The position numbers and the translations under genes were made by a program. The notes beneath the pieces are model-generated. The model was not told the DNA's origin. It was given only the letters and a program-made list of their open reading frames with translations, and searched no databases. 64,000 bases of DNA from Luteibacter sp. OK325 (lineage in GTDB: Bacteria; Pseudomonadota; Gammaproteobacteria; Xanthomonadales; Rhodanobacteraceae). The stretch spans positions 124,001 through 188,000 of the forward strand of contig NZ_QAOX01000001.1 of assembly GCF_003050935.1 (NCBI RefSeq), in the 5' to 3' direction. This document shows, in pieces, positions 1-64,000 of the stretch; position 1 is the first letter of the stretch, and each line of letters begins with the position of its first letter.

Positions 1-198
1 TGCCACCTCGCCCGGACGATATGCCGGCGTGCCGAACGCGATGTCGTCGCCCTCGGCCGGGTCGAAGACGTGAGGCCCGAGGCGCAGCGGTACCTGAATC
101 GATTGTCCGACCTGCTCTTCGTCATCGCACGCGTTCTCGCTCGCCGTAGCGGGCACGGCGAGGTGCTCTGGCAGCATGAACGCCGCCCGCGCGGCTAA
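1..198 (+). CDS. PduO-type corrinoid (cob(I)alamin) adenosyltransferase, C-terminal part
   Basis: The frame is open from base 1 to a TAA at 196-198 and gives the last 65 residues of a protein whose start lies before the window. The peptide carries [10 protein letters not shown] near its beginning and [15 protein letters not shown] further on. Both are signature segments of PduO-type ATP:corrinoid adenosyltransferases, in which the RRAER segment contributes to the ATP site and the following helix packs the trimer. The family transfers adenosyl from ATP to cob(I)alamin in the cytoplasm. The C-terminal VLW and a short basic tail are usual for the family. Cofactor specificity cannot be judged from this fragment. 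The gene reads in the same direction as lptD, 144 bp upstream of it. Confidence 0.85.
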
Positions 199-342
199 GC
201 CGGCGGTGTAAGCTCAATTGCCAGGCGCGGCGATCGACGACGCGCTCTCCAGGGGTCCAGAGCTATGGGTGACTTGCCATCGTGCGGTGTTGCTGACGAT
301 TCTGCTAAGTTGGCCGCCTTTCGAACGAATAAGACCGAGCCT

Positions 343-2859
343 GTGACGTCACGCAACAGCATCCTGCCTAAACGCCGCCTGCTGGCGACAGCCGTCGCCT
401 TCATCGTGTCCAGTGCCGCCCAGGCCGCCCAGGCGCCTGCCACGGTCGCTCCATCGGGCACGACTACCCAGACTGCGCCGGTGGCCACCTGTGCGCTGGG
501 CTCGTTCTTGTGCCCACCGCGGCCGATCAACTACAACCTGTGCCGTCCGAACGCCATGCTCGCCTTCTACGAGCCGGCGATCACCAAGGACACGACGCTG
601 CGCGAGACTGCCGTCACCGACGTACATTCAGGTATCGACGACGGCAATGCCAGCGGCGTCAAAGTCGAGAGTCCGGAGCCCGACGTCTACCACCTGACCG
701 GTGGTGTACGTCTGGAGCGCGCCGACCAGGTCATGCGCGCCGACGACGTGACCTACAACTCCGCCTCCACCGCTTACGATGCGAAGGGGAATGTGCGGTA
801 CCAGGAGGCGGGCATGCTCGTTTCCGCCGACCGCATGACAGGCACTACTACGCCCAACCAGGCCGACGCCGACCATGTCACCTACCAGCTGCTGCAGTCG
901 CGCGGCAATGGCGTGGCCGACCACGCCAAGGTGATGGACCCGCAGCATGGCCGCTTCAACATGGCCACGTATTCCACCTGCGATGTCGGTAGCCACGTGT
1001 GGGAGTTCCGCGCGAAGACGATGAACCTGAACAAGGACACCGGTGTCGGCGAAGCTCGCAGCGCGACCATGCGGTACAAGAACGTGCCGTTCATGTACCT
1101 GCCCTACTTCAGTTTTCCGCTTGACGACCGCCGCAAGAGTGGCTTCCTTTACCCGACGTTCGGCTCGAACACCTATTCGGGCGTGTACCTGACTCTGCCG
1201 TATTACTTCAACCTCGCGCCGAACTACGACGCCACGGTGGAGCCGGGTTTCTACAGCGATCGCGGCCTGATGCTCGGAGGCGAGTTCCGTTACCTGCTGC
1301 CGCAGTCGAACGGCAGCTTCGACCTGCACTACATGGCGCACGACAAGGGCGAGGACCAGGACGTCAGTCACACGAGCGACCGCGACGGCTCCAAGCAACG
1401 GTGGCTGCTGCAGATTGCCAACTCCACCAACCTGGGCGACGGCTTCCACTTCGGCGCGAACATCAACCGGGCTTCGGACAACCAGTATTTCCGTGACTTC
1501 GGTAACGATATCTACACCACGGGCGTCACCTTGCTTTCGTCCAGCGCGTACGTGAGCAAGGGTGGCAAATACTGGTCCGCCTCCCTCGGCGCGGACGATT
1601 ACCAGAACGTCGACGCGGGCCTGCCGAATTACGTGGCACCGTACCGTCGCTGGCCGCGCGGCACCTTCAACTTCAACGCACCCGTGCTCAGCTGGCTCGA
1701 CGGCGGCATCGACACCGAAATCGTGAACTTCCGCAAGGAAGATCCCGCACCGGTCTCCCCTGGCTTTCCCGGTCAGGTGGATGGCACCCGACTGGATCTC
1801 GCCCCGTTTCTCGCTGCCGACTTCCAGGGTGCCTCCTGGTTCGTCCGTCCGCGTATCGAGTACCGCTACACCGATTATCGCCTCGACACCGATTACCAGC
1901 ACTACAACTACACGCAACGCGACCCATCCCGCTCCCTGCCGATCGCCAACGTGGATGCCGGCCTGATCTTCGACAAGCAGACCAGCCTGTTCGGCACCGA
2001 CTACACGCAGACGCTCGAGCCACGCCTGTATTACCTGTATGTGCCGTACCGCAACCAGAACAACCTGCCGCTCTTCGACACCAGCGCGATGTCGTTCGAT
2101 TTCTGGCAGCTGTTCACCAATAACCGGTTTTCCGGCGCCGACCGCCAGATGGACGCGAACAACCTCACCGCCGCCCTGACGACGCGCCTGCTCGACGATC
2201 ACGGCGTGGAAAGGTTCTCAGCCAGCCTGGGCCAGATCCGCTACTTCAGCGACCAGAAGGTACAGACGCCTGGCGTGGCGCCGACCAATTTCGCCGGTTC
2301 GGACTACATCGCGCAGGTGGCCATGCAGTTCAACGACGACTGGCGGATGAACAGTTCGTACCAGTGGAACCCGAACAAACAACAGAGCCCCTACCTGAAT
2401 ACGGACGCGCAGGCATTCGTCCAGGGGCACGAGACCGACCTGGCCACGGTCCAGGTCCAGCGCCGCCTCAAGGGCGACGGCATCATCAACTTCTCGTACC
2501 GCTATCGCCGGAACGTGATGGAACAATTCGACACATCCGTGGTCTTTCCTGTGTCCGAGCGCTGGCGTGCACTGGCGCGATGGGTCTTTGCCCGCCGCGA
2601 CGTCCTGCCTGTCTATGCGCCCGGCGGCATCGGGCCCTTCAACACCTTCACGTACTCGCATCGCACCCTGGATGCTGCCGTGGGCGTCGAGTACGACAGC
2701 TGCTGCGTCGCCTTCCGCGTACTCGGCCGCCACTTCGTTCGCGACTACACCCGCGAGACAGCCAACGCGATCATGTTCGAGATGGAATTCAAGGGCCTGG
2801 GCTCCTTCAACCCCGAGACGGGTAGCTTCCTGCGGCGTGCTATCCTTGGCTATCAATAA
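343..2859 (+). CDS. lptD: LPS-assembly protein LptD
   Basis: Outer-membrane component of the Lpt machine that inserts lipopolysaccharide into the outer leaflet. An N-terminal signal peptide (basic NSILPKRR, hydrophobic core, then AQAAQA) is followed by a Cys-rich segment with three cysteines, an LptA/OstA-like beta-jellyroll (about residues 110-240) and a large C-terminal beta-barrel rich in Tyr/Trp/Asp strands. Adjacent cysteines encoded at 2701-2706 match the CC pair that forms the inter-domain disulfides in the family. The GTG at 343 is chosen because it places the signal peptide at the N terminus (838 residues). An in-frame ATG at 265, with AGGGG upstream, would add 26 non-signal-like residues and remains possible. 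It is first in the lptD-surA-pdxA-rsmA-apaG-apaH order known from many gammaproteobacteria. Confidence 0.95.
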   Translation: MTSRNSILPKRRLLATAVAFIVSSAAQAAQAPATVAPSGTTTQTAPVATCALGSFLCPPRPINYNLCRPNAMLAFYEPAITKDTTLRETAVTDVHSGIDDGNASGVKVESPEPDVYHLTGGVRLERADQVMRADDVTYNSASTAYDAKGNVRYQEAGMLVSADRMTGTTTPNQADADHVTYQLLQSRGNGVADHAKVMDPQHGRFNMATYSTCDVGSHVWEFRAKTMNLNKDTGVGEARSATMRYKNVPFMYLPYFSFPLDDRRKSGFLYPTFGSNTYSGVYLTLPYYFNLAPNYDATVEPGFYSDRGLMLGGEFRYLLPQSNGSFDLHYMAHDKGEDQDVSHTSDRDGSKQRWLLQIANSTNLGDGFHFGANINRASDNQYFRDFGNDIYTTGVTLLSSSAYVSKGGKYWSASLGADDYQNVDAGLPNYVAPYRRWPRGTFNFNAPVLSWLDGGIDTEIVNFRKEDPAPVSPGFPGQVDGTRLDLAPFLAADFQGASWFVRPRIEYRYTDYRLDTDYQHYNYTQRDPSRSLPIANVDAGLIFDKQTSLFGTDYTQTLEPRLYYLYVPYRNQNNLPLFDTSAMSFDFWQLFTNNRFSGADRQMDANNLTAALTTRLLDDHGVERFSASLGQIRYFSDQKVQTPGVAPTNFAGSDYIAQVAMQFNDDWRMNSSYQWNPNKQQSPYLNTDAQAFVQGHETDLATVQVQRRLKGDGIINFSYRYRRNVMEQFDTSVVFPVSERWRALARWVFARRDVLPVYAPGGIGPFNTFTYSHRTLDAAVGVEYDSCCVAFRVLGRHFVRDYTRETANAIMFEMEFKGLGSFNPETGSFLRRAILGYQ

Positions 2860-2868
2860 GAGGGGCAA

Positions 2869-4284
2869 GTGCCCCGGGCTCCCTATTCGATGAAGCAGAT
2901 TCTTGCGTACTCCCTGCTCGCCGCGGCTCTCGCGTCGGTCGTCCCCACCGCCCATGCCCAGCTGATGCCCTCGGCCCAGCCGGCACAGGGCGGAAGTGCT
3001 TCAGGCAACGGTGCTTCCGGCAACGGCCCGATCGACCGCATCGTTGCCGTGGTCGAAGACGACATCATCCTGCAGAGTGAGCTCGACGAAGCGATCAACG
3101 CCATCGTCAAGCAGTACGCCGCCAATCCCGCCCAGCTGCCGCCGCACGACGTGCTGGCGCGGCAGGTGCTGGATCGCCTCATCCTGATGAAGATCCAGGT
3201 GCAGCAGGCCGCCAACCAGAACATCAAGGTCTCCGACCAGGATGTCGACCAGGCTGCGGCAAACGTCGCCCAGCAGAACAAGATGAGCCCCGAGCAGCTG
3301 CGCGCCGCGGTCGAGCAGGACGGCTACAGCTACGCCGGCTTCCGCCAGCAGCTGTCCGACCAGATCACTGCCCAGAAGCTTCATGAGAGCGTGGTTCGCG
3401 ACCAGGTGAACGTGACCGATACCGAGGTCAACAACATGCTCGCCAGCCCGACCTACAAGGGCGGCGAAGTTCACCTGGCGCACATCCAGATCAGCACGCC
3501 GGCCAACGCCAGCGCGAGCGACATTGCCGCTGCCCAGGCCAAGGCCGAGGACACGATCAAGGCGATCAAGGGCGGCATGGACTTCAACGCCGCGGCCATT
3601 CGCTTCTCCGACGCACCCGACGCCCTCGATGGCGGCGACCTCGGCTGGCGCCGGCTCGACGAGGTGCCGCCTGCCTTCGCAGACGCCGTCACCGGCCTCA
3701 AGCCGGGGGACAATACCGCCGCGCTGCGTGGTCCGACCGGTTTCCACATCCTCAAGCTTGTCGAGACCCGTCAGGCCGGCCGTCAGATCGTTACCGAGTA
3801 CCACGCCCGCCAGATCCTGATCAAACCGTCGGAAATCGTCACGCCCGAACAGGCTGAGAAGAAGGCGCAGGACATCTACACCCGCGTGGTCGACAAGAAG
3901 GAAGACTTCGCCAAGATCGCGAAGGAAGATTCCAAGGACACCACCACCGCGAACAACGGCGGTGACATGGGCTGGTTCGCCGCTGACGCCTGGGGCCAGG
4001 CCATCGGTAGCCAGATCGCCAGCCTGAAAGACAACGAAGTGTCGCAGCCGATCAAGACCGACGCCGGCTGGATCGTCATGCAGCGCCTGGGTACGCGCCA
4101 GAGCGATCTGACCGACCAGTTGCAGCGTGACCAGGCCCGCCAGGCCATCGGCAACCGCAAGGCTGATGCGGCTTACGAGAGCTATCTCCGTGAGCAGCGT
4201 TCCTCCGCCTACGTGAACATCCTCGTGCCGGAACTCAAGGATCCGGACGACAAGCAGGCTTCGGCCACACCCGCCGCCCAGTAA
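2869..4284 (+). CDS. surA: Periplasmic chaperone / peptidyl-prolyl isomerase SurA
   Basis: Periplasmic chaperone that escorts unfolded outer-membrane proteins, LptD included, to the BAM complex. The order is a signal peptide (LAYSLLAAALASVVPTAHAQ), a SurA N-terminal chaperone domain (about residues 50-170, beginning DRIVAVVEDDIILQSEL), two parvulin domains (about 200-300 and 310-415, each with a GGDLGW/GGDMGW motif) and a C-terminal helix. The length of 471 residues is slightly above the usual 430-450, owing to a Gly/Ser/Asn-rich linker after the signal peptide. GTG at 2869 has AAGAGGGG just upstream; an in-frame ATG at 2890 directly before the signal peptide is an equally plausible start. 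It lies 9 bp after lptD and 6 bp before pdxA. Confidence 0.95.
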   Translation: MPRAPYSMKQILAYSLLAAALASVVPTAHAQLMPSAQPAQGGSASGNGASGNGPIDRIVAVVEDDIILQSELDEAINAIVKQYAANPAQLPPHDVLARQVLDRLILMKIQVQQAANQNIKVSDQDVDQAAANVAQQNKMSPEQLRAAVEQDGYSYAGFRQQLSDQITAQKLHESVVRDQVNVTDTEVNNMLASPTYKGGEVHLAHIQISTPANASASDIAAAQAKAEDTIKAIKGGMDFNAAAIRFSDAPDALDGGDLGWRRLDEVPPAFADAVTGLKPGDNTAALRGPTGFHILKLVETRQAGRQIVTEYHARQILIKPSEIVTPEQAEKKAQDIYTRVVDKKEDFAKIAKEDSKDTTTANNGGDMGWFAADAWGQAIGSQIASLKDNEVSQPIKTDAGWIVMQRLGTRQSDLTDQLQRDQARQAIGNRKADAAYESYLREQRSSAYVNILVPELKDPDDKQASATPAAQ

Positions 4285-4290
4285 GCTGCC

Positions 4291-5286
4291 ATGACCGCGA
4301 CCTCCCTGCCACGGCTCGCCGTCACTGCCGGTGAGCCTGCCGGGGTAGGTCCGGAACTGGTCGCCCGCCTTGCCGCGAGCGACCTCCCCGCCGACCTCGT
4401 CGCGATCACCGATCGCGACCTGCTTCGCCGGGCCGCCGCGATCTGCGGCATCGACCTCACCATCAGCGACGACGACGGCACCCGCCTGGCGACAAGGGCC
4501 GCTGGTCATGTCCGCGTGCGACACGTGCCACTGGCAACACGGGAGGTACCCGGCCAGCCGAACCCCGCCAATGCCCGCCACGTGCTCGATATGCTGACCG
4601 TTGCGGCCGACGGCTGCCTCGGTGGCGAGTTCGACGCGGTGGTCACCGGACCCGTGCAGAAATCCAGCATCAACGACGCCGGCGTGCCCTTCAGTGGACA
4701 CACCGAGTTCTTCGCCGAGCGCGCCGCCAGCGAGGTGGTCATGATGCTGGCGAGCCCGACGTTACGCGTCACCCTGGCGACGACGCATCTGCCGCTATCG
4801 GCGGTGCCATCGGCCATTACGCCGGAGCTGCTGGAGCGCACGCTGCGCATCGTCAGCGGCTCGCTGACATCGCTTTATGGCTTGCTTCGCCCACGCATCG
4901 CCGTGCTCGGCCTCAACCCGCATGCGGGAGAAGACGGCCATATGGGGCGGGAAGAGATCGACACCATCATCCCGCTACTCGAGCGTCTGCGCGCGGAAGG
5001 CATGGACCTGCTCGGACCACTTCCCGCCGACACCGCCTTCGTGCCCGCCCTGCGCGGTCGCTACGACGCCGTGCTGGCGATGTACCACGACCAGGCGCTG
5101 CCCGTCCTCAAGAGCGAAGCCTTCGACAGCACGGTGAACGTGACCCTCGGCCTCCCCTTCATTCGCACGTCGGTCGATCACGGCACAGCGCTGGACCTGG
5201 CCGGCACGGGCCGCGCGGATCCAGCGAGCCTGTTCGCAGCGACACGACTTGCCATCGACTTTGCCAACCATCGGGCCGCCGTATGA
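4291..5286 (+). CDS. pdxA: 4-hydroxythreonine-4-phosphate dehydrogenase PdxA
   Basis: NAD-dependent oxidation of 4-phosphohydroxy-L-threonine in the DXP-dependent pyridoxal 5'-phosphate pathway. The 331-residue length is typical. The protein opens with TAGEPAGVGPE, the family N-terminal motif. The metal-binding histidines are recognisable in FSGHTEFF, NPHAGEDGHMG and MYHDQALP, and GLPFIRTSVDHGTA is the conserved C-terminal motif. The stop overlaps the rsmA start by 4 bp (ATGA at 5283-5286), so the two are translationally coupled. This gene order (surA-pdxA-rsmA) is that of Escherichia coli. Confidence 0.96.
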   Translation: MTATSLPRLAVTAGEPAGVGPELVARLAASDLPADLVAITDRDLLRRAAAICGIDLTISDDDGTRLATRAAGHVRVRHVPLATREVPGQPNPANARHVLDMLTVAADGCLGGEFDAVVTGPVQKSSINDAGVPFSGHTEFFAERAASEVVMMLASPTLRVTLATTHLPLSAVPSAITPELLERTLRIVSGSLTSLYGLLRPRIAVLGLNPHAGEDGHMGREEIDTIIPLLERLRAEGMDLLGPLPADTAFVPALRGRYDAVLAMYHDQALPVLKSEAFDSTVNVTLGLPFIRTSVDHGTALDLAGTGRADPASLFAATRLAIDFANHRAAV

Positions 5287-6062
5287 ACGCACGCCCCAAA
5301 AAGAGCTTCGGGCAGCACTTCCTGCACGATAAGCGCTACATCGATCGCATTGTCTCTTCCATCGCACCGAAGGACGGCGACACGGTCGTCGAGATCGGGC
5401 CGGGCGAAGGCGCCATGACGATGCCCCTGCTGGCCGTCGCGAAGCGGATGACGGCAATCGAACTGGACACGGACCTGATCCCCGGCCTGCAGCAGCGCGC
5501 TGCCTCCATCGGCGAATTGCGCATCGTGCACTCCGATGTGCTGAAGGTGGATTTCACGGCGCTCGCCCGGGAGCTCGGCGCCGAACGCCTGCGCATCGCC
5601 GGCAACCTGCCTTACTACATTTCCAGCCCCATCCTCTTTCACTGCGTCGATCATGCCGCCGCGATCCAGGACATGCATTTCATGTTGCAGAAGGAAGTGG
5701 TCGACCGCATGGCCGCCGAACCAGGCAGCAAGGTCTATGGACGATTGAGCGTCATGCTCCAGCTCGCCTGCAAGGTCACTCCGCTCTTCCTGGTCCCACC
5801 TGGCGCCTTCCGGCCACCTCCGAAGGTGGACTCGGCGGTGGTCCGACTGGTACCGCTGCCACCCGAGCAACTGCCAAAGGGCGACCCGGCCAATATCTAC
5901 AAAGTCGTGAAGGCAGCTTTCGCCATGCGCCGCAAGACGCTGTCCAACACGCTCAAAGGCCTGGTGGATGAAGCGACCATACGGGATCTCGGCATCGATC
6001 CGCGCGCACGCGCGGAAACCCTGCCCCCCGGGGACTTCGTCAAGCTCGCCAACGCGATGTGA
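5283..6062 (+). CDS. rsmA: 16S rRNA (adenine1518-N6/adenine1519-N6)-dimethyltransferase RsmA (KsgA)
   Basis: Dimethylates two adjacent adenines in the helix 45 loop of 16S rRNA during late 30S assembly, using SAM. The N terminus KKSFGQHFLHD is the family signature. The SAM-binding loop is VVEIGPGEGAMT and the catalytic NLPYYISSPI motif matches the N6-adenine methyltransferase NxxY/F pattern. The C-terminal helical domain includes FAMRRKTLSNTLKG. At 259 residues it is of normal length. ATG overlaps the pdxA stop. apaG begins 53 bp downstream. Confidence 0.97.
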   Translation: MNARPKKSFGQHFLHDKRYIDRIVSSIAPKDGDTVVEIGPGEGAMTMPLLAVAKRMTAIELDTDLIPGLQQRAASIGELRIVHSDVLKVDFTALARELGAERLRIAGNLPYYISSPILFHCVDHAAAIQDMHFMLQKEVVDRMAAEPGSKVYGRLSVMLQLACKVTPLFLVPPGAFRPPPKVDSAVVRLVPLPPEQLPKGDPANIYKVVKAAFAMRRKTLSNTLKGLVDEATIRDLGIDPRARAETLPPGDFVKLANAM

Positions 6063-6115
6063 AGGTCCTTGCGGGCATACTTGCCCGCCCTGTCCCTGTC
6101 CCCGACAATCGGTCC

Positions 6116-6499
6116 ATGAACTCCAAAACCCCCTACACGATCGACGTGGAGGTCGAATCCCGCTTCGTCCCCGACCAGTCGCAGCCCACCGACAACCGCT
6201 ACGTCTTTGCCTACACCATCACGCTGCGCAATGCCGGCGACACGGCCGCGCAGCTGATGACCCGCCATTGGGTCATCAAGGATGCGAACGGCAAGGTAGA
6301 GGAAGTACGCGGCGACGGCGTGGTCGGCGAGCAGCCCTGGATGCGCCCCGGGGAGTCGTTCGAGTACACCTCCGGCGCTGTCCTCGAGACCGCGGTCGGC
6401 ACCATGGAAGGCACCTACAGCATGATTGCTGACGACGGCACCCAGTTCGATGCCCCGATTCCGACTTTCGTGCTTTCGATACCCCGCACGCTCCACTAG
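6116..6499 (+). CDS. apaG: Co2+/Mg2+ efflux protein ApaG
   Basis: Small fibronectin-III-like beta-sandwich protein. The family name refers to cobalt/magnesium phenotypes in enterics; the biochemical role is poorly known. The ATG at 6116 gives 127 residues, the usual length, beginning MNSKTPYTIDV. An in-frame GTG at 6059 overlapping the rsmA stop would add 19 residues not seen in the family. Family motifs visible are FAYTITLRNAG, QLMTRHWVI, GVVGEQPWMRPGE and GTMEGTY. It sits between rsmA and apaH as in E. coli. Confidence 0.93.
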   Translation: MNSKTPYTIDVEVESRFVPDQSQPTDNRYVFAYTITLRNAGDTAAQLMTRHWVIKDANGKVEEVRGDGVVGEQPWMRPGESFEYTSGAVLETAVGTMEGTYSMIADDGTQFDAPIPTFVLSIPRTLH

Positions 6500-6555
6500 G
6501 ATCGACTCATGGATAGCGTGCACGCCGGCAACGGCGCCATGGAGCAGCAGGACTG

Positions 6556-7407
6556 ATGGCCGTCTACGCAATCGGCGACGTCCAGGGCTGCTACCCCGAA
6601 CTTCAGCGCTTGCTGGAGAAGATTCGCTTCGACCCGGCGAATGATCGCCTGTGGTTCTGCGGCGATCTGGTCAATCGTGGCGGAGAGTCGCTGGCCACCC
6701 TGCGCCTGATTCATTCGCTGCGCGAACAGAGTGTCATTACGCTCGGCAACCACGACCTTTCGTTGCTGGCCATTGGTCAGCGCCGCGAAGACGCGCAACA
6801 GCGGGTGAACCCTGAGCTGCGCGAGGTCCTGTTCGCTGACGACGCCCCGGTTCTTCTCGAATGGATGCGCATGCAGAAGTTGCTGCACCACGACGAGGCG
6901 CTCGGCTGGACGATGATCCATGCGGGCATGGCACCGAGCTGGACACTGCGCCAGGCGCAGCGTGCGGCGCTGGAAGTCGAACGCGAGCTTGGCGGCCCGC
7001 GGCATCAGCGCCTGCTCAAGAACCTGTTCGGCAACCGCCCGCCAGGCTGGAACAATCGCCTGCAGGGCGTCGAACGCCATCGCGCCACGATCAACACGCT
7101 CACGCGCATGCGCTACTGCGACGTCGCCGGGCGCATCGACTTCGAAGGCAAGGGCACGCCTGGTACGCAGAAACCGGGCATGTATCCGTGGTTCGAAGTA
7201 CCGGGCATGCGTCGTCGCGAAACGAAGATCGTTTGCGGGCACTGGTCGGCACTCGGCCGGTTTGCCGGCCTGGGCATCTACGCCATCGACACAGGTTGCG
7301 TGTGGGGCGGCCAGCTAACCGCGCTACGCCTGGATACGCCGGAGCCCGAGTACTTCACCGTAGAGGCCGAGCCCTATCGCCAGAAGCCCAAAGGTGGCGG
7401 CGACTGA
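6556..7407 (+). CDS. apaH: Symmetrical bis(5'-nucleosyl)-tetraphosphatase ApaH
   Basis: Hydrolyses Ap4A symmetrically to two ADP and, in other bacteria, also decaps NpnN-capped RNA. It is a PPP-type metallophosphoesterase. The metal-binding blocks are IGDVQGCY (GDxxG) at residues 6-13, WFCGDLVNRGG (GDxxDRG-like, with N in place of the second D), TLGNHDL (GNHD) and a C-terminal GHWSALG histidine. The 283-residue length is normal. The neighbourhood with apaG upstream is conserved. The stop is followed within 20 bp by a REP palindrome and no further gene on this strand. Confidence 0.95.
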   Translation: MAVYAIGDVQGCYPELQRLLEKIRFDPANDRLWFCGDLVNRGGESLATLRLIHSLREQSVITLGNHDLSLLAIGQRREDAQQRVNPELREVLFADDAPVLLEWMRMQKLLHHDEALGWTMIHAGMAPSWTLRQAQRAALEVERELGGPRHQRLLKNLFGNRPPGWNNRLQGVERHRATINTLTRMRYCDVAGRIDFEGKGTPGTQKPGMYPWFEVPGMRRRETKIVCGHWSALGRFAGLGIYAIDTGCVWGGQLTALRLDTPEPEYFTVEAEPYRQKPKGGGD

Positions 7408-7426
7408 CGGGCCGACAACCCACCCT

Positions 7427-7508
7427 GTGGGAGCCGATTCATCGGCAATCCCGCGGCAGCGGGCCGGGTGAAGGGGAGCACCCCATCACCGATGAATCGG
7501 CTCCTACA
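7427..7508. repeat. REP/BIME-type palindromic repeat (GATTCATCGG variant)
   Basis: An 82-bp unit begins GTGGGAGCCGATTCATCGGC and ends with its reverse complement GCCGATGAATCGGCTCCTAC-like arm (ACCGATGAATCGGCTCCTAC here), around a GC-rich centre (cgcggcagcgggcc). The same head recurs at 29675, 30228 and 40188, and a sister variant with CTTCAG in place of ATTCAT recurs at 12549, 30195, 33518, 40146 and 46956. These are multi-copy intergenic palindromes of the REP type. No RAYT transposase is seen in this window. Confidence 0.85.
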
Positions 7509-7554
7509 AAAAGCCACAAGCCCAAAAAAACTACACTTGGGCGTCTCGCGGGGG

Positions 7555-7694
7555 AGACCTTGGTGCCCACCCTCGCTGCTCAGACAGTCCTCCGCGTTCG
7601 AGAAGGAAAGACCGCTGACGCGGCCCATGTATCTATCTGGCCTACGGCCGCTCCACTTGTGCGGAACTCGCCTCGAGGGTGGACACCAAGGTCT
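7555..7694 (+). repeat. 140-bp element with terminal inverted repeats, copy A
   Basis: The element starts AGACCTTGGTGCCCACCCTC and ends with the reverse complement of that sequence (20 of 21 positions pair). The interior carries cagacagtcctccgcg and cttgtgcggaactcgcc. A second copy of exactly the same length lies in the opposite orientation at 7896-8035. It has no convincing coding potential: frames through it are short and lack ribosome-binding sites. A MITE-like non-autonomous element or a structured intergenic repeat are the two readings I consider possible. Confidence 0.7.
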
Positions 7695-7895
7695 CTCACG
7701 ACGATACGGTTGAGTGGAAGGCGAGCCGTTGCGTGGTGCTGTCGTTGCCCCCGGCCATTGTCGGAGCCCCGGGTCGATGTGGAGGCGGTGGCTGGCACCC
7801 GGCTGCCGAACACCTTCCTCGCGCCTGTGCCTGCGCGCCGGCCGGCGATGCTGCCGCGCGCTTTGGCTCGACCCACGCGAACCTCAGGACTCGGG

Positions 7896-8035
7896 AGAGC
7901 CTTCGGTGCCCACCCTCGAGGCGAGTTCCGCACAAGTGAGCGGCCGCAGGCCACATAAGACATGGGCCGCGAAGCGGTCTTCCGAACCGAGCGCGGAGGA
8001 CTGTCTGAGCAGCGAGGGTGGGCACCGAAGGCTCT
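7896..8035 (-). repeat. 140-bp element with terminal inverted repeats, copy B (inverted)
   Basis: The ends AGAGCCTTCGGTGCCCACCC and its reverse complement pair perfectly over 23 bp. Read on the - strand, the interior matches copy A closely (cagacagtcctccgcg, gcggcccatgt, cttgtgcggaactcgcc), with a few substitutions and 1-3 bp indels. The two copies face each other across 201 bp (7695-7895) in which I see no gene, so the whole 7555-8035 stretch could also fold as one long hairpin. Confidence 0.7.
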
Positions 8036-8087
8036 GCGCCCCTACGTCCACGTCCGCCGCGACATCCCCGGAATTCCGCGATGAACC

Positions 8088-8118
8088 AAAAAAAACCCGC
8101 CTTTCGGCGGGTTTTTTT
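8088..8118. terminator. Bidirectional Rho-independent terminator between apaH and secA
   Basis: CCCGCC-tttc-GGCGGG stem (8096-8111) flanked by eight A on the left and seven T on the right, so it has a U-tract in either direction. It ends 1 bp before the secA stop codon and terminates secA on the - strand, and possibly read-through from apaH on the + strand. Confidence 0.9.
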
Positions 8119-8119
8119 A

Positions 8120-10834
<2,715 letters not shown>

Positions 10835-10900
10835 CGATCATCCGGATCTGAAACGAAAAGGGCTGCCGGAAGGCACAAAGCCGACCGGCACGAAGGGACG

Positions 10901-10906
10901 ATCATA
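10901..10906 (-). promoter_or_regulatory. Possible -10 element of the secA promoter
   Basis: Read on the - strand this is TATGAT, about 67 bp before the secA ATG. I see no good -35 hexamer at 16-18 bp, so the call rests on the -10 alone. Confidence 0.3.
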
Positions 10907-10965
10907 CTACGGGCGTCCCCGGCTTTCCTCGGGGTGGCGGCTGTCGGGTCCGGATTCAAGCCCGA

Positions 10966-11904
10966 TCAGCGGTGGCTCTTGACGAAGGCCAGCGGATTCA
11001 CCACCCGATCGTGGTACCAGACCTCGAAATGCACGTGCGAGCCGGTCGAACGGCCGGTGGAACCGGCCTTGGCGATCACATCCCCCACGCGGACGCGCTG
11101 CCCCGGATGGGCGACGAGGGCGCTGTTGTGGGCGTAACGGGTCATGTAACCGTTACCGTGGTCGATTTCGATGACATCCCCATAGCCGCTGCGCTGACCC
11201 GCAAAAGTGACCATGCCTTCAGCCACGGCCGTCACCGGCGTACCTGTGGGTGCGGCGATGTCGATGCCGGTATGGCGTGCGCTATGGCCGCTGAAGGGAT
11301 CCGGGCGACCGCCAAAATACGAAGAAATGTAGCCGTTGACCGGCATGCCGGTGGGCCGCAGGCTCGATTCGATGCTGCGGTCCATCAGCATGTCGCGCAG
11401 GGCTTCGAGCTGGGCCTGCTGGGCGTCGAACTGACCCGACAGCTGGTCGATGCTCTTACCGAGGGACTCAGGCAGCGCGTAGGCGCCGGCATCCGGTCCA
11501 TTGGCGACCTCGAGGCCGCCCTGACCGGGCTCCTCGTCGAAGTTGAACTCGCCGTCGTCCAGCTTGCCGACCTGGGTCAGGCGCTCACCGAGTGCGTTCA
11601 GGCGGACCGACTGGGCCTGGAGCTGGCCAAGCTTGACCGCCAGGGCATCGAGATCGCGCTGGGCATCACGCTTGATCCGGGCTACCTGGGCATTCTGGCC
11701 GCCCACCTGCGCCTGAAGGCCACTGAGGTCGCCAAGTGCACGGTCCTTCGGGCTGGCGACGGCAAGGGCCACCGCGGCGCCGACGCCGGCAATACCGATG
11801 AATCCGGCCAGGGCCATGGCTGTCATCCTGCAGCGCATGCGCCGACAGGTGAGATCCAGCGTTTTCGGCCCTTTCTGGCCACGAGACACGAGTATGATCT
11901 GCAT
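10966..11904 (-). CDS. M23 (LytM/lysostaphin-type) peptidase, membrane-anchored
   Basis: Predicted zinc endopeptidase or LytM-family factor acting on peptidoglycan in the periplasm. The ATG at 11904 gives 312 residues. There is a basic cytoplasmic start, one membrane segment (about residues 28-50, AMALAGFIGIAGVGAAVALA), a heptad-like coiled region, and a C-terminal M23 domain. Zinc ligands are all present: H211 and D215 in HTGID, and H290 and H292 in GSHVHFE, so it should be catalytically competent rather than a degenerate EnvC/NlpD-type activator. An ATG at 11937 would overlap the divergent dciA start and is less likely. The position between dciA and secA, next to the dcw genes, suits a role in cell-wall remodelling. 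The precise bond cleaved is unknown. Confidence 0.85.
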   Translation of the reverse strand: MQIILVSRGQKGPKTLDLTCRRMRCRMTAMALAGFIGIAGVGAAVALAVASPKDRALGDLSGLQAQVGGQNAQVARIKRDAQRDLDALAVKLGQLQAQSVRLNALGERLTQVGKLDDGEFNFDEEPGQGGLEVANGPDAGAYALPESLGKSIDQLSGQFDAQQAQLEALRDMLMDRSIESSLRPTGMPVNGYISSYFGGRPDPFSGHSARHTGIDIAAPTGTPVTAVAEGMVTFAGQRSGYGDVIEIDHGNGYMTRYAHNSALVAHPGQRVRVGDVIAKAGSTGRSTGSHVHFEVWYHDRVVNPLAFVKSHR

Positions 11905-11935
11905 ACGTTCCACATCGAATAGTTGAAGCCGGTCC

Positions 11936-12394
11936 ATGCCACCGCCGTACCAACCGACCCGACGCTCCACCCATGGACTGAAGTCCATCTCGGAGTTCGG
12001 GCCTGTCGCATCGCTGGCCAAACGGGCCCGCGAACTCGACACGTTGGACCGCCAGCTGCGCGCGACGCTGCCTCAACCGTTGCGCGACAACGTCCGCTTT
12101 GCGGACCTGCGTGACGGTCGGCTCGTCTTCCTTGCGCCCTCCTCGGCCTGGGCTTCGCGGGTGCGTCTTTACCAGACGCAGATCCTCGAGGCCGCCCGCG
12201 CCATCGGCGCTAAAGCCAGTTCGGTTGCCGTGAAAGTGGCCCCCCTACCGGTCGAGGAAGTGATTCCCGACCGACATAAACCGCTTTCCGCCTCGGCCGC
12301 CCGCCATCTGCGAGCCGCCGCGGCGTCACTCTCCGACCCCACGTTGCGGGATCTGTTCCTGAAGCTGGCCTCCGAGGCCGAAAACTCAGATTAA
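11936..12394 (+). CDS. dciA: DUF721 family protein, probable replicative helicase loader DciA
   Basis: 152-residue DUF721 protein with the typical compact alpha/beta core (about residues 30-105: LDRQLRATLPQPLRD through FLAPSSAWASRVRL and the QILEAAR helix) and a low-complexity basic/Ala-rich tail. DUF721/DciA is the DnaA- and DnaC-independent loader of DnaB in many bacteria lacking phage-derived DnaC/DnaI. It is transcribed divergently from the M23 peptidase with only 31 bp between the start codons, and converges on lpxC. The family call is firm. The loading function here is inferred from family knowledge. Confidence 0.82.
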   Translation: MPPPYQPTRRSTHGLKSISEFGPVASLAKRARELDTLDRQLRATLPQPLRDNVRFADLRDGRLVFLAPSSAWASRVRLYQTQILEAARAIGAKASSVAVKVAPLPVEEVIPDRHKPLSASAARHLRAAAASLSDPTLRDLFLKLASEAENSD

Positions 12395-12548
12395 TTCTAT
12401 ACTTACGAGCCAAAAGCTAGATCCGTAAGTAGCACCGGATCCACCGGGGCGGCAAACTTTATAGCACGCACTTGCCGTTTCAACACCTAAAATGGACGTA
12501 AAGTTCACGCAGGCGTGACGGAGATCACGGGTGCGGTTACAGGGAAAT

Positions 12549-12625
12549 GTGGGAGCCGCTTCAGCGGCGATGGGCCCTGCCGCGTCTCCGCTCCGTTGGT
12601 TTTTCGCCGCTGAAGCGGCTCCCAC
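12549..12625. repeat. REP/BIME palindrome (CTTCAG variant) between dciA and lpxC
   Basis: A head GTGGGAGCCGCTTCAGCGGC and its inverted copy GCCGCTGAAGCGGCTCCCAC flank a GC-rich centre. It lies in the 336-bp gap between the convergent dciA and lpxC genes; apart from this and the terminator at 12669 I see nothing else in that gap. Confidence 0.85.
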
Positions 12626-12668
12626 ATGAGCAAGAAAGCCCCCGAATCCCAAAGCCCCCAATCCCAAC

Positions 12669-12698
12669 GAAAAAAGGCCGCGATCGCTCGCGGCCTTT
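12669..12698. terminator. Terminator between convergent lpxC and dciA
   Basis: AGGCCGCGA-tcgc-TCGCGGCCT stem with six to seven A on the left (a U-tract for lpxC on the - strand) and TTT on the right. It is best suited to ending the lpxC transcript, about 33 bp beyond its stop. Confidence 0.85.
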
Positions 12699-12730
12699 CT
12701 GCTGTGACGGATGCCCCGAAGGGCCTTGCC

Positions 12731-13642
12731 TCAGACCGCGTGGGCGGGCTGGGCGTAGGAAATCGGCGCCTTGGCCGGATCCTTGAAGCTGACTTCTTCC
12801 CAGGCCGTGACATCGGCCATCAGACTGCGAAGGAGCTTGTTGTTGAGCTCGTGACCCGACTTGTGCGCGGAATACGCGCCGATCAGGCTGTGGCCCAGCA
12901 TGTAGATGTCGCCGATGGCGTCGAGGATCTTATGTTTGACGAACTCGTTGTCGTAACGGAGGCCGTCTTCGTTGAGCACGCGGTAGTCGTCGAGCACCAC
13001 GGCGTTGTCCATGGAGCCGCCGAGCGTCAGGTTGCGCTCGCGGAGCATCTCGATGTCGCGCATGAAACCGAAGGTGCGGGCGCGGCTGACTTCCTTGACG
13101 AACGACGTCGTCGAGAAATCCATCTCGGCCTGCGAATTGCGCTTGTTGAACAGCGGGTGGTCGAACTCGACCGAGAAGCCCACCTTGAAACCGTCGAACG
13201 GCTCGAGCTTGGCCCACTTGTCGCCGTCCTGGACGATGACCGGCTTCTTGATACGGATGAAGCGCTTCGCCGCCTCCTGCTCCTCGATACCAGCGGACTG
13301 GATGAGGAAGACGAAGGGACCGGCGCTGCCGTCCATGATCGGCACTTCCGGCGCGGACAGGTCGACATAGGCGTTGTCGATACCCAGACCGGCCATGGCC
13401 GAGAGCAGGTGCTCGACCGTGGACACGCGAACGTCGCCGTTGATCAGCGTGGTCGAAAGACGCGTATCGCCGACGTTCTCGGGACGCGAATGCAGTTCGA
13501 CAGGCGGATTCAGGTCGGTGCGACGAAACACGATGCCTGTGTTCGGCGCCGCCGGACGAAGCGTCATGTACACCTTGTCGCCGGTATGAAGACCGACGCC
13601 GGTGGCGCGAATGATGTTCTTGAGCGTGCGCTGCTTAATCAT
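12731..13642 (-). CDS. lpxC: UDP-3-O-acyl-N-acetylglucosamine deacetylase LpxC
   Basis: Zinc-dependent deacetylase that makes the first committed step of lipid A synthesis. The 303-residue length is normal. MIKQRTLKN and GVGLHTG form the conserved N terminus. Zinc-site segments are [10 protein letters not shown] (His) and [16 protein letters not shown] (His and Asp). ALD/AFD-type C-terminal degradation signals used by FtsH in enterics are not obvious; the protein ends [10 protein letters not shown]. It is the last gene of the dcw block but has its own promoter at 13707-13735 and its own terminator. Confidence 0.97.
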
Positions 13643-13706
13643 ATTGGGTCAAACCTTAGCCGGCAGCAGCCATAAGTGGCGAATAGGCTAACACAGTCTT
13701 AACCTC

Positions 13707-13735
13707 GTAATAAACGAACTCGCCAGTACAGTCAA
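13707..13735 (-). promoter_or_regulatory. Sigma-70 promoter of lpxC
   Basis: On the - strand TTGACT (13730-13735), 17 bp, TATTAC (13707-13712). The expected start at about 13700 gives a leader of about 58 nt before the lpxC ATG. The region 13690-13845 is clearly more AT-rich than its surroundings. Confidence 0.7.
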
Positions 13736-13853
13736 GCAACGCTTTACTGTCCCTTCAGCATTAAGCGCGAGCTATTCTCATTCAATCTGCGACAGAAACC
13801 CAGATCATTCAAGAACTTGAGAATATTCGTAATTCTGTCCCGGCGACACGGCA

Positions 13854-13913
13854 ACGCTCCGCCGCCCGGACGGGACCGGCGGCGGAGCGTCGGGTGACCC
13901 GGCATCGTGCCGG
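13854..13913. other. Tandem GC-rich hairpins downstream of ftsZ
   Basis: A perfect 13-bp stem (ACGCTCCGCCGCC / GGCGGCGGAGCGT, 13854-13890) is followed by a 6-bp stem CCGGCA-tcg-TGCCGG (13899-13913). They lie 50-110 bp beyond the ftsZ stop. No T-tract follows on the - strand, so they are more likely RNA-protecting or pausing structures than a classical intrinsic terminator. The rest of the 320-bp ftsZ-lpxC gap holds the lpxC promoter. Confidence 0.5.
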
Positions 13914-13962
13914 ATCAGCCTCACGTTGTCCTTAACGTGCCTCTATTGATGTGACGCGGCAA

Positions 13963-15147
13963 TCAATCGGCCTGGCGGCGCAGGAATGCCGGGATGTCCA
14001 GGTAATCGATCGTCGGCTCGGCGCCCTTCGCCGGTGCCGGCTCCGAGCGCGTCGATGAAACCACGTCGGGCTGAGCGTAATCGACCACTTCATTGCCGGT
14101 ACCCGTGCGCAGCACGACCGGACGCGGGCGCTGGCGCATTTCGACCTGCTGCTGCACCGGCTGACGCACCGGCTGCTTCGATGCCACGCCCGCACGGTTC
14201 AGCCCCGTAGCGACCACGGTCACGCGGACGTCGTCCTGCATGTCCGGATCGAGCGAGGTACCGATGACCACGGTCGCGTCTTCCGAAGCGAAGTCGTGGA
14301 TCACCCGGCCGATCTCGTCGAACTCGCGCATGGTCAGGTTCGGACCGGCGGTGACGTTGACCAGGATGCCGCAGGCGCCGTTGAGGTTCACGTCCTCGAG
14401 CAGCGGGTTGTTGATCGCGGCCTCGGCGGCAGCCTGCGCGCGGTCGTCGCCGCGGGCCGTACCCGAGCCCATCATCGCCATGCCCATCTCGCTCATCACG
14501 GTACGGACGTCGGCAAAGTCGACGTTGATCAGGCCCGGGGCCGTGATCAGGTCGGCAATACCCTGCACCGCGCCCTGCAGCACGTCATTGGCCGCCTTGA
14601 ACGCATTGAGCAGGGTCACTTCGCGACCGAGTACCGAGAGCAGTTTTTCGTTCGGCACGGTGATCAGCGAATCGACGTGCTGCGACAGGTCCTCAATACC
14701 CTTGAGGGCGACCTGCATGCGGCGACGGCCTTCGAACGGGAACGGCTTGGTGACGACCGCGACCGTGAGGATGCCCTTTTCCTTGGCGAGCTGGGCGACG
14801 ACCGGTGCCGCGCCGGTACCCGTGCCACCACCCATGCCGGCGGTAATGAAGACCATGTCCGCGCCTTCGAGCATTTCCTCGATGCGCTCACGGTCTTCAA
14901 GCGCGGCCTGACGGCCCACTTCCGGATTGGCACCCGCACCCAGGCCCTTGGTGACATTGCCACCGAGCTGGAGATGGGTGCGCGAGTTGCAGCTCTTCAT
15001 GGCCTGCGCGTCGGTGTTGGCGACGACGAACTCGACGCCTTCGATATTGGAGTTGACCATGTGGGCCACGGCGTTACCGCCACCACCACCCACGCCGATG
15101 ACCTTGATGACCGCGTTCGGCGCCAGCTTTTCGATGAGTTCAAACAT
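13963..15147 (-). CDS. ftsZ: Cell division protein FtsZ
   Basis: Tubulin-like GTPase that polymerises into the Z ring. The nucleotide-binding glycine loops [12 protein letters not shown] and the tubulin signature [11 protein letters not shown] are intact, and the T7 synergy region reads [11 protein letters not shown] Pro/Gln/Arg-rich linker (about residues 315-375) leads to the C-terminal tail [12 protein letters not shown], the peptide bound by FtsA and ZipA. The 394-residue length is typical. A strong GGAGG precedes the start, and a 132-bp gap separates it from ftsA, which could hold an extra promoter. Confidence 0.98.
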
Positions 15148-15279
15148 TTCCCGTCCTCCGCAGAACTTTTAGTTTTTATGGTTTATGTCCCAAGTCCGAC
15201 TCCTGTCGGCCATGGGTTGCGGGCCATCCTCTTGCCCCGGCACCCCCCTTCCATCGGGCACCGACATTCCGGGTACTGC

Positions 15280-16515
15280 CTAGAAATTCTTGGTGAACCA
15301 GCTTCGGAACTTTTCGACCACACTGCCGACGTTGCCGACGGCGGAACTCGTGTTACGCGAAGCGCCGCTCGACCGCGAGCCGTGCAGAAGCAGGCCCACG
15401 CCGGTCGAATGCAGCTCGCTGGATACGACATCGCCCAGGCCCGACACGTGCTGGGGCACGCCGATGCGGACCATCTTGTGGAAGATCTCTTCCGCCAGCT
15501 CGAGTGCGCCTTCCATGCGCGATGCGCCGCCGGTCAGGACGATGCCGGCGGCGACGAGGCTCTCGTAACCGGAGCGGCGCAGTTCGTCCTGCACCATCTC
15601 GAAGATTTCCTCGTAACGGGCCTGCACCGACTGCGCGAGCGCCTGGCGCGCGAGACGGCGCGGCGGCCGATCGCCGACGCTCGGTACCTGGATCGTTTCT
15701 TCCGCATGCGCAAGCTGGGCGAGCGCGCACGCGTATTTGATCTTGATCTCTTCCGCGTGAGCGGTCGGGGTGTGCACGCCGTAGGCGATGTCGTTGGTGA
15801 CCTGGTCGCCGCCGACTGGCAGCGACTTGGTGTAACGGATCGAGCCCTGCGTATAGATGGCGATATCGGTGGTGCCCGCGCCGATGTCGACAAGGCAGAC
15901 GCCGAGCTCGAGCTCGTCTTCGGTCAGCACCGCCTTCGCGCTGGCGACAGCAGCAGGTACCAGTTCGTCGACCGAGAGACCGCAGCGCTGGATGCACTTG
16001 GATATGTTCTGCACCGCGCTGGCCGCACCGGTGACCAGATGCACGCTGGCTTCCAGGCGTACGCCACTCATGCCGACCGGATGGCGAATGCCGTCCTGGC
16101 CGTCGATGCGGTACTCCTGCGATTCCTTGTAGAGCACCTTGCGATCGGCCGGGATGGCTACCGCGCTGGCGGCTTCGAGTACCTGCTCGAGGTCGGCTGC
16201 CGTCACCTCGCGGTCGCGGATGGCCGCGGTACCGTGCGAGTTGCGCGTCTCCAGGTGGCTACCCGAAATGGAGGCGTAGACCGAGCGGATATCGCAGCCG
16301 GCCATCAGCTCGGCCTCTTCGACGGCACGCTGGATGGAATGGACCGTCGATTCGATGTCGACCACCGAGCCACGCTTCATGCCGCGCGACACATGGGTGC
16401 CGATACCGATCACTTCGATCGGTTCGCCCGGCTCGTATTCGCCGACGATCGCGACGACCTTCGAGGTTCCGATATCGAGGCCGACGACGAGCTGTTTGTC
16501 GTTCTTGTTTCTCAT
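15280..16515 (-). CDS. ftsA: Cell division protein FtsA
   Basis: Actin-like ATPase that tethers FtsZ to the membrane and recruits later division proteins. It begins NDKQLVVGLDIGTSKVVAIV (phosphate 1 motif). Phosphate 2 is CLVDIGAGTTDIAIY and the adenosine motif is GIVLTGGASRMEG. The last residues VVEKFRSWFTKNF form the amphipathic membrane-targeting helix. At 411 residues it is of normal length. The start is 8 bp after the ftsQ stop. Confidence 0.98.
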   Translation of the reverse strand: MRNKNDKQLVVGLDIGTSKVVAIVGEYEPGEPIEVIGIGTHVSRGMKRGSVVDIESTVHSIQRAVEEAELMAGCDIRSVYASISGSHLETRNSHGTAAIRDREVTAADLEQVLEAASAVAIPADRKVLYKESQEYRIDGQDGIRHPVGMSGVRLEASVHLVTGAASAVQNISKCIQRCGLSVDELVPAAVASAKAVLTEDELELGVCLVDIGAGTTDIAIYTQGSIRYTKSLPVGGDQVTNDIAYGVHTPTAHAEEIKIKYACALAQLAHAEETIQVPSVGDRPPRRLARQALAQSVQARYEEIFEMVQDELRRSGYESLVAAGIVLTGGASRMEGALELAEEIFHKMVRIGVPQHVSGLGDVVSSELHSTGVGLLLHGSRSSGASRNTSSAVGNVGSVVEKFRSWFTKNF

Positions 16516-16523
16516 GGTTTAGC

Positions 16524-17264
16524 TCAGCTTCCGACCTTGGGTGTGGCCGTGGTTTCCGATTCCGGCCACCGGATGGCGAATCCGTTGGTGTAACGAAGGT
16601 CGGCATAGGCGAAACCGCCACGCCGACCGGCGACAAGTTGCGGGTAGACATCGAGGAAACGGGCGAGGCGACGGTCGGCCTGATCGCGGTCGCCGATGAC
16701 GATCTCGGCACCGCTTTCGGTCGTGACGCTCCAGCTACCACGTTCGCTCAGGCTCACGCCGACGATGGCGAGCTGCGCCCTGCCCTCGAAGGCTTTCTGC
16801 GCCTGCGCGTAGAAGCTCACGACTTCGGCCAGCCGCGAATCCGGTCCGCGCAACCGTGGCAGGTCGCCCATCTGGTCGGCGCCGGGGGCATCGAAGACGA
16901 GGCCCTGGCGGCTGATCAGGCGGTCTTCGTTCCAGCGCGCGAACGGCTGGCGCTCGTAGATACGCACCAGCAGTGTGTCGGGCCAGCGCTTGCGCACTTC
17001 CACCGACTCCACCCACGGCAGCGAACCGATCGCGTGGCGCACGTCTTCCAGGTCGGTCGCGAAGAAACCCTTGCCAAGCCGAGGCAGCACGGCGCTGCGG
17101 ATCTGTTCGGCACTGACGTGCGCGAACTCCGCCTCGACCTTGATGTTCGTCACCGGCCAGCGGCCAGCGGCGAACCAGCCCTGCATCACGCCGACCACGG
17201 GAAGTACCACCAACGTAATGGCGATACCCCAGGCGACGATCCGCGTGGCGGCGGCTCCTTTCAT
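16524..17264 (-). CDS. ftsQ: Cell division protein FtsQ
   Basis: Bitopic divisome protein that bridges early and late components through FtsB/FtsL. The ATG at 17264 overlaps the ddl stop by 4 bp and gives 246 residues; the longer frame up to 17312 would run inside ddl. A short cytoplasmic start is followed by one membrane segment ([19 protein letters not shown]), a POTRA domain beginning [16 protein letters not shown], and the FtsQ/DivIB beta domain, which includes [17 protein letters not shown] and [12 protein letters not shown]. Confidence 0.95.
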
Positions 17265-18235
17265 GCCTTCGCGCCCTCCCGTTCCACGGAGGTTTCCAGG
17301 ACGCGCCAGCACAGGGCCGGGTAATCAAGGCCCTCCACGGCAGCGGCTTTCGGCACGAGCGAGTGCGAGGTCATGCCCGGTGCGGTATTCACTTCGAGCA
17401 GCCAGTTCTTGCCATGGCGATCGCGCATCACGTCGACGCGACCCCAACCGAAGCAGTCGAGCGCGTCGAAGGCGGTCAGCGCCAGGGCGCGCATCTCGTC
17501 TTCGGCGGCCGCGGTCAGGCCGGGCACGATGTACTGCGTGTCTTCAGCAATGTATTTGGCGTTGTAGTCGTAGTACTCACCCTTCGGCACGATCTTGATC
17601 GTGGGCAGCACTTCGCGGCCGAGGATGCCGACGGTGAACTCGCCACCCTCGTCGCCATCGCCTTCGATCAACGTCTCCATCAGCATGTCGCCGGGGTACT
17701 TGCGCGCGAGCTCCACCGCGGCATCGAGACCGGCTTCGTCGAACACGCGCGTCACGCCGACACTGGAACCTTCCCATGCCGGCTTCACGATCAGCGGGAA
17801 GCCGACCTCGCGTGCCGCGGCGTGAACGTCGGCACCACGTGGAAGCGCGCGGAACTTCGGGGTCGGCAGGCCGAGTGCGATCCAGACCTGCTTTGCGCGG
17901 ACCTTGTCCAGTGACAATGCCGAGCCGAGCACGCCGGAGCCCGTGTATGGCACGCCGAGCGCCTGCAGCGCACCCTGAAGCTCACCGTTCTCGCCACCGG
18001 CGCCGTGAAGAATATTGAACACGCGCGCGAAATGCCCGGCACGTACCGCGTCGAGCAGGGCCGGGATGCCGTCGATGGCATGCGCATCCACGCCGCGCGA
18101 GCGCAGCGCCTCGAGCACGCCGCGACCGGAGTCGAGCGAGACTTCGCGTTCGGCCGAATTGCCACCCATCACCACCGCCACGCGGCCGAAGTCGGCGGCG
18201 TCGGTGACCAGGCGGGGAAAGCGTGTGTCATCCAT
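17261..18235 (-). CDS. ddl: D-alanine--D-alanine ligase
   Basis: ATP-grasp ligase that makes D-Ala-D-Ala for MurF. The 324 residues include [19 protein letters not shown] at the N terminus, [20 protein letters not shown], the ATP-grasp segment [16 protein letters not shown], and FGWGRVDVM with [11 protein letters not shown], which carry the metal ligands. The ATG overlaps the murC TAA by one base, and the stop overlaps the ftsQ start. It corresponds to ddlB of the enteric dcw cluster. Confidence 0.97.
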
Positions 18236-19674
18236 TACTTGTTCGTCCTCAGGTGGCCGGCATTACCCAGCTCGACGGCCGCCGCGCCGATGTCACCGGC
18301 GCCCAGCAGCATGATCAGGTCGTTGTCGCGCACCAGCGCGGACAGCGTGTCGCGCAGGTCGCGCGGGTGGTCGACAAGCACCGGGTCGGTCTTGCCGCGT
18401 GCACGGATGGCACGCGCAAGGGCCTTGCCGTCGGCACCGGCGATCGGCGACTCGCCCGCCGGATAGACCTCGGTGAGCACCAGCACATCCACTTCGGCAA
18501 GCACGTTGGCGAAGTCGTCGAGCAGGTCGCGCGTGCGGCTGTAGCGATGCGGCTGGAACGCGACGACCAGGCGACGGTCCGGCCAGCCGCCACGTGCGGC
18601 GGCGAACACGGCCGCGAGCTCGCGCGGGTGGTGGCCATAGTCGTCGATCAGGAGTGCCTTGCCGGTATCGAGCGTGACTTCACCACGACGATGGAAGCGA
18701 CGGCCGACGCCTTCGAAGCGGGCCAGCGCGCGGGCGATCGCTTCGGCCTCGACACCAAGCTGCCAGCCCACCGCCGCGGCCGCGAGTGCGTTCTGCACGT
18801 TATGCCGGCCCGGCAGGTTGAGCGTGACCGGCAGCGTGCCGGCCATGCCGGGCAGGTGCAGGTCGAAGTGCATCTCGAAGCCGATCTGGTGCACGTTCGT
18901 CGCCGTGACATCGGCGCCGGGCTTGTCGATTGCGTAGGTCAGCATGCGGCGCGAGGTGTCCTGCGCGAGCAAGGCTGTTTCCTCGTCGTCGATACACAGC
19001 ACGGCCATGCCGTAGAACGGCAGGCGATGCAGGAAATCGCGGAAGGCTTTCTTCACCTGGGCGAAGTCGCCGTTGTAGTTCTCGAGGTGGTCGGCGTCGA
19101 TGTTGGTCACGACCGCCATCACCGGCGACAGCATCAGGAACGAGCCGTCCGACTCATCGGCCTCGGCGACGAGGTACTGGCCCGTACCCAGGCGCGCGTT
19201 GGCACCGGCGGCGTTGAGCTGGCCACCGATGACGAAGGTCGGGTCGTAGTCCGCCTCGGCGAGCACGCTGGCTACCAGGCTGGTCGTGGTCGTCTTGCCG
19301 TGCGTCCCCGCGATGGCGATACCACGACGGAAACGCATCAGTTCGCCAAGCATTTCCGCACGCGGCACCATCGGCACGCGGGCGGCCTGGGCGGCGACGA
19401 TTTCAGGGTTGTCCTGGCGGATCGCGCTCGAGGTGACGATCACATCGGCGCCATCGATGTTGGCGGCGTTATGGCCGATGTGTACTTCGACGCCCAGCCT
19501 GGCCAGGCGCTCGGTGGTCTGCGACGGCGCGCGGTCGGAGCCCGACACGCTGTAGCCGAGGTTCTTCAGCACCTCGGCGATGCCGCTCATGCCGACGCCG
19601 CCCACGCCGATGAAATGGACACGGCGGAACGAAGTCATGAAATCGTCGTGGGCACGCAAACGACCGGGCGTCAT
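18235..19674 (-). CDS. murC: UDP-N-acetylmuramate--L-alanine ligase MurC
   Basis: First Mur ligase: adds L-Ala to UDP-MurNAc in the cytoplasm, using ATP. The Rossmann-like UDP-binding start is [18 protein letters not shown], the ATP P-loop is [16 protein letters not shown], and [14 protein letters not shown] is the central-domain motif. The 479-residue length is usual. The ATG at 19674 overlaps the murG stop by 4 bp; a second in-frame ATG 12 codons later, closer to the conserved region, is possible. Confidence 0.97.
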
Positions 19675-20768
19675 GCGGAAACCTCCATGCAGTGACGTGC
19701 AATCGTTGCTGCTGCGTCGGGCTTGGCCAGCGTACGGGACGCATTGGCCGCGGAAAGGATGTGTTCCCTGTCCCGCAACATGCGGGACAGGATGAGTGCA
19801 ATTTTTTCGTGTCCGTCGGACGAGGCGGCCATGGCATCGGCCAGCAGCAGGGCGCCGCCGACATCGACCATGGCGCGCGCGTTCACCGCCTGGTGATCGT
19901 CGACAGCGTGCGGGAAGGGTACGAGCAAGGCTTCAAGGCCGGCCGCACACAGCTCGGCCACCGTCAACGCGCCAGCGCGGCAGACCGCGACATCAGCCCA
20001 TTCGTAGGCGCCGGCCATGTCCTCGATGAAGGGCACGACGTTGGCGTTGGTGATGCCGGCGGAAGCGTAGGCCGCACGCGCTTCCTCGAGGCCGCGCTCG
20101 CCGGTCTGGTGCACGACTTCCGGTTCGACGGCGGCGAAGTCCGGGCTGCTGCGCATGAAAGCAAGTGCCTTCGGCAGCGCGAGGTTGAGCGTGCGCGCAC
20201 CGAGACTCCCACCGAGCACCAGCAAGCGTGGACGGCCATCGCGGCCAGCCATGCGCTGGTCGGGCGTCGGCAGCGCGGCGATCCGCGCACGCACCGGATT
20301 ACCCACCCACTCGCCATTGGGCAACACGTTGGGGAAGCCCGTGAGCACCTTCTTCGCGAAGCCGGCGAGCTTGCGGTTGGTGAAGCCGGCGACGGCGTTC
20401 TGCTCATGCACCACCAGCGGAATGCCGGCCAGGCGAGCGGCGACGCCGGCGGGACCGGCGACGTATCCACCCATGGAGAGCACGCAACGCGGGCGCAACT
20501 TGCGCAGCAACTTCAGCGAGGCGAACAGGGCGCGGGCAAGCATCAGCGGTGCCACCAGGCGTGTGGCGATGCCTTTGCCGCGAAGGCCACCGACGGCGAC
20601 GGTGTGCAGGTCGAGACCGTGTGCCGGCACCACCCGCGTCTCCATGCCGCCCTCGGCACCGAGCCACGCAACCGGCACGCCGCGCGAGCGCAGCTCGTCG
20701 GCGACGGCGAGCCCCGGGAAAATGTGTCCGCCGGTTCCGCCGGCCATGATCAGCACGGGAGCGCTCAT
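19671..20768 (-). CDS. murG: UDP-GlcNAc:undecaprenyl-PP-MurNAc-pentapeptide GlcNAc transferase MurG
   Basis: Makes lipid II from lipid I at the inner face of the membrane. The ATG at 20768 is set by its 4-bp overlap with ftsW and by the conserved N terminus VLIMAGGTGGHIFPGLAVAD; the open frame extends much further but runs through ftsW. The result is 365 residues. Other GT28 motifs are MGGYVAGPAGVAA, LGGSLGARTLN and AICRAGALTVAEL-like (AVCRAGALTVAEL), the UDP-GlcNAc-binding site. Confidence 0.97.
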   Translation of the reverse strand: MSAPVLIMAGGTGGHIFPGLAVADELRSRGVPVAWLGAEGGMETRVVPAHGLDLHTVAVGGLRGKGIATRLVAPLMLARALFASLKLLRKLRPRCVLSMGGYVAGPAGVAARLAGIPLVVHEQNAVAGFTNRKLAGFAKKVLTGFPNVLPNGEWVGNPVRARIAALPTPDQRMAGRDGRPRLLVLGGSLGARTLNLALPKALAFMRSSPDFAAVEPEVVHQTGERGLEEARAAYASAGITNANVVPFIEDMAGAYEWADVAVCRAGALTVAELCAAGLEALLVPFPHAVDDHQAVNARAMVDVGGALLLADAMAASSDGHEKIALILSRMLRDREHILSAANASRTLAKPDAAATIARHCMEVSA

Positions 20769-21988
20769 GCCATGCTCCCGAGCGGCGCGGAGGCATCCGG
20801 CACGGCGTTGGCGGGCAGGCGCACCGCCGTCTGGCGTGCATCTTCGGCGCGATTGATCTCGAACGTGGCGCGCAGGAGCACGCCGACCATGGCGCAGGTC
20901 ATCAGCACGGACGAACCGCCCGAGCTGATCAGCGGCAGCGTGAGACCCTTGGTCGGCAACACACCCAGGTTCACGCCGATCGAGACCATGGCCTGGAAGC
21001 CCATCATCAGCGAGATACCGTAGGCGACATAGCCTGAGAAGCGGTGGCCGAGCTCGACGCCCTTCAGGCCGAGGTAAAGCCCGCGGCCGATCAGCACGAC
21101 GTAGAGGAAGATGACCAGGACGATGCCTGCCAGGCCAAGCTCTTCGGCAAGCACCGCCAGGATGAAGTCGGTGTGCGCTTCGGGCAGATAGAACAATTTC
21201 TGCACGCTCGAACCCAGGCCCACGCCGGTCCACTCGCCTCGACCCACGGCGATCAGCGCCTGGCTCAGCTGGAAGCCGTCGTTGTAGGGATCCTTGAATG
21301 GATCGAGGAACGAGGTAAGGCGCTTGATGCGGTAGTCCTCCGCGGTCGCCGCGTAGATCAGCGCGGGAACCAGCGGCGTCGCCAGCAGGAGCAGGTTGCG
21401 CATGCGCGCGCCGGCCAGCCAGACCATCCCCACCGTCGTGGCAACGACCAGGGCGGCGGAGCCGAAGTCGGGCTGGGCGAGCAGCAGAAGCACGATGAGA
21501 CCCGCCACGCCGACCGGCTTGACCACGCCGAACAGCTCGTACTCCACGCCTTCGCGATGGCGGACCAGGTAGCTGGCGAGGTAAACGACGAGGATGAGCT
21601 TGACCGCTTCGACGGGCTGGAAGCTCGTCACCAGCAGGTTCACCCAGCGGCGCGCACCGTTGATGCGCATGCCGAACACAGGCAGGAACACCATGAGCAA
21701 CATGATGATGCCCAGCAGCAGGAGCAGGAAGCTGTGCTTCTCGAGCGTCTTCAGCTCGGTGCGCATGGCCGCGGCGGCGAAGCAGCCACCGAGGAACAGG
21801 AACACGAGGTGGCGCTTCAGATAATAGAAAGCACCCTGGTGCGAACCGTCGGCAACGGCGATCGAACTGGAGGTGACCATCACCACGCCCAATGCGGCGA
21901 GCGCGAGCGCGGCCAGGAGCAACGGGAGGTCGAAGCTCCCCCGCGGGCCCTGTCGGCGTTGCGCCTGTTTTGTGCCGAAGCCAAACAT
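20765..21988 (-). CDS. ftsW: Peptidoglycan glycosyltransferase FtsW (SEDS family)
   Basis: Septal SEDS polymerase that works with FtsI. The ATG at 21988 gives 407 residues with about ten hydrophobic segments after a short basic cytoplasmic start (FGTKQAQRRQGPRG). SEDS motifs visible are RINGARRWVN, LAQPDFGSA, AVLAEELGLAG and the C-terminal LPLISSGGSSVL. It begins 5 bp after the mraY stop; in E. coli murD sits at exactly this junction but is absent here. The stop overlaps murG. Confidence 0.96.
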   Translation of the reverse strand: MFGFGTKQAQRRQGPRGSFDLPLLLAALALAALGVVMVTSSSIAVADGSHQGAFYYLKRHLVFLFLGGCFAAAAMRTELKTLEKHSFLLLLLGIIMLLMVFLPVFGMRINGARRWVNLLVTSFQPVEAVKLILVVYLASYLVRHREGVEYELFGVVKPVGVAGLIVLLLLAQPDFGSAALVVATTVGMVWLAGARMRNLLLLATPLVPALIYAATAEDYRIKRLTSFLDPFKDPYNDGFQLSQALIAVGRGEWTGVGLGSSVQKLFYLPEAHTDFILAVLAEELGLAGIVLVIFLYVVLIGRGLYLGLKGVELGHRFSGYVAYGISLMMGFQAMVSIGVNLGVLPTKGLTLPLISSGGSSVLMTCAMVGVLLRATFEINRAEDARQTAVRLPANAVPDASAPLGSMA

Positions 21989-21993
21989 GATTC

Positions 21994-23076
21994 TCAGCGC
22001 ACCTTCAACGTGGCCAGACCGATAAGCACCAGCACGACGCTGATGATCCAGAAGCGGACGATGACGCGGGGTTCCGGCCAGCCCTTGAGTTCGAAGTGGT
22101 GGTGAATCGGCGCCATGCGGAAGATGCGCTTGCCACGCAGCTTGAAGCTGGCGACCTGCAGCATCACCGACGCGGTTTCCATCACGAACACGCCGCCCAT
22201 CACCAGCAACACGATTTCCTGCCGCACGATCAGCGCGACGCAACCAAGGGCGGCGCCGATGGCCAGTGCGCCGACGTCACCCATGAAGACCTGGGCCGGA
22301 TAGGTGTTGAACCAAAGGAAGCCGAGGCCCGCACCGGACAACGCGCTGCAGAAGATCGCCAGCTCGCCGGCGCCCGGGATAGCCGGAATGCCGAGGTACT
22401 CGGAGAACAGCTTGTTGCCGGCGAGGTAGGCGAAGATACCCAGCGCACCGGATACCAGCACGCTCGGCATGATCGCCAGGCCGTCGAGACCGTCGGTCAG
22501 GTTCACCGCGTTGGAGAAGCCGACGATGATGAAGTACCCGATCACCACGAAGAACAGGCCGAGTGGCACCGCCACCTGCTTGAACAGCGGCACGTACAGC
22601 GCGATTTCCGCCGGCGCCTGATGCGTCTTGTAAAGGAACACGGCCGCGGCCAGGCCGAACACCGACTGCCAGAAATACTTCCAGCGGCTGGCCAGGCCAC
22701 GACTGTCCTTGAGTACCAGCTTGCGGTAGTCGTCGTAGAAACCGATGACGCCGAAGGCGAGCGTGACCAACAGCACCACCCAGATGTAGCGGTTGCCGAG
22801 ATCGGCCCAGAGCAGCGTGGCGATGCCGATGGCGAACAGGATCAGCGTGCCGCCCATGGTCGGCGTACCGGCCTTGGAAAGATGCGTCTGCGGACCATCG
22901 CTGCGCACCACCTGCCCGGCTTTCAGCGCAGCCAGCTTGCGGATCAGCGCCGGGCCGAGCAGGAGCGACACGGCCAGCGCGGTGAGCGCCGCCATGATCG
23001 CGCGGAAGGTGATGTACTGGAAAAGATGCAGCGACGTGAAGTGCCGAGCCATCCATTCCGCCAGTTCAAGCAGCAT
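21994..23076 (-). CDS. mraY: Phospho-N-acetylmuramoyl-pentapeptide-transferase MraY
   Basis: Integral membrane enzyme that forms lipid I from UDP-MurNAc-pentapeptide and undecaprenyl phosphate. The ATG at 23076 gives 360 residues, the usual proteobacterial length; an upstream ATG at 23094 is in frame but deeper inside murF. Conserved catalytic segments are [19 protein letters not shown] (the DDxxK motif), [10 protein letters not shown] and [16 protein letters not shown]. The start overlaps the end of murF by 11 bp. Confidence 0.96.
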
Positions 23077-24430
23077 CGGATGCTCCTTCAGCATGTTTCT
23101 TCATTGCCGCCACGACCCGGTCCATGCCGGAGGAACGTGACCCCTTCACGAGGCAGGTCACGCCCTCGTGGATCTGCGTGCAGGCCGCCTCGATCAGCGC
23201 CTCCTGTGTAGCGAAATGCTGCGCACCCGGGCCGAAGGCCTCGACCGCGGCGACCGTTTTCGTGCCGGTCGCGAGCAGCCGTTCGATACCGCGGTCATGG
23301 GCGAGCTTGCCGATGCCGGCATGCAGCTTGATCGCCTCCGGACCGAGTTCGGCCATGTCGCCGAGGATCAGCCAGCGTTCGCCACGAGCAAGCGACAAGG
23401 TGTCGATCGCGGCGGCAGCGGAACCCGGGTTGGCGTTGTAGCTGTCGTCGATCAGGACCCAGTTGCCCGGCATCACTTCCAGGTTGAGGCGGCCGGCGAC
23501 ACGCGGCACCTGCTCGAGACCTTCGACGATGACCTCGACGGGCACATCGAGCGCGGTCGCGATGGCGGCGGCGGCAAGCGCGTTCGCGACATTGTGACGA
23601 CCGGCCATCGGCAGGTGCACGTCGCCGTCGCCATGCGGCGTCGACAGGACGAAGTGCGTGCCGTCGATGCGTTCCTCGATGATGTCCGCACCGATGTCGG
23701 CGCGGTGCTCGAGGCCATAGCGGAGAATGGTGCGCGTCCCGGCGAGGTTGGCGAAGAAGCCAGCGAAGCGCGTGTCGTCGGCGTTGATCACCGCGACGCC
23801 ATCGACGGGCAGCGACTGGTAGAGCGCGCCCTTGGTTTCGGCGACGCCTTCGATCGTGCCCATGCGCTCAAGATGCGCGGGCGCGATGGAGTTGACGAGG
23901 CCGATATCGGGCCGCGCGATGGCAGCCAGGTAGTCGATGTCGCCCGGCTTGCCCGCGCCCATCTCGAGCACGAGGTATTGCGTATCCGCCGGCATGGCCA
24001 GCAGGGTCAGCGGCATCCCGATCTCATTGTTGAGGTTGCCGGCGTTGACGTGCGTGCGGCCGTGACGGGACAGGATGGACGCGGTCAACGTCTTCACCGT
24101 GGTCTTGCCGTTGGAGCCGGTGATACCAACCACGCGCACGCTGGTCTGGGCGCGTACGGCACTGGCCAGATCCCCCAGCGCGATCTGCGTGTCGTCGACG
24201 ATCACCTGGGGAATCGCCACGTCGACCGGGCGCGTGACCAGCGCGGCGACGGCGCCGCGCTCGGCGGCTGCGGCAACAAAGTCATGGGCGTCCACGCGCT
24301 CGCCCGGAAGGGCGACGAACAGGTCGCCAGCCTTCAGCGTGCGCGTGTCGATGGAAAAGCCGGTGACCTCGGCATCGGCGCCTTGCAGGCGGCCGCGGGA
24401 CCAGAGGGCGACGGCGGACAGGCGCATCAT
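23066..24430 (-). CDS. murF: UDP-MurNAc-tripeptide--D-alanyl-D-alanine ligase MurF
   Basis: Adds D-Ala-D-Ala to complete the cytoplasmic pentapeptide precursor. Three Mur-ligase domains are visible: an N-terminal UDP-binding domain with [17 protein letters not shown], a central ATPase with P-loop [14 protein letters not shown], and a C-terminal domain with [16 protein letters not shown], diagnostic for MurF. The 454-residue length is normal. The ATG at 24430 overlaps the murE stop by 4 bp. Confidence 0.97.
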
Positions 24431-25923
24431 GCGCGGGCTCCTTTACTGCTGCTCTTGGCCATCGCCTCACGGGCAACGGCGAGGTCATCGAAGGGCAACT
24501 TGCCCTGCGGACCTTCCTGATAGGTTTCGTGACCCTTGCCCGCGATGAGCACGACGTCGTCGGCTTTCGCATCGGCCAGCGCCAGGGCGATGGCTTGCGC
24601 GCGATCGCGCTCGACCCGGATGGTGTCGCGGTGGGCAAAGCCTTCCATGATCTGCGCGACGATCGTGTCGCCGTCTTCCGAGCGCGGGTTGTCGTCGGTG
24701 ACGATGACCGCGTCGGCGAGACGCTCGGCGATCGCGGCCATGATGGGGCGCTTGCCCTGGTCACGGTCGCCACCGGCGCCGAACACGCAGATCAGCCTGC
24801 CCTTGGTGTGCGAACGCAGCGCCAGCAACGCTTGCTTGAGCGCGTCCGGCGTATGCGAGTAATCGACGACGACCAGCGGCTTGCGGCCGTCGCCGCCCAG
24901 ACGGCTCATGCGGCCGTTGACCGGTTCCAGGGCTTCCAGCGCCGCATGGATTCGGTCGAATGGCTCGCCCAGCGCACCCAGTACGGCTGCGACGGCGAGC
25001 AAATTGGCGACGTTGAAGCGGCCCAGCAGCGCGCTACGCACGGTGCGCATGCCCCAGGGCGTATTGAGGTTGAACGAGAGACCCTTGGCCGACGTCACGA
25101 TGATGTCGGCGCGGACTTCGGCGTCCTTATCCGTGCTCTCGCCCGCCATCGTCGTGCGCAGCTTCGCGATGCCTTCGCCCAGACCCTTGGCCAGCTTGAT
25201 GCCGAATGGGTCGTCGATGTTGATCACTGCGGCGCGCAGGCCTTCGAAGGCGAACAGCTTCGCCTTGGCGGCGCCATAGGCTTCCATCGTGCCGTGGTAG
25301 TCGAGGTGGTCGCGGGTCAGGTTGGTAAACACGGCGACATCGAATGCCAGCGCGTTAACGCGCCCCTGTTCCAGCGCGTGCGAAGAGACCTCCATCGCGA
25401 CGTGCGAGGCACCGGCGTCACGGAAATCGGCCATCAGGGCCTGCATGCTGATCGCATCCGGCGTGGTCCGTTCGCCTTCGACGACGGCGCCGTGCATGCC
25501 CGCGCCAAGCGTGCCGACCGTGGCCGGCTTGCGACCGAGGAAGGCCAGTGCCTGCGCGATCAGCTGCACGGTGGAGGTCTTGCCGTTTGTGCCGGTGACG
25601 CCGATGAGATCGACCGACTGCGATGGCTCGCCGAAGAAGCGGGCGGCGATCGCGCCGGTCTTGTCACGCAGCTTGTCGACGACAACCACCGGCACGCCAG
25701 CATCGGCTTCGGTGAACGGCGGCTCGGCGAGGATCACGCTGGCACCCTGCGCCACGGCGTTCGCCGCGAAGTCGATGCCATGCCCCTTGCCGCCGCGCAA
25801 TGCGACGAAGGCGTTGCCGTCGGCGATCTCGCGAGAATCCAGCGAAAGCCCCGAAACGACGATGTCACCGGCACCCGAGGCGTCGGCGAAGCCATGAAGA
25901 AGTTCGGCGAGCGGCATGGTCAC
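24427..25923 (-). CDS. murE: UDP-MurNAc-L-Ala-Glu--meso-diaminopimelate ligase MurE
   Basis: Adds the third amino acid of the stem peptide. The P-loop GVTGTNGKTSTVQLI, the DFRDAGASHVAMEVSSHAL segment, and the VTDDNPRSED motif, whose DNPR marks meso-DAP-specific enzymes, predict meso-DAP as substrate. The GTG at 25923 forms a GTGA overlap with the ftsI stop; an ATG two codons in is the alternative. It has 498 residues. If the MurD step follows the Xanthomonas-type route (murD is missing from this cluster), the substrate is still the D-Glu dipeptide. Confidence 0.96.
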   Translation of the reverse strand: MTMPLAELLHGFADASGAGDIVVSGLSLDSREIADGNAFVALRGGKGHGIDFAANAVAQGASVILAEPPFTEADAGVPVVVVDKLRDKTGAIAARFFGEPSQSVDLIGVTGTNGKTSTVQLIAQALAFLGRKPATVGTLGAGMHGAVVEGERTTPDAISMQALMADFRDAGASHVAMEVSSHALEQGRVNALAFDVAVFTNLTRDHLDYHGTMEAYGAAKAKLFAFEGLRAAVINIDDPFGIKLAKGLGEGIAKLRTTMAGESTDKDAEVRADIIVTSAKGLSFNLNTPWGMRTVRSALLGRFNVANLLAVAAVLGALGEPFDRIHAALEALEPVNGRMSRLGGDGRKPLVVVDYSHTPDALKQALLALRSHTKGRLICVFGAGGDRDQGKRPIMAAIAERLADAVIVTDDNPRSEDGDTIVAQIMEGFAHRDTIRVERDRAQAIALALADAKADDVVLIAGKGHETYQEGPQGKLPFDDLAVAREAMAKSSSKGARA

Positions 25924-27728
25924 GGGACCACCTCTTCCGCCGCGCTGTCGTCCGCCTGCGGCGGCGGTGCGTTGGAGCCGCCGATCAGACCACCCACGCT
26001 GGGGCCGCCGACGTACCAGCGGCCAACGTTGTCCGGCGGGATGTCGAGCAGGCGCACGGCACCTTGCATCACCTGGGCGAAGGCCGGACCGGCGACCGAG
26101 CCGCCATAGTAGTGGCCGCCTTGCGGGTCGTTGATCACGACGACGGTGACGATACGCGGCGCCGTGGCCGGGATCATGCCGACGAAGAGCGAGATGTAAT
26201 TCTTCGCGTAGTAACCGCCGACGGAGAATTTATGCGAGGTACCCGTCTTGCCCGCCACGCTGTAGTTGGCCACTGACGCGAAACCAAAGCCGGTGCCGCC
26301 CGGCTGAAGGACGGTCTCAAGCATCCGCACGATCTGATGCGCCACCTCTGAGGTGATGACCTGGTTCGGCGGATTGTCCGCACCCTTGATGAAGCTGGGC
26401 GATCGCAGCGCGCCGCCGTTGGCGATCGCGGCGTAACCGGTGGCCAGCTGCAAAGGCGTCACGCTCAGGTTGTAGCCGTAGGCCATGCGTGACTTTTCGA
26501 TCGGCTTCCAGGTACGGCTGACCGGCAGATAGCCGGCCGCTTCACCCGGGAAGCCGCTGCCCGTGCTGCTGCCGATGCCGAAGGACTTCCACATGGTGTA
26601 GAGGAATTCGGTGTCCAGCGTCATGGCGATTTTCGCGGCACCGACGTTGGACGACTTCGTGATCACGCCGGTCGGGGTGAGCGTGCCCCAGTTGTGCGTA
26701 TCGCGGACCGGGTGCCCACCCATCATCCAGGTACCGGGCGAGGTCTCGATCAACGGCGAGGTGGGGGTGTACTTGCCGCTGGTGAGCGCGGCAGCCATGG
26801 TAAACGCCTTCATCGTCGAACCCGGTTCGACCACGTCGGTGACCGCGCGGTTGCGACGGTCGTTGGGCGTGCTGCCACGCACGGCATTCGGGTTGAAGGT
26901 CGGCAGGTTGGCCATGGCGAGCACTTCACCCGTGTGCACGTCCATGACCACGATGGAGCCGGAGTCGGCCTTGTTCTTCTCGAGGGCGTCCTTCAGCGAG
27001 CTGTATGCCAGGTACTGGATGCGACGGTCGATGGACAGCGTGATGTCGCGCCCCGGCTGCGGCTCACGCACCAGCTCCACGTCTTCGACCGCGTGACCCA
27101 TGCGGTCGCGAATGACGCGCTTCGCACCCGGCTTGCCGGCCAGCCATTCGTCGAAGGCCAGCTCGAGACCTTCCTGACCGTGGTCATCGATATTGGTGAA
27201 GCCAAGGATGTGGCTGTTCACCGCACCTGACGGGTAGTAACGGCGGTACTCGCGCTGGGAGGCAATGCCCGGGATCTTCAGGTCGACGATGGCCTGCGCG
27301 TCCTCGGGACGCAACTGGCGCGCGATGTACATGAATTCCTTGTCGGCGCGGGCGACGATCTTCTGCTTGAGATCGTCGGCGTCGACGTGCAGCGCCTTCG
27401 CCAGCTCGGGAATGCGGTCTTCGTTCTCCAGCACTTCCGGCGGATTGGCCCAGATCGAGGCGACCGGAGTGGACACCGCCAGCGGCTCACCGTTGCGGTC
27501 GAAGATGGTGCCACGCGATACGGCGATAGGCATTTCACGCAGGAAACGGGCATCGCCCTGATCCTGGTAGAACTGCTTGCTCACCACCTGCAGGTAGAAC
27601 GCGCGAACCACGAGGCCCGACGCACAGAGGCTGAGCAGCGCGACGACCACGGTCATGCGCTTGCGCGGGCTTGGGCCCTGGCCGCGGCGGCGGCTCGGCA
27701 CGACCGGCTTGCCGTAACGCGCTTTCAT
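25920..27728 (-). CDS. ftsI: Peptidoglycan D,D-transpeptidase FtsI (PBP3)
   Basis: Class B penicillin-binding protein that cross-links septal peptidoglycan as partner of FtsW. It has a basic cytoplasmic start, one membrane anchor (about residues 26-46, TVVVALLSLCASGLVVRAFY), a pedestal domain, then the transpeptidase domain with all three active-site motifs: STMK within EPGSTMKAF, SSN within KSSNVGAAK, and KTGT within VAGKTGTSHK. The 602-residue length is usual. The start overlaps the ftsL stop by 4 bp. Confidence 0.97.
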   Translation of the reverse strand: MKARYGKPVVPSRRRGQGPSPRKRMTVVVALLSLCASGLVVRAFYLQVVSKQFYQDQGDARFLREMPIAVSRGTIFDRNGEPLAVSTPVASIWANPPEVLENEDRIPELAKALHVDADDLKQKIVARADKEFMYIARQLRPEDAQAIVDLKIPGIASQREYRRYYPSGAVNSHILGFTNIDDHGQEGLELAFDEWLAGKPGAKRVIRDRMGHAVEDVELVREPQPGRDITLSIDRRIQYLAYSSLKDALEKNKADSGSIVVMDVHTGEVLAMANLPTFNPNAVRGSTPNDRRNRAVTDVVEPGSTMKAFTMAAALTSGKYTPTSPLIETSPGTWMMGGHPVRDTHNWGTLTPTGVITKSSNVGAAKIAMTLDTEFLYTMWKSFGIGSSTGSGFPGEAAGYLPVSRTWKPIEKSRMAYGYNLSVTPLQLATGYAAIANGGALRSPSFIKGADNPPNQVITSEVAHQIVRMLETVLQPGGTGFGFASVANYSVAGKTGTSHKFSVGGYYAKNYISLFVGMIPATAPRIVTVVVINDPQGGHYYGGSVAGPAFAQVMQGAVRLLDIPPDNVGRWYVGGPSVGGLIGGSNAPPPQADDSAAEEVVP

Positions 27729-27997
27729 CGACGCACCAGCTGGATGTCCTGCGGCCTCGGCGTGAGCATGCCGAGCTTGGCGCGAGCTTCCGCATCGATG
27801 CGGCTTGGTTCGGCGTACGTGGCCTGCTCCAGCTCGAGACGACCGTACTCGACGCCGATGTCGTCCTTCTGACCCTGCATGCGCGACAGCTCAACGAAGA
27901 GCACGCGGCTTTCGTGGCGCGTCCATACCACCCCGATCGCGCTGGCGAGGACCGCCAGCAGCAGGATCGAGAGGCAGATCGCGCCGAACACTTTCAT
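27725..27997 (-). CDS. ftsL: Cell division protein FtsL
   Basis: Small bitopic protein that forms a coiled coil with FtsB and activates FtsWI. The 90 residues have a short cytoplasmic start, one membrane segment (GAICLSILLLAVLASAIGVVW), then a heptad-patterned periplasmic stretch and the C-terminal LGMLTPRPQDIQLV, typical of proteobacterial FtsL. It is short and divergent as a family, and position between rsmH and ftsI, with 4-bp overlaps on both sides, is strong support. Confidence 0.93.
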   Translation of the reverse strand: MKVFGAICLSILLLAVLASAIGVVWTRHESRVLFVELSRMQGQKDDIGVEYGRLELEQATYAEPSRIDAEARAKLGMLTPRPQDIQLVRR

Positions 27998-28920
27998 GCG
28001 AGTTTCTCCGCGATGCGCAGCACGGCGGAGCGCGAACGTGGGTTCGCTGCCACCTCGGCGTCGGACGGGAAAATCGCCTTGCCCACCGGCTTGAGGCGGG
28101 CCTGTTTCGCTGCCTCCGGCGGCGGCCCGCGGCGGTTGCCCTGCACACGGCCCTCGTGGGAGCGGATGAACTGCTTCACCGTGCGGTCTTCCAGCGAATG
28201 GAAGCTGATCACGGCGAGACGACCGCCCACCTTGAGCAGGTCCAGCGCCGCTTCGAGGCCGCGCTCGACGGATTCGAGTTCGGCGTTCACGCGGATACGC
28301 AGCGCCTGGAAGGTGCGCGTCGCCGGGTTCTTGCCCGGTTCGCGGCGACCAACGCAGCCGGCGACGAGGTCGGCCAGCTCGGCTGTCCGGGTGATCGGTG
28401 CGGTGGCGCGGCGCTCGACGATCACTTTGGCGATGCGTCGGCTGAAGCGCTCTTCGCCGAAGCGCCAGAGCACGTCGGCGATCTCGACCTCGTCGGCTTC
28501 GGCGAGGAAGTCAGCGGCGCTGATGCCACGCGTCGTGTCCATGCGCATGTCGAGCGGCGCGTCAGCCATGAAGCTGAAACCGCGACTGCGATCGTCGAGC
28601 TGGGGGGAAGACACGCCGAGGTCGAGCAGGATGCCGTCGAGTCCGCCTTCGAGCGCGGTCCATTCGCCCATGGTGGCGAAGTTCTCGTGGCGCAGGGCGA
28701 CACGCGGATCGGTGGCGAGATCGGCTTCAGCCACGGCGATCGCCGTGGGGTCGCGGTCCATCAGGAACAGGCGGCCATCGGCGGACAGGCGATCGAGGAT
28801 CACCCGGGCGTGACCGCCACGGCCGAAGGTCCCATCCAGATAGCGCCCGTTCTCGCGCAAGGCGAGGCCCTCCACCGCTTCGTCGAGCATCACAGGGATG
28901 TGCACATCGCGCCCCGCCAT
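27994..28920 (-). CDS. rsmH: 16S rRNA (cytosine1402-N4)-methyltransferase RsmH (MraW)
   Basis: Methylates N4 of C1402 in 16S rRNA; RsmI, encoded at 30375, methylates the ribose of the same nucleotide. The ATG at 28920 gives 308 residues starting AGRDVHIPVMLDEAVEGL, the family N terminus; TTG/GTG codons up to 28947 are in frame but add non-conserved residues. SAM-site motifs are YLDGTFGRGGHARVIL, GILLDLGVSSPQLDD and VISFHSLEDR. It is 44 bp after mraZ. Confidence 0.96.
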   Translation of the reverse strand: MAGRDVHIPVMLDEAVEGLALRENGRYLDGTFGRGGHARVILDRLSADGRLFLMDRDPTAIAVAEADLATDPRVALRHENFATMGEWTALEGGLDGILLDLGVSSPQLDDRSRGFSFMADAPLDMRMDTTRGISAADFLAEADEVEIADVLWRFGEERFSRRIAKVIVERRATAPITRTAELADLVAGCVGRREPGKNPATRTFQALRIRVNAELESVERGLEAALDLLKVGGRLAVISFHSLEDRTVKQFIRSHEGRVQGNRRGPPPEAAKQARLKPVGKAIFPSDAEVAANPRSRSAVLRIAEKLA

Positions 28921-28964
28921 TGCCACATCCCGCTCCCGTTCCACCAAGACCTCGAATTAGTTCG

Positions 28965-29411
28965 TCACAACCGCAGTTCCGCCATGTCGTCGCTGATCTC
29001 GTCCTCGCCGATCGTTTGCCGGATCTTGGCGAGGTGGGCTTGTTCGCTCCAAAGCTCGAACTTGTTGCCCATGCCGAGGAGGACGGCCTTTTTTTCTATT
29101 CCAGCCGCCGAGCGTTGGCTCGATGGAAGGAGGATGCGGGCCGCTCCGTCAGGCTCGACGATGGCCGCGGCACCCACCAGCTTCATCTGCAAAGCCCGAT
29201 GTACGGCCTTGACGCTGGGCAGCGCATTGACCTGGTCACGGACCTGCTCCCATTCCGCGTACGGAAAGATCCACAGGCAACCCGTGTCGAAGGGGTTGTA
29301 GGTAACGACCAGACGATTCGCACAGGCGTCGGCAACCAGATCCCGATACGACGTCGGGATCGTCAGACGACCTTTGTCGTCGACCGTGATGGCTGTCTCA
29401 CCTTGAAACAT
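28965..29411 (-). CDS. mraZ: Transcriptional regulator / dcw repressor MraZ
   Basis: DNA-binding protein of the SpoVT/AbrB-like double-barrel fold that represses the dcw operon in E. coli. The ATG at 29411 gives 148 residues beginning [19 protein letters not shown]. The first DxxGR motif is intact; the second half has the weaker [11 protein letters not shown]. The frame continues upstream to 29486, but that part overlaps the promoter and the MraZ-box array, so the shorter start is preferred. It is the first gene of the operon and probably autoregulates through the boxes at 29425-29458. Confidence 0.95.
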
Positions 29412-29424
29412 CTTTGTTGGCCGC

Positions 29425-29458
29425 CCCACCAAATCCCACGATTTCACACTGGGGCCCA
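29425..29458 (-). promoter_or_regulatory. mraZ: Four-box MraZ operator
   Basis: On the - strand TGGG boxes occur at 29458-29455, 29438-29435 and 29428-29425, and a degenerate TGTG at 29448-29445: a strict 10-bp period over four positions. E. coli MraZ binds TGGGN repeats with the same spacing in the mraZ leader. The array starts inside the -10 hexamer and ends 14 bp before the mraZ start codon, so binding would block initiation or early elongation. Confidence 0.75.
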
Positions 29459-29486
29459 CGATAGTCTCGGGTCCTGAGACTGTCAA
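29458..29486 (-). promoter_or_regulatory. Pmra, sigma-70 promoter of the dcw operon
   Basis: TTGACA (29481-29486), 17-bp spacer, TATCGT (29458-29463) on the - strand. The spacer contains the dyad AGTCTC-aggaccc-GAGACT, which overlaps the first base of the -10. The expected start near 29451 gives a leader of about 40 nt. Confidence 0.8.
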
Positions 29487-29674
29487 GGAAATTTTTCTTG
29501 TGAATCAAGGAGAAAGCTCACGTTCATCACCAATTCCAGCCGTTTCTGAGGAAGGCACGGAAGGTGGTTGAATCGTTGAGGTTTTTTAGGTTCGACGTCG
29601 CCGTTTCAGGGGCCCCGTAAATGCGAATTCGAATGTGTGACTGAACTCACGTTCATGCGACGACGAACAACCAT

Positions 29675-29754
29675 GTAGGAGCCGATTCATCGGCGATCCC
29701 GCGGCAGCGGGCCAGGGTGAGGCGAGCACCCATCGCCGATGAATCGGCTCCCAC
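29675..29754. repeat. REP/BIME palindrome (ATTCAT variant) between mraZ and rnpB
   Basis: GTAGGAGCCGATTCATCGGC head and GCCGATGAATCGGCTCCCAC tail surround a GC-rich centre identical in part to the 7427 copy (atcccgcggcagcgggcc). The preceding AT-richer stretch 29487-29674 holds the upstream side of Pmra and a direct repeat of CTCACGTTCAT (about 29517 and 29647); I see no gene there. Confidence 0.85.
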
Positions 29755-29760
29755 ATGACC

Positions 29761-29799
29761 TGACAAACAAAGCGGCGCCGTCGTTGTCGACGGCGCCGC
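29761..29799 (-). terminator. Rho-independent terminator of rnpB
   Basis: A perfect 12-bp stem GCGGCGCCGTCG/CGACGGCGCCGC with a 4-nt loop (29772-29799), followed on the - strand by TTTGTTTGT. It lies about 16 nt beyond the rnpB 3' end. Confidence 0.85.
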
Positions 29800-29814
29800 G
29801 ATGCCTTGAAGAAA

Positions 29815-30179
<365 letters not shown>

Positions 30180-30185
30180 CCGCCA

Positions 30186-30191
30186 ATGATA
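30186..30191 (-). promoter_or_regulatory. -10 element of the rnpB promoter
   Basis: TATCAT on the - strand ends 7 bp before the mapped-by-homology RNA 5' end. The -35 position (30209-30214) falls inside a REP half-unit and reads GCCGCT, so there is no recognisable -35. Confidence 0.5.
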
Positions 30192-30194
30192 CAT

Positions 30195-30343
30195 GTGGGA
30201 GCCGCTTCAGCGGCGAAAAAGGACACGTAGGAGCCGATTCATCGGCGAATGGCAAATAAACCCGCTGCGCGGCAGCGCTCCTTCCACATTCCTGGCCCCA
30301 TTCCCCATCGAAGGAAGAGCATCGCCGATGAATCGGCTCCTAC
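30195..30343. repeat. Composite REP cluster between rnpB and rsmI
   Basis: A single CTTCAG-type head GTGGGAGCCGCTTCAGCGGC (30195-30216) is followed by a complete ATTCAT-type BIME (GTAGGAGCCGATTCATCGGC at 30228 to GCCGATGAATCGGCTCCTAC ending 30343). Both families are therefore adjacent in one gap between two divergent transcripts. Confidence 0.85.
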
Positions 30344-30374
30344 AATGCCCGGTCTCACCCACCGGATTACCCTG

Positions 30375-31202
30375 ATGTCTCTTTCCCGCCCCGGCATGCT
30401 CCATGTGGTCGCCACGCCGATCGGTCATCGCGACGACATCAGCGCCCGTGCGATCGAAACCCTGAAAAGGGTCAAGGTCATTGCCGCCGAGGACACCCGG
30501 CACACGCGCCCCCTCCTCCAGCATCTGGGCATCGACACGCCGCTCGTCGCCTTGCACGACCACAACGAGCGCACCGCCGTGGATGGCCTGGTCGAGCGCA
30601 TGCGCGGTGGCGACGATGTGGCCCTGGTCTCCGATGCCGGCACGCCCCTGATCAGCGATCCGGGCTTTCGCCTGGTCCGTGCCGCGCGCGCGGCAGGCCT
30701 GAAGGTAAGTCCGGTTCCCGGCGCCAGCGCCGTCATCGCCGCCCTGTCCGTGGCTGGCCTGCCCAGCGACCGCTTCATCTTCGAGGGCTTCCTGTCGGCC
30801 AAGGCGGGCGCCCGACGGGCACGCCTGAACGAATTGACTGCTGAATCGCGCACGCTCATCTTTTATGAGTCGTCGCATCGCATCCTCGAGTCCCTCGAGG
30901 ACATGCGCGATACCTTCGGTGCGGACCGGGAGGCCGTGGTCGCGCGCGAGCTGACCAAGATGTTCGAAACCGTACTCGACGGCGCGCTTTCGAGCCTGGT
31001 CGAGCGGGTCGCCGCCGATCCCAACCAGCAGAAGGGCGAGTTCGTGGTGATGGTGGCCGGGCGGGAGGAAGGCGAGGACGAGCGACTGGCCGAAGGCCTG
31101 CGTGTGTTCGCCATCCTCAAGGAAGAACTGCCGCCGGCCAAGGCGGCGAAGATGGCCGCCGCCATCACCGGTGCGCCCCGCAAGGCCCTGTACGGCAGTT
31201 GA
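30375..31202 (+). CDS. rsmI: 16S rRNA (cytidine1402-2'-O)-methyltransferase RsmI
   Basis: 2'-O-methylates C1402 of 16S rRNA; tetrapyrrole-methylase fold. The ATG at 30375 gives 275 residues starting MSLSRPGMLHVVATPIGHRD; the MLHVV methionine seven codons in is an alternative. The longer open frame upstream lies within REP sequence. Conserved motifs: VVATPIGHRDDIS, AAEDTRHTRPLL, LVSDAGTPLISDPG, and PGASAVIAALSVAGLP. The C-terminal KAAKMAAAITGAPRKALY is the usual tail. Gene order rsmI-lpoA-yraN, read in one direction here, brings together genes that neighbour each other in E. coli. Confidence 0.95.
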   Translation: MSLSRPGMLHVVATPIGHRDDISARAIETLKRVKVIAAEDTRHTRPLLQHLGIDTPLVALHDHNERTAVDGLVERMRGGDDVALVSDAGTPLISDPGFRLVRAARAAGLKVSPVPGASAVIAALSVAGLPSDRFIFEGFLSAKAGARRARLNELTAESRTLIFYESSHRILESLEDMRDTFGADREAVVARELTKMFETVLDGALSSLVERVAADPNQQKGEFVVMVAGREEGEDERLAEGLRVFAILKEELPPAKAAKMAAAITGAPRKALYGS

Positions 31203-31316
31203 TCGGGCCTGCCCTTCGCGGGCAGCGCCTCACATCGGCCTCGCGAAGCGATGGGCTATGATCCGGACGTTTCAGTGCCGCCAGCGGCGCTGCCGTGCTG
31301 CCCAAGGAATCTTGCG

Positions 31317-33122
31317 ATGCGACCGATCCGCGCTACCACCCTCGGCCTCCTGCTCTGCACCGGTCTCGCCGGCTGCGTGACCCAGGGCGGCGTGAGCCAA
31401 CACGGCTCCGCCCCCACGGGCGAAGCCACGCAGGCGGCGCAGGCGCTCTACACCAAGGGACAGTTCGACCAGGCCGCCCAGGCCTACCTCGCTCTGGCTG
31501 GCCAGGATCCGGCGCATCGTGACTACTACAAGCTTCTCGCGGCGGAGGCTTACCGCCAGGAAGGTGCGCTCGACCGCGCCGCACCCGTCGTCGCCGATAT
31601 CCATCGCTCGCACCTCGAGGGCGAAGACGCACTGCGCTTCGATGCCCTGCGCGCCGAGATCGCCCTGAAGAACAACGATCCAGCTGCTGCCCTTTCGTAT
31701 ACCGGCAAGCCCTCGTCACGCGTGTCGCCGCAGATCGACCAGCGGCTGGCCGAACTGCGTGCCCGCGCGCAGGCCGCGTCGAACGATCCCTGGAGCGCCG
31801 CGCAGACGCGCGTTGAGCTCGACGGACAGTTGCGCGGCCTCGACCGCGAACAGAACCGCAGGGAAATCCTTTCCCTCCTCACCGGCATGGGCGCGCAGCC
31901 GCTGGCCGAACGCGGTGGCGCGTTGCAGCCCAACGACCCGATGCGCCCCTGGGTGGTCGAGGCTCAGAGTCAGCTCGGTAGCGTGACGCGTACCCCCGCC
32001 GTGCTCGACCAGGCCGTGGGCACGGTCACGGGCGACAAGGGCGTGCGCGAAGGCTACAAGGTGCCGACCAAGGTCGCGCTGCTGCTGCCCCTCACCGGCC
32101 CACTGGCGGGCGCGGGGACGGCCATCCGGGATGGCTTCTTCACCAACTACATCGAAGCGGCACATACCAATGCGCCTCGCCCGGAAGTCGTCGTCTACGA
32201 CGCCGGCAACGACGCGGCGCATGCCGTTGCCGCCTACGACAAGGCCGTCGCCGAAGGCGCCCGCTTCGTCGTCGGTCCGCTCAATCGTGACGGCGTGACG
32301 GCCATTTTCGCCAAGGGCGCATTGCCCGCGCCGATGCTTACGCTGAACTACCCCAACGACAACAAGAACCTGCCGCCGGCCGGTGCGAACGAGTTCGGTC
32401 TGTTGCCGGAGACCGAAGGCGCCCAGGTGGCCGACCATATGGCCGATCGAGGGATGCGCACCGCCACCGTCATCATCTCGACCGATGATTTCGCCCGCCG
32501 TGCCGGCAACGCCTTCAAGGCGGAGTGGCAGGCCCGCGGTGGCACCGTGGCGAGCCAGGCGACGCTGGACCCCGCGAGCATCGATTTCGCCTCGCAGCTT
32601 TCCGCGCCTCCCGCCGACCAGGATCCCGCCACCAGCGGTGTCTTCATCAGCATGAAACCGCAACAGGCGCGTCTGCTCCTGCCGCAGCTACGCCTGGCCA
32701 AGAACACCTTGCCGGTGTTTGCCACCTCCCACGTATACAGCGGCGGCGACGACGCCACGGCCGATCGCGATCTCGAGGGCGTGGAGTTCTGCGACGCCCC
32801 GTGGCTGTTCGATGGACAGCCCGGCCTGCCGCGCCGCGCCGACCTGTCATCGGCGCTGCCCTCGACCAAGGGTGTGGCCGCACGACTGTTCGCGTTCGGC
32901 ATGGATGCATGGGGCCTGGTGCCGTACATCGACTGGATGCGCGGGCATCCTGGCAGCTATCTGCCGGGCGCCACCGGTCAGCTGGTAGCCGATGAGTTCG
33001 GACGCGTGCGACGCGTACTCATCTGGGCGCGCTTCACCGACGGCGTGGCCCACCCGGTCGCGGGTAGCCTCGAGCTTGAAGCGCCGGCAGCGGCCCCGAA
33101 CGTGGAAAGCGGCGGCGGCTGA
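31317..33122 (+). CDS. lpoA: Penicillin-binding protein activator LpoA (LppC family)
   Basis: Outer-membrane lipoprotein that activates PBP1A from the periplasm in enterics. The ATG at 31317 (AAGGA 9 bp upstream) begins a lipoprotein signal peptide with lipobox LAGC (Cys20), giving 601 residues; the open frame upstream to 31251 would bury it. An N-terminal TPR-like helical part (about residues 35-230) is followed by a periplasmic-binding-protein-like domain beginning VALLLPLTGPLAGAGTAIRD and including the NYPNDNKNLPP and FATSHVYSGGDD segments. It is 29 bp before yraN. Confidence 0.92.
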   Translation: MRPIRATTLGLLLCTGLAGCVTQGGVSQHGSAPTGEATQAAQALYTKGQFDQAAQAYLALAGQDPAHRDYYKLLAAEAYRQEGALDRAAPVVADIHRSHLEGEDALRFDALRAEIALKNNDPAAALSYTGKPSSRVSPQIDQRLAELRARAQAASNDPWSAAQTRVELDGQLRGLDREQNRREILSLLTGMGAQPLAERGGALQPNDPMRPWVVEAQSQLGSVTRTPAVLDQAVGTVTGDKGVREGYKVPTKVALLLPLTGPLAGAGTAIRDGFFTNYIEAAHTNAPRPEVVVYDAGNDAAHAVAAYDKAVAEGARFVVGPLNRDGVTAIFAKGALPAPMLTLNYPNDNKNLPPAGANEFGLLPETEGAQVADHMADRGMRTATVIISTDDFARRAGNAFKAEWQARGGTVASQATLDPASIDFASQLSAPPADQDPATSGVFISMKPQQARLLLPQLRLAKNTLPVFATSHVYSGGDDATADRDLEGVEFCDAPWLFDGQPGLPRRADLSSALPSTKGVAARLFAFGMDAWGLVPYIDWMRGHPGSYLPGATGQLVADEFGRVRRVLIWARFTDGVAHPVAGSLELEAPAAAPNVESGGG

Positions 33123-33151
33123 TTCCCGCCGGCGCGGCCAGGGAACGCCGC

Positions 33152-33526
33152 GTGACCACAAAGAAGAACACCACCGAGCGCCGCGCCACCGGAGACCACT
33201 TCGAGGGCGCGGCGTTGTCGTTTCTGCAGGCACGTGGCCTGCGCCTCGTGCGCGCCAACTTCCTCTGCCGCCACGGCGAGATCGACCTGGTCATGCGTGA
33301 CGGCGACACCGTTGTGTTCGTGGAAGTGCGCTATCGGCGCAGCGCTGCGTTCGGTGGAGCGCTGGGGTCCGTCACAGCGGCCAAGCGGCGCAAGCTGATC
33401 AGCGCGGCACACCTGTGGCTGGCGTGGCATCCGCATGACGCGCGAAGGCCATGCCGGTTCGATGTACTGGCGTTTGAGGGGGATGCCGTGGAATGGGTTC
33501 GGGGTGCCTTTGAGACGAGCCGCTGA
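33152..33526 (+). CDS. yraN: UPF0102 family nuclease-fold protein YraN
   Basis: Small protein of the YraN/UPF0102 family, which has a restriction-endonuclease-like fold and no settled function. GTG start at 33152 with AGGGA 7-8 bp upstream; 124 residues. The fold motif is visible as HGEIDLVMRDGDTVVFVEVR (with EVR where EVK is usual), followed by the TAAKRRKL helix. Its TGA stop (33524-33526) and last two codons are provided by a REP half-unit, see the findings. Confidence 0.92.
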   Translation: MTTKKNTTERRATGDHFEGAALSFLQARGLRLVRANFLCRHGEIDLVMRDGDTVVFVEVRYRRSAAFGGALGSVTAAKRRKLISAAHLWLAWHPHDARRPCRFDVLAFEGDAVEWVRGAFETSR

Positions 33527-33538
33527 AGCGGCTCCCAC
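33518..33538. repeat. REP half-unit overlapping the yraN stop codon
   Basis: AGCCGCTGAAGCGGCTCCCAC, the tail of the CTTCAG-type REP family, starts 9 bp before the end of yraN. The remaining gap before the HAD gene stop is only 10 bp. Confidence 0.8.
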
Positions 33539-33548
33539 AACAACACGA

Positions 33549-34238
33549 TCAGGCGGTGGCGAGGAAGGCCCCGCGGCCCATGTTCGCCAGCTCGCCGACG
33601 GCGTCGATCGTGATATCCGGCGGTGTTTCCTGCAGTTCCGCGCCGGCCGCTGTGGCGTAGTGGCCCTGCCTCACGAACACCGTGGTCACCCTGTCGCCGA
33701 GAAGCTTCTTCAGCGCGACGAGGATGCGTGGCTTGTCGTCGACCATGACGTAGTGGTCGGCCGGATAGCGCTTCTGCATATCGTCGAGCATGTCTTCCTT
33801 GTGGACATAGATCAGCACGTCTTCGCGGAACGCCTCCCACAGACCGGCGCGACGAATCTTGCGCGGCTGGAACACGGTATCGCCGTCGGACATGATCACC
33901 GGCCGGCCAAGCGTGCGAAGGTGATCGATCGCTTCGAGCACGCCCGGGAAACGGCGCTCCTCGAAGGGATAATCCAGCAGGAAGAAGGACATTTCCATGA
34001 AGGCCGGGCTGCTCTGCTGGCCACGCAGGCGCTGCAGCGCACCGAGATAATCCGCGTAGCCGACCTGGTCGCGGATCTCCTTGTCGATGGCCTTGTAGCG
34101 AGCCCGCCCTTCTTCGCCGAAATCACGCACCAGGCGTGCGGCGAGATCGGCGCTGAAACGGTCGTTGTCGATCAGCGTGTTGTCGACGTCGAACAGGAAA
34201 ACGATGGGGTCGCGGGTGGACACGATGGATCCTTGCAC
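33549..34238 (-). CDS. HAD-superfamily hydrolase
   Basis: Cytoplasmic phosphatase-like protein of 229 residues. HAD motif I is FLFDVDNTLID (nucleophile and acid Asp of DxDxT), motif II is PVIMSDGDTV, and motif III/IV is in PADHYVMVDDKPRI. A mostly helical cap lies between motifs I and II (about residues 30-105). The substrate cannot be told from sequence. The ATG at 34238 is used; a GTG five codons in (VSTRDP) is close to the conserved core. It reads in the same direction as the GGDEF/EAL gene 75 bp upstream and may be co-transcribed. Confidence 0.85.
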   Translation of the reverse strand: MQGSIVSTRDPIVFLFDVDNTLIDNDRFSADLAARLVRDFGEEGRARYKAIDKEIRDQVGYADYLGALQRLRGQQSSPAFMEMSFFLLDYPFEERRFPGVLEAIDHLRTLGRPVIMSDGDTVFQPRKIRRAGLWEAFREDVLIYVHKEDMLDDMQKRYPADHYVMVDDKPRILVALKKLLGDRVTTVFVRQGHYATAAGAELQETPPDITIDAVGELANMGRGAFLATA

Positions 34239-34313
34239 GGGTAACTTCCCGGTTATATGGGGATGCTCATCGTGGACCGAAGGGGTCGGCGGGGTCTTGT
34301 ATCAGCGGACCGT

Positions 34314-37058
34314 TCAAGCCCGGCGCGGAGGGACCAGGGAAAGCCGGGTACCACCGCTCGTCTTCGCATGTGGCGCCAGCAGGCGCTCGATCTCATCCGG
34401 CGGCAGCGGGCGCGAATAGAGGAAGCCCTGACCTTCCTGACAGCCGGCACGCAGCAGGAAGTCGTGCTGGGCTTCGGTCTCGATACCCTCGGCGATCGTG
34501 TGCAGGTCCAGGCTTCGGGCGATGGCCACCATGGCCTCGGTAATGGCCACGTCGTTGCCGTTGGTCGGCAGCCCGGTAATGAAGGAGCGGTCGATCTTCA
34601 GATAGGCCACCGCCGGCAGTTTCAGGTAGGCCAGCGAGGAATAGCCGGTGCCGAAGTCATCGATAGCCACGCCGACGCCCAGCTTGTGCAGGGCGAGCAT
34701 GGCGCGCTCGGTGTCTTCGCCAAGGCGCAGGATCGCGCTCTCGGTGAGTTCCACCAGCAAACGTTTGGGCGCGATGCCGGTGGTAAGCACGGCCTGGCTC
34801 ACGCCCGCAAGAAAATCCGGATGACCGAACGAACCCGCCGACACGTTCACCGCCAGACGCAGCGGCGGCAGCCGCGCGACGTCCCACAGGCGCAGCTGCT
34901 CGCACGCGGTCTCGAGTACCCATTGGTCGATCTGGCGGATCAGGCCGAGGCTCTCGGCCAACGGAATGAATTCGTCCGGCCCCACGTTGCCGCGGTCGGG
35001 GTGACGCCAGCGGATCAATGCCTCCACGGCGACGATGCGACCGCTCTTCATTTCCACGCTGGGCTGGTAGACCAGGTGGAACTCGCGACGCGCCAGCGCC
35101 TGGCGCAGTTCGGACGCCAGCTTAAGGCGGCGCCGCGCGTCGGCGTGCATCTTCGGCGTGTAGAAGCGCAAGGCATTGCGCTCTTCGGTCTTGGCCACGT
35201 ACATGGCCGCATCGGCGTTCGCGATCAGGGTGACCGCATCGTTGCCGTCGAGCGGGTAACCGGCGATACCAATGCTCGCGCTGACATACAGCTCGTAGTC
35301 GCCCAGGTCGAAGGGACGTGCCAGCGCGGCCAGCATGGCTTCGGCGACCACGAGCGCCTCCTCGCGCGAGCGCAGGTCGGCAAGCAATACGGTGAATTCG
35401 TCGCCACCGATACGGCCCGCCACATCGTCCGGTGTCAACTGCGCACGGATGCGCTCGGCCACGCGCATGAGCAGGGCATCGCCCGTAGCGTGGCTGTAGC
35501 TGTCGTTGACCACCTTGAACGCGTCGAGATCGACGAAGAGCACGGCGATGGCCCCCCGCTCGTGCGCGGCACGCGTGATCGCTTCGGCACAACGGCGCTC
35601 GAATTCGGCGCGCGTGACCAGGCCGGTGAGCGGATCGTGCGTGGCCATGTGCTGCAGGCGCTGACGATCGGCCTTGCGCGTGGTGATGTCGGAGACCACC
35701 GCGACGTAATGTTGCGGGCGTCCCTCATTGTCACGAATGGTGCTGATACTCATCAGCTCCGGATAGGTACTGCCATCGGCACGCCGGCTTTCCACTTCGC
35801 CGAGCCAGTTATCGCCAGAGGCGATGTCTTCCCACAACGACGCCGGCAGGGGGCGACCATCCGGTAGCGTGCGCGTGGCGTCGAAGCGCGTGCGGCGCAG
35901 GGCCTGTAGCGAGATGCCGGTGAGTTTGGCGTGCGCCGCGTTGGCCGTGGTTACACGGCGGTCGGCGTCGGCGATGATCACACCTTCGGCGATGCTGGCC
36001 AGGGCCTCGGCGGCGATCCTGCGCTCCTGCTCCATCGCCACGCGGTCGGAGATGTCGCGCACGATCGCCTGGCAGACCTGACGCGAGCCCCAGACCACAA
36101 GACTGCTTTGCGTTTCCACAGGTCGATCGCTGCCATCGGCGTTGCGCAGCACGCCGGTACCCGCGTGATCGGAGCCTTCGACGATCAGGCTGGAAAGCTG
36201 GATACCGATCAGCTCGGCGCGTGAACTGCCCACCCAGTTGGCGGCCCTTCGATTCGCGTCGAGGATGCGCCCGCTTTCCTCGTCGACCATGAAGATGGCG
36301 TCGGCCGCGCTGTCGAACAGCAGGCTGTAACGCTCTTCGGTACCGCGGATGGTGGCGACGATACGCCCGGCCATGCGCAGCCAGAGCAGCGAGGCGAGCG
36401 TCGCCACGCCGAAGACCGTGAAGAACAGGACGCGGCCGATCCACGAGGCGCCGTTGGCGATGTCGAGTGAGAAGGCTTTGGCGCGCGGTTCGATGTAAGT
36501 GTTGAGCGCCGCGATATGGGCGCGTTCCGTGTCGATCGTCGCGGCCGGTGGCGTGCCTGCCGCATACGCGCGGTCGAGCCGGTCGGCGGTGTCGGCAAGG
36601 TCGATCAGGCTGGCGTCCACGGAACGCCATTCCGTCACGGCTTCGCGCACGTAGGGCATGCCGGAAAGGTATTGGAAGATGAAGACCATCCCTGGGATGG
36701 CCTCGGGAATCACGCCGCCCCTGGCGAAGGCGTCGTTGACCTCGGCGTGGACGAAGTCCCCGCTCGCGATCGAGTCACGTGCCCAGCGGTCGGCCACCAG
36801 CACGTCGTAATTTCGCCGGAACCCGGCAAGGTCTGACGGACGTCCATGCGTGGCGTATTCGTCAAGATCGATGACGGCCTGCTTCTGCGCCTTGGACCAA
36901 AGACTCTCGCCGTTGAGGAAACCGGCGAGAGTCACCTGCGTCTGGAGCGCCACCCACGTGAGGGCGAGGATCAGGCCAACGACCGCAACGAGCGCATAGG
37001 CCAACGGCCTGAGGCGCCTCGAAAGGGGCAATTGGTGGCTGGTCTCAACGCGTTGCAT
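34314..37058 (-). CDS. PAS-PAS-GGDEF-EAL membrane protein (c-di-GMP turnover)
   Basis: 914-residue bifunctional sensor. Two membrane segments (about residues 17-37 and 207-227, FFTVFGVATLASLLWL) bracket a helical periplasmic sensor domain. Then come a PAS domain (about 243-355, YSLLFDSAADAIFMVDEESG), a second PAS (about 360-480, ASIAEGVIIADADRRV) with a PAC-like end, a GGDEF domain with intact GGDEF at 551-555, and an EAL domain with EALIRW at 679-684, IDDFGTGYSSLAYL and a final EGIETEAQ segment. Both catalytic motifs look intact, so either synthesis or breakdown of c-di-GMP is possible. GAGGGA precedes the ATG. It lies 59 bp downstream of the diiron-enzyme gene. Confidence 0.92.
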   Translation of the reverse strand: MQRVETSHQLPLSRRLRPLAYALVAVVGLILALTWVALQTQVTLAGFLNGESLWSKAQKQAVIDLDEYATHGRPSDLAGFRRNYDVLVADRWARDSIASGDFVHAEVNDAFARGGVIPEAIPGMVFIFQYLSGMPYVREAVTEWRSVDASLIDLADTADRLDRAYAAGTPPAATIDTERAHIAALNTYIEPRAKAFSLDIANGASWIGRVLFFTVFGVATLASLLWLRMAGRIVATIRGTEERYSLLFDSAADAIFMVDEESGRILDANRRAANWVGSSRAELIGIQLSSLIVEGSDHAGTGVLRNADGSDRPVETQSSLVVWGSRQVCQAIVRDISDRVAMEQERRIAAEALASIAEGVIIADADRRVTTANAAHAKLTGISLQALRRTRFDATRTLPDGRPLPASLWEDIASGDNWLGEVESRRADGSTYPELMSISTIRDNEGRPQHYVAVVSDITTRKADRQRLQHMATHDPLTGLVTRAEFERRCAEAITRAAHERGAIAVLFVDLDAFKVVNDSYSHATGDALLMRVAERIRAQLTPDDVAGRIGGDEFTVLLADLRSREEALVVAEAMLAALARPFDLGDYELYVSASIGIAGYPLDGNDAVTLIANADAAMYVAKTEERNALRFYTPKMHADARRRLKLASELRQALARREFHLVYQPSVEMKSGRIVAVEALIRWRHPDRGNVGPDEFIPLAESLGLIRQIDQWVLETACEQLRLWDVARLPPLRLAVNVSAGSFGHPDFLAGVSQAVLTTGIAPKRLLVELTESAILRLGEDTERAMLALHKLGVGVAIDDFGTGYSSLAYLKLPAVAYLKIDRSFITGLPTNGNDVAITEAMVAIARSLDLHTIAEGIETEAQHDFLLRAGCQEGQGFLYSRPLPPDEIERLLAPHAKTSGGTRLSLVPPRRA

Positions 37059-37117
37059 CGGTCCCTCAGATCCTCATCCGGTCGTGATAGTGCGCTACAT
37101 GATGCCCAACTTGCGAG

Positions 37118-37894
37118 TTACGCGGCCGCCTCGTTCCACGTGCGAATCGACGTGGTGGCGTCCATGCAGCGATCAAGCGTAATGCTCATGCTGACGTAGC
37201 TGCGACGGACACACTCCCTGATGTGCTCGATCTGGTCTACCGGGGGGTTGGTTCCCAGCAGGGTGCAGACGATCTCAAGCGCTTCCCACGGATGTGTATC
37301 GTCATAAGCGGCGTGAAGCTGAAGCCAACGCAGGCCGGCTTTACGGCCCGTAATCGGCAGGCTTTCGGCGTAGGCCACGCTTTCATAGACAATTTGCGAC
37401 CAATCGCCCGTTGCGCCTTCCACCGCATAGTTGGTGGCGGCGATACCCGCGGCCAGCGAATCGTTGCGGCTCACCTCCTCGCACCACTGGGCCAGGGCCT
37501 GCGTGCCCTTGGGCGGCTCGGCCCGGAGCAGGTCCTCACGGGACACCCCCGCGCTCTCCGCCCAGTTCAGCCAGTACTCGGCGTGGTTCTGTTCCACCCG
37601 GATGTTACGCACCAGCCAGCGACGGGCGAGGTCGTCGCCCGGGCTGCGGCCGTAACGTGTCTTCAGCAGGCTGTGCGACATATAGCCCGGGAAGCGTTCG
37701 ATGACCGGCCAGACGCCGATCATGAAGTTGCGGGTGGTCTCCGGATCGAGGGTGGCGTCGATCATCGACGACCACATCTCATGGCCGACGATCTGTCGCC
37801 GCGTGTCCTCGCAGGACGAAACCATGTCCTGTGCCCAGAGCGGATAGCTGGCGATATCGGTCTGTGAGCCGGTCAGTTCGAAACGAGCGTTCAT
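37118..37894 (-). CDS. TenA/PqqC-like heme-oxygenase-fold diiron protein
   Basis: 258-residue all-helical protein resembling the iron-containing redox enzymes (HDO superfamily, TenA/PqqC/CADD relatives). The ATG at 37894 has AGGGAG upstream; the much longer open frame is spurious. Candidate metal ligands are E101 and H104 (VEQNHAEYW), E159 (YAVEGATGDW), and D198, H201 and E205 (HAAYDDTHPWEALE), a pattern that fits the diiron type rather than the Cys-based thiaminase TenA. Cofactor and substrate are unknown. It is the first gene of a possible three-gene unit with the GGDEF/EAL and HAD genes. Confidence 0.75.
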   Translation of the reverse strand: MNARFELTGSQTDIASYPLWAQDMVSSCEDTRRQIVGHEMWSSMIDATLDPETTRNFMIGVWPVIERFPGYMSHSLLKTRYGRSPGDDLARRWLVRNIRVEQNHAEYWLNWAESAGVSREDLLRAEPPKGTQALAQWCEEVSRNDSLAAGIAATNYAVEGATGDWSQIVYESVAYAESLPITGRKAGLRWLQLHAAYDDTHPWEALEIVCTLLGTNPPVDQIEHIRECVRRSYVSMSITLDRCMDATTSIRTWNEAAA

Positions 37895-38077
37895 AAAGAT
37901 CTCCCTAAGGATCTGCTGCCAATTGAAGGTCCAGGCAGGCCCGGGCGACCCGCGGCCCGCCTTGCCGGCCCTGTTGCAGGGCCGGACGATCATTAGGCCA
38001 CGTAGCCCATTCGTCATGGACACAGGCGCCGCGGCGGGGTCTATCGTTGGCTTCCCGAATCCAAGGACATCGCTCCC

Positions 38078-40132
38078 ATGGCCACGATCAACCGCATCCT
38101 CGCCGCTGCCATCGCCTGCGGCCTCGCCTCCACGGGCGCGCTCGCCGCGGGCGCACCTGTCGGCGTGGACCTGAAGGGCATCGACCATTCGGTGCAACCG
38201 GGCGACGACTTCGACGGCTATGCCAATGGGACCTGGAAGAAGACCGCGGAGATCCCCGCCGACCGGGCCAGCACCGGCGTGTTCCTGGAGGTGTTCCAGA
38301 AAGCCGAGAAGCGCAACGCGGAGCTGATCAAGGCGGCTGGCGAAGGCCACCCGGCGGCCGGCAGCGAGCAGCGCCTCATCGCCGACTACTACAAGGCGTA
38401 CATGGACGAGGCCGCCATCGAGAAGGCAGGCCTGAAGCCGCTTGAGCCCGCGCTGGCTTCGATCGATGCGATCAAGGACAAGGGTGCGCTGTCGGCCGCG
38501 CTCGGTGCGCAACTGCGCGCCGATGTCGACCCGATCAACGCGACCAACCTCGACACCGAGCACCTCCTCGGCCTGTTCGTCGCGCAGGGGCTGGAGGATC
38601 CATCGAAGAACATGCCTTACCTCTTGCAGGGCGGCCTGGGCATGCCCAACCGCGACTATTACCTGAAGACCGACAAGGACATGGTCGACACGCGCGCCAA
38701 GTACGCCGCGTACGTCGAGGCCGTGCTGGCGCAGGCCGCCACGCCCGATGCGGCCGGCAAGGCCAAGGCGATCGTGGCGCTGGAAACGAAGATTGCCCAG
38801 GCCCAGGCTTCGATCGTCGAAAGCGAGGACATCCACAAGGCGAACAACCCGTGGCCGCGCACCGCCTTCGCGAGCAAGGCGCCGGGTATCGACTGGGCTG
38901 CCTACTTCAAGGCGGCCGGCCTGGACGACCAGCCCACCTTCATCGTCTGGCAGCCGGCGACCGTGGCGAAGTTCGCCGCGCTCGTTTCCAGCGAGCCGCT
39001 GGACACGTGGAAAGCCTGGTTACGGTTCCACACGATCAATGCCGACGCTTCCGGGCTGCTGCCCAAGGCCTATGACGACCTTTCCTTCAGCTTCTACGGC
39101 CACACGCTCACCGGCACGCCGAAGCAGCGCGACCGCTGGAAGCGTGGCGTCGGCCGCGTCAACGCGGATCTCGGCGATGCCGTCGGCCAGGTCTATGTGA
39201 AGCAGTACTTTCCGGCCTCCTCACGCGCCCAGGTGCAGGACATGGTGAAGAACATCCTGAAGGCGTTCGATGCACGCGTGGACACGCTGGACTGGATGTC
39301 GCCGGCGACCCGGCAGAAGGCCAAGGCGAAGATCGCCACGATCAAGGTCGGCGTCGGTTACCCGGATACCTGGCGCGACTATTCGAAGCTGGAAGTCCGT
39401 CCGGACGACGCCCTCGGCAACCATGAGCGGTCCAGACTTGCCGAATATCACCATCAGCTCGCCAAGCTAGGCAAGCCGGTCGATCGCGACGAGTGGTGGA
39501 TGACACCGCAGACCGTGAATGCGGTGAACCTGCCGCTACAGAACGCGCTCAACTTCCCCGCCGCGATCCTCGAGGCACCTTTCTTCGACCCGAAGGCGGA
39601 CCCCGCGTCCAACTATGGCTCCATCGGTGCGGTGATCGGTCACGAGATCAGCCACAGCTTCGACAACACGGGTGCCGAATTCGACGCCCAGGGTCGTCTC
39701 GACAACTGGTGGACCGATGCCGACCAGAAGCATTTCAAAGACGCTGGCCAGCGTCTGGTCGAGCAGTTCAATCAGTACGAGCCGCTACCCGGCCTGCACA
39801 TCAATGGCCAGCAGACGCTGGGCGAGAACATTGCCGATGTGTCCGGCCTGACGATCGCTTATGCGGCGTACAAGGAGAGCCTGCACGGCAAGCCGGCACC
39901 GGTCATCGACGGCCTGAGCGGCGACCAGCGCTTCTTCCTCGCCTTCGCCCAGTCGTGGCGAACGAAGACCCGGGATGCCGCGTTGCGCGCGCAGGTGATC
40001 GGCGACGGCCATGCGCCCGGCGAATTCCGTGCGCAGACCGTGCGCAACCTGGATCCCTGGTATGACGCGTTCCAACCGAAGGCGGGACAGAAGCTTTATC
40101 TGGATCCGAAGCAGCGGGTGAAGATCTGGTAA
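38078..40132 (+). CDS. M13 family (neprilysin/PepO-type) metallopeptidase
   Basis: Exported zinc endopeptidase of 684 residues. A signal peptide (RILAAAIACGLASTGALAAG) is followed by the M13 N-terminal domain with the typical opening PGDDFDGYANGTWKK, and the C-terminal catalytic domain with VIGHEISHSFDNTG (HExxH at 522-526) and third ligand E583 in ENIADVSGL. The C terminus VKIW matches the CxxW-like end of M13 enzymes but lacks the Cys, as in other bacterial PepO forms. AAGGA lies about 11 bp before the ATG. The 183 bp to the divergent diiron gene must hold both promoters; I see no clear hexamers. Confidence 0.93.
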   Translation: MATINRILAAAIACGLASTGALAAGAPVGVDLKGIDHSVQPGDDFDGYANGTWKKTAEIPADRASTGVFLEVFQKAEKRNAELIKAAGEGHPAAGSEQRLIADYYKAYMDEAAIEKAGLKPLEPALASIDAIKDKGALSAALGAQLRADVDPINATNLDTEHLLGLFVAQGLEDPSKNMPYLLQGGLGMPNRDYYLKTDKDMVDTRAKYAAYVEAVLAQAATPDAAGKAKAIVALETKIAQAQASIVESEDIHKANNPWPRTAFASKAPGIDWAAYFKAAGLDDQPTFIVWQPATVAKFAALVSSEPLDTWKAWLRFHTINADASGLLPKAYDDLSFSFYGHTLTGTPKQRDRWKRGVGRVNADLGDAVGQVYVKQYFPASSRAQVQDMVKNILKAFDARVDTLDWMSPATRQKAKAKIATIKVGVGYPDTWRDYSKLEVRPDDALGNHERSRLAEYHHQLAKLGKPVDRDEWWMTPQTVNAVNLPLQNALNFPAAILEAPFFDPKADPASNYGSIGAVIGHEISHSFDNTGAEFDAQGRLDNWWTDADQKHFKDAGQRLVEQFNQYEPLPGLHINGQQTLGENIADVSGLTIAYAAYKESLHGKPAPVIDGLSGDQRFFLAFAQSWRTKTRDAALRAQVIGDGHAPGEFRAQTVRNLDPWYDAFQPKAGQKLYLDPKQRVKIW

Positions 40133-40145
40133 GCCTGTAAGAGCA

Positions 40146-40167
40146 TCGCCGCTGAAGCGGCTCCCAC
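40146..40167. repeat. REP half-unit downstream of the M13 peptidase gene
   Basis: TCGCCGCTGAAGCGGCTCCC followed by AC, the tail of the CTTCAG-type REP, 13 bp after the peptidase stop. Confidence 0.75.
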
Positions 40168-40187
40168 AAAGAGCAGGTCTGGCTCCT

Positions 40188-40279
40188 GTGGGAGCCGATT
40201 CATCGGCGATGTGGGAGCCGATTCATCGGCGATGTGGGAGCCGATTCATCGGCGATGTGGGAGCCGATTCATCGGCGAT
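40188..40279. repeat. Four perfect tandem copies of a 23-bp REP head
   Basis: The 23-bp unit (GTGGGAGCCGATTCATCGGC then GAT) is repeated four times without a single mismatch at 40188, 40211, 40234 and 40257. Each unit contains the small dyad CCGAT-tc-ATCGG. The last copy overlaps the 3' end of the permease gene on the - strand, whose stop is at 40269-40271. Confidence 0.95.
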
Positions 40280-40985
40280 TCCTTCGGATCCGCCGCTCGA
40301 CACTGCCGAGCAACCCATCGATCGACAACGCCAGCGCCCCGACCAGCAACGCCCCCTGCACCACGTAAGCGGTATTGTTCCCGACCAGCCCCTCGACGAT
40401 CGGTGACCCGAGCGTCGTCGCTCCCACGGCCGAGCCGATGGTGGCGGTGCCGACACCGACGATCGCCGAGAGCCGCACGCCAGCCATGATCGGGCCGGCT
40501 GCCAGCGGCAATTCCACGTCCCACAACCTTCGCCAGCGTCCGTAGCCCATGCCATCTGCTGCATGCAGCGCCGCAGGCGACACATTATCCAGGCCGGCCA
40601 CGGTCTGGCCGAGCACCGGCAGCACGCCGTAAAGGGTCAGGGCAAGCAAGGTGGGCGCCGCGCCGAAACCGAGCAAGGGCACGGCGATCGCCAGCACAGC
40701 GACCGGCGGAAACGTCTGCCCGATCACGGCGATCGCACGTACGGTCGGCAGCAACGAGCGCCCGGTCGGGCGCGTCGCCAGCACGCCGAGCGTGAGGCCG
40801 ATCGCGACGGCCACGAATGTCGCCAGCGCGACCAGCCATAAGTGCGAAAGCGTCAGCGCAAGAAAGGACGTGCGCGCGTACAGCGGATGCGACAGTGTCG
40901 GTATCCAGGCGTGAAACCATGGCTCGCTGTGCGGCAGTACGAGCAGCAAGGCGACCAGCAGCAGCGGAGCGAAGATCACCTTCAC
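40269..40985 (-). CDS. yehW: Osmoprotectant-type ABC transporter permease (YehW-like)
   Basis: 238-residue inner-membrane permease with about six hydrophobic segments and the binding-protein-dependent transport signature around GMGYGRWRRLWDVELPLAAGP-type EAA loop (AADGMGYGRWRRLWDVELP). Order and sizes of the four genes (300, 374, 309, 238 residues) match the YehZYXW/OsmF importer of E. coli, part of the OpuB/ProU family for betaine-like solutes. Its start overlaps the ATPase stop by 4 bp. The last three codons and the stop lie in the fourth copy of the 23-bp tandem repeat, so the C-terminal NRR is probably repeat-derived. Confidence 0.8.
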   Translation of the reverse strand: MKVIFAPLLLVALLLVLPHSEPWFHAWIPTLSHPLYARTSFLALTLSHLWLVALATFVAVAIGLTLGVLATRPTGRSLLPTVRAIAVIGQTFPPVAVLAIAVPLLGFGAAPTLLALTLYGVLPVLGQTVAGLDNVSPAALHAADGMGYGRWRRLWDVELPLAAGPIMAGVRLSAIVGVGTATIGSAVGATTLGSPIVEGLVGNNTAYVVQGALLVGALALSIDGLLGSVERRIRRNRR

Positions 40986-41911
40986 TCGCGCGATGCCACG
41001 AGATCGGCGAGCAGGATCGTGCCGGCAGGATGCCCGTCTTCGTGCACCGGCAGGCGATCGCGACCCTGCGTCAGCATCGCTCCCAGCGCATCCTGCAATG
41101 ACGAACCGCCATCGACGGCGTCGCCATCGGCGATCTCGCCCTTGCGCATGCTGTCGCGCACGAGCCGCACCGCCAGCTCGCGCAGTCGCGCACGCGATCC
41201 GCCGACGAATTCGCGCACGCGTTCGTTGACCGGCTGGCGGATCAATTCGAGCGGCGTGCCTACCTGGGCGACTTTCCCGTCGAGCATCAGGGCCACGCGG
41301 TGGCCGAGGCCGAACGCTTCGTCCATATCGTGCGTAACGAAGAGGATCGTCGTAGCCGTATCGCGCTGAATTGCTTTCAGGCTGGCCTGCAACGACTCGC
41401 GGGTGACCGGGTCGAGTGCGCCGAACGGCTCATCCATCAGCACGATGCGCGGCCGCGCGGCGAGCGCACGTGCAACGCCGACGCGCTGCTGCTGTCCGCC
41501 GGATAGCGTATCCGGATACCGATCGACGATGCCCGGTTCGTCCAGCTTGAGCAGGATGAGCAGCTCCTCGACACGCGCGTCGATTTCCGCCTTCGACCAG
41601 CCGAGCAGGTGCGGGACGGTGGCAACGTTCTCGCCGACGGTGCGATGCGGAAACAGGCCGACGGACTGGATGGCGTAACCAATGCCACGACGCAACGTTT
41701 CGACATCCTGTGTGGCCACGTCCACACCGTCGATGCGCACGTTCCCCGCATCGATGTGGACCAGGCGGTTCACTGTGCGCAGCAGCGTGGACTTGCCCGA
41801 GCCCGATGGTCCGACGAGAACGAAGAATTCGCCATCCTCGACGCGCAGCGACAGGTCGTCGATGACGACGTGCTCGCCGAAGCGTTTGTGGACGTGGTCG
41901 AACTCGATCAT
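40982..41911 (-). CDS. yehX: Osmoprotectant-type ABC transporter ATP-binding protein (YehX-like)
   Basis: 309-residue ATPase. Walker A GPSGSGKST, Q-loop AIQSVGLFPHRTV, signature LSGGQQQRVG, Walker B IVLMDEPFGALD and switch His in FVTHDMDEA are intact. A C-terminal extension of about 70 residues with LPVHEDGHPAGTILLADL resembles part of a CBS-like regulatory module of OpuA/YehX-type subunits, but only one half is evident. It overlaps both neighbouring permease genes by 4 bp. Confidence 0.85.
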   Translation of the reverse strand: MIEFDHVHKRFGEHVVIDDLSLRVEDGEFFVLVGPSGSGKSTLLRTVNRLVHIDAGNVRIDGVDVATQDVETLRRGIGYAIQSVGLFPHRTVGENVATVPHLLGWSKAEIDARVEELLILLKLDEPGIVDRYPDTLSGGQQQRVGVARALAARPRIVLMDEPFGALDPVTRESLQASLKAIQRDTATTILFVTHDMDEAFGLGHRVALMLDGKVAQVGTPLELIRQPVNERVREFVGGSRARLRELAVRLVRDSMRKGEIADGDAVDGGSSLQDALGAMLTQGRDRLPVHEDGHPAGTILLADLVASRE

Positions 41912-43032
41912 GAGCGGCGTTCCGTAAAGGCGAGCATGGCCTGGAAGAGGAGGTCGACGGCGAGCGCCAGCGCGATGATCGCCAGCGTACCCAACATCAC
42001 CATGTCGTTGGCGCCCTGGCCGATACCGAGGAAGACGAAACGTCCCAGACCGCCCGCGCCGATCAGGGTGGCGACTGCCGCCAGTCCGATCGTCTGTACC
42101 GCGACGATACGCAAGCCGGCGAGCAACACCGGCCAGCCCAGGGGCAACTGCACACGCGACAGCAGCTGCAGGCGACTCATGCCGAGCCCGCGAGCCGCTT
42201 CACGCGCGTCCGGCGGCACCGCACCGAGGCCCGCGACGGTGTATCGCACCACCGGCAACAGGGCGTACAGCACCAGCGCAAAGACGGCGGGCGCGGCGCC
42301 CGTGCCACCAAAGCCAAGCGCGCCAAGGGCAGGCCATGCCCGCGCCAGCCATGCGAAGGGGCCGATCAGCAGCGCGAACAAGGCCAGCGACGGTACGGTC
42401 TGCAGGAAGGCAAGCACGCCGACGACGGCCCCGTCCGTTCGCCGTGCGCGCCATGCCCACCAGCCCAGCGGCGCGCCGATGACGAGTGCCAGCACCAACG
42501 TCGTCGCGGCAAGGCTCAGGTGGGTAAGCAGTGCGTCCATGAAAGGACCGCGCTGTGCGTGGAATTCACGGACCAGGGCCAGCGATTCGAAGGCGCCGGC
42601 CCTGCTCATCGCAACGAGTGCCACGAACAGCCCGGCCCAGGCGACGATCCGCCCCGACGTTCGCACACCGCGCAGGCGATCGAGCAGGAGCAGGTTCGCC
42701 GCGAGCCACATCAGCCAGAAACCCGCGCCCAATGGAACACGCGCGCTGGCTGCCGTCGCATGGAGCAAGGCGCGTGCATCCATGCCTGCAACCAGGGGCA
42801 GACCGGCGATCAATGCCCACGCCAGCAGCGCGACGGCAACCCGGCTACCCCGGACCTCGAGCATGCCAAGCCCCGCGAGCAGAACCCACGACAGAGCCAG
42901 CGCTACGACGTGTGGACTGTGCGGCTCGCCGCTCAGGAGCCGGTTGGGCGTGACATAGAGGAAGGGAAAGGCGATCGCGCAAAGGAGGCCGATGCCGGCC
43001 AGCACGAGGACAGGAAGCGCGCGCGGGTTCAC
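41908..43032 (-). CDS. yehY: Osmoprotectant-type ABC transporter permease (YehY-like)
   Basis: 374 residues; the larger permease of the system. Four or five extra N-terminal hydrophobic segments (from VLVLAGIGLLCAIAFPFLYV on) precede the canonical permease domain, which contains the EAA-like loop in EAARGLGMSRLQLLSRVQLP. E. coli YehY is similarly enlarged. It overlaps the yehX start and the substrate-binding-protein stop by 4 bp each. Confidence 0.82.
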   Translation of the reverse strand: MNPRALPVLVLAGIGLLCAIAFPFLYVTPNRLLSGEPHSPHVVALALSWVLLAGLGMLEVRGSRVAVALLAWALIAGLPLVAGMDARALLHATAASARVPLGAGFWLMWLAANLLLLDRLRGVRTSGRIVAWAGLFVALVAMSRAGAFESLALVREFHAQRGPFMDALLTHLSLAATTLVLALVIGAPLGWWAWRARRTDGAVVGVLAFLQTVPSLALFALLIGPFAWLARAWPALGALGFGGTGAAPAVFALVLYALLPVVRYTVAGLGAVPPDAREAARGLGMSRLQLLSRVQLPLGWPVLLAGLRIVAVQTIGLAAVATLIGAGGLGRFVFLGIGQGANDMVMLGTLAIIALALAVDLLFQAMLAFTERRS

Positions 43033-43931
43033 GGCACCAGCCCCTCTTCGCGGAGATAGTCGCCGGCCACGACGGCCGGATCTTCGCCGCTGATCTGTGT
43101 TCGCGCGTTGAGCTTGCGCAATACCTCGACCGTCAATGGCCGGAAGGCGGCGTCCAGCGAACCGCGCATCGCAGGATAGCGGCGCAGCACATCGTCGCGA
43201 ACCACGGGGGCGGGCTGATAGACCATTTCCACGTGTCGCGGGTCGGCAAGCACGACCAGGCCGGTGACGGCGATGGCACCGTCCGTCGAATAGACCATGC
43301 TCGCGTTCACTCCCGAAATACCTTCGGCGGCGGCCTTGATGGTCGCCGAGGTATCCCCGCCCGCGAGCACCAGCAACTGGTCACCGCGCAAGGTGAATCC
43401 GTAGGCGGCCTGGAATGCCGGCAGCGCCGCATCGCTCTCCACGAACTCGGCCGATCCGGCCAGGAACACCTCGCCCTTGCCGTTTACCCAGCGCGCGAAA
43501 TCGTCGAGCGTGCCGAGCTGCGCCGCTCGTGCCACGTCGCCACGCACACCGATCGCCCAGTGATTGTCGGCAGGTGCCGGTGTCAGCCAGACCAGGTGGT
43601 TGGCGGCACGGTCGAGTGAGGCGGCGAGTGCGTACGCCTGGCGCGCGTCGCGAAAGGCGGGGTCATTCTCGCGATGAAAGAAAAACGCCGCGTTGCCGGT
43701 GTATTCCGGGTAGACGTCCAGATCGCCGTTGAGCAAGGCGCGACGCACGATGGACGTGGGGCCGAGCTGGGTCCGGTCGATCACCGGCACGCCGTCATGG
43801 CGAAGCACCTGCAACAGGATCTGCCCGAGTACCGCACCCTCGTTGTCCGCCTTCGAGCCCACCCGGACCGCGGCCTGCCCGTACGCTGTCGAAGCGAGCA
43901 TGGTGAGCAGGGCGCAGAGCAGGCGACGCAA
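43029..43931 (-). CDS. yehZ: Osmoprotectant-type periplasmic binding protein (YehZ/OsmF-like)
   Basis: 300 residues with a signal peptide (RRLLCALLTMLASTAYGQA) and an OpuAC-type binding fold starting VRVGSKADNEGAVLGQIL. GDLDVYPEYTGNA is the conserved OpuAC/OsmF segment, and ADNHWAIGVRGDVA and VYSTDGAIAV follow. The start is TTG at 43931, 3 bp after the GH31 stop; no ATG or GTG would keep the whole signal peptide. Ligands of this family include glycine betaine and related compounds; the ligand here is unknown. Confidence 0.82.
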   Translation of the reverse strand: MRRLLCALLTMLASTAYGQAAVRVGSKADNEGAVLGQILLQVLRHDGVPVIDRTQLGPTSIVRRALLNGDLDVYPEYTGNAAFFFHRENDPAFRDARQAYALAASLDRAANHLVWLTPAPADNHWAIGVRGDVARAAQLGTLDDFARWVNGKGEVFLAGSAEFVESDAALPAFQAAYGFTLRGDQLLVLAGGDTSATIKAAAEGISGVNASMVYSTDGAIAVTGLVVLADPRHVEMVYQPAPVVRDDVLRRYPAMRGSLDAAFRPLTVEVLRKLNARTQISGEDPAVVAGDYLREEGLVP

Positions 43932-43934
43932 CGG

Positions 43935-46535
43935 TCAGCGCCCGAGAAGGCTGGTAAACGTACGCTTGAAGGTCTCGTCGATCGGCGTGGCATACACGCT
44001 CGCCGGCAACCCGCGGAAGCGCGCTTCGAAAGCGAGTACGGCCGCCATGAAGCGGCCCGCACGACCTTCATCGTCGCCATCTTCCACCGCATAGGCCAGC
44101 ACGCGCGCCGCCTGACCGGCAAGGTCGACGTCGTCAGGCAGTGCCGAGATGTCGCCCCATACCTGCTTCAGATAGTCCACGGCGATGCCGGCACGGCGCA
44201 TGCGGTGCAGCAGGCCAGCCGGCATCGTGTGCTCAGGTGTGAACCGCGCGACGATATCCTGCGGCTCGTCCAGCGATACCGACCCCAGGTCGACGCGGAT
44301 GCAAAGCGATGCCGTGTCGAACAGCCAGGTCCGCGGCGCGGGCGGCTCGCTGTACGGCAACGCCACACCGTTGACCTCGACACGTTCCGGTATGCCGGCG
44401 TCGAGCAGCTCGACGATGTACGAACGCGCGCTGGGACGTCCTTTGTAGTCTCCGCGCATGGCGTCGATGTGCACGCGTTGCGCACGATCGCCACGACGGC
44501 TGCGCACACAGGTGCGCGCGAATTCGCCGCGCTGGTAGCCCTGGCTCTCGCCGTCGTCATCGTAGAGCTCCGTGGCACCTTCGTCGCCGGGGAAAATCTG
44601 CAGGATCAGGGCGTCGGGCACGCTGGCGAGGTTACGCATGCCCTCGGGATACAGGGGCACCACGCTGCCCGGCCGGACGAAGATGGGAATCTCCTCGAGC
44701 GTGTAATGGCGTTCGATCATCTGCCCACCCTCGAACGCCTCCGCGCCGTCGCGGCTGTACCAGAGGCCGGGCGGTAACCACACCGGAAACGATGCGGCAC
44801 CGTCCTCGCCTACCGGTGCCGTGACCGGCGCCACGAGGATGTCGTTGCCGAACATGTATTGCGCCGGGTGGCTGTACGCCTCTTCGTGCTGTGGCCAGTG
44901 GTAGTACATCGGCCGCACGATCGACAGCCCGGTGTCGTAAGCGTGGCGTGCGGCAGCGTAGATGTACGGCGCAAGCTGATAACGCAGCCGGATCGCGGCG
45001 AAGATCGCGTCGCCATAGGGCGGACCGAAGTGCCACGGCTCCTTGTGCAGACTCGCTTCCTTCGCCGAGTGCGTCCGCAGTACGGGACTGAATACGCCCA
45101 GCTGCATCCATCGCGCATAGAGCTCCGGCTCGAGATGCCGTTCCGGCCGCGGAATATGCTTGTGGAAGGTATGCCCACCGATGTCGTGGCTCCAGTAGCC
45201 GTAAAGCACATTGGACGCCATGGCGGTGAAGTGCGGCTGGAACGCCAGCGAATCCCAGGAGATCACGCTGTCGCCGGAGAAGCCTATGGGATACCGATGG
45301 TTACCGAGCCCGCCCCATCGATGGTAGATCAGTCCGCGCCGATCGCCGTCGCGCTGCATCTCGGTGAAGAATGTGTGGTTGAGCCACCACGTGTTCGACA
45401 GTCCCGGGTGTGCCTTCGACTCGGGCCATTGCTGCCAGTCGAGCCACCAGAAATCGACACCGACCTTCTCCAGTGGATGCAGCACCGTGTCGAACAAGGC
45501 ACGCATATACGGCTGCGATGTGCCTTCGAAGGGAATGGCCGCCTTTGTCGAGGTGTCCCAAGACAAGGCCTTCGCCATGGCGTCGTATTGTTCTTCGTGA
45601 GGCAATACACCCGATGCCGGGTGCAGGTTCAGGGTCACCCGCAGGTGCTGTCCGTGCGCCCAGCGCATGAAGGCCTTCGGATCGGGAAACAGGCTGCGAT
45701 TGAAGGTGTAGCCGGTCCAGCCGGATTGCTCGCCGAAGACGTCCTTGTGCTCGTGCCCCGGCCGCAGCGACAGGCCAGGCGTGGTATGCCAGTCCATGTC
45801 GAGCACCAGCACGTCCAGCGGAATGCGTTCCTTCTCGAAGCGAGCACCGAGCGTGCGCAGTTCTTCGTCGGTGTAGTTCCAGTACCGCGACCACCAGTAG
45901 CCGAAGACGAAACGTGGCGGGATTGGCTGGGGTCCCGCGATGGCGGCGAAATCGCCCAGCGCGGCACGGTAGGCATGGCCGTAGCCAAAGAAGTACAGGT
46001 CCTGTCGCTCACCCGCCGGACGCTCGAGCACCCAGCCTTCGTCATCGATGCCGTAGCCTTCGGTATCGTCCACCACGTGCCAACCGTCACGCGCGATCAG
46101 CCCTTCCTCGATCGGCAGCTTGCTGCCGTCCTGCCAGGTGTCGCCGTCATAGCGGTCCAGCGTGCGATAGGTACCGCCGAGGTTGACCTTCTGGGCATCG
46201 CCCGGTTTCCAGGTCAGGTCGTCTTCGCCCTGGCGAACGTGGATGGAAAGGTTGGCCGCGGTGAAGCGTCCACTGCCTTTCTCGTAGCGCAGCCGCAGCG
46301 CGCCGGTGTCGATCTCCAGCACGTGCTCGTCTTCGGCAATCCGGAACGGCGGCACGTCCAGCGCCCGGTGCACCACGATCTGGGTGCGGTTGTCGCGGAA
46401 CTGGCCCGAGGCGCTCCATTCCAGGCGAATGAGCCGTGGCGTGAGGACGCTGAAGCGCACCCCGGCGCGCTCGATCACGGCCTCGGGGTGGGCCGCTGCG
46501 CCGGCATCGGGCCGGTGGTCTGTCGTGGCTTCCAT
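43935..46535 (-). CDS. Glycoside hydrolase family 31 (alpha-glucosidase/alpha-xylosidase-type)
   Basis: 866-residue GH31 enzyme without a signal peptide, so probably cytoplasmic. N-terminal beta-sandwich (about residues 20-190), then the (beta/alpha)8 barrel beginning with PPRFVFGYWWSRYWNYTDEE. The nucleophile is D366 in FWWLDWQQW and the acid/base D422 in GFSGDSVISW; RWMQLGVFSPVLRTHS is another family block. C-terminal beta domains contain GSVVPLYP, and a further roughly 90-residue alpha-helical region with HTMPAGLLHRMRRAG. It acts on alpha-linked glucose or xylose; exact specificity is not visible. The downstream yehZ homologue begins 3 bp after its stop, indicating one transcript. Confidence 0.9.
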   Translation of the reverse strand: MEATTDHRPDAGAAAHPEAVIERAGVRFSVLTPRLIRLEWSASGQFRDNRTQIVVHRALDVPPFRIAEDEHVLEIDTGALRLRYEKGSGRFTAANLSIHVRQGEDDLTWKPGDAQKVNLGGTYRTLDRYDGDTWQDGSKLPIEEGLIARDGWHVVDDTEGYGIDDEGWVLERPAGERQDLYFFGYGHAYRAALGDFAAIAGPQPIPPRFVFGYWWSRYWNYTDEELRTLGARFEKERIPLDVLVLDMDWHTTPGLSLRPGHEHKDVFGEQSGWTGYTFNRSLFPDPKAFMRWAHGQHLRVTLNLHPASGVLPHEEQYDAMAKALSWDTSTKAAIPFEGTSQPYMRALFDTVLHPLEKVGVDFWWLDWQQWPESKAHPGLSNTWWLNHTFFTEMQRDGDRRGLIYHRWGGLGNHRYPIGFSGDSVISWDSLAFQPHFTAMASNVLYGYWSHDIGGHTFHKHIPRPERHLEPELYARWMQLGVFSPVLRTHSAKEASLHKEPWHFGPPYGDAIFAAIRLRYQLAPYIYAAARHAYDTGLSIVRPMYYHWPQHEEAYSHPAQYMFGNDILVAPVTAPVGEDGAASFPVWLPPGLWYSRDGAEAFEGGQMIERHYTLEEIPIFVRPGSVVPLYPEGMRNLASVPDALILQIFPGDEGATELYDDDGESQGYQRGEFARTCVRSRRGDRAQRVHIDAMRGDYKGRPSARSYIVELLDAGIPERVEVNGVALPYSEPPAPRTWLFDTASLCIRVDLGSVSLDEPQDIVARFTPEHTMPAGLLHRMRRAGIAVDYLKQVWGDISALPDDVDLAGQAARVLAYAVEDGDDEGRAGRFMAAVLAFEARFRGLPASVYATPIDETFKRTFTSLLGR

Positions 46536-46687
46536 GGGCGTGGAGCCCCCTTCTTCGACGCGAGGTAGGCCATTATGACGCGTTGCCGCATGGAACCGGT
46601 GAAAGACTGCGCTTGACGGGGTCTTGCCGCGCCATGCACATCCGGCCCATCACCTTCGTTGCTTCAATCAACGTCGGGAGCGGGACC

Positions 46688-46942
46688 ATGAACGAAGACC
46701 AGATCCGGGGCGCAGCGAACACCATCGGTGGCCGCGTGCAGCGGGCAGCCGGCGCACTGGGCGGTGACCACGGCCTCGAAGCCGAAGGCGCCATTCGCGA
46801 GACCGCCGGCCGCGTCCAGGCCAAAGCCGGCGAAGCGGTGGACAGCGCCCGCGACGTCATCGCCCACCGCCCCCTCGGCGCGATCCTGAGCGGCTTTGGC
46901 GTTGGCATCCTGGTCGGCATGCTGCTCGCCCGCCGCGACTGA
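46688..46942 (+). CDS. CsbD-like small membrane protein with ElaB-like tail
   Basis: 84 residues from ATG 46688 (GGGAGCGGGA just upstream); the open frame reaches back to 46583 but without support. Residues 1-45 (MNEDQIRGAANTIGGRVQRA and on) follow the CsbD pattern of amphipathic helices with Gly/Ala, and residues 46-84 (DSARDVIAHRPLGAILSGFG to the final LLARRD) resemble the C-terminal half of ElaB/YqjD (DUF883), ribosome-associated inner-membrane proteins. CsbD and DUF883 genes are commonly stress-induced. The 152-bp upstream gap holds TTGACG at 46613 without a convincing -10. Confidence 0.75.
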   Translation: MNEDQIRGAANTIGGRVQRAAGALGGDHGLEAEGAIRETAGRVQAKAGEAVDSARDVIAHRPLGAILSGFGVGILVGMLLARRD

Positions 46943-46955
46943 ATACACAACTCTC

Positions 46956-47101
46956 GTAGGAGCCGCTTCAGCGGCGAACCCTCAGGTTGTCGAATTTGCG
47001 AATGAGGCCTTGCAATGATCGGGCGAGCGGTTGGACCGCCGGCACGATGCAATGCAATGCCTCATTCGCCACCGGCCTTTCGCCGATGAATCGGCTCCCA
47101 C
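46956..47101. repeat. REP/BIME with extended central hairpin
   Basis: The outer arms mix both families: a CTTCAG-type head (GTAGGAGCCGCTTCAGCGGC at 46956) and an ATTCAT-type tail (GCCGATGAATCGGCTCCCAC ending 47101). Between them is a second inverted repeat, GCGAATGAGGC (46998-47008) with GCCTCATTCGC (47059-47069). It separates the convergent csbD-like and diguanylate cyclase genes. Confidence 0.8.
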
Positions 47102-47138
47102 ATGGCTCAGAGCAGGGCTCCCACATGGCTCAGAGCAG
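47093..47138. repeat. Two perfect tandem copies of a 23-bp sequence at the cyclase stop codon
   Basis: GGCTCCCACATGGCTCAGAG then CAG occurs at 47093-47115 and again at 47116-47138. The first part is REP tail and the second part is the 3' end of the diguanylate cyclase gene, whose TGA (47130-47132, - strand) lies in the second copy. Confidence 0.9.
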
Positions 47139-48473
47139 CAAGCACCGATTGCGCCCCGCTCGCTTGGCGGCATAAAGCGCCCGGTCCGCGCGGTCGAAAA
47201 CGGTTGCGGCGGTGTCATCGGCGAGGAAACGCGTGATGCCGCCGGACATCGTCACGGTCACCGGTTTCTGGCTGGCGTGGAAGGCGAGAGCAGCGACCGT
47301 TTCGCATAGCGCCTGGGCGGCCGCTATCGCTTCTTCGGCGGAAATACCGGCGAAGACCACGACGAATTCCTCGCCGCCATAGCGCGCGACGAAGGCAGGT
47401 TCGGGCAGTTCGCGGGTGAGGGTCTGAGCGACGATGCGTAGCACCGCGTCGCCCGCCGCGTGACCGAAGCTATCGTTGATCACTTTGAAATGATCGATGT
47501 CGAAAGCGCCGACGCAGGCCATGCCGCCGTCTTCGCGCACGTCCTGTTCGATTTTGGCCATGCGCCGTTCGTAAGAAAGGCGGTTGGGCAGACCGGTCAG
47601 CGGATCGGTAAGTGCCAGTTCGTGCTCGCGACGCAGCGAGTCCTGCAGCGATGTCGCCTGCGTTTCCAGCTCTTCGACGCGATCTTTCATGCGTTCGGCG
47701 CGATCGCGATACGTTGCCAGGCGCTCGTCCTCGCGCACGCGAAAAGCACGAAAATGCTCGTCGATCATGGAAAGGCGCGCGTTGACCTGCGCCTGCAAGG
47801 CTTCGAGGTCGGTGGCACCCCGCGTCTGTTCGACGAGCAGCCGCATCTCCTCGCGCACCGTCGCGTCCAGGTCCCGGCCCTGCTCGTCACCCGCGCCGAC
47901 GTTCCCGGTTTCGGCCACGAGATAGCGGGTCATGTCGCCGAGCCTTCCGCTGACGTCAGCCAGAAGCTCCTGCAGCTGGGCGATGTCATGGCGCAGCGAG
48001 TTGCGCTGTTGGTTGACCACATCGGCGACGCCGCGGGCCGCCGACGAGATGGCAGCCATGTCGCGGGCCTGGCCCAGCATAGCGTGCAGTGCGTCGACTC
48101 GCCCCGCGAACACAGGCATGAGCACGACGTGGAACAGCACCTGCCGCAAGGCCTCCGTCGCTTCCTGAACCCCATCGTGCTGTGGCGTCGGTTCCGGGCG
48201 CTGTTCGAGTGCGGTCACCGCCTCGGCCAGTGCTTCGAGCAAGGCATCGAGGGCATCCGGATCGGAAGCGAGGCTCAAGCCGTCGCCGAGCTGGTCCAGC
48301 AAGCGATCGGCTTGTGCGCTTTGCCCACGCGCGAGCGCAGTGAGTCGCAGCACAAGCCTGCGCAACCCCTCTTCAAGCCTGCGGAAGTCGCGCTCGTCGC
48401 GCTCCATCCGCTCGAGAGCGAGATGGTATTTGCGCTCCCATACGTCGTGCACCGTGCCGTCGCCATCGTTCAT
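47130..48473 (-). CDS. Cytoplasmic diguanylate cyclase (GGEEF)
   Basis: 447 residues from ATG 48473, which sits 1 bp after the stop of the porin-like gene; the longer frame would run inside that gene. The N-terminal about 300 residues are helical with heptad patterns (for example MKDRVEELETQATSLQDSL) and no membrane segment. The C-terminal GGDEF domain begins LTDPLTGLPNRLSYERRM and has an intact GGEEF at 366-370. No RxxD I-site precedes it (RELP instead), so product inhibition may be absent. It ends the four-gene unit led by the cupredoxin gene. Confidence 0.9.
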   Translation of the reverse strand: MNDGDGTVHDVWERKYHLALERMERDERDFRRLEEGLRRLVLRLTALARGQSAQADRLLDQLGDGLSLASDPDALDALLEALAEAVTALEQRPEPTPQHDGVQEATEALRQVLFHVVLMPVFAGRVDALHAMLGQARDMAAISSAARGVADVVNQQRNSLRHDIAQLQELLADVSGRLGDMTRYLVAETGNVGAGDEQGRDLDATVREEMRLLVEQTRGATDLEALQAQVNARLSMIDEHFRAFRVREDERLATYRDRAERMKDRVEELETQATSLQDSLRREHELALTDPLTGLPNRLSYERRMAKIEQDVREDGGMACVGAFDIDHFKVINDSFGHAAGDAVLRIVAQTLTRELPEPAFVARYGGEEFVVVFAGISAEEAIAAAQALCETVAALAFHASQKPVTVTMSGGITRFLADDTAATVFDRADRALYAAKRAGRNRCLLL

Positions 48474-48474
48474 G

Positions 48475-49659
48475 TCAATAAAGTACCCGGGCGAGCAATT
48501 GCAGCTGGTTACCGCGTTCATGCGGTGCAAGTCCCACGTCCTCGCGATCCTCGCGCGTCGCATCGACGTGCAGCCATTCGGCGGTGAGACGCAACCAGCC
48601 GCTGGGCCGCCAGTTCAACGCCGCCGTAACGGCATGCCCGCGCTCGCCGGAAGGCCACGTGCGAAAGCGTTCGACGCGAAGGGTCGGACGCCATGCGCCA
48701 CGGTTCCAGCCTGCCAGCAGGAAGCCTGACTGGAAATGGGTAAGGAGAGTCCTCTGGCGAGGGTGGACTTCGGTATCGCCGTCCATGCCCTGCGCGATCC
48801 ATGTGATCGGTCCGGTCGGGAAGCTCGCGCCTGCCGACCAGAACCGCGTGCGCCAGGCGAAAAGCCTGTCGCCATCCGAATAGAGCCGGTGCGCCTGCGG
48901 ATCCGCGCGGTTGTCGTACCGGAGCACGCGGAGGTCGAGACCGGAAGCGCCCTTCCAACTGGCGTCGGCGTACCAGCCGGTGCGGCCACCGATGCTCTGG
49001 AAGGGAGCGTACTGATCGCGACCGCCATCGTCGGAGGGCTCACGCAGGCGACCGCCCACGCCGTAGACCAGATCGCTGAGCGACCATCCGCGCATGGCCA
49101 GGATATTGCCAGCCGGATCGTTGTGCCGGAACAGGCCGCCACCGAAACCAAGCGTACCGGCGTCGCCACGCCATTCCTCGCGGGCTTCGGCACCCAGGCC
49201 ACGCAGTTCCTCACCCACCCAGCTGTTGATCGCCGAGGGCGTGATCGTCCACGGGCTGGTCCAGCCGATGCCATCGTTCTCCAGTGAGATCGGGATGAAG
49301 TACAGGCCGCCCTTGATCGATGCCCGCCACGCCGACAAGGAGACCGGCCGGTAACGCAGGAAGGCTTCCGTCAGCTGGGGGCTGGCGTGATCGGTCTGCT
49401 GGAGCTGCATGTCGGCCAGCGCGAACAGGGCCGGCGTGAACTGCGCGGTCACCACGAGGGCGGCGGCGCCAAAGCGCGCTTGCGTGTCGCCGTCACCGTA
49501 ACGCGTGCGTCCCGGGCCGCCGTTGACGAAGCTGGGGTCGTTGGGTGCGTCAACCAGGCGCACATCCGCATAGGCATGCACTTTCACATCTTGCGCGCCA
49601 GCAAGGGGTATGACGAGACAAACGGTGATAGCGGCGAATGCGCGGCGGAATCGACTCAC
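48475..49659 (-). CDS. Porin-like outer-membrane beta-barrel protein
   Basis: 394 residues with a signal peptide (RAFAAITVCLVIPLAGAQ) and alternating-hydrophobicity strands with many Trp/Tyr/Arg/Gly residues, ending in an aromatic (LLARVLY), as outer-membrane barrels do. I do not recognise a specific substrate class. The start overlaps the stop of the EAL gene by 4 bp, and the diguanylate cyclase start follows its own stop by 1 bp, so it is embedded in a signalling operon. It could be a phosphate-selective-type or other small-solute porin, or a structural barrel. Confidence 0.65.
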   Translation of the reverse strand: MSRFRRAFAAITVCLVIPLAGAQDVKVHAYADVRLVDAPNDPSFVNGGPGRTRYGDGDTQARFGAAALVVTAQFTPALFALADMQLQQTDHASPQLTEAFLRYRPVSLSAWRASIKGGLYFIPISLENDGIGWTSPWTITPSAINSWVGEELRGLGAEAREEWRGDAGTLGFGGGLFRHNDPAGNILAMRGWSLSDLVYGVGGRLREPSDDGGRDQYAPFQSIGGRTGWYADASWKGASGLDLRVLRYDNRADPQAHRLYSDGDRLFAWRTRFWSAGASFPTGPITWIAQGMDGDTEVHPRQRTLLTHFQSGFLLAGWNRGAWRPTLRVERFRTWPSGERGHAVTAALNWRPSGWLRLTAEWLHVDATREDREDVGLAPHERGNQLQLLARVLY

Positions 49660-51998
49660 GCGGATCCCACGCCTTGCGCGCCGTGGCGCGCGACCAGGGC
49701 CGCGAACGTCATCGGCCGGTCGACGTGGAATCCCTGGGCATGATCGCAGCCGACGTCGCTGAGGAAGGCGATGGTCGCTTCGTCCTCCACGCCCTCGGCA
49801 GTCACCCGATAACCCAGGCGATGGCCGAGTTCGACCAGCGATCGGACGATCACGCGGTCGGTTTCATCGGTGGCGAGGTGTTGGACGAACATCTTGTCGA
49901 TCTTCAGTTCCCGGACGGGCAGGCGGCGCAGGTAGGCGAACGAGGTCTGGCCGACCCCGAAATCGTCGATCGCCATGTCGATACCCATATCGGCCAGGCG
50001 ACGGAGGACTTGAAGCGCCGCCTCCGGTTCACCGATCACGGCGCTCTCGGTCACCTCGAGGGTGAGCAAGGTGGCTGGCAGGCGGTGGACCCGGAGCAGA
50101 TCGGCCACGCGGTCGGGCAATTCCGTATCGCCGATGTCGCGCGCGGACAGGTTGATCGAAATGCGCATGGGCTGACCGGCGCGGGCCAGCTCGGCGGCCT
50201 GGGCAATGCCGCGGGCCAGGACCCAGCGGGTCAGCCGGCCGATGTTGCCGGTCTCCTCGGCCACGGTGACGAACTGCTCGGGCGACACCGTGCCGCGCCC
50301 CGGACGGGGCCAGCGCACCAGCGCTTCGGCGGCGTCGACGCGGCCGTCGGCAAGGTGACGCTTCGGCTGGTAGTACAACTCAAGAGCATCGCCGTCGATG
50401 GCCGCGCGCAACTCGCTCATCAGGGAAAGGCGTTCGGGCCGGTGCGGATCGGCCTGCGGGTCATAAACATCCACGCCTCGAGCCGAGCCCACCGCGGCGA
50501 ACTCGGCCACCTCGGCGCGCCGCAGCAGGGCGGCCGCGCGCTCGCCATGGCTGGGTGCCAGGGCAATGCCCACCGCCGGGCCCATGTCCACATTTACCTC
50601 GGCCTCCTGGTAGGGCTGGGCAAGCGCATCCATCACCCGGAATGCCACCGAAATCGCCTCGGCACGGTCGGCCCCACGCAGCCAGACAGCGAACTGCGTA
50701 TCCGTGGCCCGCGCCACGTAATGCGTGCCGGCGGCCTGCCCCACGCGAGCGCCGGCATCGCGCATCAGGCGGTCGGCCAGCGCATGACCGATGGTCTTGA
50801 TAATGTCCGGAAGGCGCGTGACGCCAACGATCAGCAAGGCGCCCTGCTGGCCCGGCGCGGTCGCGAGGTCCTGGTCGATCGCTTCCTCGGCGGCCGCGCG
50901 GTTGGGCAAGCCGGTCACGCCGTCGTGCATGGCCTGATGGCGAATGCGCAGTTCGCGTTCGCGCACCGCGTCACCCATCGTGCGGAACGCGGTGGCCAGC
51001 TCGCCGATCTCGTCGCGACGGCGCACAGCGGGCGCGTCGTGGTAGTCGCCGCCAGCGATACGCCGCGCCGCCGCGGCAAGCGCCTCCACCGGCCGCGAAA
51101 CACCCCGCGCCACCAGCCAGGCGACGAGCAGTCCTGCGCCGAGGCCCATGGCGAGCAATGCCAGCCATGCGTGCCATACCGCCTTGTAAGGCCGCAACGC
51201 ATCGTCGAGCGAGTAACCCAGTACGGCGTACACGGCCCCGCTGCCCTTGGGCTGGCGGAGCAACTGCGCAAGCACAAGATAGTCACGCCCGCCGATAGTC
51301 ACCGCGGTGGGCTGGGAGGGCAACGAACGGTCGCTGGAAGAGAAACTCGCGGTGAGCTCGGAATGACTGCTGCCACGTGCGATCACCGAGTAGTGGCCCG
51401 AACCGCTCGGCGTGGCCAGTTCGACATCGCGCGGCAGGGCCGACAGCTGTTGCATGTGCGCGATCATCGCGTCGTCGACCGGAATGCTCGCGGCCACCAG
51501 ACCCACCGGCTGGGGTGCATAAACCGGCACGACGACGATCCAGAAGGCTTTGCCGTCGACCACGGTGACGGCCGCCGTGCGTTCATTGAACGCCCGGCCC
51601 AGCAGATCCGGAAACGCGAATGGTTGGCTGTCGTCGGAAGCGTCGACCGTGTCGGCCTGGATCCTGCCCTCGAGGTCCACCAGTTGCATGCGCGACGCAC
51701 CGACGCGACGGCCATGGTTACGCAGGACGGAAAGAATGGTTTCCTTATCCCGCGCGCCGATGGCCGAGCGCAGCCCGTAATCCAGCGACATGATCTGCAC
51801 GCCGTTGGCGACGCTGGCCGAAAGATCGTTCATCTGCGCCACGAAGGCACCGGCATTCGCGCTCAGCTGGTGGCCGCCTTCCTTGACCAGCTGGCGACGC
51901 GCGACATCGTAGGCCAGCACGGCGGTAAGCCCCTGGACCAGGATCAGCGTGGCGACGAAGAACAGCGCCAGCCGGGTGCGGAAACCGAGGACCCGCAT
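49656..51998 (-). CDS. Membrane sensor with degenerate GGDEF and intact EAL (c-di-GMP phosphodiesterase)
   Basis: 780 residues. N-terminal membrane segment (ALFFVATLILVQGLTAVLAY), a periplasmic sensor of about 230 residues resembling dCACHE domains, a second membrane segment (WLALLAMGLGAGLLVAWLVA), a HAMP domain (RPVEALAAAARRIAGGDY), then GGDEF-like and EAL domains. The GGDEF motif is replaced by TDTQF at residues 432-436, so cyclase activity is unlikely. The EAL domain has EALVRW at 558, IDDFGVGQTSFAYL and GYRVTAEGVEDE, as in active phosphodiesterases. It starts 7 bp after the cupredoxin stop. Confidence 0.9.
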   Translation of the reverse strand: MRVLGFRTRLALFFVATLILVQGLTAVLAYDVARRQLVKEGGHQLSANAGAFVAQMNDLSASVANGVQIMSLDYGLRSAIGARDKETILSVLRNHGRRVGASRMQLVDLEGRIQADTVDASDDSQPFAFPDLLGRAFNERTAAVTVVDGKAFWIVVVPVYAPQPVGLVAASIPVDDAMIAHMQQLSALPRDVELATPSGSGHYSVIARGSSHSELTASFSSSDRSLPSQPTAVTIGGRDYLVLAQLLRQPKGSGAVYAVLGYSLDDALRPYKAVWHAWLALLAMGLGAGLLVAWLVARGVSRPVEALAAAARRIAGGDYHDAPAVRRRDEIGELATAFRTMGDAVRERELRIRHQAMHDGVTGLPNRAAAEEAIDQDLATAPGQQGALLIVGVTRLPDIIKTIGHALADRLMRDAGARVGQAAGTHYVARATDTQFAVWLRGADRAEAISVAFRVMDALAQPYQEAEVNVDMGPAVGIALAPSHGERAAALLRRAEVAEFAAVGSARGVDVYDPQADPHRPERLSLMSELRAAIDGDALELYYQPKRHLADGRVDAAEALVRWPRPGRGTVSPEQFVTVAEETGNIGRLTRWVLARGIAQAAELARAGQPMRISINLSARDIGDTELPDRVADLLRVHRLPATLLTLEVTESAVIGEPEAALQVLRRLADMGIDMAIDDFGVGQTSFAYLRRLPVRELKIDKMFVQHLATDETDRVIVRSLVELGHRLGYRVTAEGVEDEATIAFLSDVGCDHAQGFHVDRPMTFAALVARHGAQGVGSA

Positions 51999-52005
51999 GG
52001 CCCGC

Positions 52006-52650
52006 TCAGTAGCCGATGTGCTCGCGATCCATCGCGCCGCGCGGATCGGGCAGCAGGGCGAGGTTGAAACGGACGGTGGCCGGCGCCGCCTCGCTCACGG
52101 TGACACCCTGGATCGGCAGGGTCACCCCGGGGCGGAGTTGCGGGTGCCAGGCGTGGGCGCGGTACTGCCCCGCATTGACGCCATCGATGCTTGCCCTGCC
52201 CTGTGCGTCGGTCGTCGCCATCTCGGGATCCTTCGTCACGTAGAGATAGGTGAGCATCTGGTCGTGGATGTTGCAGCCGACCGCGGCGTTGCCGGGATTG
52301 TTCATCAACAGGGCGGGCGAACTTTCGCCGGGGCCGAGCATGTACTCGAACTTCACCATGTCCGAAAACGAGTAGACGTGGTGCCGCGTGTTGTCGCTGT
52401 TACGGAAGATCACGCTGTCGCCGGGGTGCAATGCGGTGACGTAGGGTAGGAAGGTTTCGTCCTTCTGGTCGACGAATCGGGTGGCCGGCGCGATCCCTCG
52501 TGACGTGGTGCCAGGCATCGGCGCAAGGCTCACGATCGCATCCGCCACGGGGCGCCCGTTCGTATCCACGACTTCGATAACCACCCTTCCGGCATGGGCC
52601 GGCGCGGCGCCCAGGATCAATACGGTCGCAACGGCGAGCAGGCAGCGCAT
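52006..52650 (-). CDS. Periplasmic cupredoxin-domain protein (methylamine-utilisation-like)
   Basis: 214 residues with a signal peptide (LLAVATVLILGAAPAHA). The middle is a cupredoxin fold: HPGDSVIFRNSDNTRHHVYS carries the first His ligand (H90 or H91), and VGCNIHDQM carries C126, H129 and M132. This is the His-Cys-His-Met set of a type 1 copper site. After it comes a carboxypeptidase-regulatory-like segment (TDAQGRASIDGVNAGQYRAH). It could carry electrons or sense copper/redox state. It is the first gene of a tight operon with the EAL sensor, porin-like protein and diguanylate cyclase. Confidence 0.85.
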   Translation of the reverse strand: MRCLLAVATVLILGAAPAHAGRVVIEVVDTNGRPVADAIVSLAPMPGTTSRGIAPATRFVDQKDETFLPYVTALHPGDSVIFRNSDNTRHHVYSFSDMVKFEYMLGPGESSPALLMNNPGNAAVGCNIHDQMLTYLYVTKDPEMATTDAQGRASIDGVNAGQYRAHAWHPQLRPGVTLPIQGVTVSEAAPATVRFNLALLPDPRGAMDREHIGY

Positions 52651-52694
52651 AGGAATCCCCTGTGTCCCGCGGCTAGCCTAGCTCAGTTGGCGGT

Positions 52695-52895
52695 TCAGCC
52701 GCGAACGGGGCGCAGCATGCGGCAGATGGCGACCATGGGACGATGCGGACCGCAGGGGTCCGTACTCCAGAAGTCGCCGCGATGCGAAGCGGCGACAGCG
52801 TCGAACGGCGGTTGCCCTGGACCTTGTGCGCGGCCGCAGGCCAGGGCGAGCAGGAGCCCGGCCAGCATCGCTATGGACTTCGTGGTGACGTGCAT
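52695..52895 (-). CDS. Small putative lipoprotein
   Basis: 66 residues from ATG 52895, preceded by GGGGGGAAGG. The N terminus is a lipoprotein signal (MHVTTKSIAMLAGLLLALAC) with lipobox LAC at Cys20, leaving a mature part of 47 residues with two more cysteines (FWSTDPCGPH and AICRML). No family recognised. It begins 29 bp after the ABC exporter stop and is followed after 44 bp by the cupredoxin gene, so it might belong to either transcription unit. It is too short for firm conclusions, but ribosome-binding site and lipobox support it. Confidence 0.6.
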   Translation of the reverse strand: MHVTTKSIAMLAGLLLALACGRAQGPGQPPFDAVAASHRGDFWSTDPCGPHRPMVAICRMLRPVRG

Positions 52896-52924
52896 GGCCT
52901 TCCCCCCGGTTGACGAGGCCGACG

Positions 52925-54616
52925 TTAGGCTCCCGCGCGTGAAGGAACAATAGACCGAATGGAGGGGCCGACGGTCACGCAGTGCTCGGCCAGCGCGCAA
53001 ACGCCTTCGCGATGGGAGACGACGATCAGCAGGCTTCGCGGCAACCGGCGCTTCATGGCCGAGAGGACGGCCAGTTCCGAGGCTGCGTCCAGCGCGCCGG
53101 TCGCTTCGTCGAGCACGGCCACCGCAGGCTCGCGCAGGATCACCTGGGCCAGCAGTAACCGTTGCAGCTCACCGCCGGACAGCCGGCTGGATGCATCGTG
53201 CAGCGCGGTGTCCAGGGGCTTATCGAGGCCGACATCGCGCAGGACCTGACGCAATTGTCCGTCTGCCGCCGACGGCGCCGCCCAGCGCAGGCAGTCCCTG
53301 ACCGTGGCCTGCCACGGCCGCACGCTCTGGCTGACGTAGGCGCCATGACGGACATAGGCGCGATAGGTGTCGTAGTCGATGGCATGCCCGCCGACACGCG
53401 CATCGAAGACCGCCGGTCGCGCCATGCCGGCGAGAACGTCGACGAGGCTGCTTTTACCGATCCCGGAATCACCCTGGATGAGCACGAGCTCTCCGCGGCG
53501 CATGACCAGGTCACCGAGTTCGATGCCGGGCACCGGCGGGGTGACATGAATGCGCCGGAGATGGATGCCGGCCTCCGGGAGCGTCGGCCGTGCCGTCGCC
53601 GCAGGTGGCTCTTCAGATGTCGGCAGGTGCATATAGCGCTGCCACAGTTCCAGGGCCGGCGCAGCCGAGCGTATCTGCTGGATGCTCTGCCGCGTCGAGA
53701 CCAGGTAGGGCAACAGCCGGCCGAGCAGGAGGCACACGGCGATCAACGCGCCCTGGTCGATGCCATGCCAGCGCTGCGCAAGCACGAACAGCGTGGCAAT
53801 GCCGCCGACCGCCAGCAGTTCCAGGATCAGCCGGCCCGACGCGATCAGCTCCAGTTGACGCGCGTAGCCGCGCGAAAGGTCCCTGGACACCTCGCCGTAA
53901 CTGTCACGTTCGACATCCTCGCGGCCGAACGAACGGACATGGCGAAGCCGGCGGGGAAAATCCTCGCTGTGCCAGAACAGCCGTGTCATGTTCGCCACGT
54001 AGCGGCGGCCCACCTCGATCTGTTCGCGACCGTAGAAGCGCGACGCAAGCAACGCAAGGACAGCCAGCGGCGGCGCGACGAGAAGCAGTGGCGGCGATAC
54101 CCAGAAGGCCAGCGAGAGGCTGACTGTCGCGGTGACCCCGGCGATCAGTAACTGCTGCAGCGCGCTGAAGCCCTGCACGACGATCTCGACGTTATAGGTA
54201 AGCACATTGGCGATCTCCGCCGAGCTGGCGGCGGCGAGCGGCCCGATCTCGGCGGCGATCAGGCGTGCGTGCACCTGGCGACGCAGGCGCATGCCGTAGC
54301 GGCCGACAAGACGTGCACCGAGGCACGACGCCTGCCAGCGCAACAACGCGAAGGCGAGCGTCACGCCAGTGAATGCGGCGGTCCGCCAGCCCATGCTCAT
54401 GGAGGCATGGAACCAGCGGCCCTCGAACGGCAACCGCGCATCCGGCTGCACCAGCGGCACCAACAACATGGCGGCAAGGGCACCGGCGAGTGCCGAGCCC
54501 AGCGAGAGAGCGACGTAGATACCGACTTTCCAGCGGTCCGCCGGTGGCAAGGTCGCGACGAGCGATCGCAGGACAGTGTGCAAACCCGCGCCCGGTATCG
54601 CGTCCTTCATCGTCAT
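52925..54616 (-). CDS. ABC exporter (fused membrane and ATPase domains)
   Basis: 563 residues from ATG 54616, which overlaps the HprK-like stop by 4 bp. About five to six hydrophobic segments (residues 25-330) are followed by an ATPase domain. Walker A is GDSGIGKSS, signature LSGGELQRLL, Walker B VAVLDEATGALD and switch His in VSHREG. There is no N-terminal C39 peptidase, so it would not cleave a leader itself. The type and the partnership with an HprK-like kinase resemble exporters of lasso-peptide and related gene clusters. Cargo unknown. Confidence 0.85.
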   Translation of the reverse strand: MTMKDAIPGAGLHTVLRSLVATLPPADRWKVGIYVALSLGSALAGALAAMLLVPLVQPDARLPFEGRWFHASMSMGWRTAAFTGVTLAFALLRWQASCLGARLVGRYGMRLRRQVHARLIAAEIGPLAAASSAEIANVLTYNVEIVVQGFSALQQLLIAGVTATVSLSLAFWVSPPLLLVAPPLAVLALLASRFYGREQIEVGRRYVANMTRLFWHSEDFPRRLRHVRSFGREDVERDSYGEVSRDLSRGYARQLELIASGRLILELLAVGGIATLFVLAQRWHGIDQGALIAVCLLLGRLLPYLVSTRQSIQQIRSAAPALELWQRYMHLPTSEEPPAATARPTLPEAGIHLRRIHVTPPVPGIELGDLVMRRGELVLIQGDSGIGKSSLVDVLAGMARPAVFDARVGGHAIDYDTYRAYVRHGAYVSQSVRPWQATVRDCLRWAAPSAADGQLRQVLRDVGLDKPLDTALHDASSRLSGGELQRLLLAQVILREPAVAVLDEATGALDAASELAVLSAMKRRLPRSLLIVVSHREGVCALAEHCVTVGPSIRSIVPSRAGA

Positions 54617-55626
54617 GCGCTCGCGACGTGGCTCGACGTCAGCAACCGGCGCAAGGCATCGACCGAGGCGCTCGGGTGGCGGCCACGTCGGAGCAGGTGC
54701 ACATCCATGTCTGCCAGTTGATGGACGAAGCGGTGCCATCCGGCCTGACCCGACGCATAGGGCTGGTCGGCAAGCAGCCGGGCGGCAATCTCGTCGTGCT
54801 CCAGCGGCAGGAGCATGTCGGCGGCGTCATCGACCACCTCGGCGGAAACGAACACCGCGCCCATCAACGCCAGCGGGGACGTTGCGACGTGTCCGCCACC
54901 GTGACGAAGATCGGCTTCGTATTTCTCCACACCGCTGCGCCGCCGTATCGTTGGCGACTGCTCGATCCATTGGCGCATCGGACCGTCGTCGATGAAGCGC
55001 AAAGCGTCCTCGCGCACGTGCAGGAAATTGCCGACGCCACGCGCTTGCATGCTGCGCGGATCGACGAAGATCGCGTCCTCGGCGACGAAGTCCATCCCGC
55101 CGAGCAACCCATGCAGGGCAAGCGTGGACTTACCTGCGCCACTGGCGCCAAGGAGGAGAACGCCACGGCCATCCAGGCCCAGGCATGCGCCGTGCAAAGG
55201 AAGAAGGTCCATGCCGCGTGCGGCGAGCACGAACACGGCGAACTCGACCAGTTCGTAGCGCACGTGATAACGCCAGTCGAGCATGTCTTCGGACACCACT
55301 ACCAGCGCCCGTTGACGCGCGTGGTCGACGATCACGTAGTTGGAGGCGTCCATGATGCCGCAGAGCAGGCCCGCCCCCGATTGCGTAAGCAGCGGCGGCG
55401 GCTCGTCGAGCACCGCCGTGCGACGCGGCGGCGCCAGACGCAGCTCGACCTGGAAGCTCGGCTGCGGCGTGCCGGATACGTCGCGCGGCAGGCCGCCGTA
55501 GGCGGCCTCTACCGGCTCGAGCAGCGCCGGATGGGTGCTGTCGAAGCGGAACTGTGCACCGAGGATGGTCTTGACCATGGCGAAGGGATAGGGCGAGCGC
55601 TCGAAGAAGGGATCGATCTGGGCCAT
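54613..55626 (-). CDS. HprK-like P-loop kinase
   Basis: 337 residues from ATG 55626. The C-terminal half is an HPr kinase-like ATPase: Walker A GASGAGKST at residues 160-168, followed by GMDFVAEDAIFVD and a short catalytic region. The N-terminal about 140 residues (starting with AQIDPFFERSPYPFAMVKTI) match no domain I recognise and replace the usual HprK N domain. Similar stand-alone kinases are found in some lasso-peptide clusters, where they phosphorylate the precursor, and in exopolysaccharide loci next to PqqD-like and nucleotidyltransferase proteins. Here the kinase is coupled to the exporter; no PqqD-like gene is visible in the window. Confidence 0.75.
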   Translation of the reverse strand: MAQIDPFFERSPYPFAMVKTILGAQFRFDSTHPALLEPVEAAYGGLPRDVSGTPQPSFQVELRLAPPRRTAVLDEPPPLLTQSGAGLLCGIMDASNYVIVDHARQRALVVVSEDMLDWRYHVRYELVEFAVFVLAARGMDLLPLHGACLGLDGRGVLLLGASGAGKSTLALHGLLGGMDFVAEDAIFVDPRSMQARGVGNFLHVREDALRFIDDGPMRQWIEQSPTIRRRSGVEKYEADLRHGGGHVATSPLALMGAVFVSAEVVDDAADMLLPLEHDEIAARLLADQPYASGQAGWHRFVHQLADMDVHLLRRGRHPSASVDALRRLLTSSHVASA

Positions 55627-55673
55627 GCGGTATCCCGGCAGGTGAACCCGTGGGTGCGGAGCCCCGGCGGAAA

Positions 55674-55698
55674 GGTTGCGCAGACGCAGGTTGCAACC
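55674..55698. promoter_or_regulatory. Possible operator in the kinase/radical-SAM divergent region
   Basis: A perfect 10-bp palindrome GGTTGCAACC (55689-55698) and a half-site GGTTGC at 55674-55679, 15 bp apart start to start. It lies in the 127-bp gap (55627-55753) from which two of the cluster's transcription units diverge. No regulator gene is present in the window. Confidence 0.35.
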
Positions 55699-55753
55699 CT
55701 CGCCGTGCGCGGGGGCACTCACTGACCAACGCGATGATCGAGGCTCCCCCGAC

Positions 55754-57244
55754 ATGCTCAAGATTCAGGTCGGCCACTCCTACTTCCTTCGATACGATCC
55801 GAAGCAGTGGGAACGTGGCAAACCCTATCCCCCGCTCGCCACCATCCAGGTGGCCGCCCTGCTTCGCGAGATGGGCCATGAACTGGCGTTGTTCGACGCG
55901 ATGCTGGCCGACGGCGTGGAGGAGTACTCCGGCGCCTTGCATGCCGCGCGTCCTGACCTCGTCGTCATCTACGAGGACAATTTCAATTACCTGACCAAGA
56001 TGTGCCTCAGCCGCATGCGCGACGCGGCGTGCCAGATGATCGCGGAGGCCCGTGCCTACGGCGCGCGGGTCATCGTCGCCGGCTCCGATGCGTCGGACCA
56101 GCCCGAAGCGTTTCTCGCCGCAGGAGCCGATGCGGTATTGGTTGGCGAAGGCATCGCCGCGCTGGCAGCCCTGGTCGACCGGCTGCAACGCACGCCGGAT
56201 ATCGATCCCGCCGACTGGGCGGCCGGCCTCTCCGGCGTCGCCACCCTCGTCGACGGGAAGGCCGAGCTGGTTCGTCTCGGCGCCGTTCCGCCGGACCCGC
56301 GCGTGGTCGGGCGCCCTGCGTGGGACCTGGTCGACATCGAGCGCTATCGTTCGCTCTGGCAGGAACGCCACGGTTATTTCAGCCTTAACATGGCCGCGTC
56401 ACGCGGTTGCCCGTTCCGCTGCAACTGGTGCGCCAAGCCGATCTGGGGCAACCACTACAAGCAACGCAGCGCGGAAGACGTCGCCGCGGAGATGACCTAC
56501 CTCAAGCGTACCTTCCGGCCCGATCACATCTGGATGGCCGACGACATCTTCGGCTTCCACGTCGGCTGGGTGGCAGCGTTCGCCGAGCACCTGCGCGAGA
56601 GCGACGGGTCCGTGCCGTTCACCATCCAGACCCGCGCCGACCTCGGCAGCGAGCGCATGGTCGCCGCCCTGGCCGACGCCGGTTGTGCCGAAGCCTGGAT
56701 CGGCGCGGAAAGCGGTAGCCAGCGCGTGCTCGATCGAATGAACAAGGGCACCACGGTGGCCGAGCTCATCGCGGCGCGGCGCCGCTTCGGCGAGCACGGC
56801 GTGCGCGTGGGGTTCTTCATCCAGCTGGGTTACCTCGGCGAGCAGTTGACCGATCTGCTTGCCACCCGCGACCTGGTCGCGGAGGCGGCTCCTGACGATA
56901 TCGGTGTCAGTGTGTCGTATCCGCTACCGGGGACGAAGTTCTACGAGGAAGTAAAGGCGCAGCTGGGCAGGAAGACGCATTGGCGCGACAGCAACGACCT
57001 CGCGATGATGTTCCGCGGCGCCTACGACTCCGATTTTTACCGCAGCATGCGCGACCTGCTCCATCAGCAGGTCAACCTGCGCCAATCACGTGAAACGCTA
57101 TCGGCCGCACGCCGAAACGATGCCCACGCCGTGCTCGAAACGCGCTGGAACACGCTGTTCGCACACGAAGCCGAACATCGCACGGAACAACCCACGCCCT
57201 CGCCGTTCATGGCGATGCAGACCATCGCCCTGCCCTTACTGTAG
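55754..57244 (+). CDS. Cobalamin-binding-type radical SAM protein (A)
   Basis: 496 residues from ATG 55754. The N-terminal about 170 residues form a B12-binding-like alpha/beta domain (PPLATIQVAALLREMGHELA, DLVVIYEDNF, VIVAGSDASDQPE, ADAVLVGEG). The radical SAM cluster motif is CxxxCxxC as GCPFRCNWC (C219, C223, C226), with the glycine-rich and GAESGSQRVLDRMNKGTT SAM-binding segments after it. The architecture is the BchE/class B methylase type; methylation or another carbon-centred radical reaction is expected, substrate unknown. The longer frame back to 55676 overlaps the divergent regulatory region and is not used. It is 8 bp before the nucleotidyltransferase gene. Confidence 0.85.
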   Translation: MLKIQVGHSYFLRYDPKQWERGKPYPPLATIQVAALLREMGHELALFDAMLADGVEEYSGALHAARPDLVVIYEDNFNYLTKMCLSRMRDAACQMIAEARAYGARVIVAGSDASDQPEAFLAAGADAVLVGEGIAALAALVDRLQRTPDIDPADWAAGLSGVATLVDGKAELVRLGAVPPDPRVVGRPAWDLVDIERYRSLWQERHGYFSLNMAASRGCPFRCNWCAKPIWGNHYKQRSAEDVAAEMTYLKRTFRPDHIWMADDIFGFHVGWVAAFAEHLRESDGSVPFTIQTRADLGSERMVAALADAGCAEAWIGAESGSQRVLDRMNKGTTVAELIAARRRFGEHGVRVGFFIQLGYLGEQLTDLLATRDLVAEAAPDDIGVSVSYPLPGTKFYEEVKAQLGRKTHWRDSNDLAMMFRGAYDSDFYRSMRDLLHQQVNLRQSRETLSAARRNDAHAVLETRWNTLFAHEAEHRTEQPTPSPFMAMQTIALPLL

Positions 57245-57252
57245 ATACCGCC

Positions 57253-58476
57253 ATGATGCCCTCCCTGAAGCTCGTCCGTAGCGGCCTGAACCGCACCACC
57301 GAAGCGCTCGCCGCGGAGCTGGCGCTGGCCAGGCCGGGCAGCCGGCTTCCGGCATGGACGGACCTCGAATGGAGGCTGGCTTCCGCGGTGGCGGTGGCGC
57401 ACGGGGTTTCGCCCCTGCTCAGTCGCCTGTCGACCTGGCAGAAGCCCGCGTGGCGGCTGTTTCTCGCTGCCCAGCGCGAGCACGTGGAACAGCGGCATCG
57501 CCGGATCGCCGCGCTGCTGGATCGCATCGACGACGGCGCGCGCGATGTCGGCGTGGCCATCGTGCCGCTGAAAGGCTCGGCGTTGCACGCGCTGGGTATA
57601 TACACCCCGGGGGACCGCCCCATGGCCGACATCGACCTGCTCGTTCGCGAGGAGGACGTCGGCCCCACCACCGCCCTGCTCCACGAACTCGGCTATGTGG
57701 AGTCATTTACACAGTGGAAACACCGCGTGTTCAAGCCGGTCGACAGCAATCCATTCGCCGGTCTGGGTGAACATCGCGACACACCGGTCAACATCGAACT
57801 GCACACGCGTATCCAGGAGCGGCTACCGGTTTCCGCGGTCGATATCACCACGCGTATCTATCCCCGCCATGCGCGACCCGGCCTCAATCCCTACCCCTCC
57901 ACGGGGGCGCTGATGAGCCACCTGTTACTGCACGCGGCCGGCAACGTCTGTGGTCGCAGCCTGCGACTCATGCACCTCAATGACATCTCGCTGCTGGCCA
58001 CTCGCATGCTCGCCAGCGACTGGCAGGCCTTGTGGGACGACGGGCGCCCTGGTTCGGCCTGGTGGGCGCTGCCACCGTTGCGCCTTGTCGCACGCTACTA
58101 CCCGCACGCGGTGCCACCGATCATCCTCGCCAGGCTGGAACGTGAGTGCCCTGCCCTGCTCCGCACCATGTCGCGACGCTGGACGCTGACCGACATGTCC
58201 TGCTCGGACCTCTGGCTGCACGCCCTGCCCGGGGTGGAGTGGTCGCGCAACCTGACCGAGGTGGCACGTTGCGTCAGGAATCGCCTGCGGCCATCCGCGG
58301 AGAGCGTGAGCGAACGCGCCGACATGGTGCGTACGCAAGTGTGGTTGCAAGGCCAGAGCTGGGTGACACAGGGACATCGTCGACGCATGCTCACCTGGCT
58401 GACCCGGCCGGTGCCGCGCATGGACACCCTGTACGTCGTCCGCGCCGCGCTCGAACCCGCCGCGCCGCTCGCCTAG
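57253..58476 (+). CDS. Nucleotidyltransferase-fold protein (PF14907-like)
   Basis: 407 residues. The fold motif is in VAIVPLKGSALHALGIYTPG and RPMADIDLLVREED, the metal-binding DxD of the polymerase-beta superfamily, as in the NTP_transf_5 (PF14907) family. A second conserved block NIELHTRIQERLP follows, then helices. Members of this family accompany HprK-like kinases in lasso-peptide and exopolysaccharide loci. Which nucleotide or acceptor is used cannot be told. The TAG stop overlaps the TAG stop of the convergent glycosyltransferase in a shared CTAG. Confidence 0.75.
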   Translation: MMPSLKLVRSGLNRTTEALAAELALARPGSRLPAWTDLEWRLASAVAVAHGVSPLLSRLSTWQKPAWRLFLAAQREHVEQRHRRIAALLDRIDDGARDVGVAIVPLKGSALHALGIYTPGDRPMADIDLLVREEDVGPTTALLHELGYVESFTQWKHRVFKPVDSNPFAGLGEHRDTPVNIELHTRIQERLPVSAVDITTRIYPRHARPGLNPYPSTGALMSHLLLHAAGNVCGRSLRLMHLNDISLLATRMLASDWQALWDDGRPGSAWWALPPLRLVARYYPHAVPPIILARLERECPALLRTMSRRWTLTDMSCSDLWLHALPGVEWSRNLTEVARCVRNRLRPSAESVSERADMVRTQVWLQGQSWVTQGHRRRMLTWLTRPVPRMDTLYVVRAALEPAAPLA

Positions 58477-59588
58477 GCCACGGCGCCACGCCGCGCCAAA
58501 AGCTCCTGGTACAGGGCTTCGAAGGAGCGCGCGGTGTAATCGGCATCCTCGGCGAGTGCACGTCGTTGGGCGGCTTCGGCGAGGCGGCAACGCAGTGCCT
58601 CGTCCACCAGTACGCGCTGGATCGCCATGGCCAGGCCGACCCAGTCGCCCACCGCGACAGCGAGCGCAGCCGATGGCGACCACTCCGCGATATGACCCAC
58701 GGCCGTACCCACCGTGGGCACGCCGGCGACCGCCGCTTCGAGCAGCACGAGCGGTCCGGCCTCGTGTAACGACGACATCACCAGCAGGTCGCAAGCCGCC
58801 ACGAGCGGACGCAGTTCACGCTGCGTGCGGAAGCCCAGGAAGCGCACGTGGTTCTCCAGACCCAACTCATGAACCAACCGTTCCATCCGCCCCTGCAAGG
58901 TGTCGACGCCGACGATAGCCATCTCGAAGTCCACACCGGCATCGCGTAGCGCGGCCAGTGCGCGCAGCAAGGTGGTCTGGTCCTTCACCAGGTTGAGGCT
59001 GGCGACATGCATCAAACGGGCGCGCGGTGTGGCGCGGCGACGTGGCGCGAGCGGTGGCCACGCCGTCAGGTCGACACCGAGCGGGATGCGCCGCGACCGA
59101 ATGCCAAGCGCGCTCAGCGCGTCGACGATGGGCGCGCTGGCTGCCGTCACGGCGTCCGTCGCGCGAAGCACGACGGCTTCGCGAAGCCGGCCCTTCCAGC
59201 GCCGACGACCGCCGTATCCGATCGCGTGCAGGGCCACCAGTTCGCCGCCGGCGATGTGCACGAGGCTGGATATGCGTAGCAGCTTTGCCGCCGCCACAGC
59301 GATGAAGCTGCACGAACCGGAGAAGATCGCGTGAATCATGGCGAAGGGGGCCACCCGGTGCTCCGCACGAATCGCGGCGATCGCACGCAGGCGCGGCCAA
59401 CCATCACCTATGTTGTGCACCGTGGCGCCCAGTAGCGGCCAGGTCGCCGGCAAGGGTTCCTGATGCAGGACAAACACATGGACGTCATGCACGCGCGCGA
59501 GTCGTGCGATGAGGGCAAGGAAGACCGGGATCACGCGGTATTCGCCCGTGCGGTCCATGCCGCCCGGTACGACGATGGCGAGTTTCAC
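58473..59588 (-). CDS. GT4-type glycosyltransferase (A)
   Basis: 371 residues from GTG 59588, which overlaps the upstream glycosyltransferase stop by 4 bp. The N-terminal GT-B domain starts KLAIVVPGGMDRTGEYRVIP. The C-terminal nucleotide-sugar-binding domain has RLMHVASLNLVKDQTTLLRA, HVRFLGFRTQRELRPLVAAC and EAGPLVLLEAAVAGVPTVGT (the EX7E-type motif). Cytoplasmic; donor and acceptor unknown. It is last in the five-gene - strand unit running from the window's right edge. Confidence 0.88.
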   Translation of the reverse strand: MKLAIVVPGGMDRTGEYRVIPVFLALIARLARVHDVHVFVLHQEPLPATWPLLGATVHNIGDGWPRLRAIAAIRAEHRVAPFAMIHAIFSGSCSFIAVAAAKLLRISSLVHIAGGELVALHAIGYGGRRRWKGRLREAVVLRATDAVTAASAPIVDALSALGIRSRRIPLGVDLTAWPPLAPRRRATPRARLMHVASLNLVKDQTTLLRALAALRDAGVDFEMAIVGVDTLQGRMERLVHELGLENHVRFLGFRTQRELRPLVAACDLLVMSSLHEAGPLVLLEAAVAGVPTVGTAVGHIAEWSPSAALAVAVGDWVGLAMAIQRVLVDEALRCRLAEAAQRRALAEDADYTARSFEALYQELLARRGAVA

Positions 59589-60709
59589 GATCGACCCTCC
59601 CGCCGGTCCGCCAACAGTCGCGCATAGGCATCGGCCCATTGGCGACCCACGGCGGCGAAGGAGAGCGTGGCGTCGAAGAAGGAGCGCACGTCGGCGCGTG
59701 ACGGGCGGATGCCCGCTGCGCGCACCAGCGCCTCGGTCAGTCGCACGGCGTCGCCGCACGGCCACAGTTCGCCGACGACGTTACCCGTGAGCGAACGAAA
59801 CGACGGAATGTCCGTGACCACCGGCGTGACGCCACAGGCCAGCGCCTCGAGCAGCGCGAAGCCACAGCTCTCGCCGTGGCTACCCGAAACGAAGAGGTCC
59901 GCGGCACGCATCAGCGTTTCGATGCGCGCATGCGGCTGCTTACCCAGAAGATGCACCCGGCCATGCAGACGAGGATCGCTGTCGATCTTGTGACGCACCT
60001 CGTCCAGCAAGGGCGCGCTGCCAAAGGCACAGTAGAGCTGTATGCCCGGAAGGCGCTGCGCAGCACGCGCGACGCCCTCGAGCACGGTCAGCGGATCCTT
60101 GCCGTGGCTCAGGTGCCCCACCCACAGCACGCACGGATCGCCGCGCAATCCCGTCTCGACGCGTGCGGCCTGGTGATCGCCCGGATGAAAACGACTGCTC
60201 GATTCGGGAATGGCAAACAACCGCGTGCGTTGCGCGAACAGGCCGGCGCGCGTGAATGGCCCGGCCAGTCCCGGCGAAGTGAAGGCGATACCGGAAGCCG
60301 CCGCGTACCAGGTGCGCCAGCGGGGCCGCCGCCACCAGCGCGGCGGACGGTCGGCGTGGTCCTGGATGAGGATGGGCACCCGCGGCAATCGTTGGGCCAC
60401 GGCAAACGCATCGGCGGCAAAGCCGAGGCTGTGCACGTGAAGCACCTGGCTGCCGATATCGGCGACGAGATCGGCGAGGAAGCGACCACGCGTCGTCGGC
60501 GAATGCATGCCGCGCAGGTCGACGAAGTGATAGTCGATGCCATGGCGAGTGAATATTCGTGGCCGCGCGGCGACCTGGATCACCGATACGCGTGTGCCCG
60601 ACGCGGCCGCCGCTTCCGGAATGTCAGCCAGCGACGGCCAGCGTTCGAATAGTTCGTCCGGCGTGCAGTCCGCCGGCGCGCGGAGGAAATTGATCTGGGC
60701 GACATGCAC
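59585..60709 (-). CDS. GT4-type glycosyltransferase (B)
   Basis: 374 residues. The C-terminal half is clearly GT4: VLWVGHLSHGKDPLTVLEGV, VHLLGKQPHARIETLMRAAD and GESCGFALLEALACGVTPVV. The N-terminal half begins HVAQINFLRAPADCTPDELF and is less conserved. It starts 13 bp after the second radical SAM gene and overlaps glycosyltransferase A, so the two would be made together. Whether they act in sequence on one acceptor is inference. Confidence 0.88.
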   Translation of the reverse strand: MHVAQINFLRAPADCTPDELFERWPSLADIPEAAAASGTRVSVIQVAARPRIFTRHGIDYHFVDLRGMHSPTTRGRFLADLVADIGSQVLHVHSLGFAADAFAVAQRLPRVPILIQDHADRPPRWWRRPRWRTWYAAASGIAFTSPGLAGPFTRAGLFAQRTRLFAIPESSSRFHPGDHQAARVETGLRGDPCVLWVGHLSHGKDPLTVLEGVARAAQRLPGIQLYCAFGSAPLLDEVRHKIDSDPRLHGRVHLLGKQPHARIETLMRAADLFVSGSHGESCGFALLEALACGVTPVVTDIPSFRSLTGNVVGELWPCGDAVRLTEALVRAAGIRPSRADVRSFFDATLSFAAVGRQWADAYARLLADRREGRS

Positions 60710-60722
60710 GGGCGTACCTCGC

Positions 60723-62267
60723 CTAGAGACCGGAAACCTGGGGCATGCGCAGGCGCACGAGCCGGTTGGCGAGGTTGAGCTCCCAGGGCCGGTCGTACTG
60801 GCGTCGACGGTAACGCCACGAAGCCATGGCGCTCAGGCCACGCTTGGCCCACGACGGCGAGCGCAGGTCCTGCACGGTCGGGAAACGGCAGCGCAGCACG
60901 GTGACGAAGTCCTGGATGTGCCGGCGCAGGTCATCGGTCAGCCATGGGGCATCGGCGTGGCAGGCATAGTCCACCCAGCGACGCTCCGTCCATTCCTCGG
61001 GAGACGACGGGAAGACCACGGGCTCGCCATGCAGGTCGAGCAGTGGCATGGAGGCGTGCTTACCACGGTCCTTCTCATGCTTGCTGCTTTCCGGCAGCGG
61101 CGTGTAGATGTAGACGATGATCTCCGACGCCGGGTTGATCCGTTTCAGCTCGCGGATGAACTCGAACGTGTGCTCGGTTTCTTCCAGCGTGTTCTGCGGC
61201 GGCGCCACCATGAACGAAAGTTCGGGAATCACGCCGTTGCGGCGGCACAGTTCGGCAACCTGCAGCGTCTGGTCGGGCCGCGTGCCCTTACGGATCTCCT
61301 TGAGCATGGCGCCGCTGGGCGATTCGGCGCCCACGTAGGCCATGCGCAGGCGGCTCTTGCGTACCAGTTCCCAGGTGCTCTCGGACAGGTTCAGCAGCGC
61401 ATCGGAACGTGCATAACACCACCATGGCATTTCCAGTTTCGCCATGACTTCGAGCAGCGGAATCATGTCGACTTCGCGATCGAAGAAATTGTGGTCGAAG
61501 AACTGGATCGAATCGGCACCGAGTTCGTACTTGAGGTAGCTCAGGTCGCGTTCGAGCCGCTTCGCCGTGGGCAGCTCGGTCTTGCCACCGAACATCGCGT
61601 TCACGCCGCAGAACGTGCAGCGAAAACGGCAGCCGATGGACGCCTGGTGCGCGGCCGTGCGCTCGCCAAGGAAGGTGCGCGCGAGATACCGGCGCGGATC
61701 GCCCAGCTTGTCGTACGGCAGGACGATACCGCTGTCACCGAGGGAGAAGCGCCGGTTAGGGTTGTGGACGACCGCGCCGTCGCGCTTCCAGGACAGGCTG
61801 CCGATGTTCGAGACGGCCGGCTCGCCGGGCCGGGTCAGGGCCGCGACCAGTTCCGGCAGACTCTCTTCAGCCTGGCCGCGTATCGCGTAATCGACATAGG
61901 CCGCGGAAAGTGCCGTGTCCGTGTAGAGCGTCGGGAAGTAACCGCCCCAGATGATCGGCAACTGCGGATAGCGCTCGCGGATCACGCGGGAGACTTCGAT
62001 GGATGGCGCGACCTGCGGGCCGCCCATCACGCTGATACCGACCGCGTCGAATCGATCACCCTCGATCGCGGCCAGCGTGGCCCCGATGAGGTCGCGATCG
62101 ACGTTGCCGTCGATGATCTGGCTATGCCCGTTGCGATCCAACGAGGCCGCCAGGTTGAGCAGCGCAAGCGGGAAGCGCGCGCTCGAACGCGATGTGATCG
62201 TCGGGTTGATCAGCAACGTCCGTGGCGAACGCCCCGTGTCGGGCGTCGATGTGTCGGATAGGCTCAC
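60723..62267 (-). CDS. Cobalamin-binding-type radical SAM protein (B)
   Basis: 514 residues from GTG 62267, whose GTGA overlaps the methyltransferase stop; the open frame extends further but only as an antisense-like shadow of the methyltransferase gene. The B12-binding-like N domain (residues about 15-150) includes PLALLNLAASLDRNGHSQII, DAVGISVMGGPQVAPSIEVS and IIWGGYFPTLYTD. The cluster motif is GCRFRCTFC (C213, C217, C220), followed by IQFFDHNFFDRE and AYVGAESPSGAMLKEIRKGT. It is only distantly like radical SAM protein A, so the two are unlikely to be a recent duplication. Substrate unknown. Confidence 0.87.
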   Translation of the reverse strand: MSLSDTSTPDTGRSPRTLLINPTITSRSSARFPLALLNLAASLDRNGHSQIIDGNVDRDLIGATLAAIEGDRFDAVGISVMGGPQVAPSIEVSRVIRERYPQLPIIWGGYFPTLYTDTALSAAYVDYAIRGQAEESLPELVAALTRPGEPAVSNIGSLSWKRDGAVVHNPNRRFSLGDSGIVLPYDKLGDPRRYLARTFLGERTAAHQASIGCRFRCTFCGVNAMFGGKTELPTAKRLERDLSYLKYELGADSIQFFDHNFFDREVDMIPLLEVMAKLEMPWWCYARSDALLNLSESTWELVRKSRLRMAYVGAESPSGAMLKEIRKGTRPDQTLQVAELCRRNGVIPELSFMVAPPQNTLEETEHTFEFIRELKRINPASEIIVYIYTPLPESSKHEKDRGKHASMPLLDLHGEPVVFPSSPEEWTERRWVDYACHADAPWLTDDLRRHIQDFVTVLRCRFPTVQDLRSPSWAKRGLSAMASWRYRRRQYDRPWELNLANRLVRLRMPQVSGL

Positions 62268-62971
62268 GCGATACGCCTCAGCTGGAAGACCAGGGCCACG
62301 GGAAGTTCGAGGGCCATCGGGTCGAAATGCGCACCGACGGGGATATCGGCAGGATCGAGCATCGGTTCTTCCACGCGTTCGATGGCCAGGCCGAGCGTCG
62401 CGCAGGCCGCATGCCAGTGGCTGTAGAGATGCCGAGTATGGCGCACCGCGTAGCTCCGGCCGCCCGCTCGAAAGTCGCGCTGCCAGCCCAGTGCGTGCCC
62501 GATGGGGTGCACATCGCTGCAGAGGATGCGGCCGCCAGGACGGGTGGCCCGGCGCAGATCCGCCAGTGCGGGAGCCAGCGTTTCGAGATGCCCGATGGTC
62601 AGGCCGCATATCGTCAGGTCCGCCAGCGAACCGGGCACGGGCATGGCGGCAAGGTCGCCCTGGCGCAGCTCGACACGCCCTTCGGCGATGTATCCGTCCA
62701 GCGCCTCGCGCGCCCGACCGAGCATGTCGGGGGAGAGGTCGACGCCGGTCACGCGCGACGCGTCGCGGCGCAAGGCATGCAATAGATAGCGTCCGCTACC
62801 GCAGCCGGCGTCGAGCACGTGCCGACCTCGCAGGGCCTCGGGCATCAGGGCCAGCATCGCACGCTCCTCGGCCATCATCACCGGGTTGTGCGCGTGTGCG
62901 GGGTAGTCGGACGACCACAGCGCATAGGCTGCGAGGGGCTCCAGTACCGGCAAAGGGGACGTCAGTGACAC
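62264..62971 (-). CDS. Class I SAM-dependent methyltransferase
   Basis: 235 residues. SAM motif I is HVLDAGCGSGRYLL, motif II VTGVDLSPDMLGRARE, motif III ELRQGDLAAMPVPGSLADLT and post-motif RPGGRILCSDVHPIG: a UbiE/BioC-like small-molecule or peptide methyltransferase. It starts with GTG at 62971, overlapping the amidohydrolase stop by 10 bp, and its stop overlaps radical SAM protein B. O-, N- or C-methylation cannot be distinguished. Confidence 0.88.
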   Translation of the reverse strand: MSLTSPLPVLEPLAAYALWSSDYPAHAHNPVMMAEERAMLALMPEALRGRHVLDAGCGSGRYLLHALRRDASRVTGVDLSPDMLGRAREALDGYIAEGRVELRQGDLAAMPVPGSLADLTICGLTIGHLETLAPALADLRRATRPGGRILCSDVHPIGHALGWQRDFRAGGRSYAVRHTRHLYSHWHAACATLGLAIERVEEPMLDPADIPVGAHFDPMALELPVALVFQLRRIA

Positions 62972-64000
62972 CGGGCCTCCATGGCGAGATCGATCTCGCT
63001 TTCGTCATGAGAAAAGGAAACCTCGAGACCGGGCTCGAGCGCGAACACCGCGGGTTCGGCCAGCGAACGCGCGATCAGCTTCGGGCGGCCGTCCAGTTGC
63101 ACCGCGATGGTGTCCACGCCGGCGGCGGCGAACCAGTCGGCGAAGTCGGGATCGGCGATGCGCGGCACGCCTTCGCGCACGACCGCGCGGATGTCGCTAC
63201 GTGTCAGACCGACCAGGCTGTCCGCGGCCAGGCCCTCGCGATCCCGCACGATCAGCAGGTCAGCCGGTGCGCCGGCGGCCAGGCCGCCGCGCAGGCCGAG
63301 GCGGAAGATGCGAGCCGCTTGTGTCGTGACGAGAGCGAGCAGCGCCGTGCTCGACAATTCACCTCGCGCCGCGACATCGCTCAGCTCATCGAGCAGGTCG
63401 CGACGACCGCTGAGCCGCGAGTCGCTACCCAGCGCCAGGCAACCTGCCGCGTACAACCGGCGCGGGTCGAGCGTGCGTCCGAGCAGGGCGCGGTTGCTGC
63501 CGGGACACCAGACCACGGCAGCGCCACGGGCGATGACACGTTCGATATCGGCGGCGTCAAGACCGACGCCATGGATCAATACCGTATTGCTGCCGAGGCA
63601 GCCGAGCGCGTCCAGGCGCGCCAGCTCCGCGGCGGCCACCGCGTCAGTGCCTTCGGCAAGATGGATCATCCAGGGGCGGTCCGCAGGCGTCGAATGGTAG
63701 CTCGCGCTCACCGGCGGCCCGAATTCCGGACCATCGAGCGCGTAACTCCAGCCGTGGTCGCGGAGCAACGCCACCGGGAAGTCATCCTCATCGAGCGCCG
63801 CGTGCCAGGGGTCGTGGTGGACCACGCAGGTGGTCCCGGCGAGCAGGTTCTTCAGCGCGCCATGGCGAAGACGGACCGACTTCGGGACCCGCAGGGCGGC
63901 GGCGACATCGGCGTCGTGGAAATGCTGCTGGAAGGCATCTATCCAGGCGTAGCTGTTCGGAAAAGGCTCGGCACGGCGCAGCGGAGGCACGGCGTTAACC
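62962..64000 (-). CDS. Amidohydrolase-superfamily protein, N terminus beyond the window
   Basis: The frame is open from the right edge to a TGA at 62962-62964 and yields about 345 residues. Metal and catalytic positions seen are His in TTCVVHHDP, WMIHLAEGTD and VLIHGVGLD, and Asp in LALGSDSRLSG. The N-terminal HxH is expected just upstream of the edge (sequence VNAVPPLRRA reads like the stretch following it), so the GTG at 63990 is probably not the real start. A conserved C-terminal composite domain (APADLLIVRDREG) is present. It heads, or continues, the unit with the methyltransferase, radical SAM B and two glycosyltransferase genes. The substrate is unknown; deaminase, lactamase-like or peptidase-like roles are all possible. 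Confidence 0.8.
   Translation of the reverse strand, partial: VNAVPPLRRAEPFPNSYAWIDAFQQHFHDADVAAALRVPKSVRLRHGALKNLLAGTTCVVHHDPWHAALDEDDFPVALLRDHGWSYALDGPEFGPPVSASYHSTPADRPWMIHLAEGTDAVAAAELARLDALGCLGSNTVLIHGVGLDAADIERVIARGAAVVWCPGSNRALLGRTLDPRRLYAAGCLALGSDSRLSGRRDLLDELSDVAARGELSSTALLALVTTQAARIFRLGLRGGLAAGAPADLLIVRDREGLAADSLVGLTRSDIRAVVREGVPRIADPDFADWFAAAGVDTIAVQLDGRPKLIARSLAEPAVFALEPGLEVSFSHDESEIDLAMEARCH

Follow-up and report, generated by a model that had tools for sequence, protein, structure and literature searches.

Wzx, Wzz and glycosyltransferases are the marks of polysaccharide assembly, and FdtA together with a DegT enzyme forms the enzyme pair for dTDP-3-amino-3,6-dideoxyhexose. AprD4, from apramycin biosynthesis, acts on an aminoglycoside sugar, and PsmN of pseudomycoidin is presumably a member of Pfam family PF14907. 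In lasso peptides, according to excerpts of two papers, the phosphate on a serine is installed by a homologue of HPr kinase, and the pseudomycoidin nucleotidyltransferase PsmN puts a hexose on the phosphorylated serine (PMC9266682, PMC8498205).

With Wzx/Wzy-dependent loci, the locus described here shares a flippase, a chain-length protein, a polymerase-like membrane protein, several glycosyltransferases, and nucleotide-sugar genes. What sets it apart are added genes for two radical SAM enzymes of the B12 type (rSAM A and rSAM B), an HprK/PEPCK-fold kinase, a PF14907 enzyme, an additional ABC exporter, and an aminohydrolase; an initiating transferase (PF02397) is absent from the locus. The FdtA/FdtB (QdtA/QdtB) pathway is matched by FdtA (152 bits) and by a DegT enzyme with QdtB-type structure matches, but in this genome there is no acyltransferase between the two genes. 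A hexapeptide-acyltransferase-like ORF was seen by eye between DegT and FdtA in six of eight relatives inspected. The likeness to PsmK/PsmN, drawn from the description in excerpts of PMC9266682 and PMC8498205, lies in a kinase paired with an annotated nucleotidyltransferase, related lasso kinases being HPr kinase homologues; here, in contrast, we see no precursor, cyclase, protease, or PqqD, and the setting is a glycan operon. No published description of the block was found in open-licence papers (the radical SAM gene in the excerpted PMC3130047 is a 68-aa plasmid ORF, and excerpts of PMC11340318 hold no relevant gene), and as far as such papers go, the locus can still be called unrecognised, as an earlier note on this DNA had put it.

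Gene content of the locus and its proposed product

Our reading is that the region is probably the left part of a 16-gene Wzx/Wzy-type surface polysaccharide locus, combined with a tailoring module of B12-type radical SAM enzymes, a kinase and a nucleotidyltransferase. The window (the whole 64-kb stretch of DNA analysed) ends midway through this block, and a long operon continues beyond it. The minus strand first carries the ABC exporter, with fused membrane and ATPase domains (52925..54616; PF00005 76.7 bits, PF00664 41 bits; start checked), and the HprK/PEPCK-fold kinase (54613..55626; its start placed by inference at MAQIDPF). On the plus strand are rSAM A (55754..57244; PF04055 62.8 bits; B12-binding domain PF02310 31.7 bits, just short of the 32.1 cut-off) and the PF14907 nucleotidyltransferase (57253..58476; 99.2 versus 31.2 bits). 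The remaining genes lie on the minus strand: the GT4 glycosyltransferases GT4a (58473..59588; PF00534 88.2 bits; GTG start, checked) and GT4b (59585..60709; PF00534 57.6 bits), rSAM B (60723..62267; PF04055 55.2 bits; PF02310 52.9 bits, above the 32.1 cut-off), the SAM methyltransferase MT1 (62264..62971; PF13649 68.8 bits), which overlaps its neighbours on both sides, and an aminohydrolase of the guanine/MTA/SAH deaminase group (62962..64000 at the window edge, with the full gene running to 64194; PF01979 55.9 bits). After it come six further genes and FdtA, extending to 70879 (extended coordinates): a second methyltransferase, followed by Wzz-, Wzy-, GT2-, Wzx-, and DegT-type genes. Rhs and other inserts recur between the three units of the locus.

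Evidence for polysaccharide assembly comes from the genes beyond the window. The Wzx-type flippase scores 39.7 bits against PF01943 (cut-off 28.2) and 278.4 bits against the WzxE model NF011679 of NCBIfam, under its cut-off of 325; the Wzz/PCP chain-length protein scores 29.0 bits against PF02706 (cut-off 25.5). The Wzy-like protein has no Pfam match and falls under the cut-off of TIGR04370 (30.7 versus 40 bits). FdtA is a ketoisomerase with 152.2 bits against PF05523 (cut-off 23) and with FdtA/QdtA as its PDB matches, and the DegT aminotransferase (PF01041, 375 bits) has QdtB among its best PDB matches; the DegT scores under every NCBIfam cut-off count against this reading, as do the low scores of the Wzy-like protein. 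The glycosyltransferase and nucleotide-sugar genes are two GT4, one GT2, DegT, and FdtA. A further point against the reading is that the cluster lacks a PF02397 initiating phosphoglycosyltransferase; the genome has two genes of this family, both on other contigs (C2 and C7).

The product is most likely a surface sugar polymer that contains an amino-deoxy sugar and bears modifications of uncommon kinds, both radical and phosphate-type. The polymer part of this reading is well supported. What the analysis establishes is which genes are present, their conserved motifs, their co-inheritance, and their neighbourhood; all substrates, the sequence of reactions, and the chemistry of the tailoring module are inferred. 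The polymer may be an exopolysaccharide, a capsule, or an O-antigen-like glycan. In the proposed scheme, FdtA and the DegT aminotransferase would supply dTDP-3-amino-3,6-dideoxyhexose, the GT2 and the two GT4 enzymes would assemble a repeat on a lipid carrier after initiation by a transferase encoded elsewhere, the Wzx-like flippase would carry the repeat across the membrane, and the Wzy-like and Wzz-like proteins would polymerise it and set its length, respectively. The two methyltransferases and the two radical SAM enzymes may alter sugars, by carbon methylation or deoxygenation, and the aminohydrolase would probably deaminate SAH and 5'-deoxyadenosine, both formed as by-products from SAM, or, alternatively, an amino-sugar precursor. 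The kinase and then the PF14907 enzyme, probably acting in sequence, would phosphorylate a hydroxyl and add a nucleotidyl or glycosyl group on the phosphate, and the ABC protein might flip their product.

The ten genes counted in the earlier note are real, and its account was incomplete in that the window end truncates the locus; of the two products it had offered, the glycoconjugate agrees with the polysaccharide machinery that makes up the half beyond the window.

Tailoring enzymes and the alternative products

In the alignments, the CX3CX2C cysteines are kept in 97/97 sequences of rSAM A and 56/56 of rSAM B. Within the genus, no protein of the locus is better conserved than rSAM B (79 to 96% identity), which Wzx equals in the two nearest relatives. 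Both radical SAM enzymes miss every NCBIfam cut-off, which leaves family assignment uninformative about the reactions they catalyse. Their nearest solved relatives are 9ccb, AprD4, and OxsB, plus TokK for rSAM B only. By sequence, AprD4 (6fd2) ranks first or second among the solved relatives for each, but both are distant from it (E values of 3e-17 for rSAM A and 3e-7 for rSAM B) and its reaction is not transferable. The aminohydrolase keeps its metal ligands (HxH, H, H, and D) in 71/71 sequences each and matches 4dyk, 4f0r (an MTA/SAH deaminase), and TM0936 in profile searches; it shares the metal ligands and an HxxE motif with the MTA/SAH/guanine deaminase group (4f0r, TM0936), and 4f0r is the best of those profile matches for which a substrate is named, over an aligned stretch of about one third of the chain. 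No cobalamin or other riboswitch matched Rfam at gathering scores in positions 50000 to 64000 of the window or in loci L001, L002, and L030.

The kinase has the HprK/PEPCK fold without reaching the curated HprK family: PF07475 gives 29.9 bits against a cut-off of 33.3, and the NCBIfam HprK models score far under theirs. HPr kinases appear in its Foldseek list and are missing from the 50 VIA-align matches listed. Residues H153, K174, E191, and D192 are invariant (96/96); compared with the His-Lys-Asp-Asp set of lasso kinases, as given in excerpts of PMC9266682, Glu replaces the first Asp, the residue mapping being our own. The K-G and D-x-D residues of the PF14907 enzyme are present in 94/94 sequences, and its profile had no match in the PDB at an E value of 0.1. 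Equally invariant are the Walker A lysine, signature SGG, and Walker B DE of the ABC exporter (88/88), the H-E and E residues of GT4a (88/88), and both glutamates of GT4b (84/84).

Among the best 80 of at least 382 confirmed rSAM A loci, the kinase is present in 73/73 and the ABC exporter in 70/73 of those with 6 kb upstream, and PF14907 is present in 67/68 and each GT4 in 65/68 of those with 9.5 kb downstream. Two MAG loci of the same 80 (L125 and L131) place ABC exporter, kinase, rSAM A, and PF14907 beside Wzt-type glycan genes. We tentatively raise the possibility that these four genes are a transferable module for glycan tailoring, which would be new to glycobiology. On surface polysaccharides made by various assembly routes, the module would attach a radically modified group through a phosphate, as a cap or a side group, by the kinase-then-nucleotidyltransferase logic of phosphorylated and glycosylated lasso peptides but without the peptide. 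If the kinase and PF14907 do act on a glycan, this would be a function outside lasso peptides for a family that Pfam calls uncharacterised.

Alternatively, the kinase, PF14907, rSAM A, and the ABC exporter could serve to produce and secrete a modified peptide of the lasso or another RiPP type, with the polysaccharide genes as neighbours by chance or shared regulation. Lasso clusters, in the excerpts cited above, contain HPr kinase homologues and nucleotidyltransferases; 25 of 57 PF14907 genes in Gammaproteobacteria have a PqqD match within 10 kb, an association that would point to a peptide as the kinase module's partner; the module sits in units separate from the glycan operon and, in L125 and L131, adjoins genes for another type of glycan; and rSAM A, kinase, and PF14907 survive in a decayed locus (L107/G217) without the genes from Wzy to FdtA. 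Against this, the genome has no PqqD match at an E value of 0.01 (two sub-cut-off matches at 0.1 are on other contigs), and GT4a lies downstream of the module, not always adjacent, in the 65 of 68 loci just counted. The roughly 40 ORFs scanned across the window and L001 (34.3 to 80.8 kb, extended coordinates) include no lasso cyclase or protease and no Pfam match to transglutaminase-like B2 or asparagine-synthetase-like C proteins. No linked precursor was found; the sole candidate noticed was a 66-aa ORF at 52695-52895, with a conserved C terminus and a signal-like start and adjoining the exporter. We rejected it as unlinked: it has matches (E ≤ 1e-8) in three genomes without the cluster (G008, G019, and G020), lies away from the ABC gene in 6 of the 16 genomes with the cluster, and has its motif within 3 kb of that gene in only one of the best 80 of at least 382 loci, that of a Luteibacter (L109). 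We consider the peptide reading improbable. The heavily modified peptide that the earlier note had proposed, and the "lipoprotein" gene it had placed in the locus, accordingly find no backing here, and its suggestion to look past position 64000 for PqqD-, asparagine-synthetase-, transglutaminase-like, or precursor genes led to polysaccharide machinery instead.

Less plausible still is that the unit makes no polymer and its product is a small glycosylated lipid or a secondary metabolite that is secreted. Two methyltransferases, a deaminase-like aminohydrolase, two radical SAM enzymes with AprD4 in the ranking given above, and a dedicated ABC exporter do recall aminoglycoside-type tailoring; however, the Wzx, Wzz, and Wzy-like genes share the operon in 16/16 genus relatives and 19/20 other genomes, which argues for a polymer.

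Conservation and spread

All 15 tested genes occur in 16/16 genus relatives with order and strands kept, as does FdtA (16/16); these relatives are 16 of the 17 with rSAM A, a fragmented genome that carries both rSAM A and rSAM B (G012) being left out. The presence of rSAM A and rSAM B is identical across the genus, in 18 of 23 genomes, and three genomes without the cluster have a clean empty site adjoining dus. In 20 genomes from other genera of the order, hand-picked for long contigs and genus spread from 54 listed with a match outside the genus, Wzz, Wzy, GT2, Wzx, and DegT are each found in 19/20 and FdtA in 16/20, three of the stretches stopping short of FdtA. A chance assembly of unrelated genes, which three units on two strands with recurrent Rhs and other inserts might suggest, is already refuted by the order kept within the genus and across genera, the matching rSAM A/B presence, and the clean empty sites. 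The neighbourhood comparison across Luteibacter, Dyella, and Rhodanobacter proposed in the earlier note finds the units co-occurring in an order kept across genera, and its view of a single biosynthetic locus stands.

The block is conserved in Luteibacter, Dyella, Rhodanobacter, and many Xanthomonas. At an E value of 1e-100, rSAM A is found in 69 of 298 genomes of the order; at 1e-60, it is found in the class in the source genome only, of 369. The locus is a defined target for surface-sugar structure work in soil and plant-associated bacteria.

rSAM B is absent from most Xanthomonas seen. G217 and L107 denote one and the same stretch of a single contig, and the locus there is decayed: Wzy to FdtA are lost, and GT4b is followed by MT1 without an rSAM B gene in between, while the rest is kept. 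In a quick-search tree of rSAM A (97 rows, 17 of them unlabelled), L107 clusters with rSAM B carriers, so we rejected a single loss of rSAM B in Xanthomonas, and two losses are required. One Xanthomonas clade naturally without rSAM B offers a ready comparison for the chemistry of this enzyme.

Gene content and predicted product

The window spans positions 124001–188000 of contig C1 in its genome. Reading past 64000, as the earlier note had suggested, shows that the operon at the end of the window runs on, here followed to extended coordinate 81000 (window numbering continued; stretch L001, whose position p is window coordinate p + 61999). It continues, all on the minus strand, with the methyltransferase MT2 (64199–65029), a Wzz-like gene (65054–65890), a Wzy-like membrane protein gene (ending at ~67041), GT2 (ending at ~67990), a Wzx-like flippase gene (67976–69232), a DegT aminotransferase gene (69229–70386), and FdtA (70355–70879). 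In the 16-gene total, the ABC exporter and the HprK/PEPCK-fold kinase lie on the minus strand, the B12-type radical SAM enzyme rSAM A and the PF14907 nucleotidyltransferase on the plus strand, and the remaining twelve genes, including the second such enzyme, rSAM B, on the minus strand. Genes that had been described within the window are present as described, apart from one small "lipoprotein" gene. The neighbors are of other kinds: regulators, a transporter, an M13 peptidase, and GH31 to the left, and a subtilase and dus (plus, by eye, cytochromes and a sigma factor) to the right. In the block to the right (70804–76669 extended; L001 8805–14670), cytochrome genes of the b561-like and c types accompany an ECF sigma factor, the subtilase, and a candidate anti-sigma gene (named by eye).

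Given the Wzx, Wzz, GT2, and two GT4 genes, the locus is best read as a Wzx/Wzy-type polysaccharide locus; the Wzy-like protein is a weak candidate for the polymerase, and no PF02397 initiating transferase occurs inside the locus. FdtA (152 bits; structures matched, FdtA and QdtA) and the DegT enzyme (QdtB among its best structure matches) point to a predicted dTDP-3-amino-3,6-dideoxyhexose. Six of eight genus relatives inspected carry three additional ORFs between DegT and FdtA (by eye, a hexapeptide acyltransferase, a beta-propeller protein, and a GNAT/FemAB-like protein); relative G001 has none, and G013 has only the latter two (by eye). Wherever FdtA is visible in the other genera (16 genomes), its start lies 3.6 to 3.7 kb from that of DegT, which leaves space for the same three ORFs, so the arrangement in the window may be a reduced version. 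We found no published account of the locus in the literature searched (open-licence papers only, with most subscription papers outside it), and within that scope its description as unrecognized holds.

Inheritance within the genus and the empty site

The locus is one inherited unit. All 16 genus relatives fetched have the 15 genes tested, from the ABC exporter to DegT, with order and strands unchanged, so that the units co-occur on the neighborhood check proposed in the earlier note. FdtA is likewise present in 16 of 16, and the 18 genus genomes (of 23) that have rSAM A are exactly those that have rSAM B. Five genomes lack both enzymes, of which three (G008, G019, and G020) were placed and G016 was not. 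The order in G019 and G020 is an EAL gene (by eye), a carboxypeptidase-regulatory-like gene, a small gene, and dus; in G008 a GGDEF gene precedes the small gene and dus. These last two genes are separated by ~117 to 134 bases in the three cluster-less genomes versus 23.8 kb in the window's genome, indicating that the locus and the cytochrome/subtilase block, which lies inside the 23.8 kb that they are without, were either inserted or lost cleanly. The subtilase is retained without the cluster in relative G014, and outside the genus it is likewise found after FdtA.

The gene at 52695–52895 (minus strand) encodes a conserved 66-aa small protein with a signal-like start and the C-terminal end ..DPCGPHRPMVAICRMLRPVRG. 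Most genomes of the genus have it, next to either the cluster or dus, and its presence does not depend on the cluster; we therefore reject this supposed lipoprotein gene as a cluster member.

Spread, loss, and inserts in other genera

rSAM A is found in 69 of 298 genomes of the order, in 10 of 89 genera (E 1e-100), and in 1 of 369 genomes of the class, namely its own (E 1e-60). We sampled the best 80 of 382 confirmed loci, whose named carriers include Luteibacter, Rhodanobacter, Dyella, Frateuria, Xanthomonas, Lysobacter, Luteimonas, and Hydrocarboniphaga. Within this sample, loci with 6 kb upstream have the kinase (73/73) and the ABC exporter (70/73), and those with 9.5 kb downstream have PF14907 (67/68), each GT4 (65/68), MT1 (61/68), the aminohydrolase (60/68), and rSAM B (39/68), some absences being genes displaced off the stretch by inserts. 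As these stretches stop short of DegT, the far part was fetched in 20 genomes of other genera within the same order: MT2 and the aminohydrolase are present in all 20, and Wzz, Wzy, GT2, Wzx, and DegT in 19 each. FdtA is present in 16 of the 20, including Rhodanobacter panaciterrae (L135), Dyella amyloliquefaciens (L127), and Xanthomonas sp. F10 (L111); three stretches stop short of it, and in G217 the genes from Wzy to FdtA are gone. In the rSAM A tree, one carrier contig, labeled Candidatus Eremiobacteraeota (L138), sits with L070, a Lysobacterales MAG, and is probably mis-binned.

Among the 28 Xanthomonas of the best 80 of 382 loci, three keep rSAM B and 24 have a closed gap of 83 to 173 bases at its site; a single branch of the rSAM A tree (SH-aLRT 99) sets these 24 apart from the rest. 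The last, L107 (the locus of G217), is also without rSAM B yet groups with carriers, so this tree requires two or more losses to explain the 25 absences. G217 is a 3.5-Mb genome with a decayed locus (stretch L183), in which the cytochrome and subtilase genes come after MT2 and a Wzz fragment.

Large YD-repeat, Rhs-like ORF(s) (by eye) lie between PF14907 and GT4a in G018 (L043, 9784–14487) and between MT2 and Wzz in G021 (L035/L051, ~16.5–23 kb of the joined stretch), and a Rhodanobacter locus (L078) has a VgrG-like ORF, by eye. The PF14907–GT4a interval of Rhodanobacter L097 holds two methyltransferase genes and one whose product has a weak flavin-reductase domain; that of L064 holds similar ORFs and a GT2-like ORF, by eye.

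The kinase/PF14907 pair and its likely substrate

In passages of two papers (PMC9266682, PMC8498205), serine in lasso peptides is described as phosphorylated by HPr kinase homologues, and a nucleotidyltransferase as putting a hexose on the phosphorylated serine of pseudomycoidin. PF14907 has 57 matches, in 40 of the 187 genomes of the class examined, with an HprK-like match within 10 kb in 9 of 57 (own locus counted) and a PqqD match, some below the cut-off, in 25 of 57. Divergent, sub-cut-off HprK matches lie near PF14907 in 8 of 11 cases (own locus counted), versus 0 of 33 canonical ones. The pair thus recurs, and elsewhere the partner of PF14907 is often PqqD. The pseudomycoidin nucleotidyltransferase is presumably a PF14907 protein, and the recurrence is evidence for a shared logic, with peptide substrates where PqqD is present. 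The window's genome has no PqqD over the cut-off, a gene that the earlier note had proposed seeking. Its "modified peptide or glycoconjugate" accordingly divides: the glycan operon beyond the window favors the glycan, the lack of PqqD over the cut-off counts against the peptide, and a glycan is the better guess for the substrate of the pair here.

In two MAG loci, L125 and L131, the four-gene module (ABC exporter, kinase, rSAM A, and PF14907) has Wzt-type genes beside it, a Wzt C-terminal domain being encoded in both; L125 adds a large multi-domain glycosyltransferase and L131 a GT2. The most distant loci among the best 80 of 382 (L139 to L142) retain rSAM A and the kinase, PF14907 being clear in two of the four (L140 and L141), and the neighbors in L141 include GT2, transaldolase, HAD, and SIS genes. 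Together, these settings are the basis for a less likely reading, in which the module would be a transferable glycan-tailoring one. Directly 3′ of rSAM A, L139 and L141 have a second radical SAM ORF, named by eye in L139 and assigned by Pfam to the B12 type in L141, and L139 has more radical SAM genes close by.
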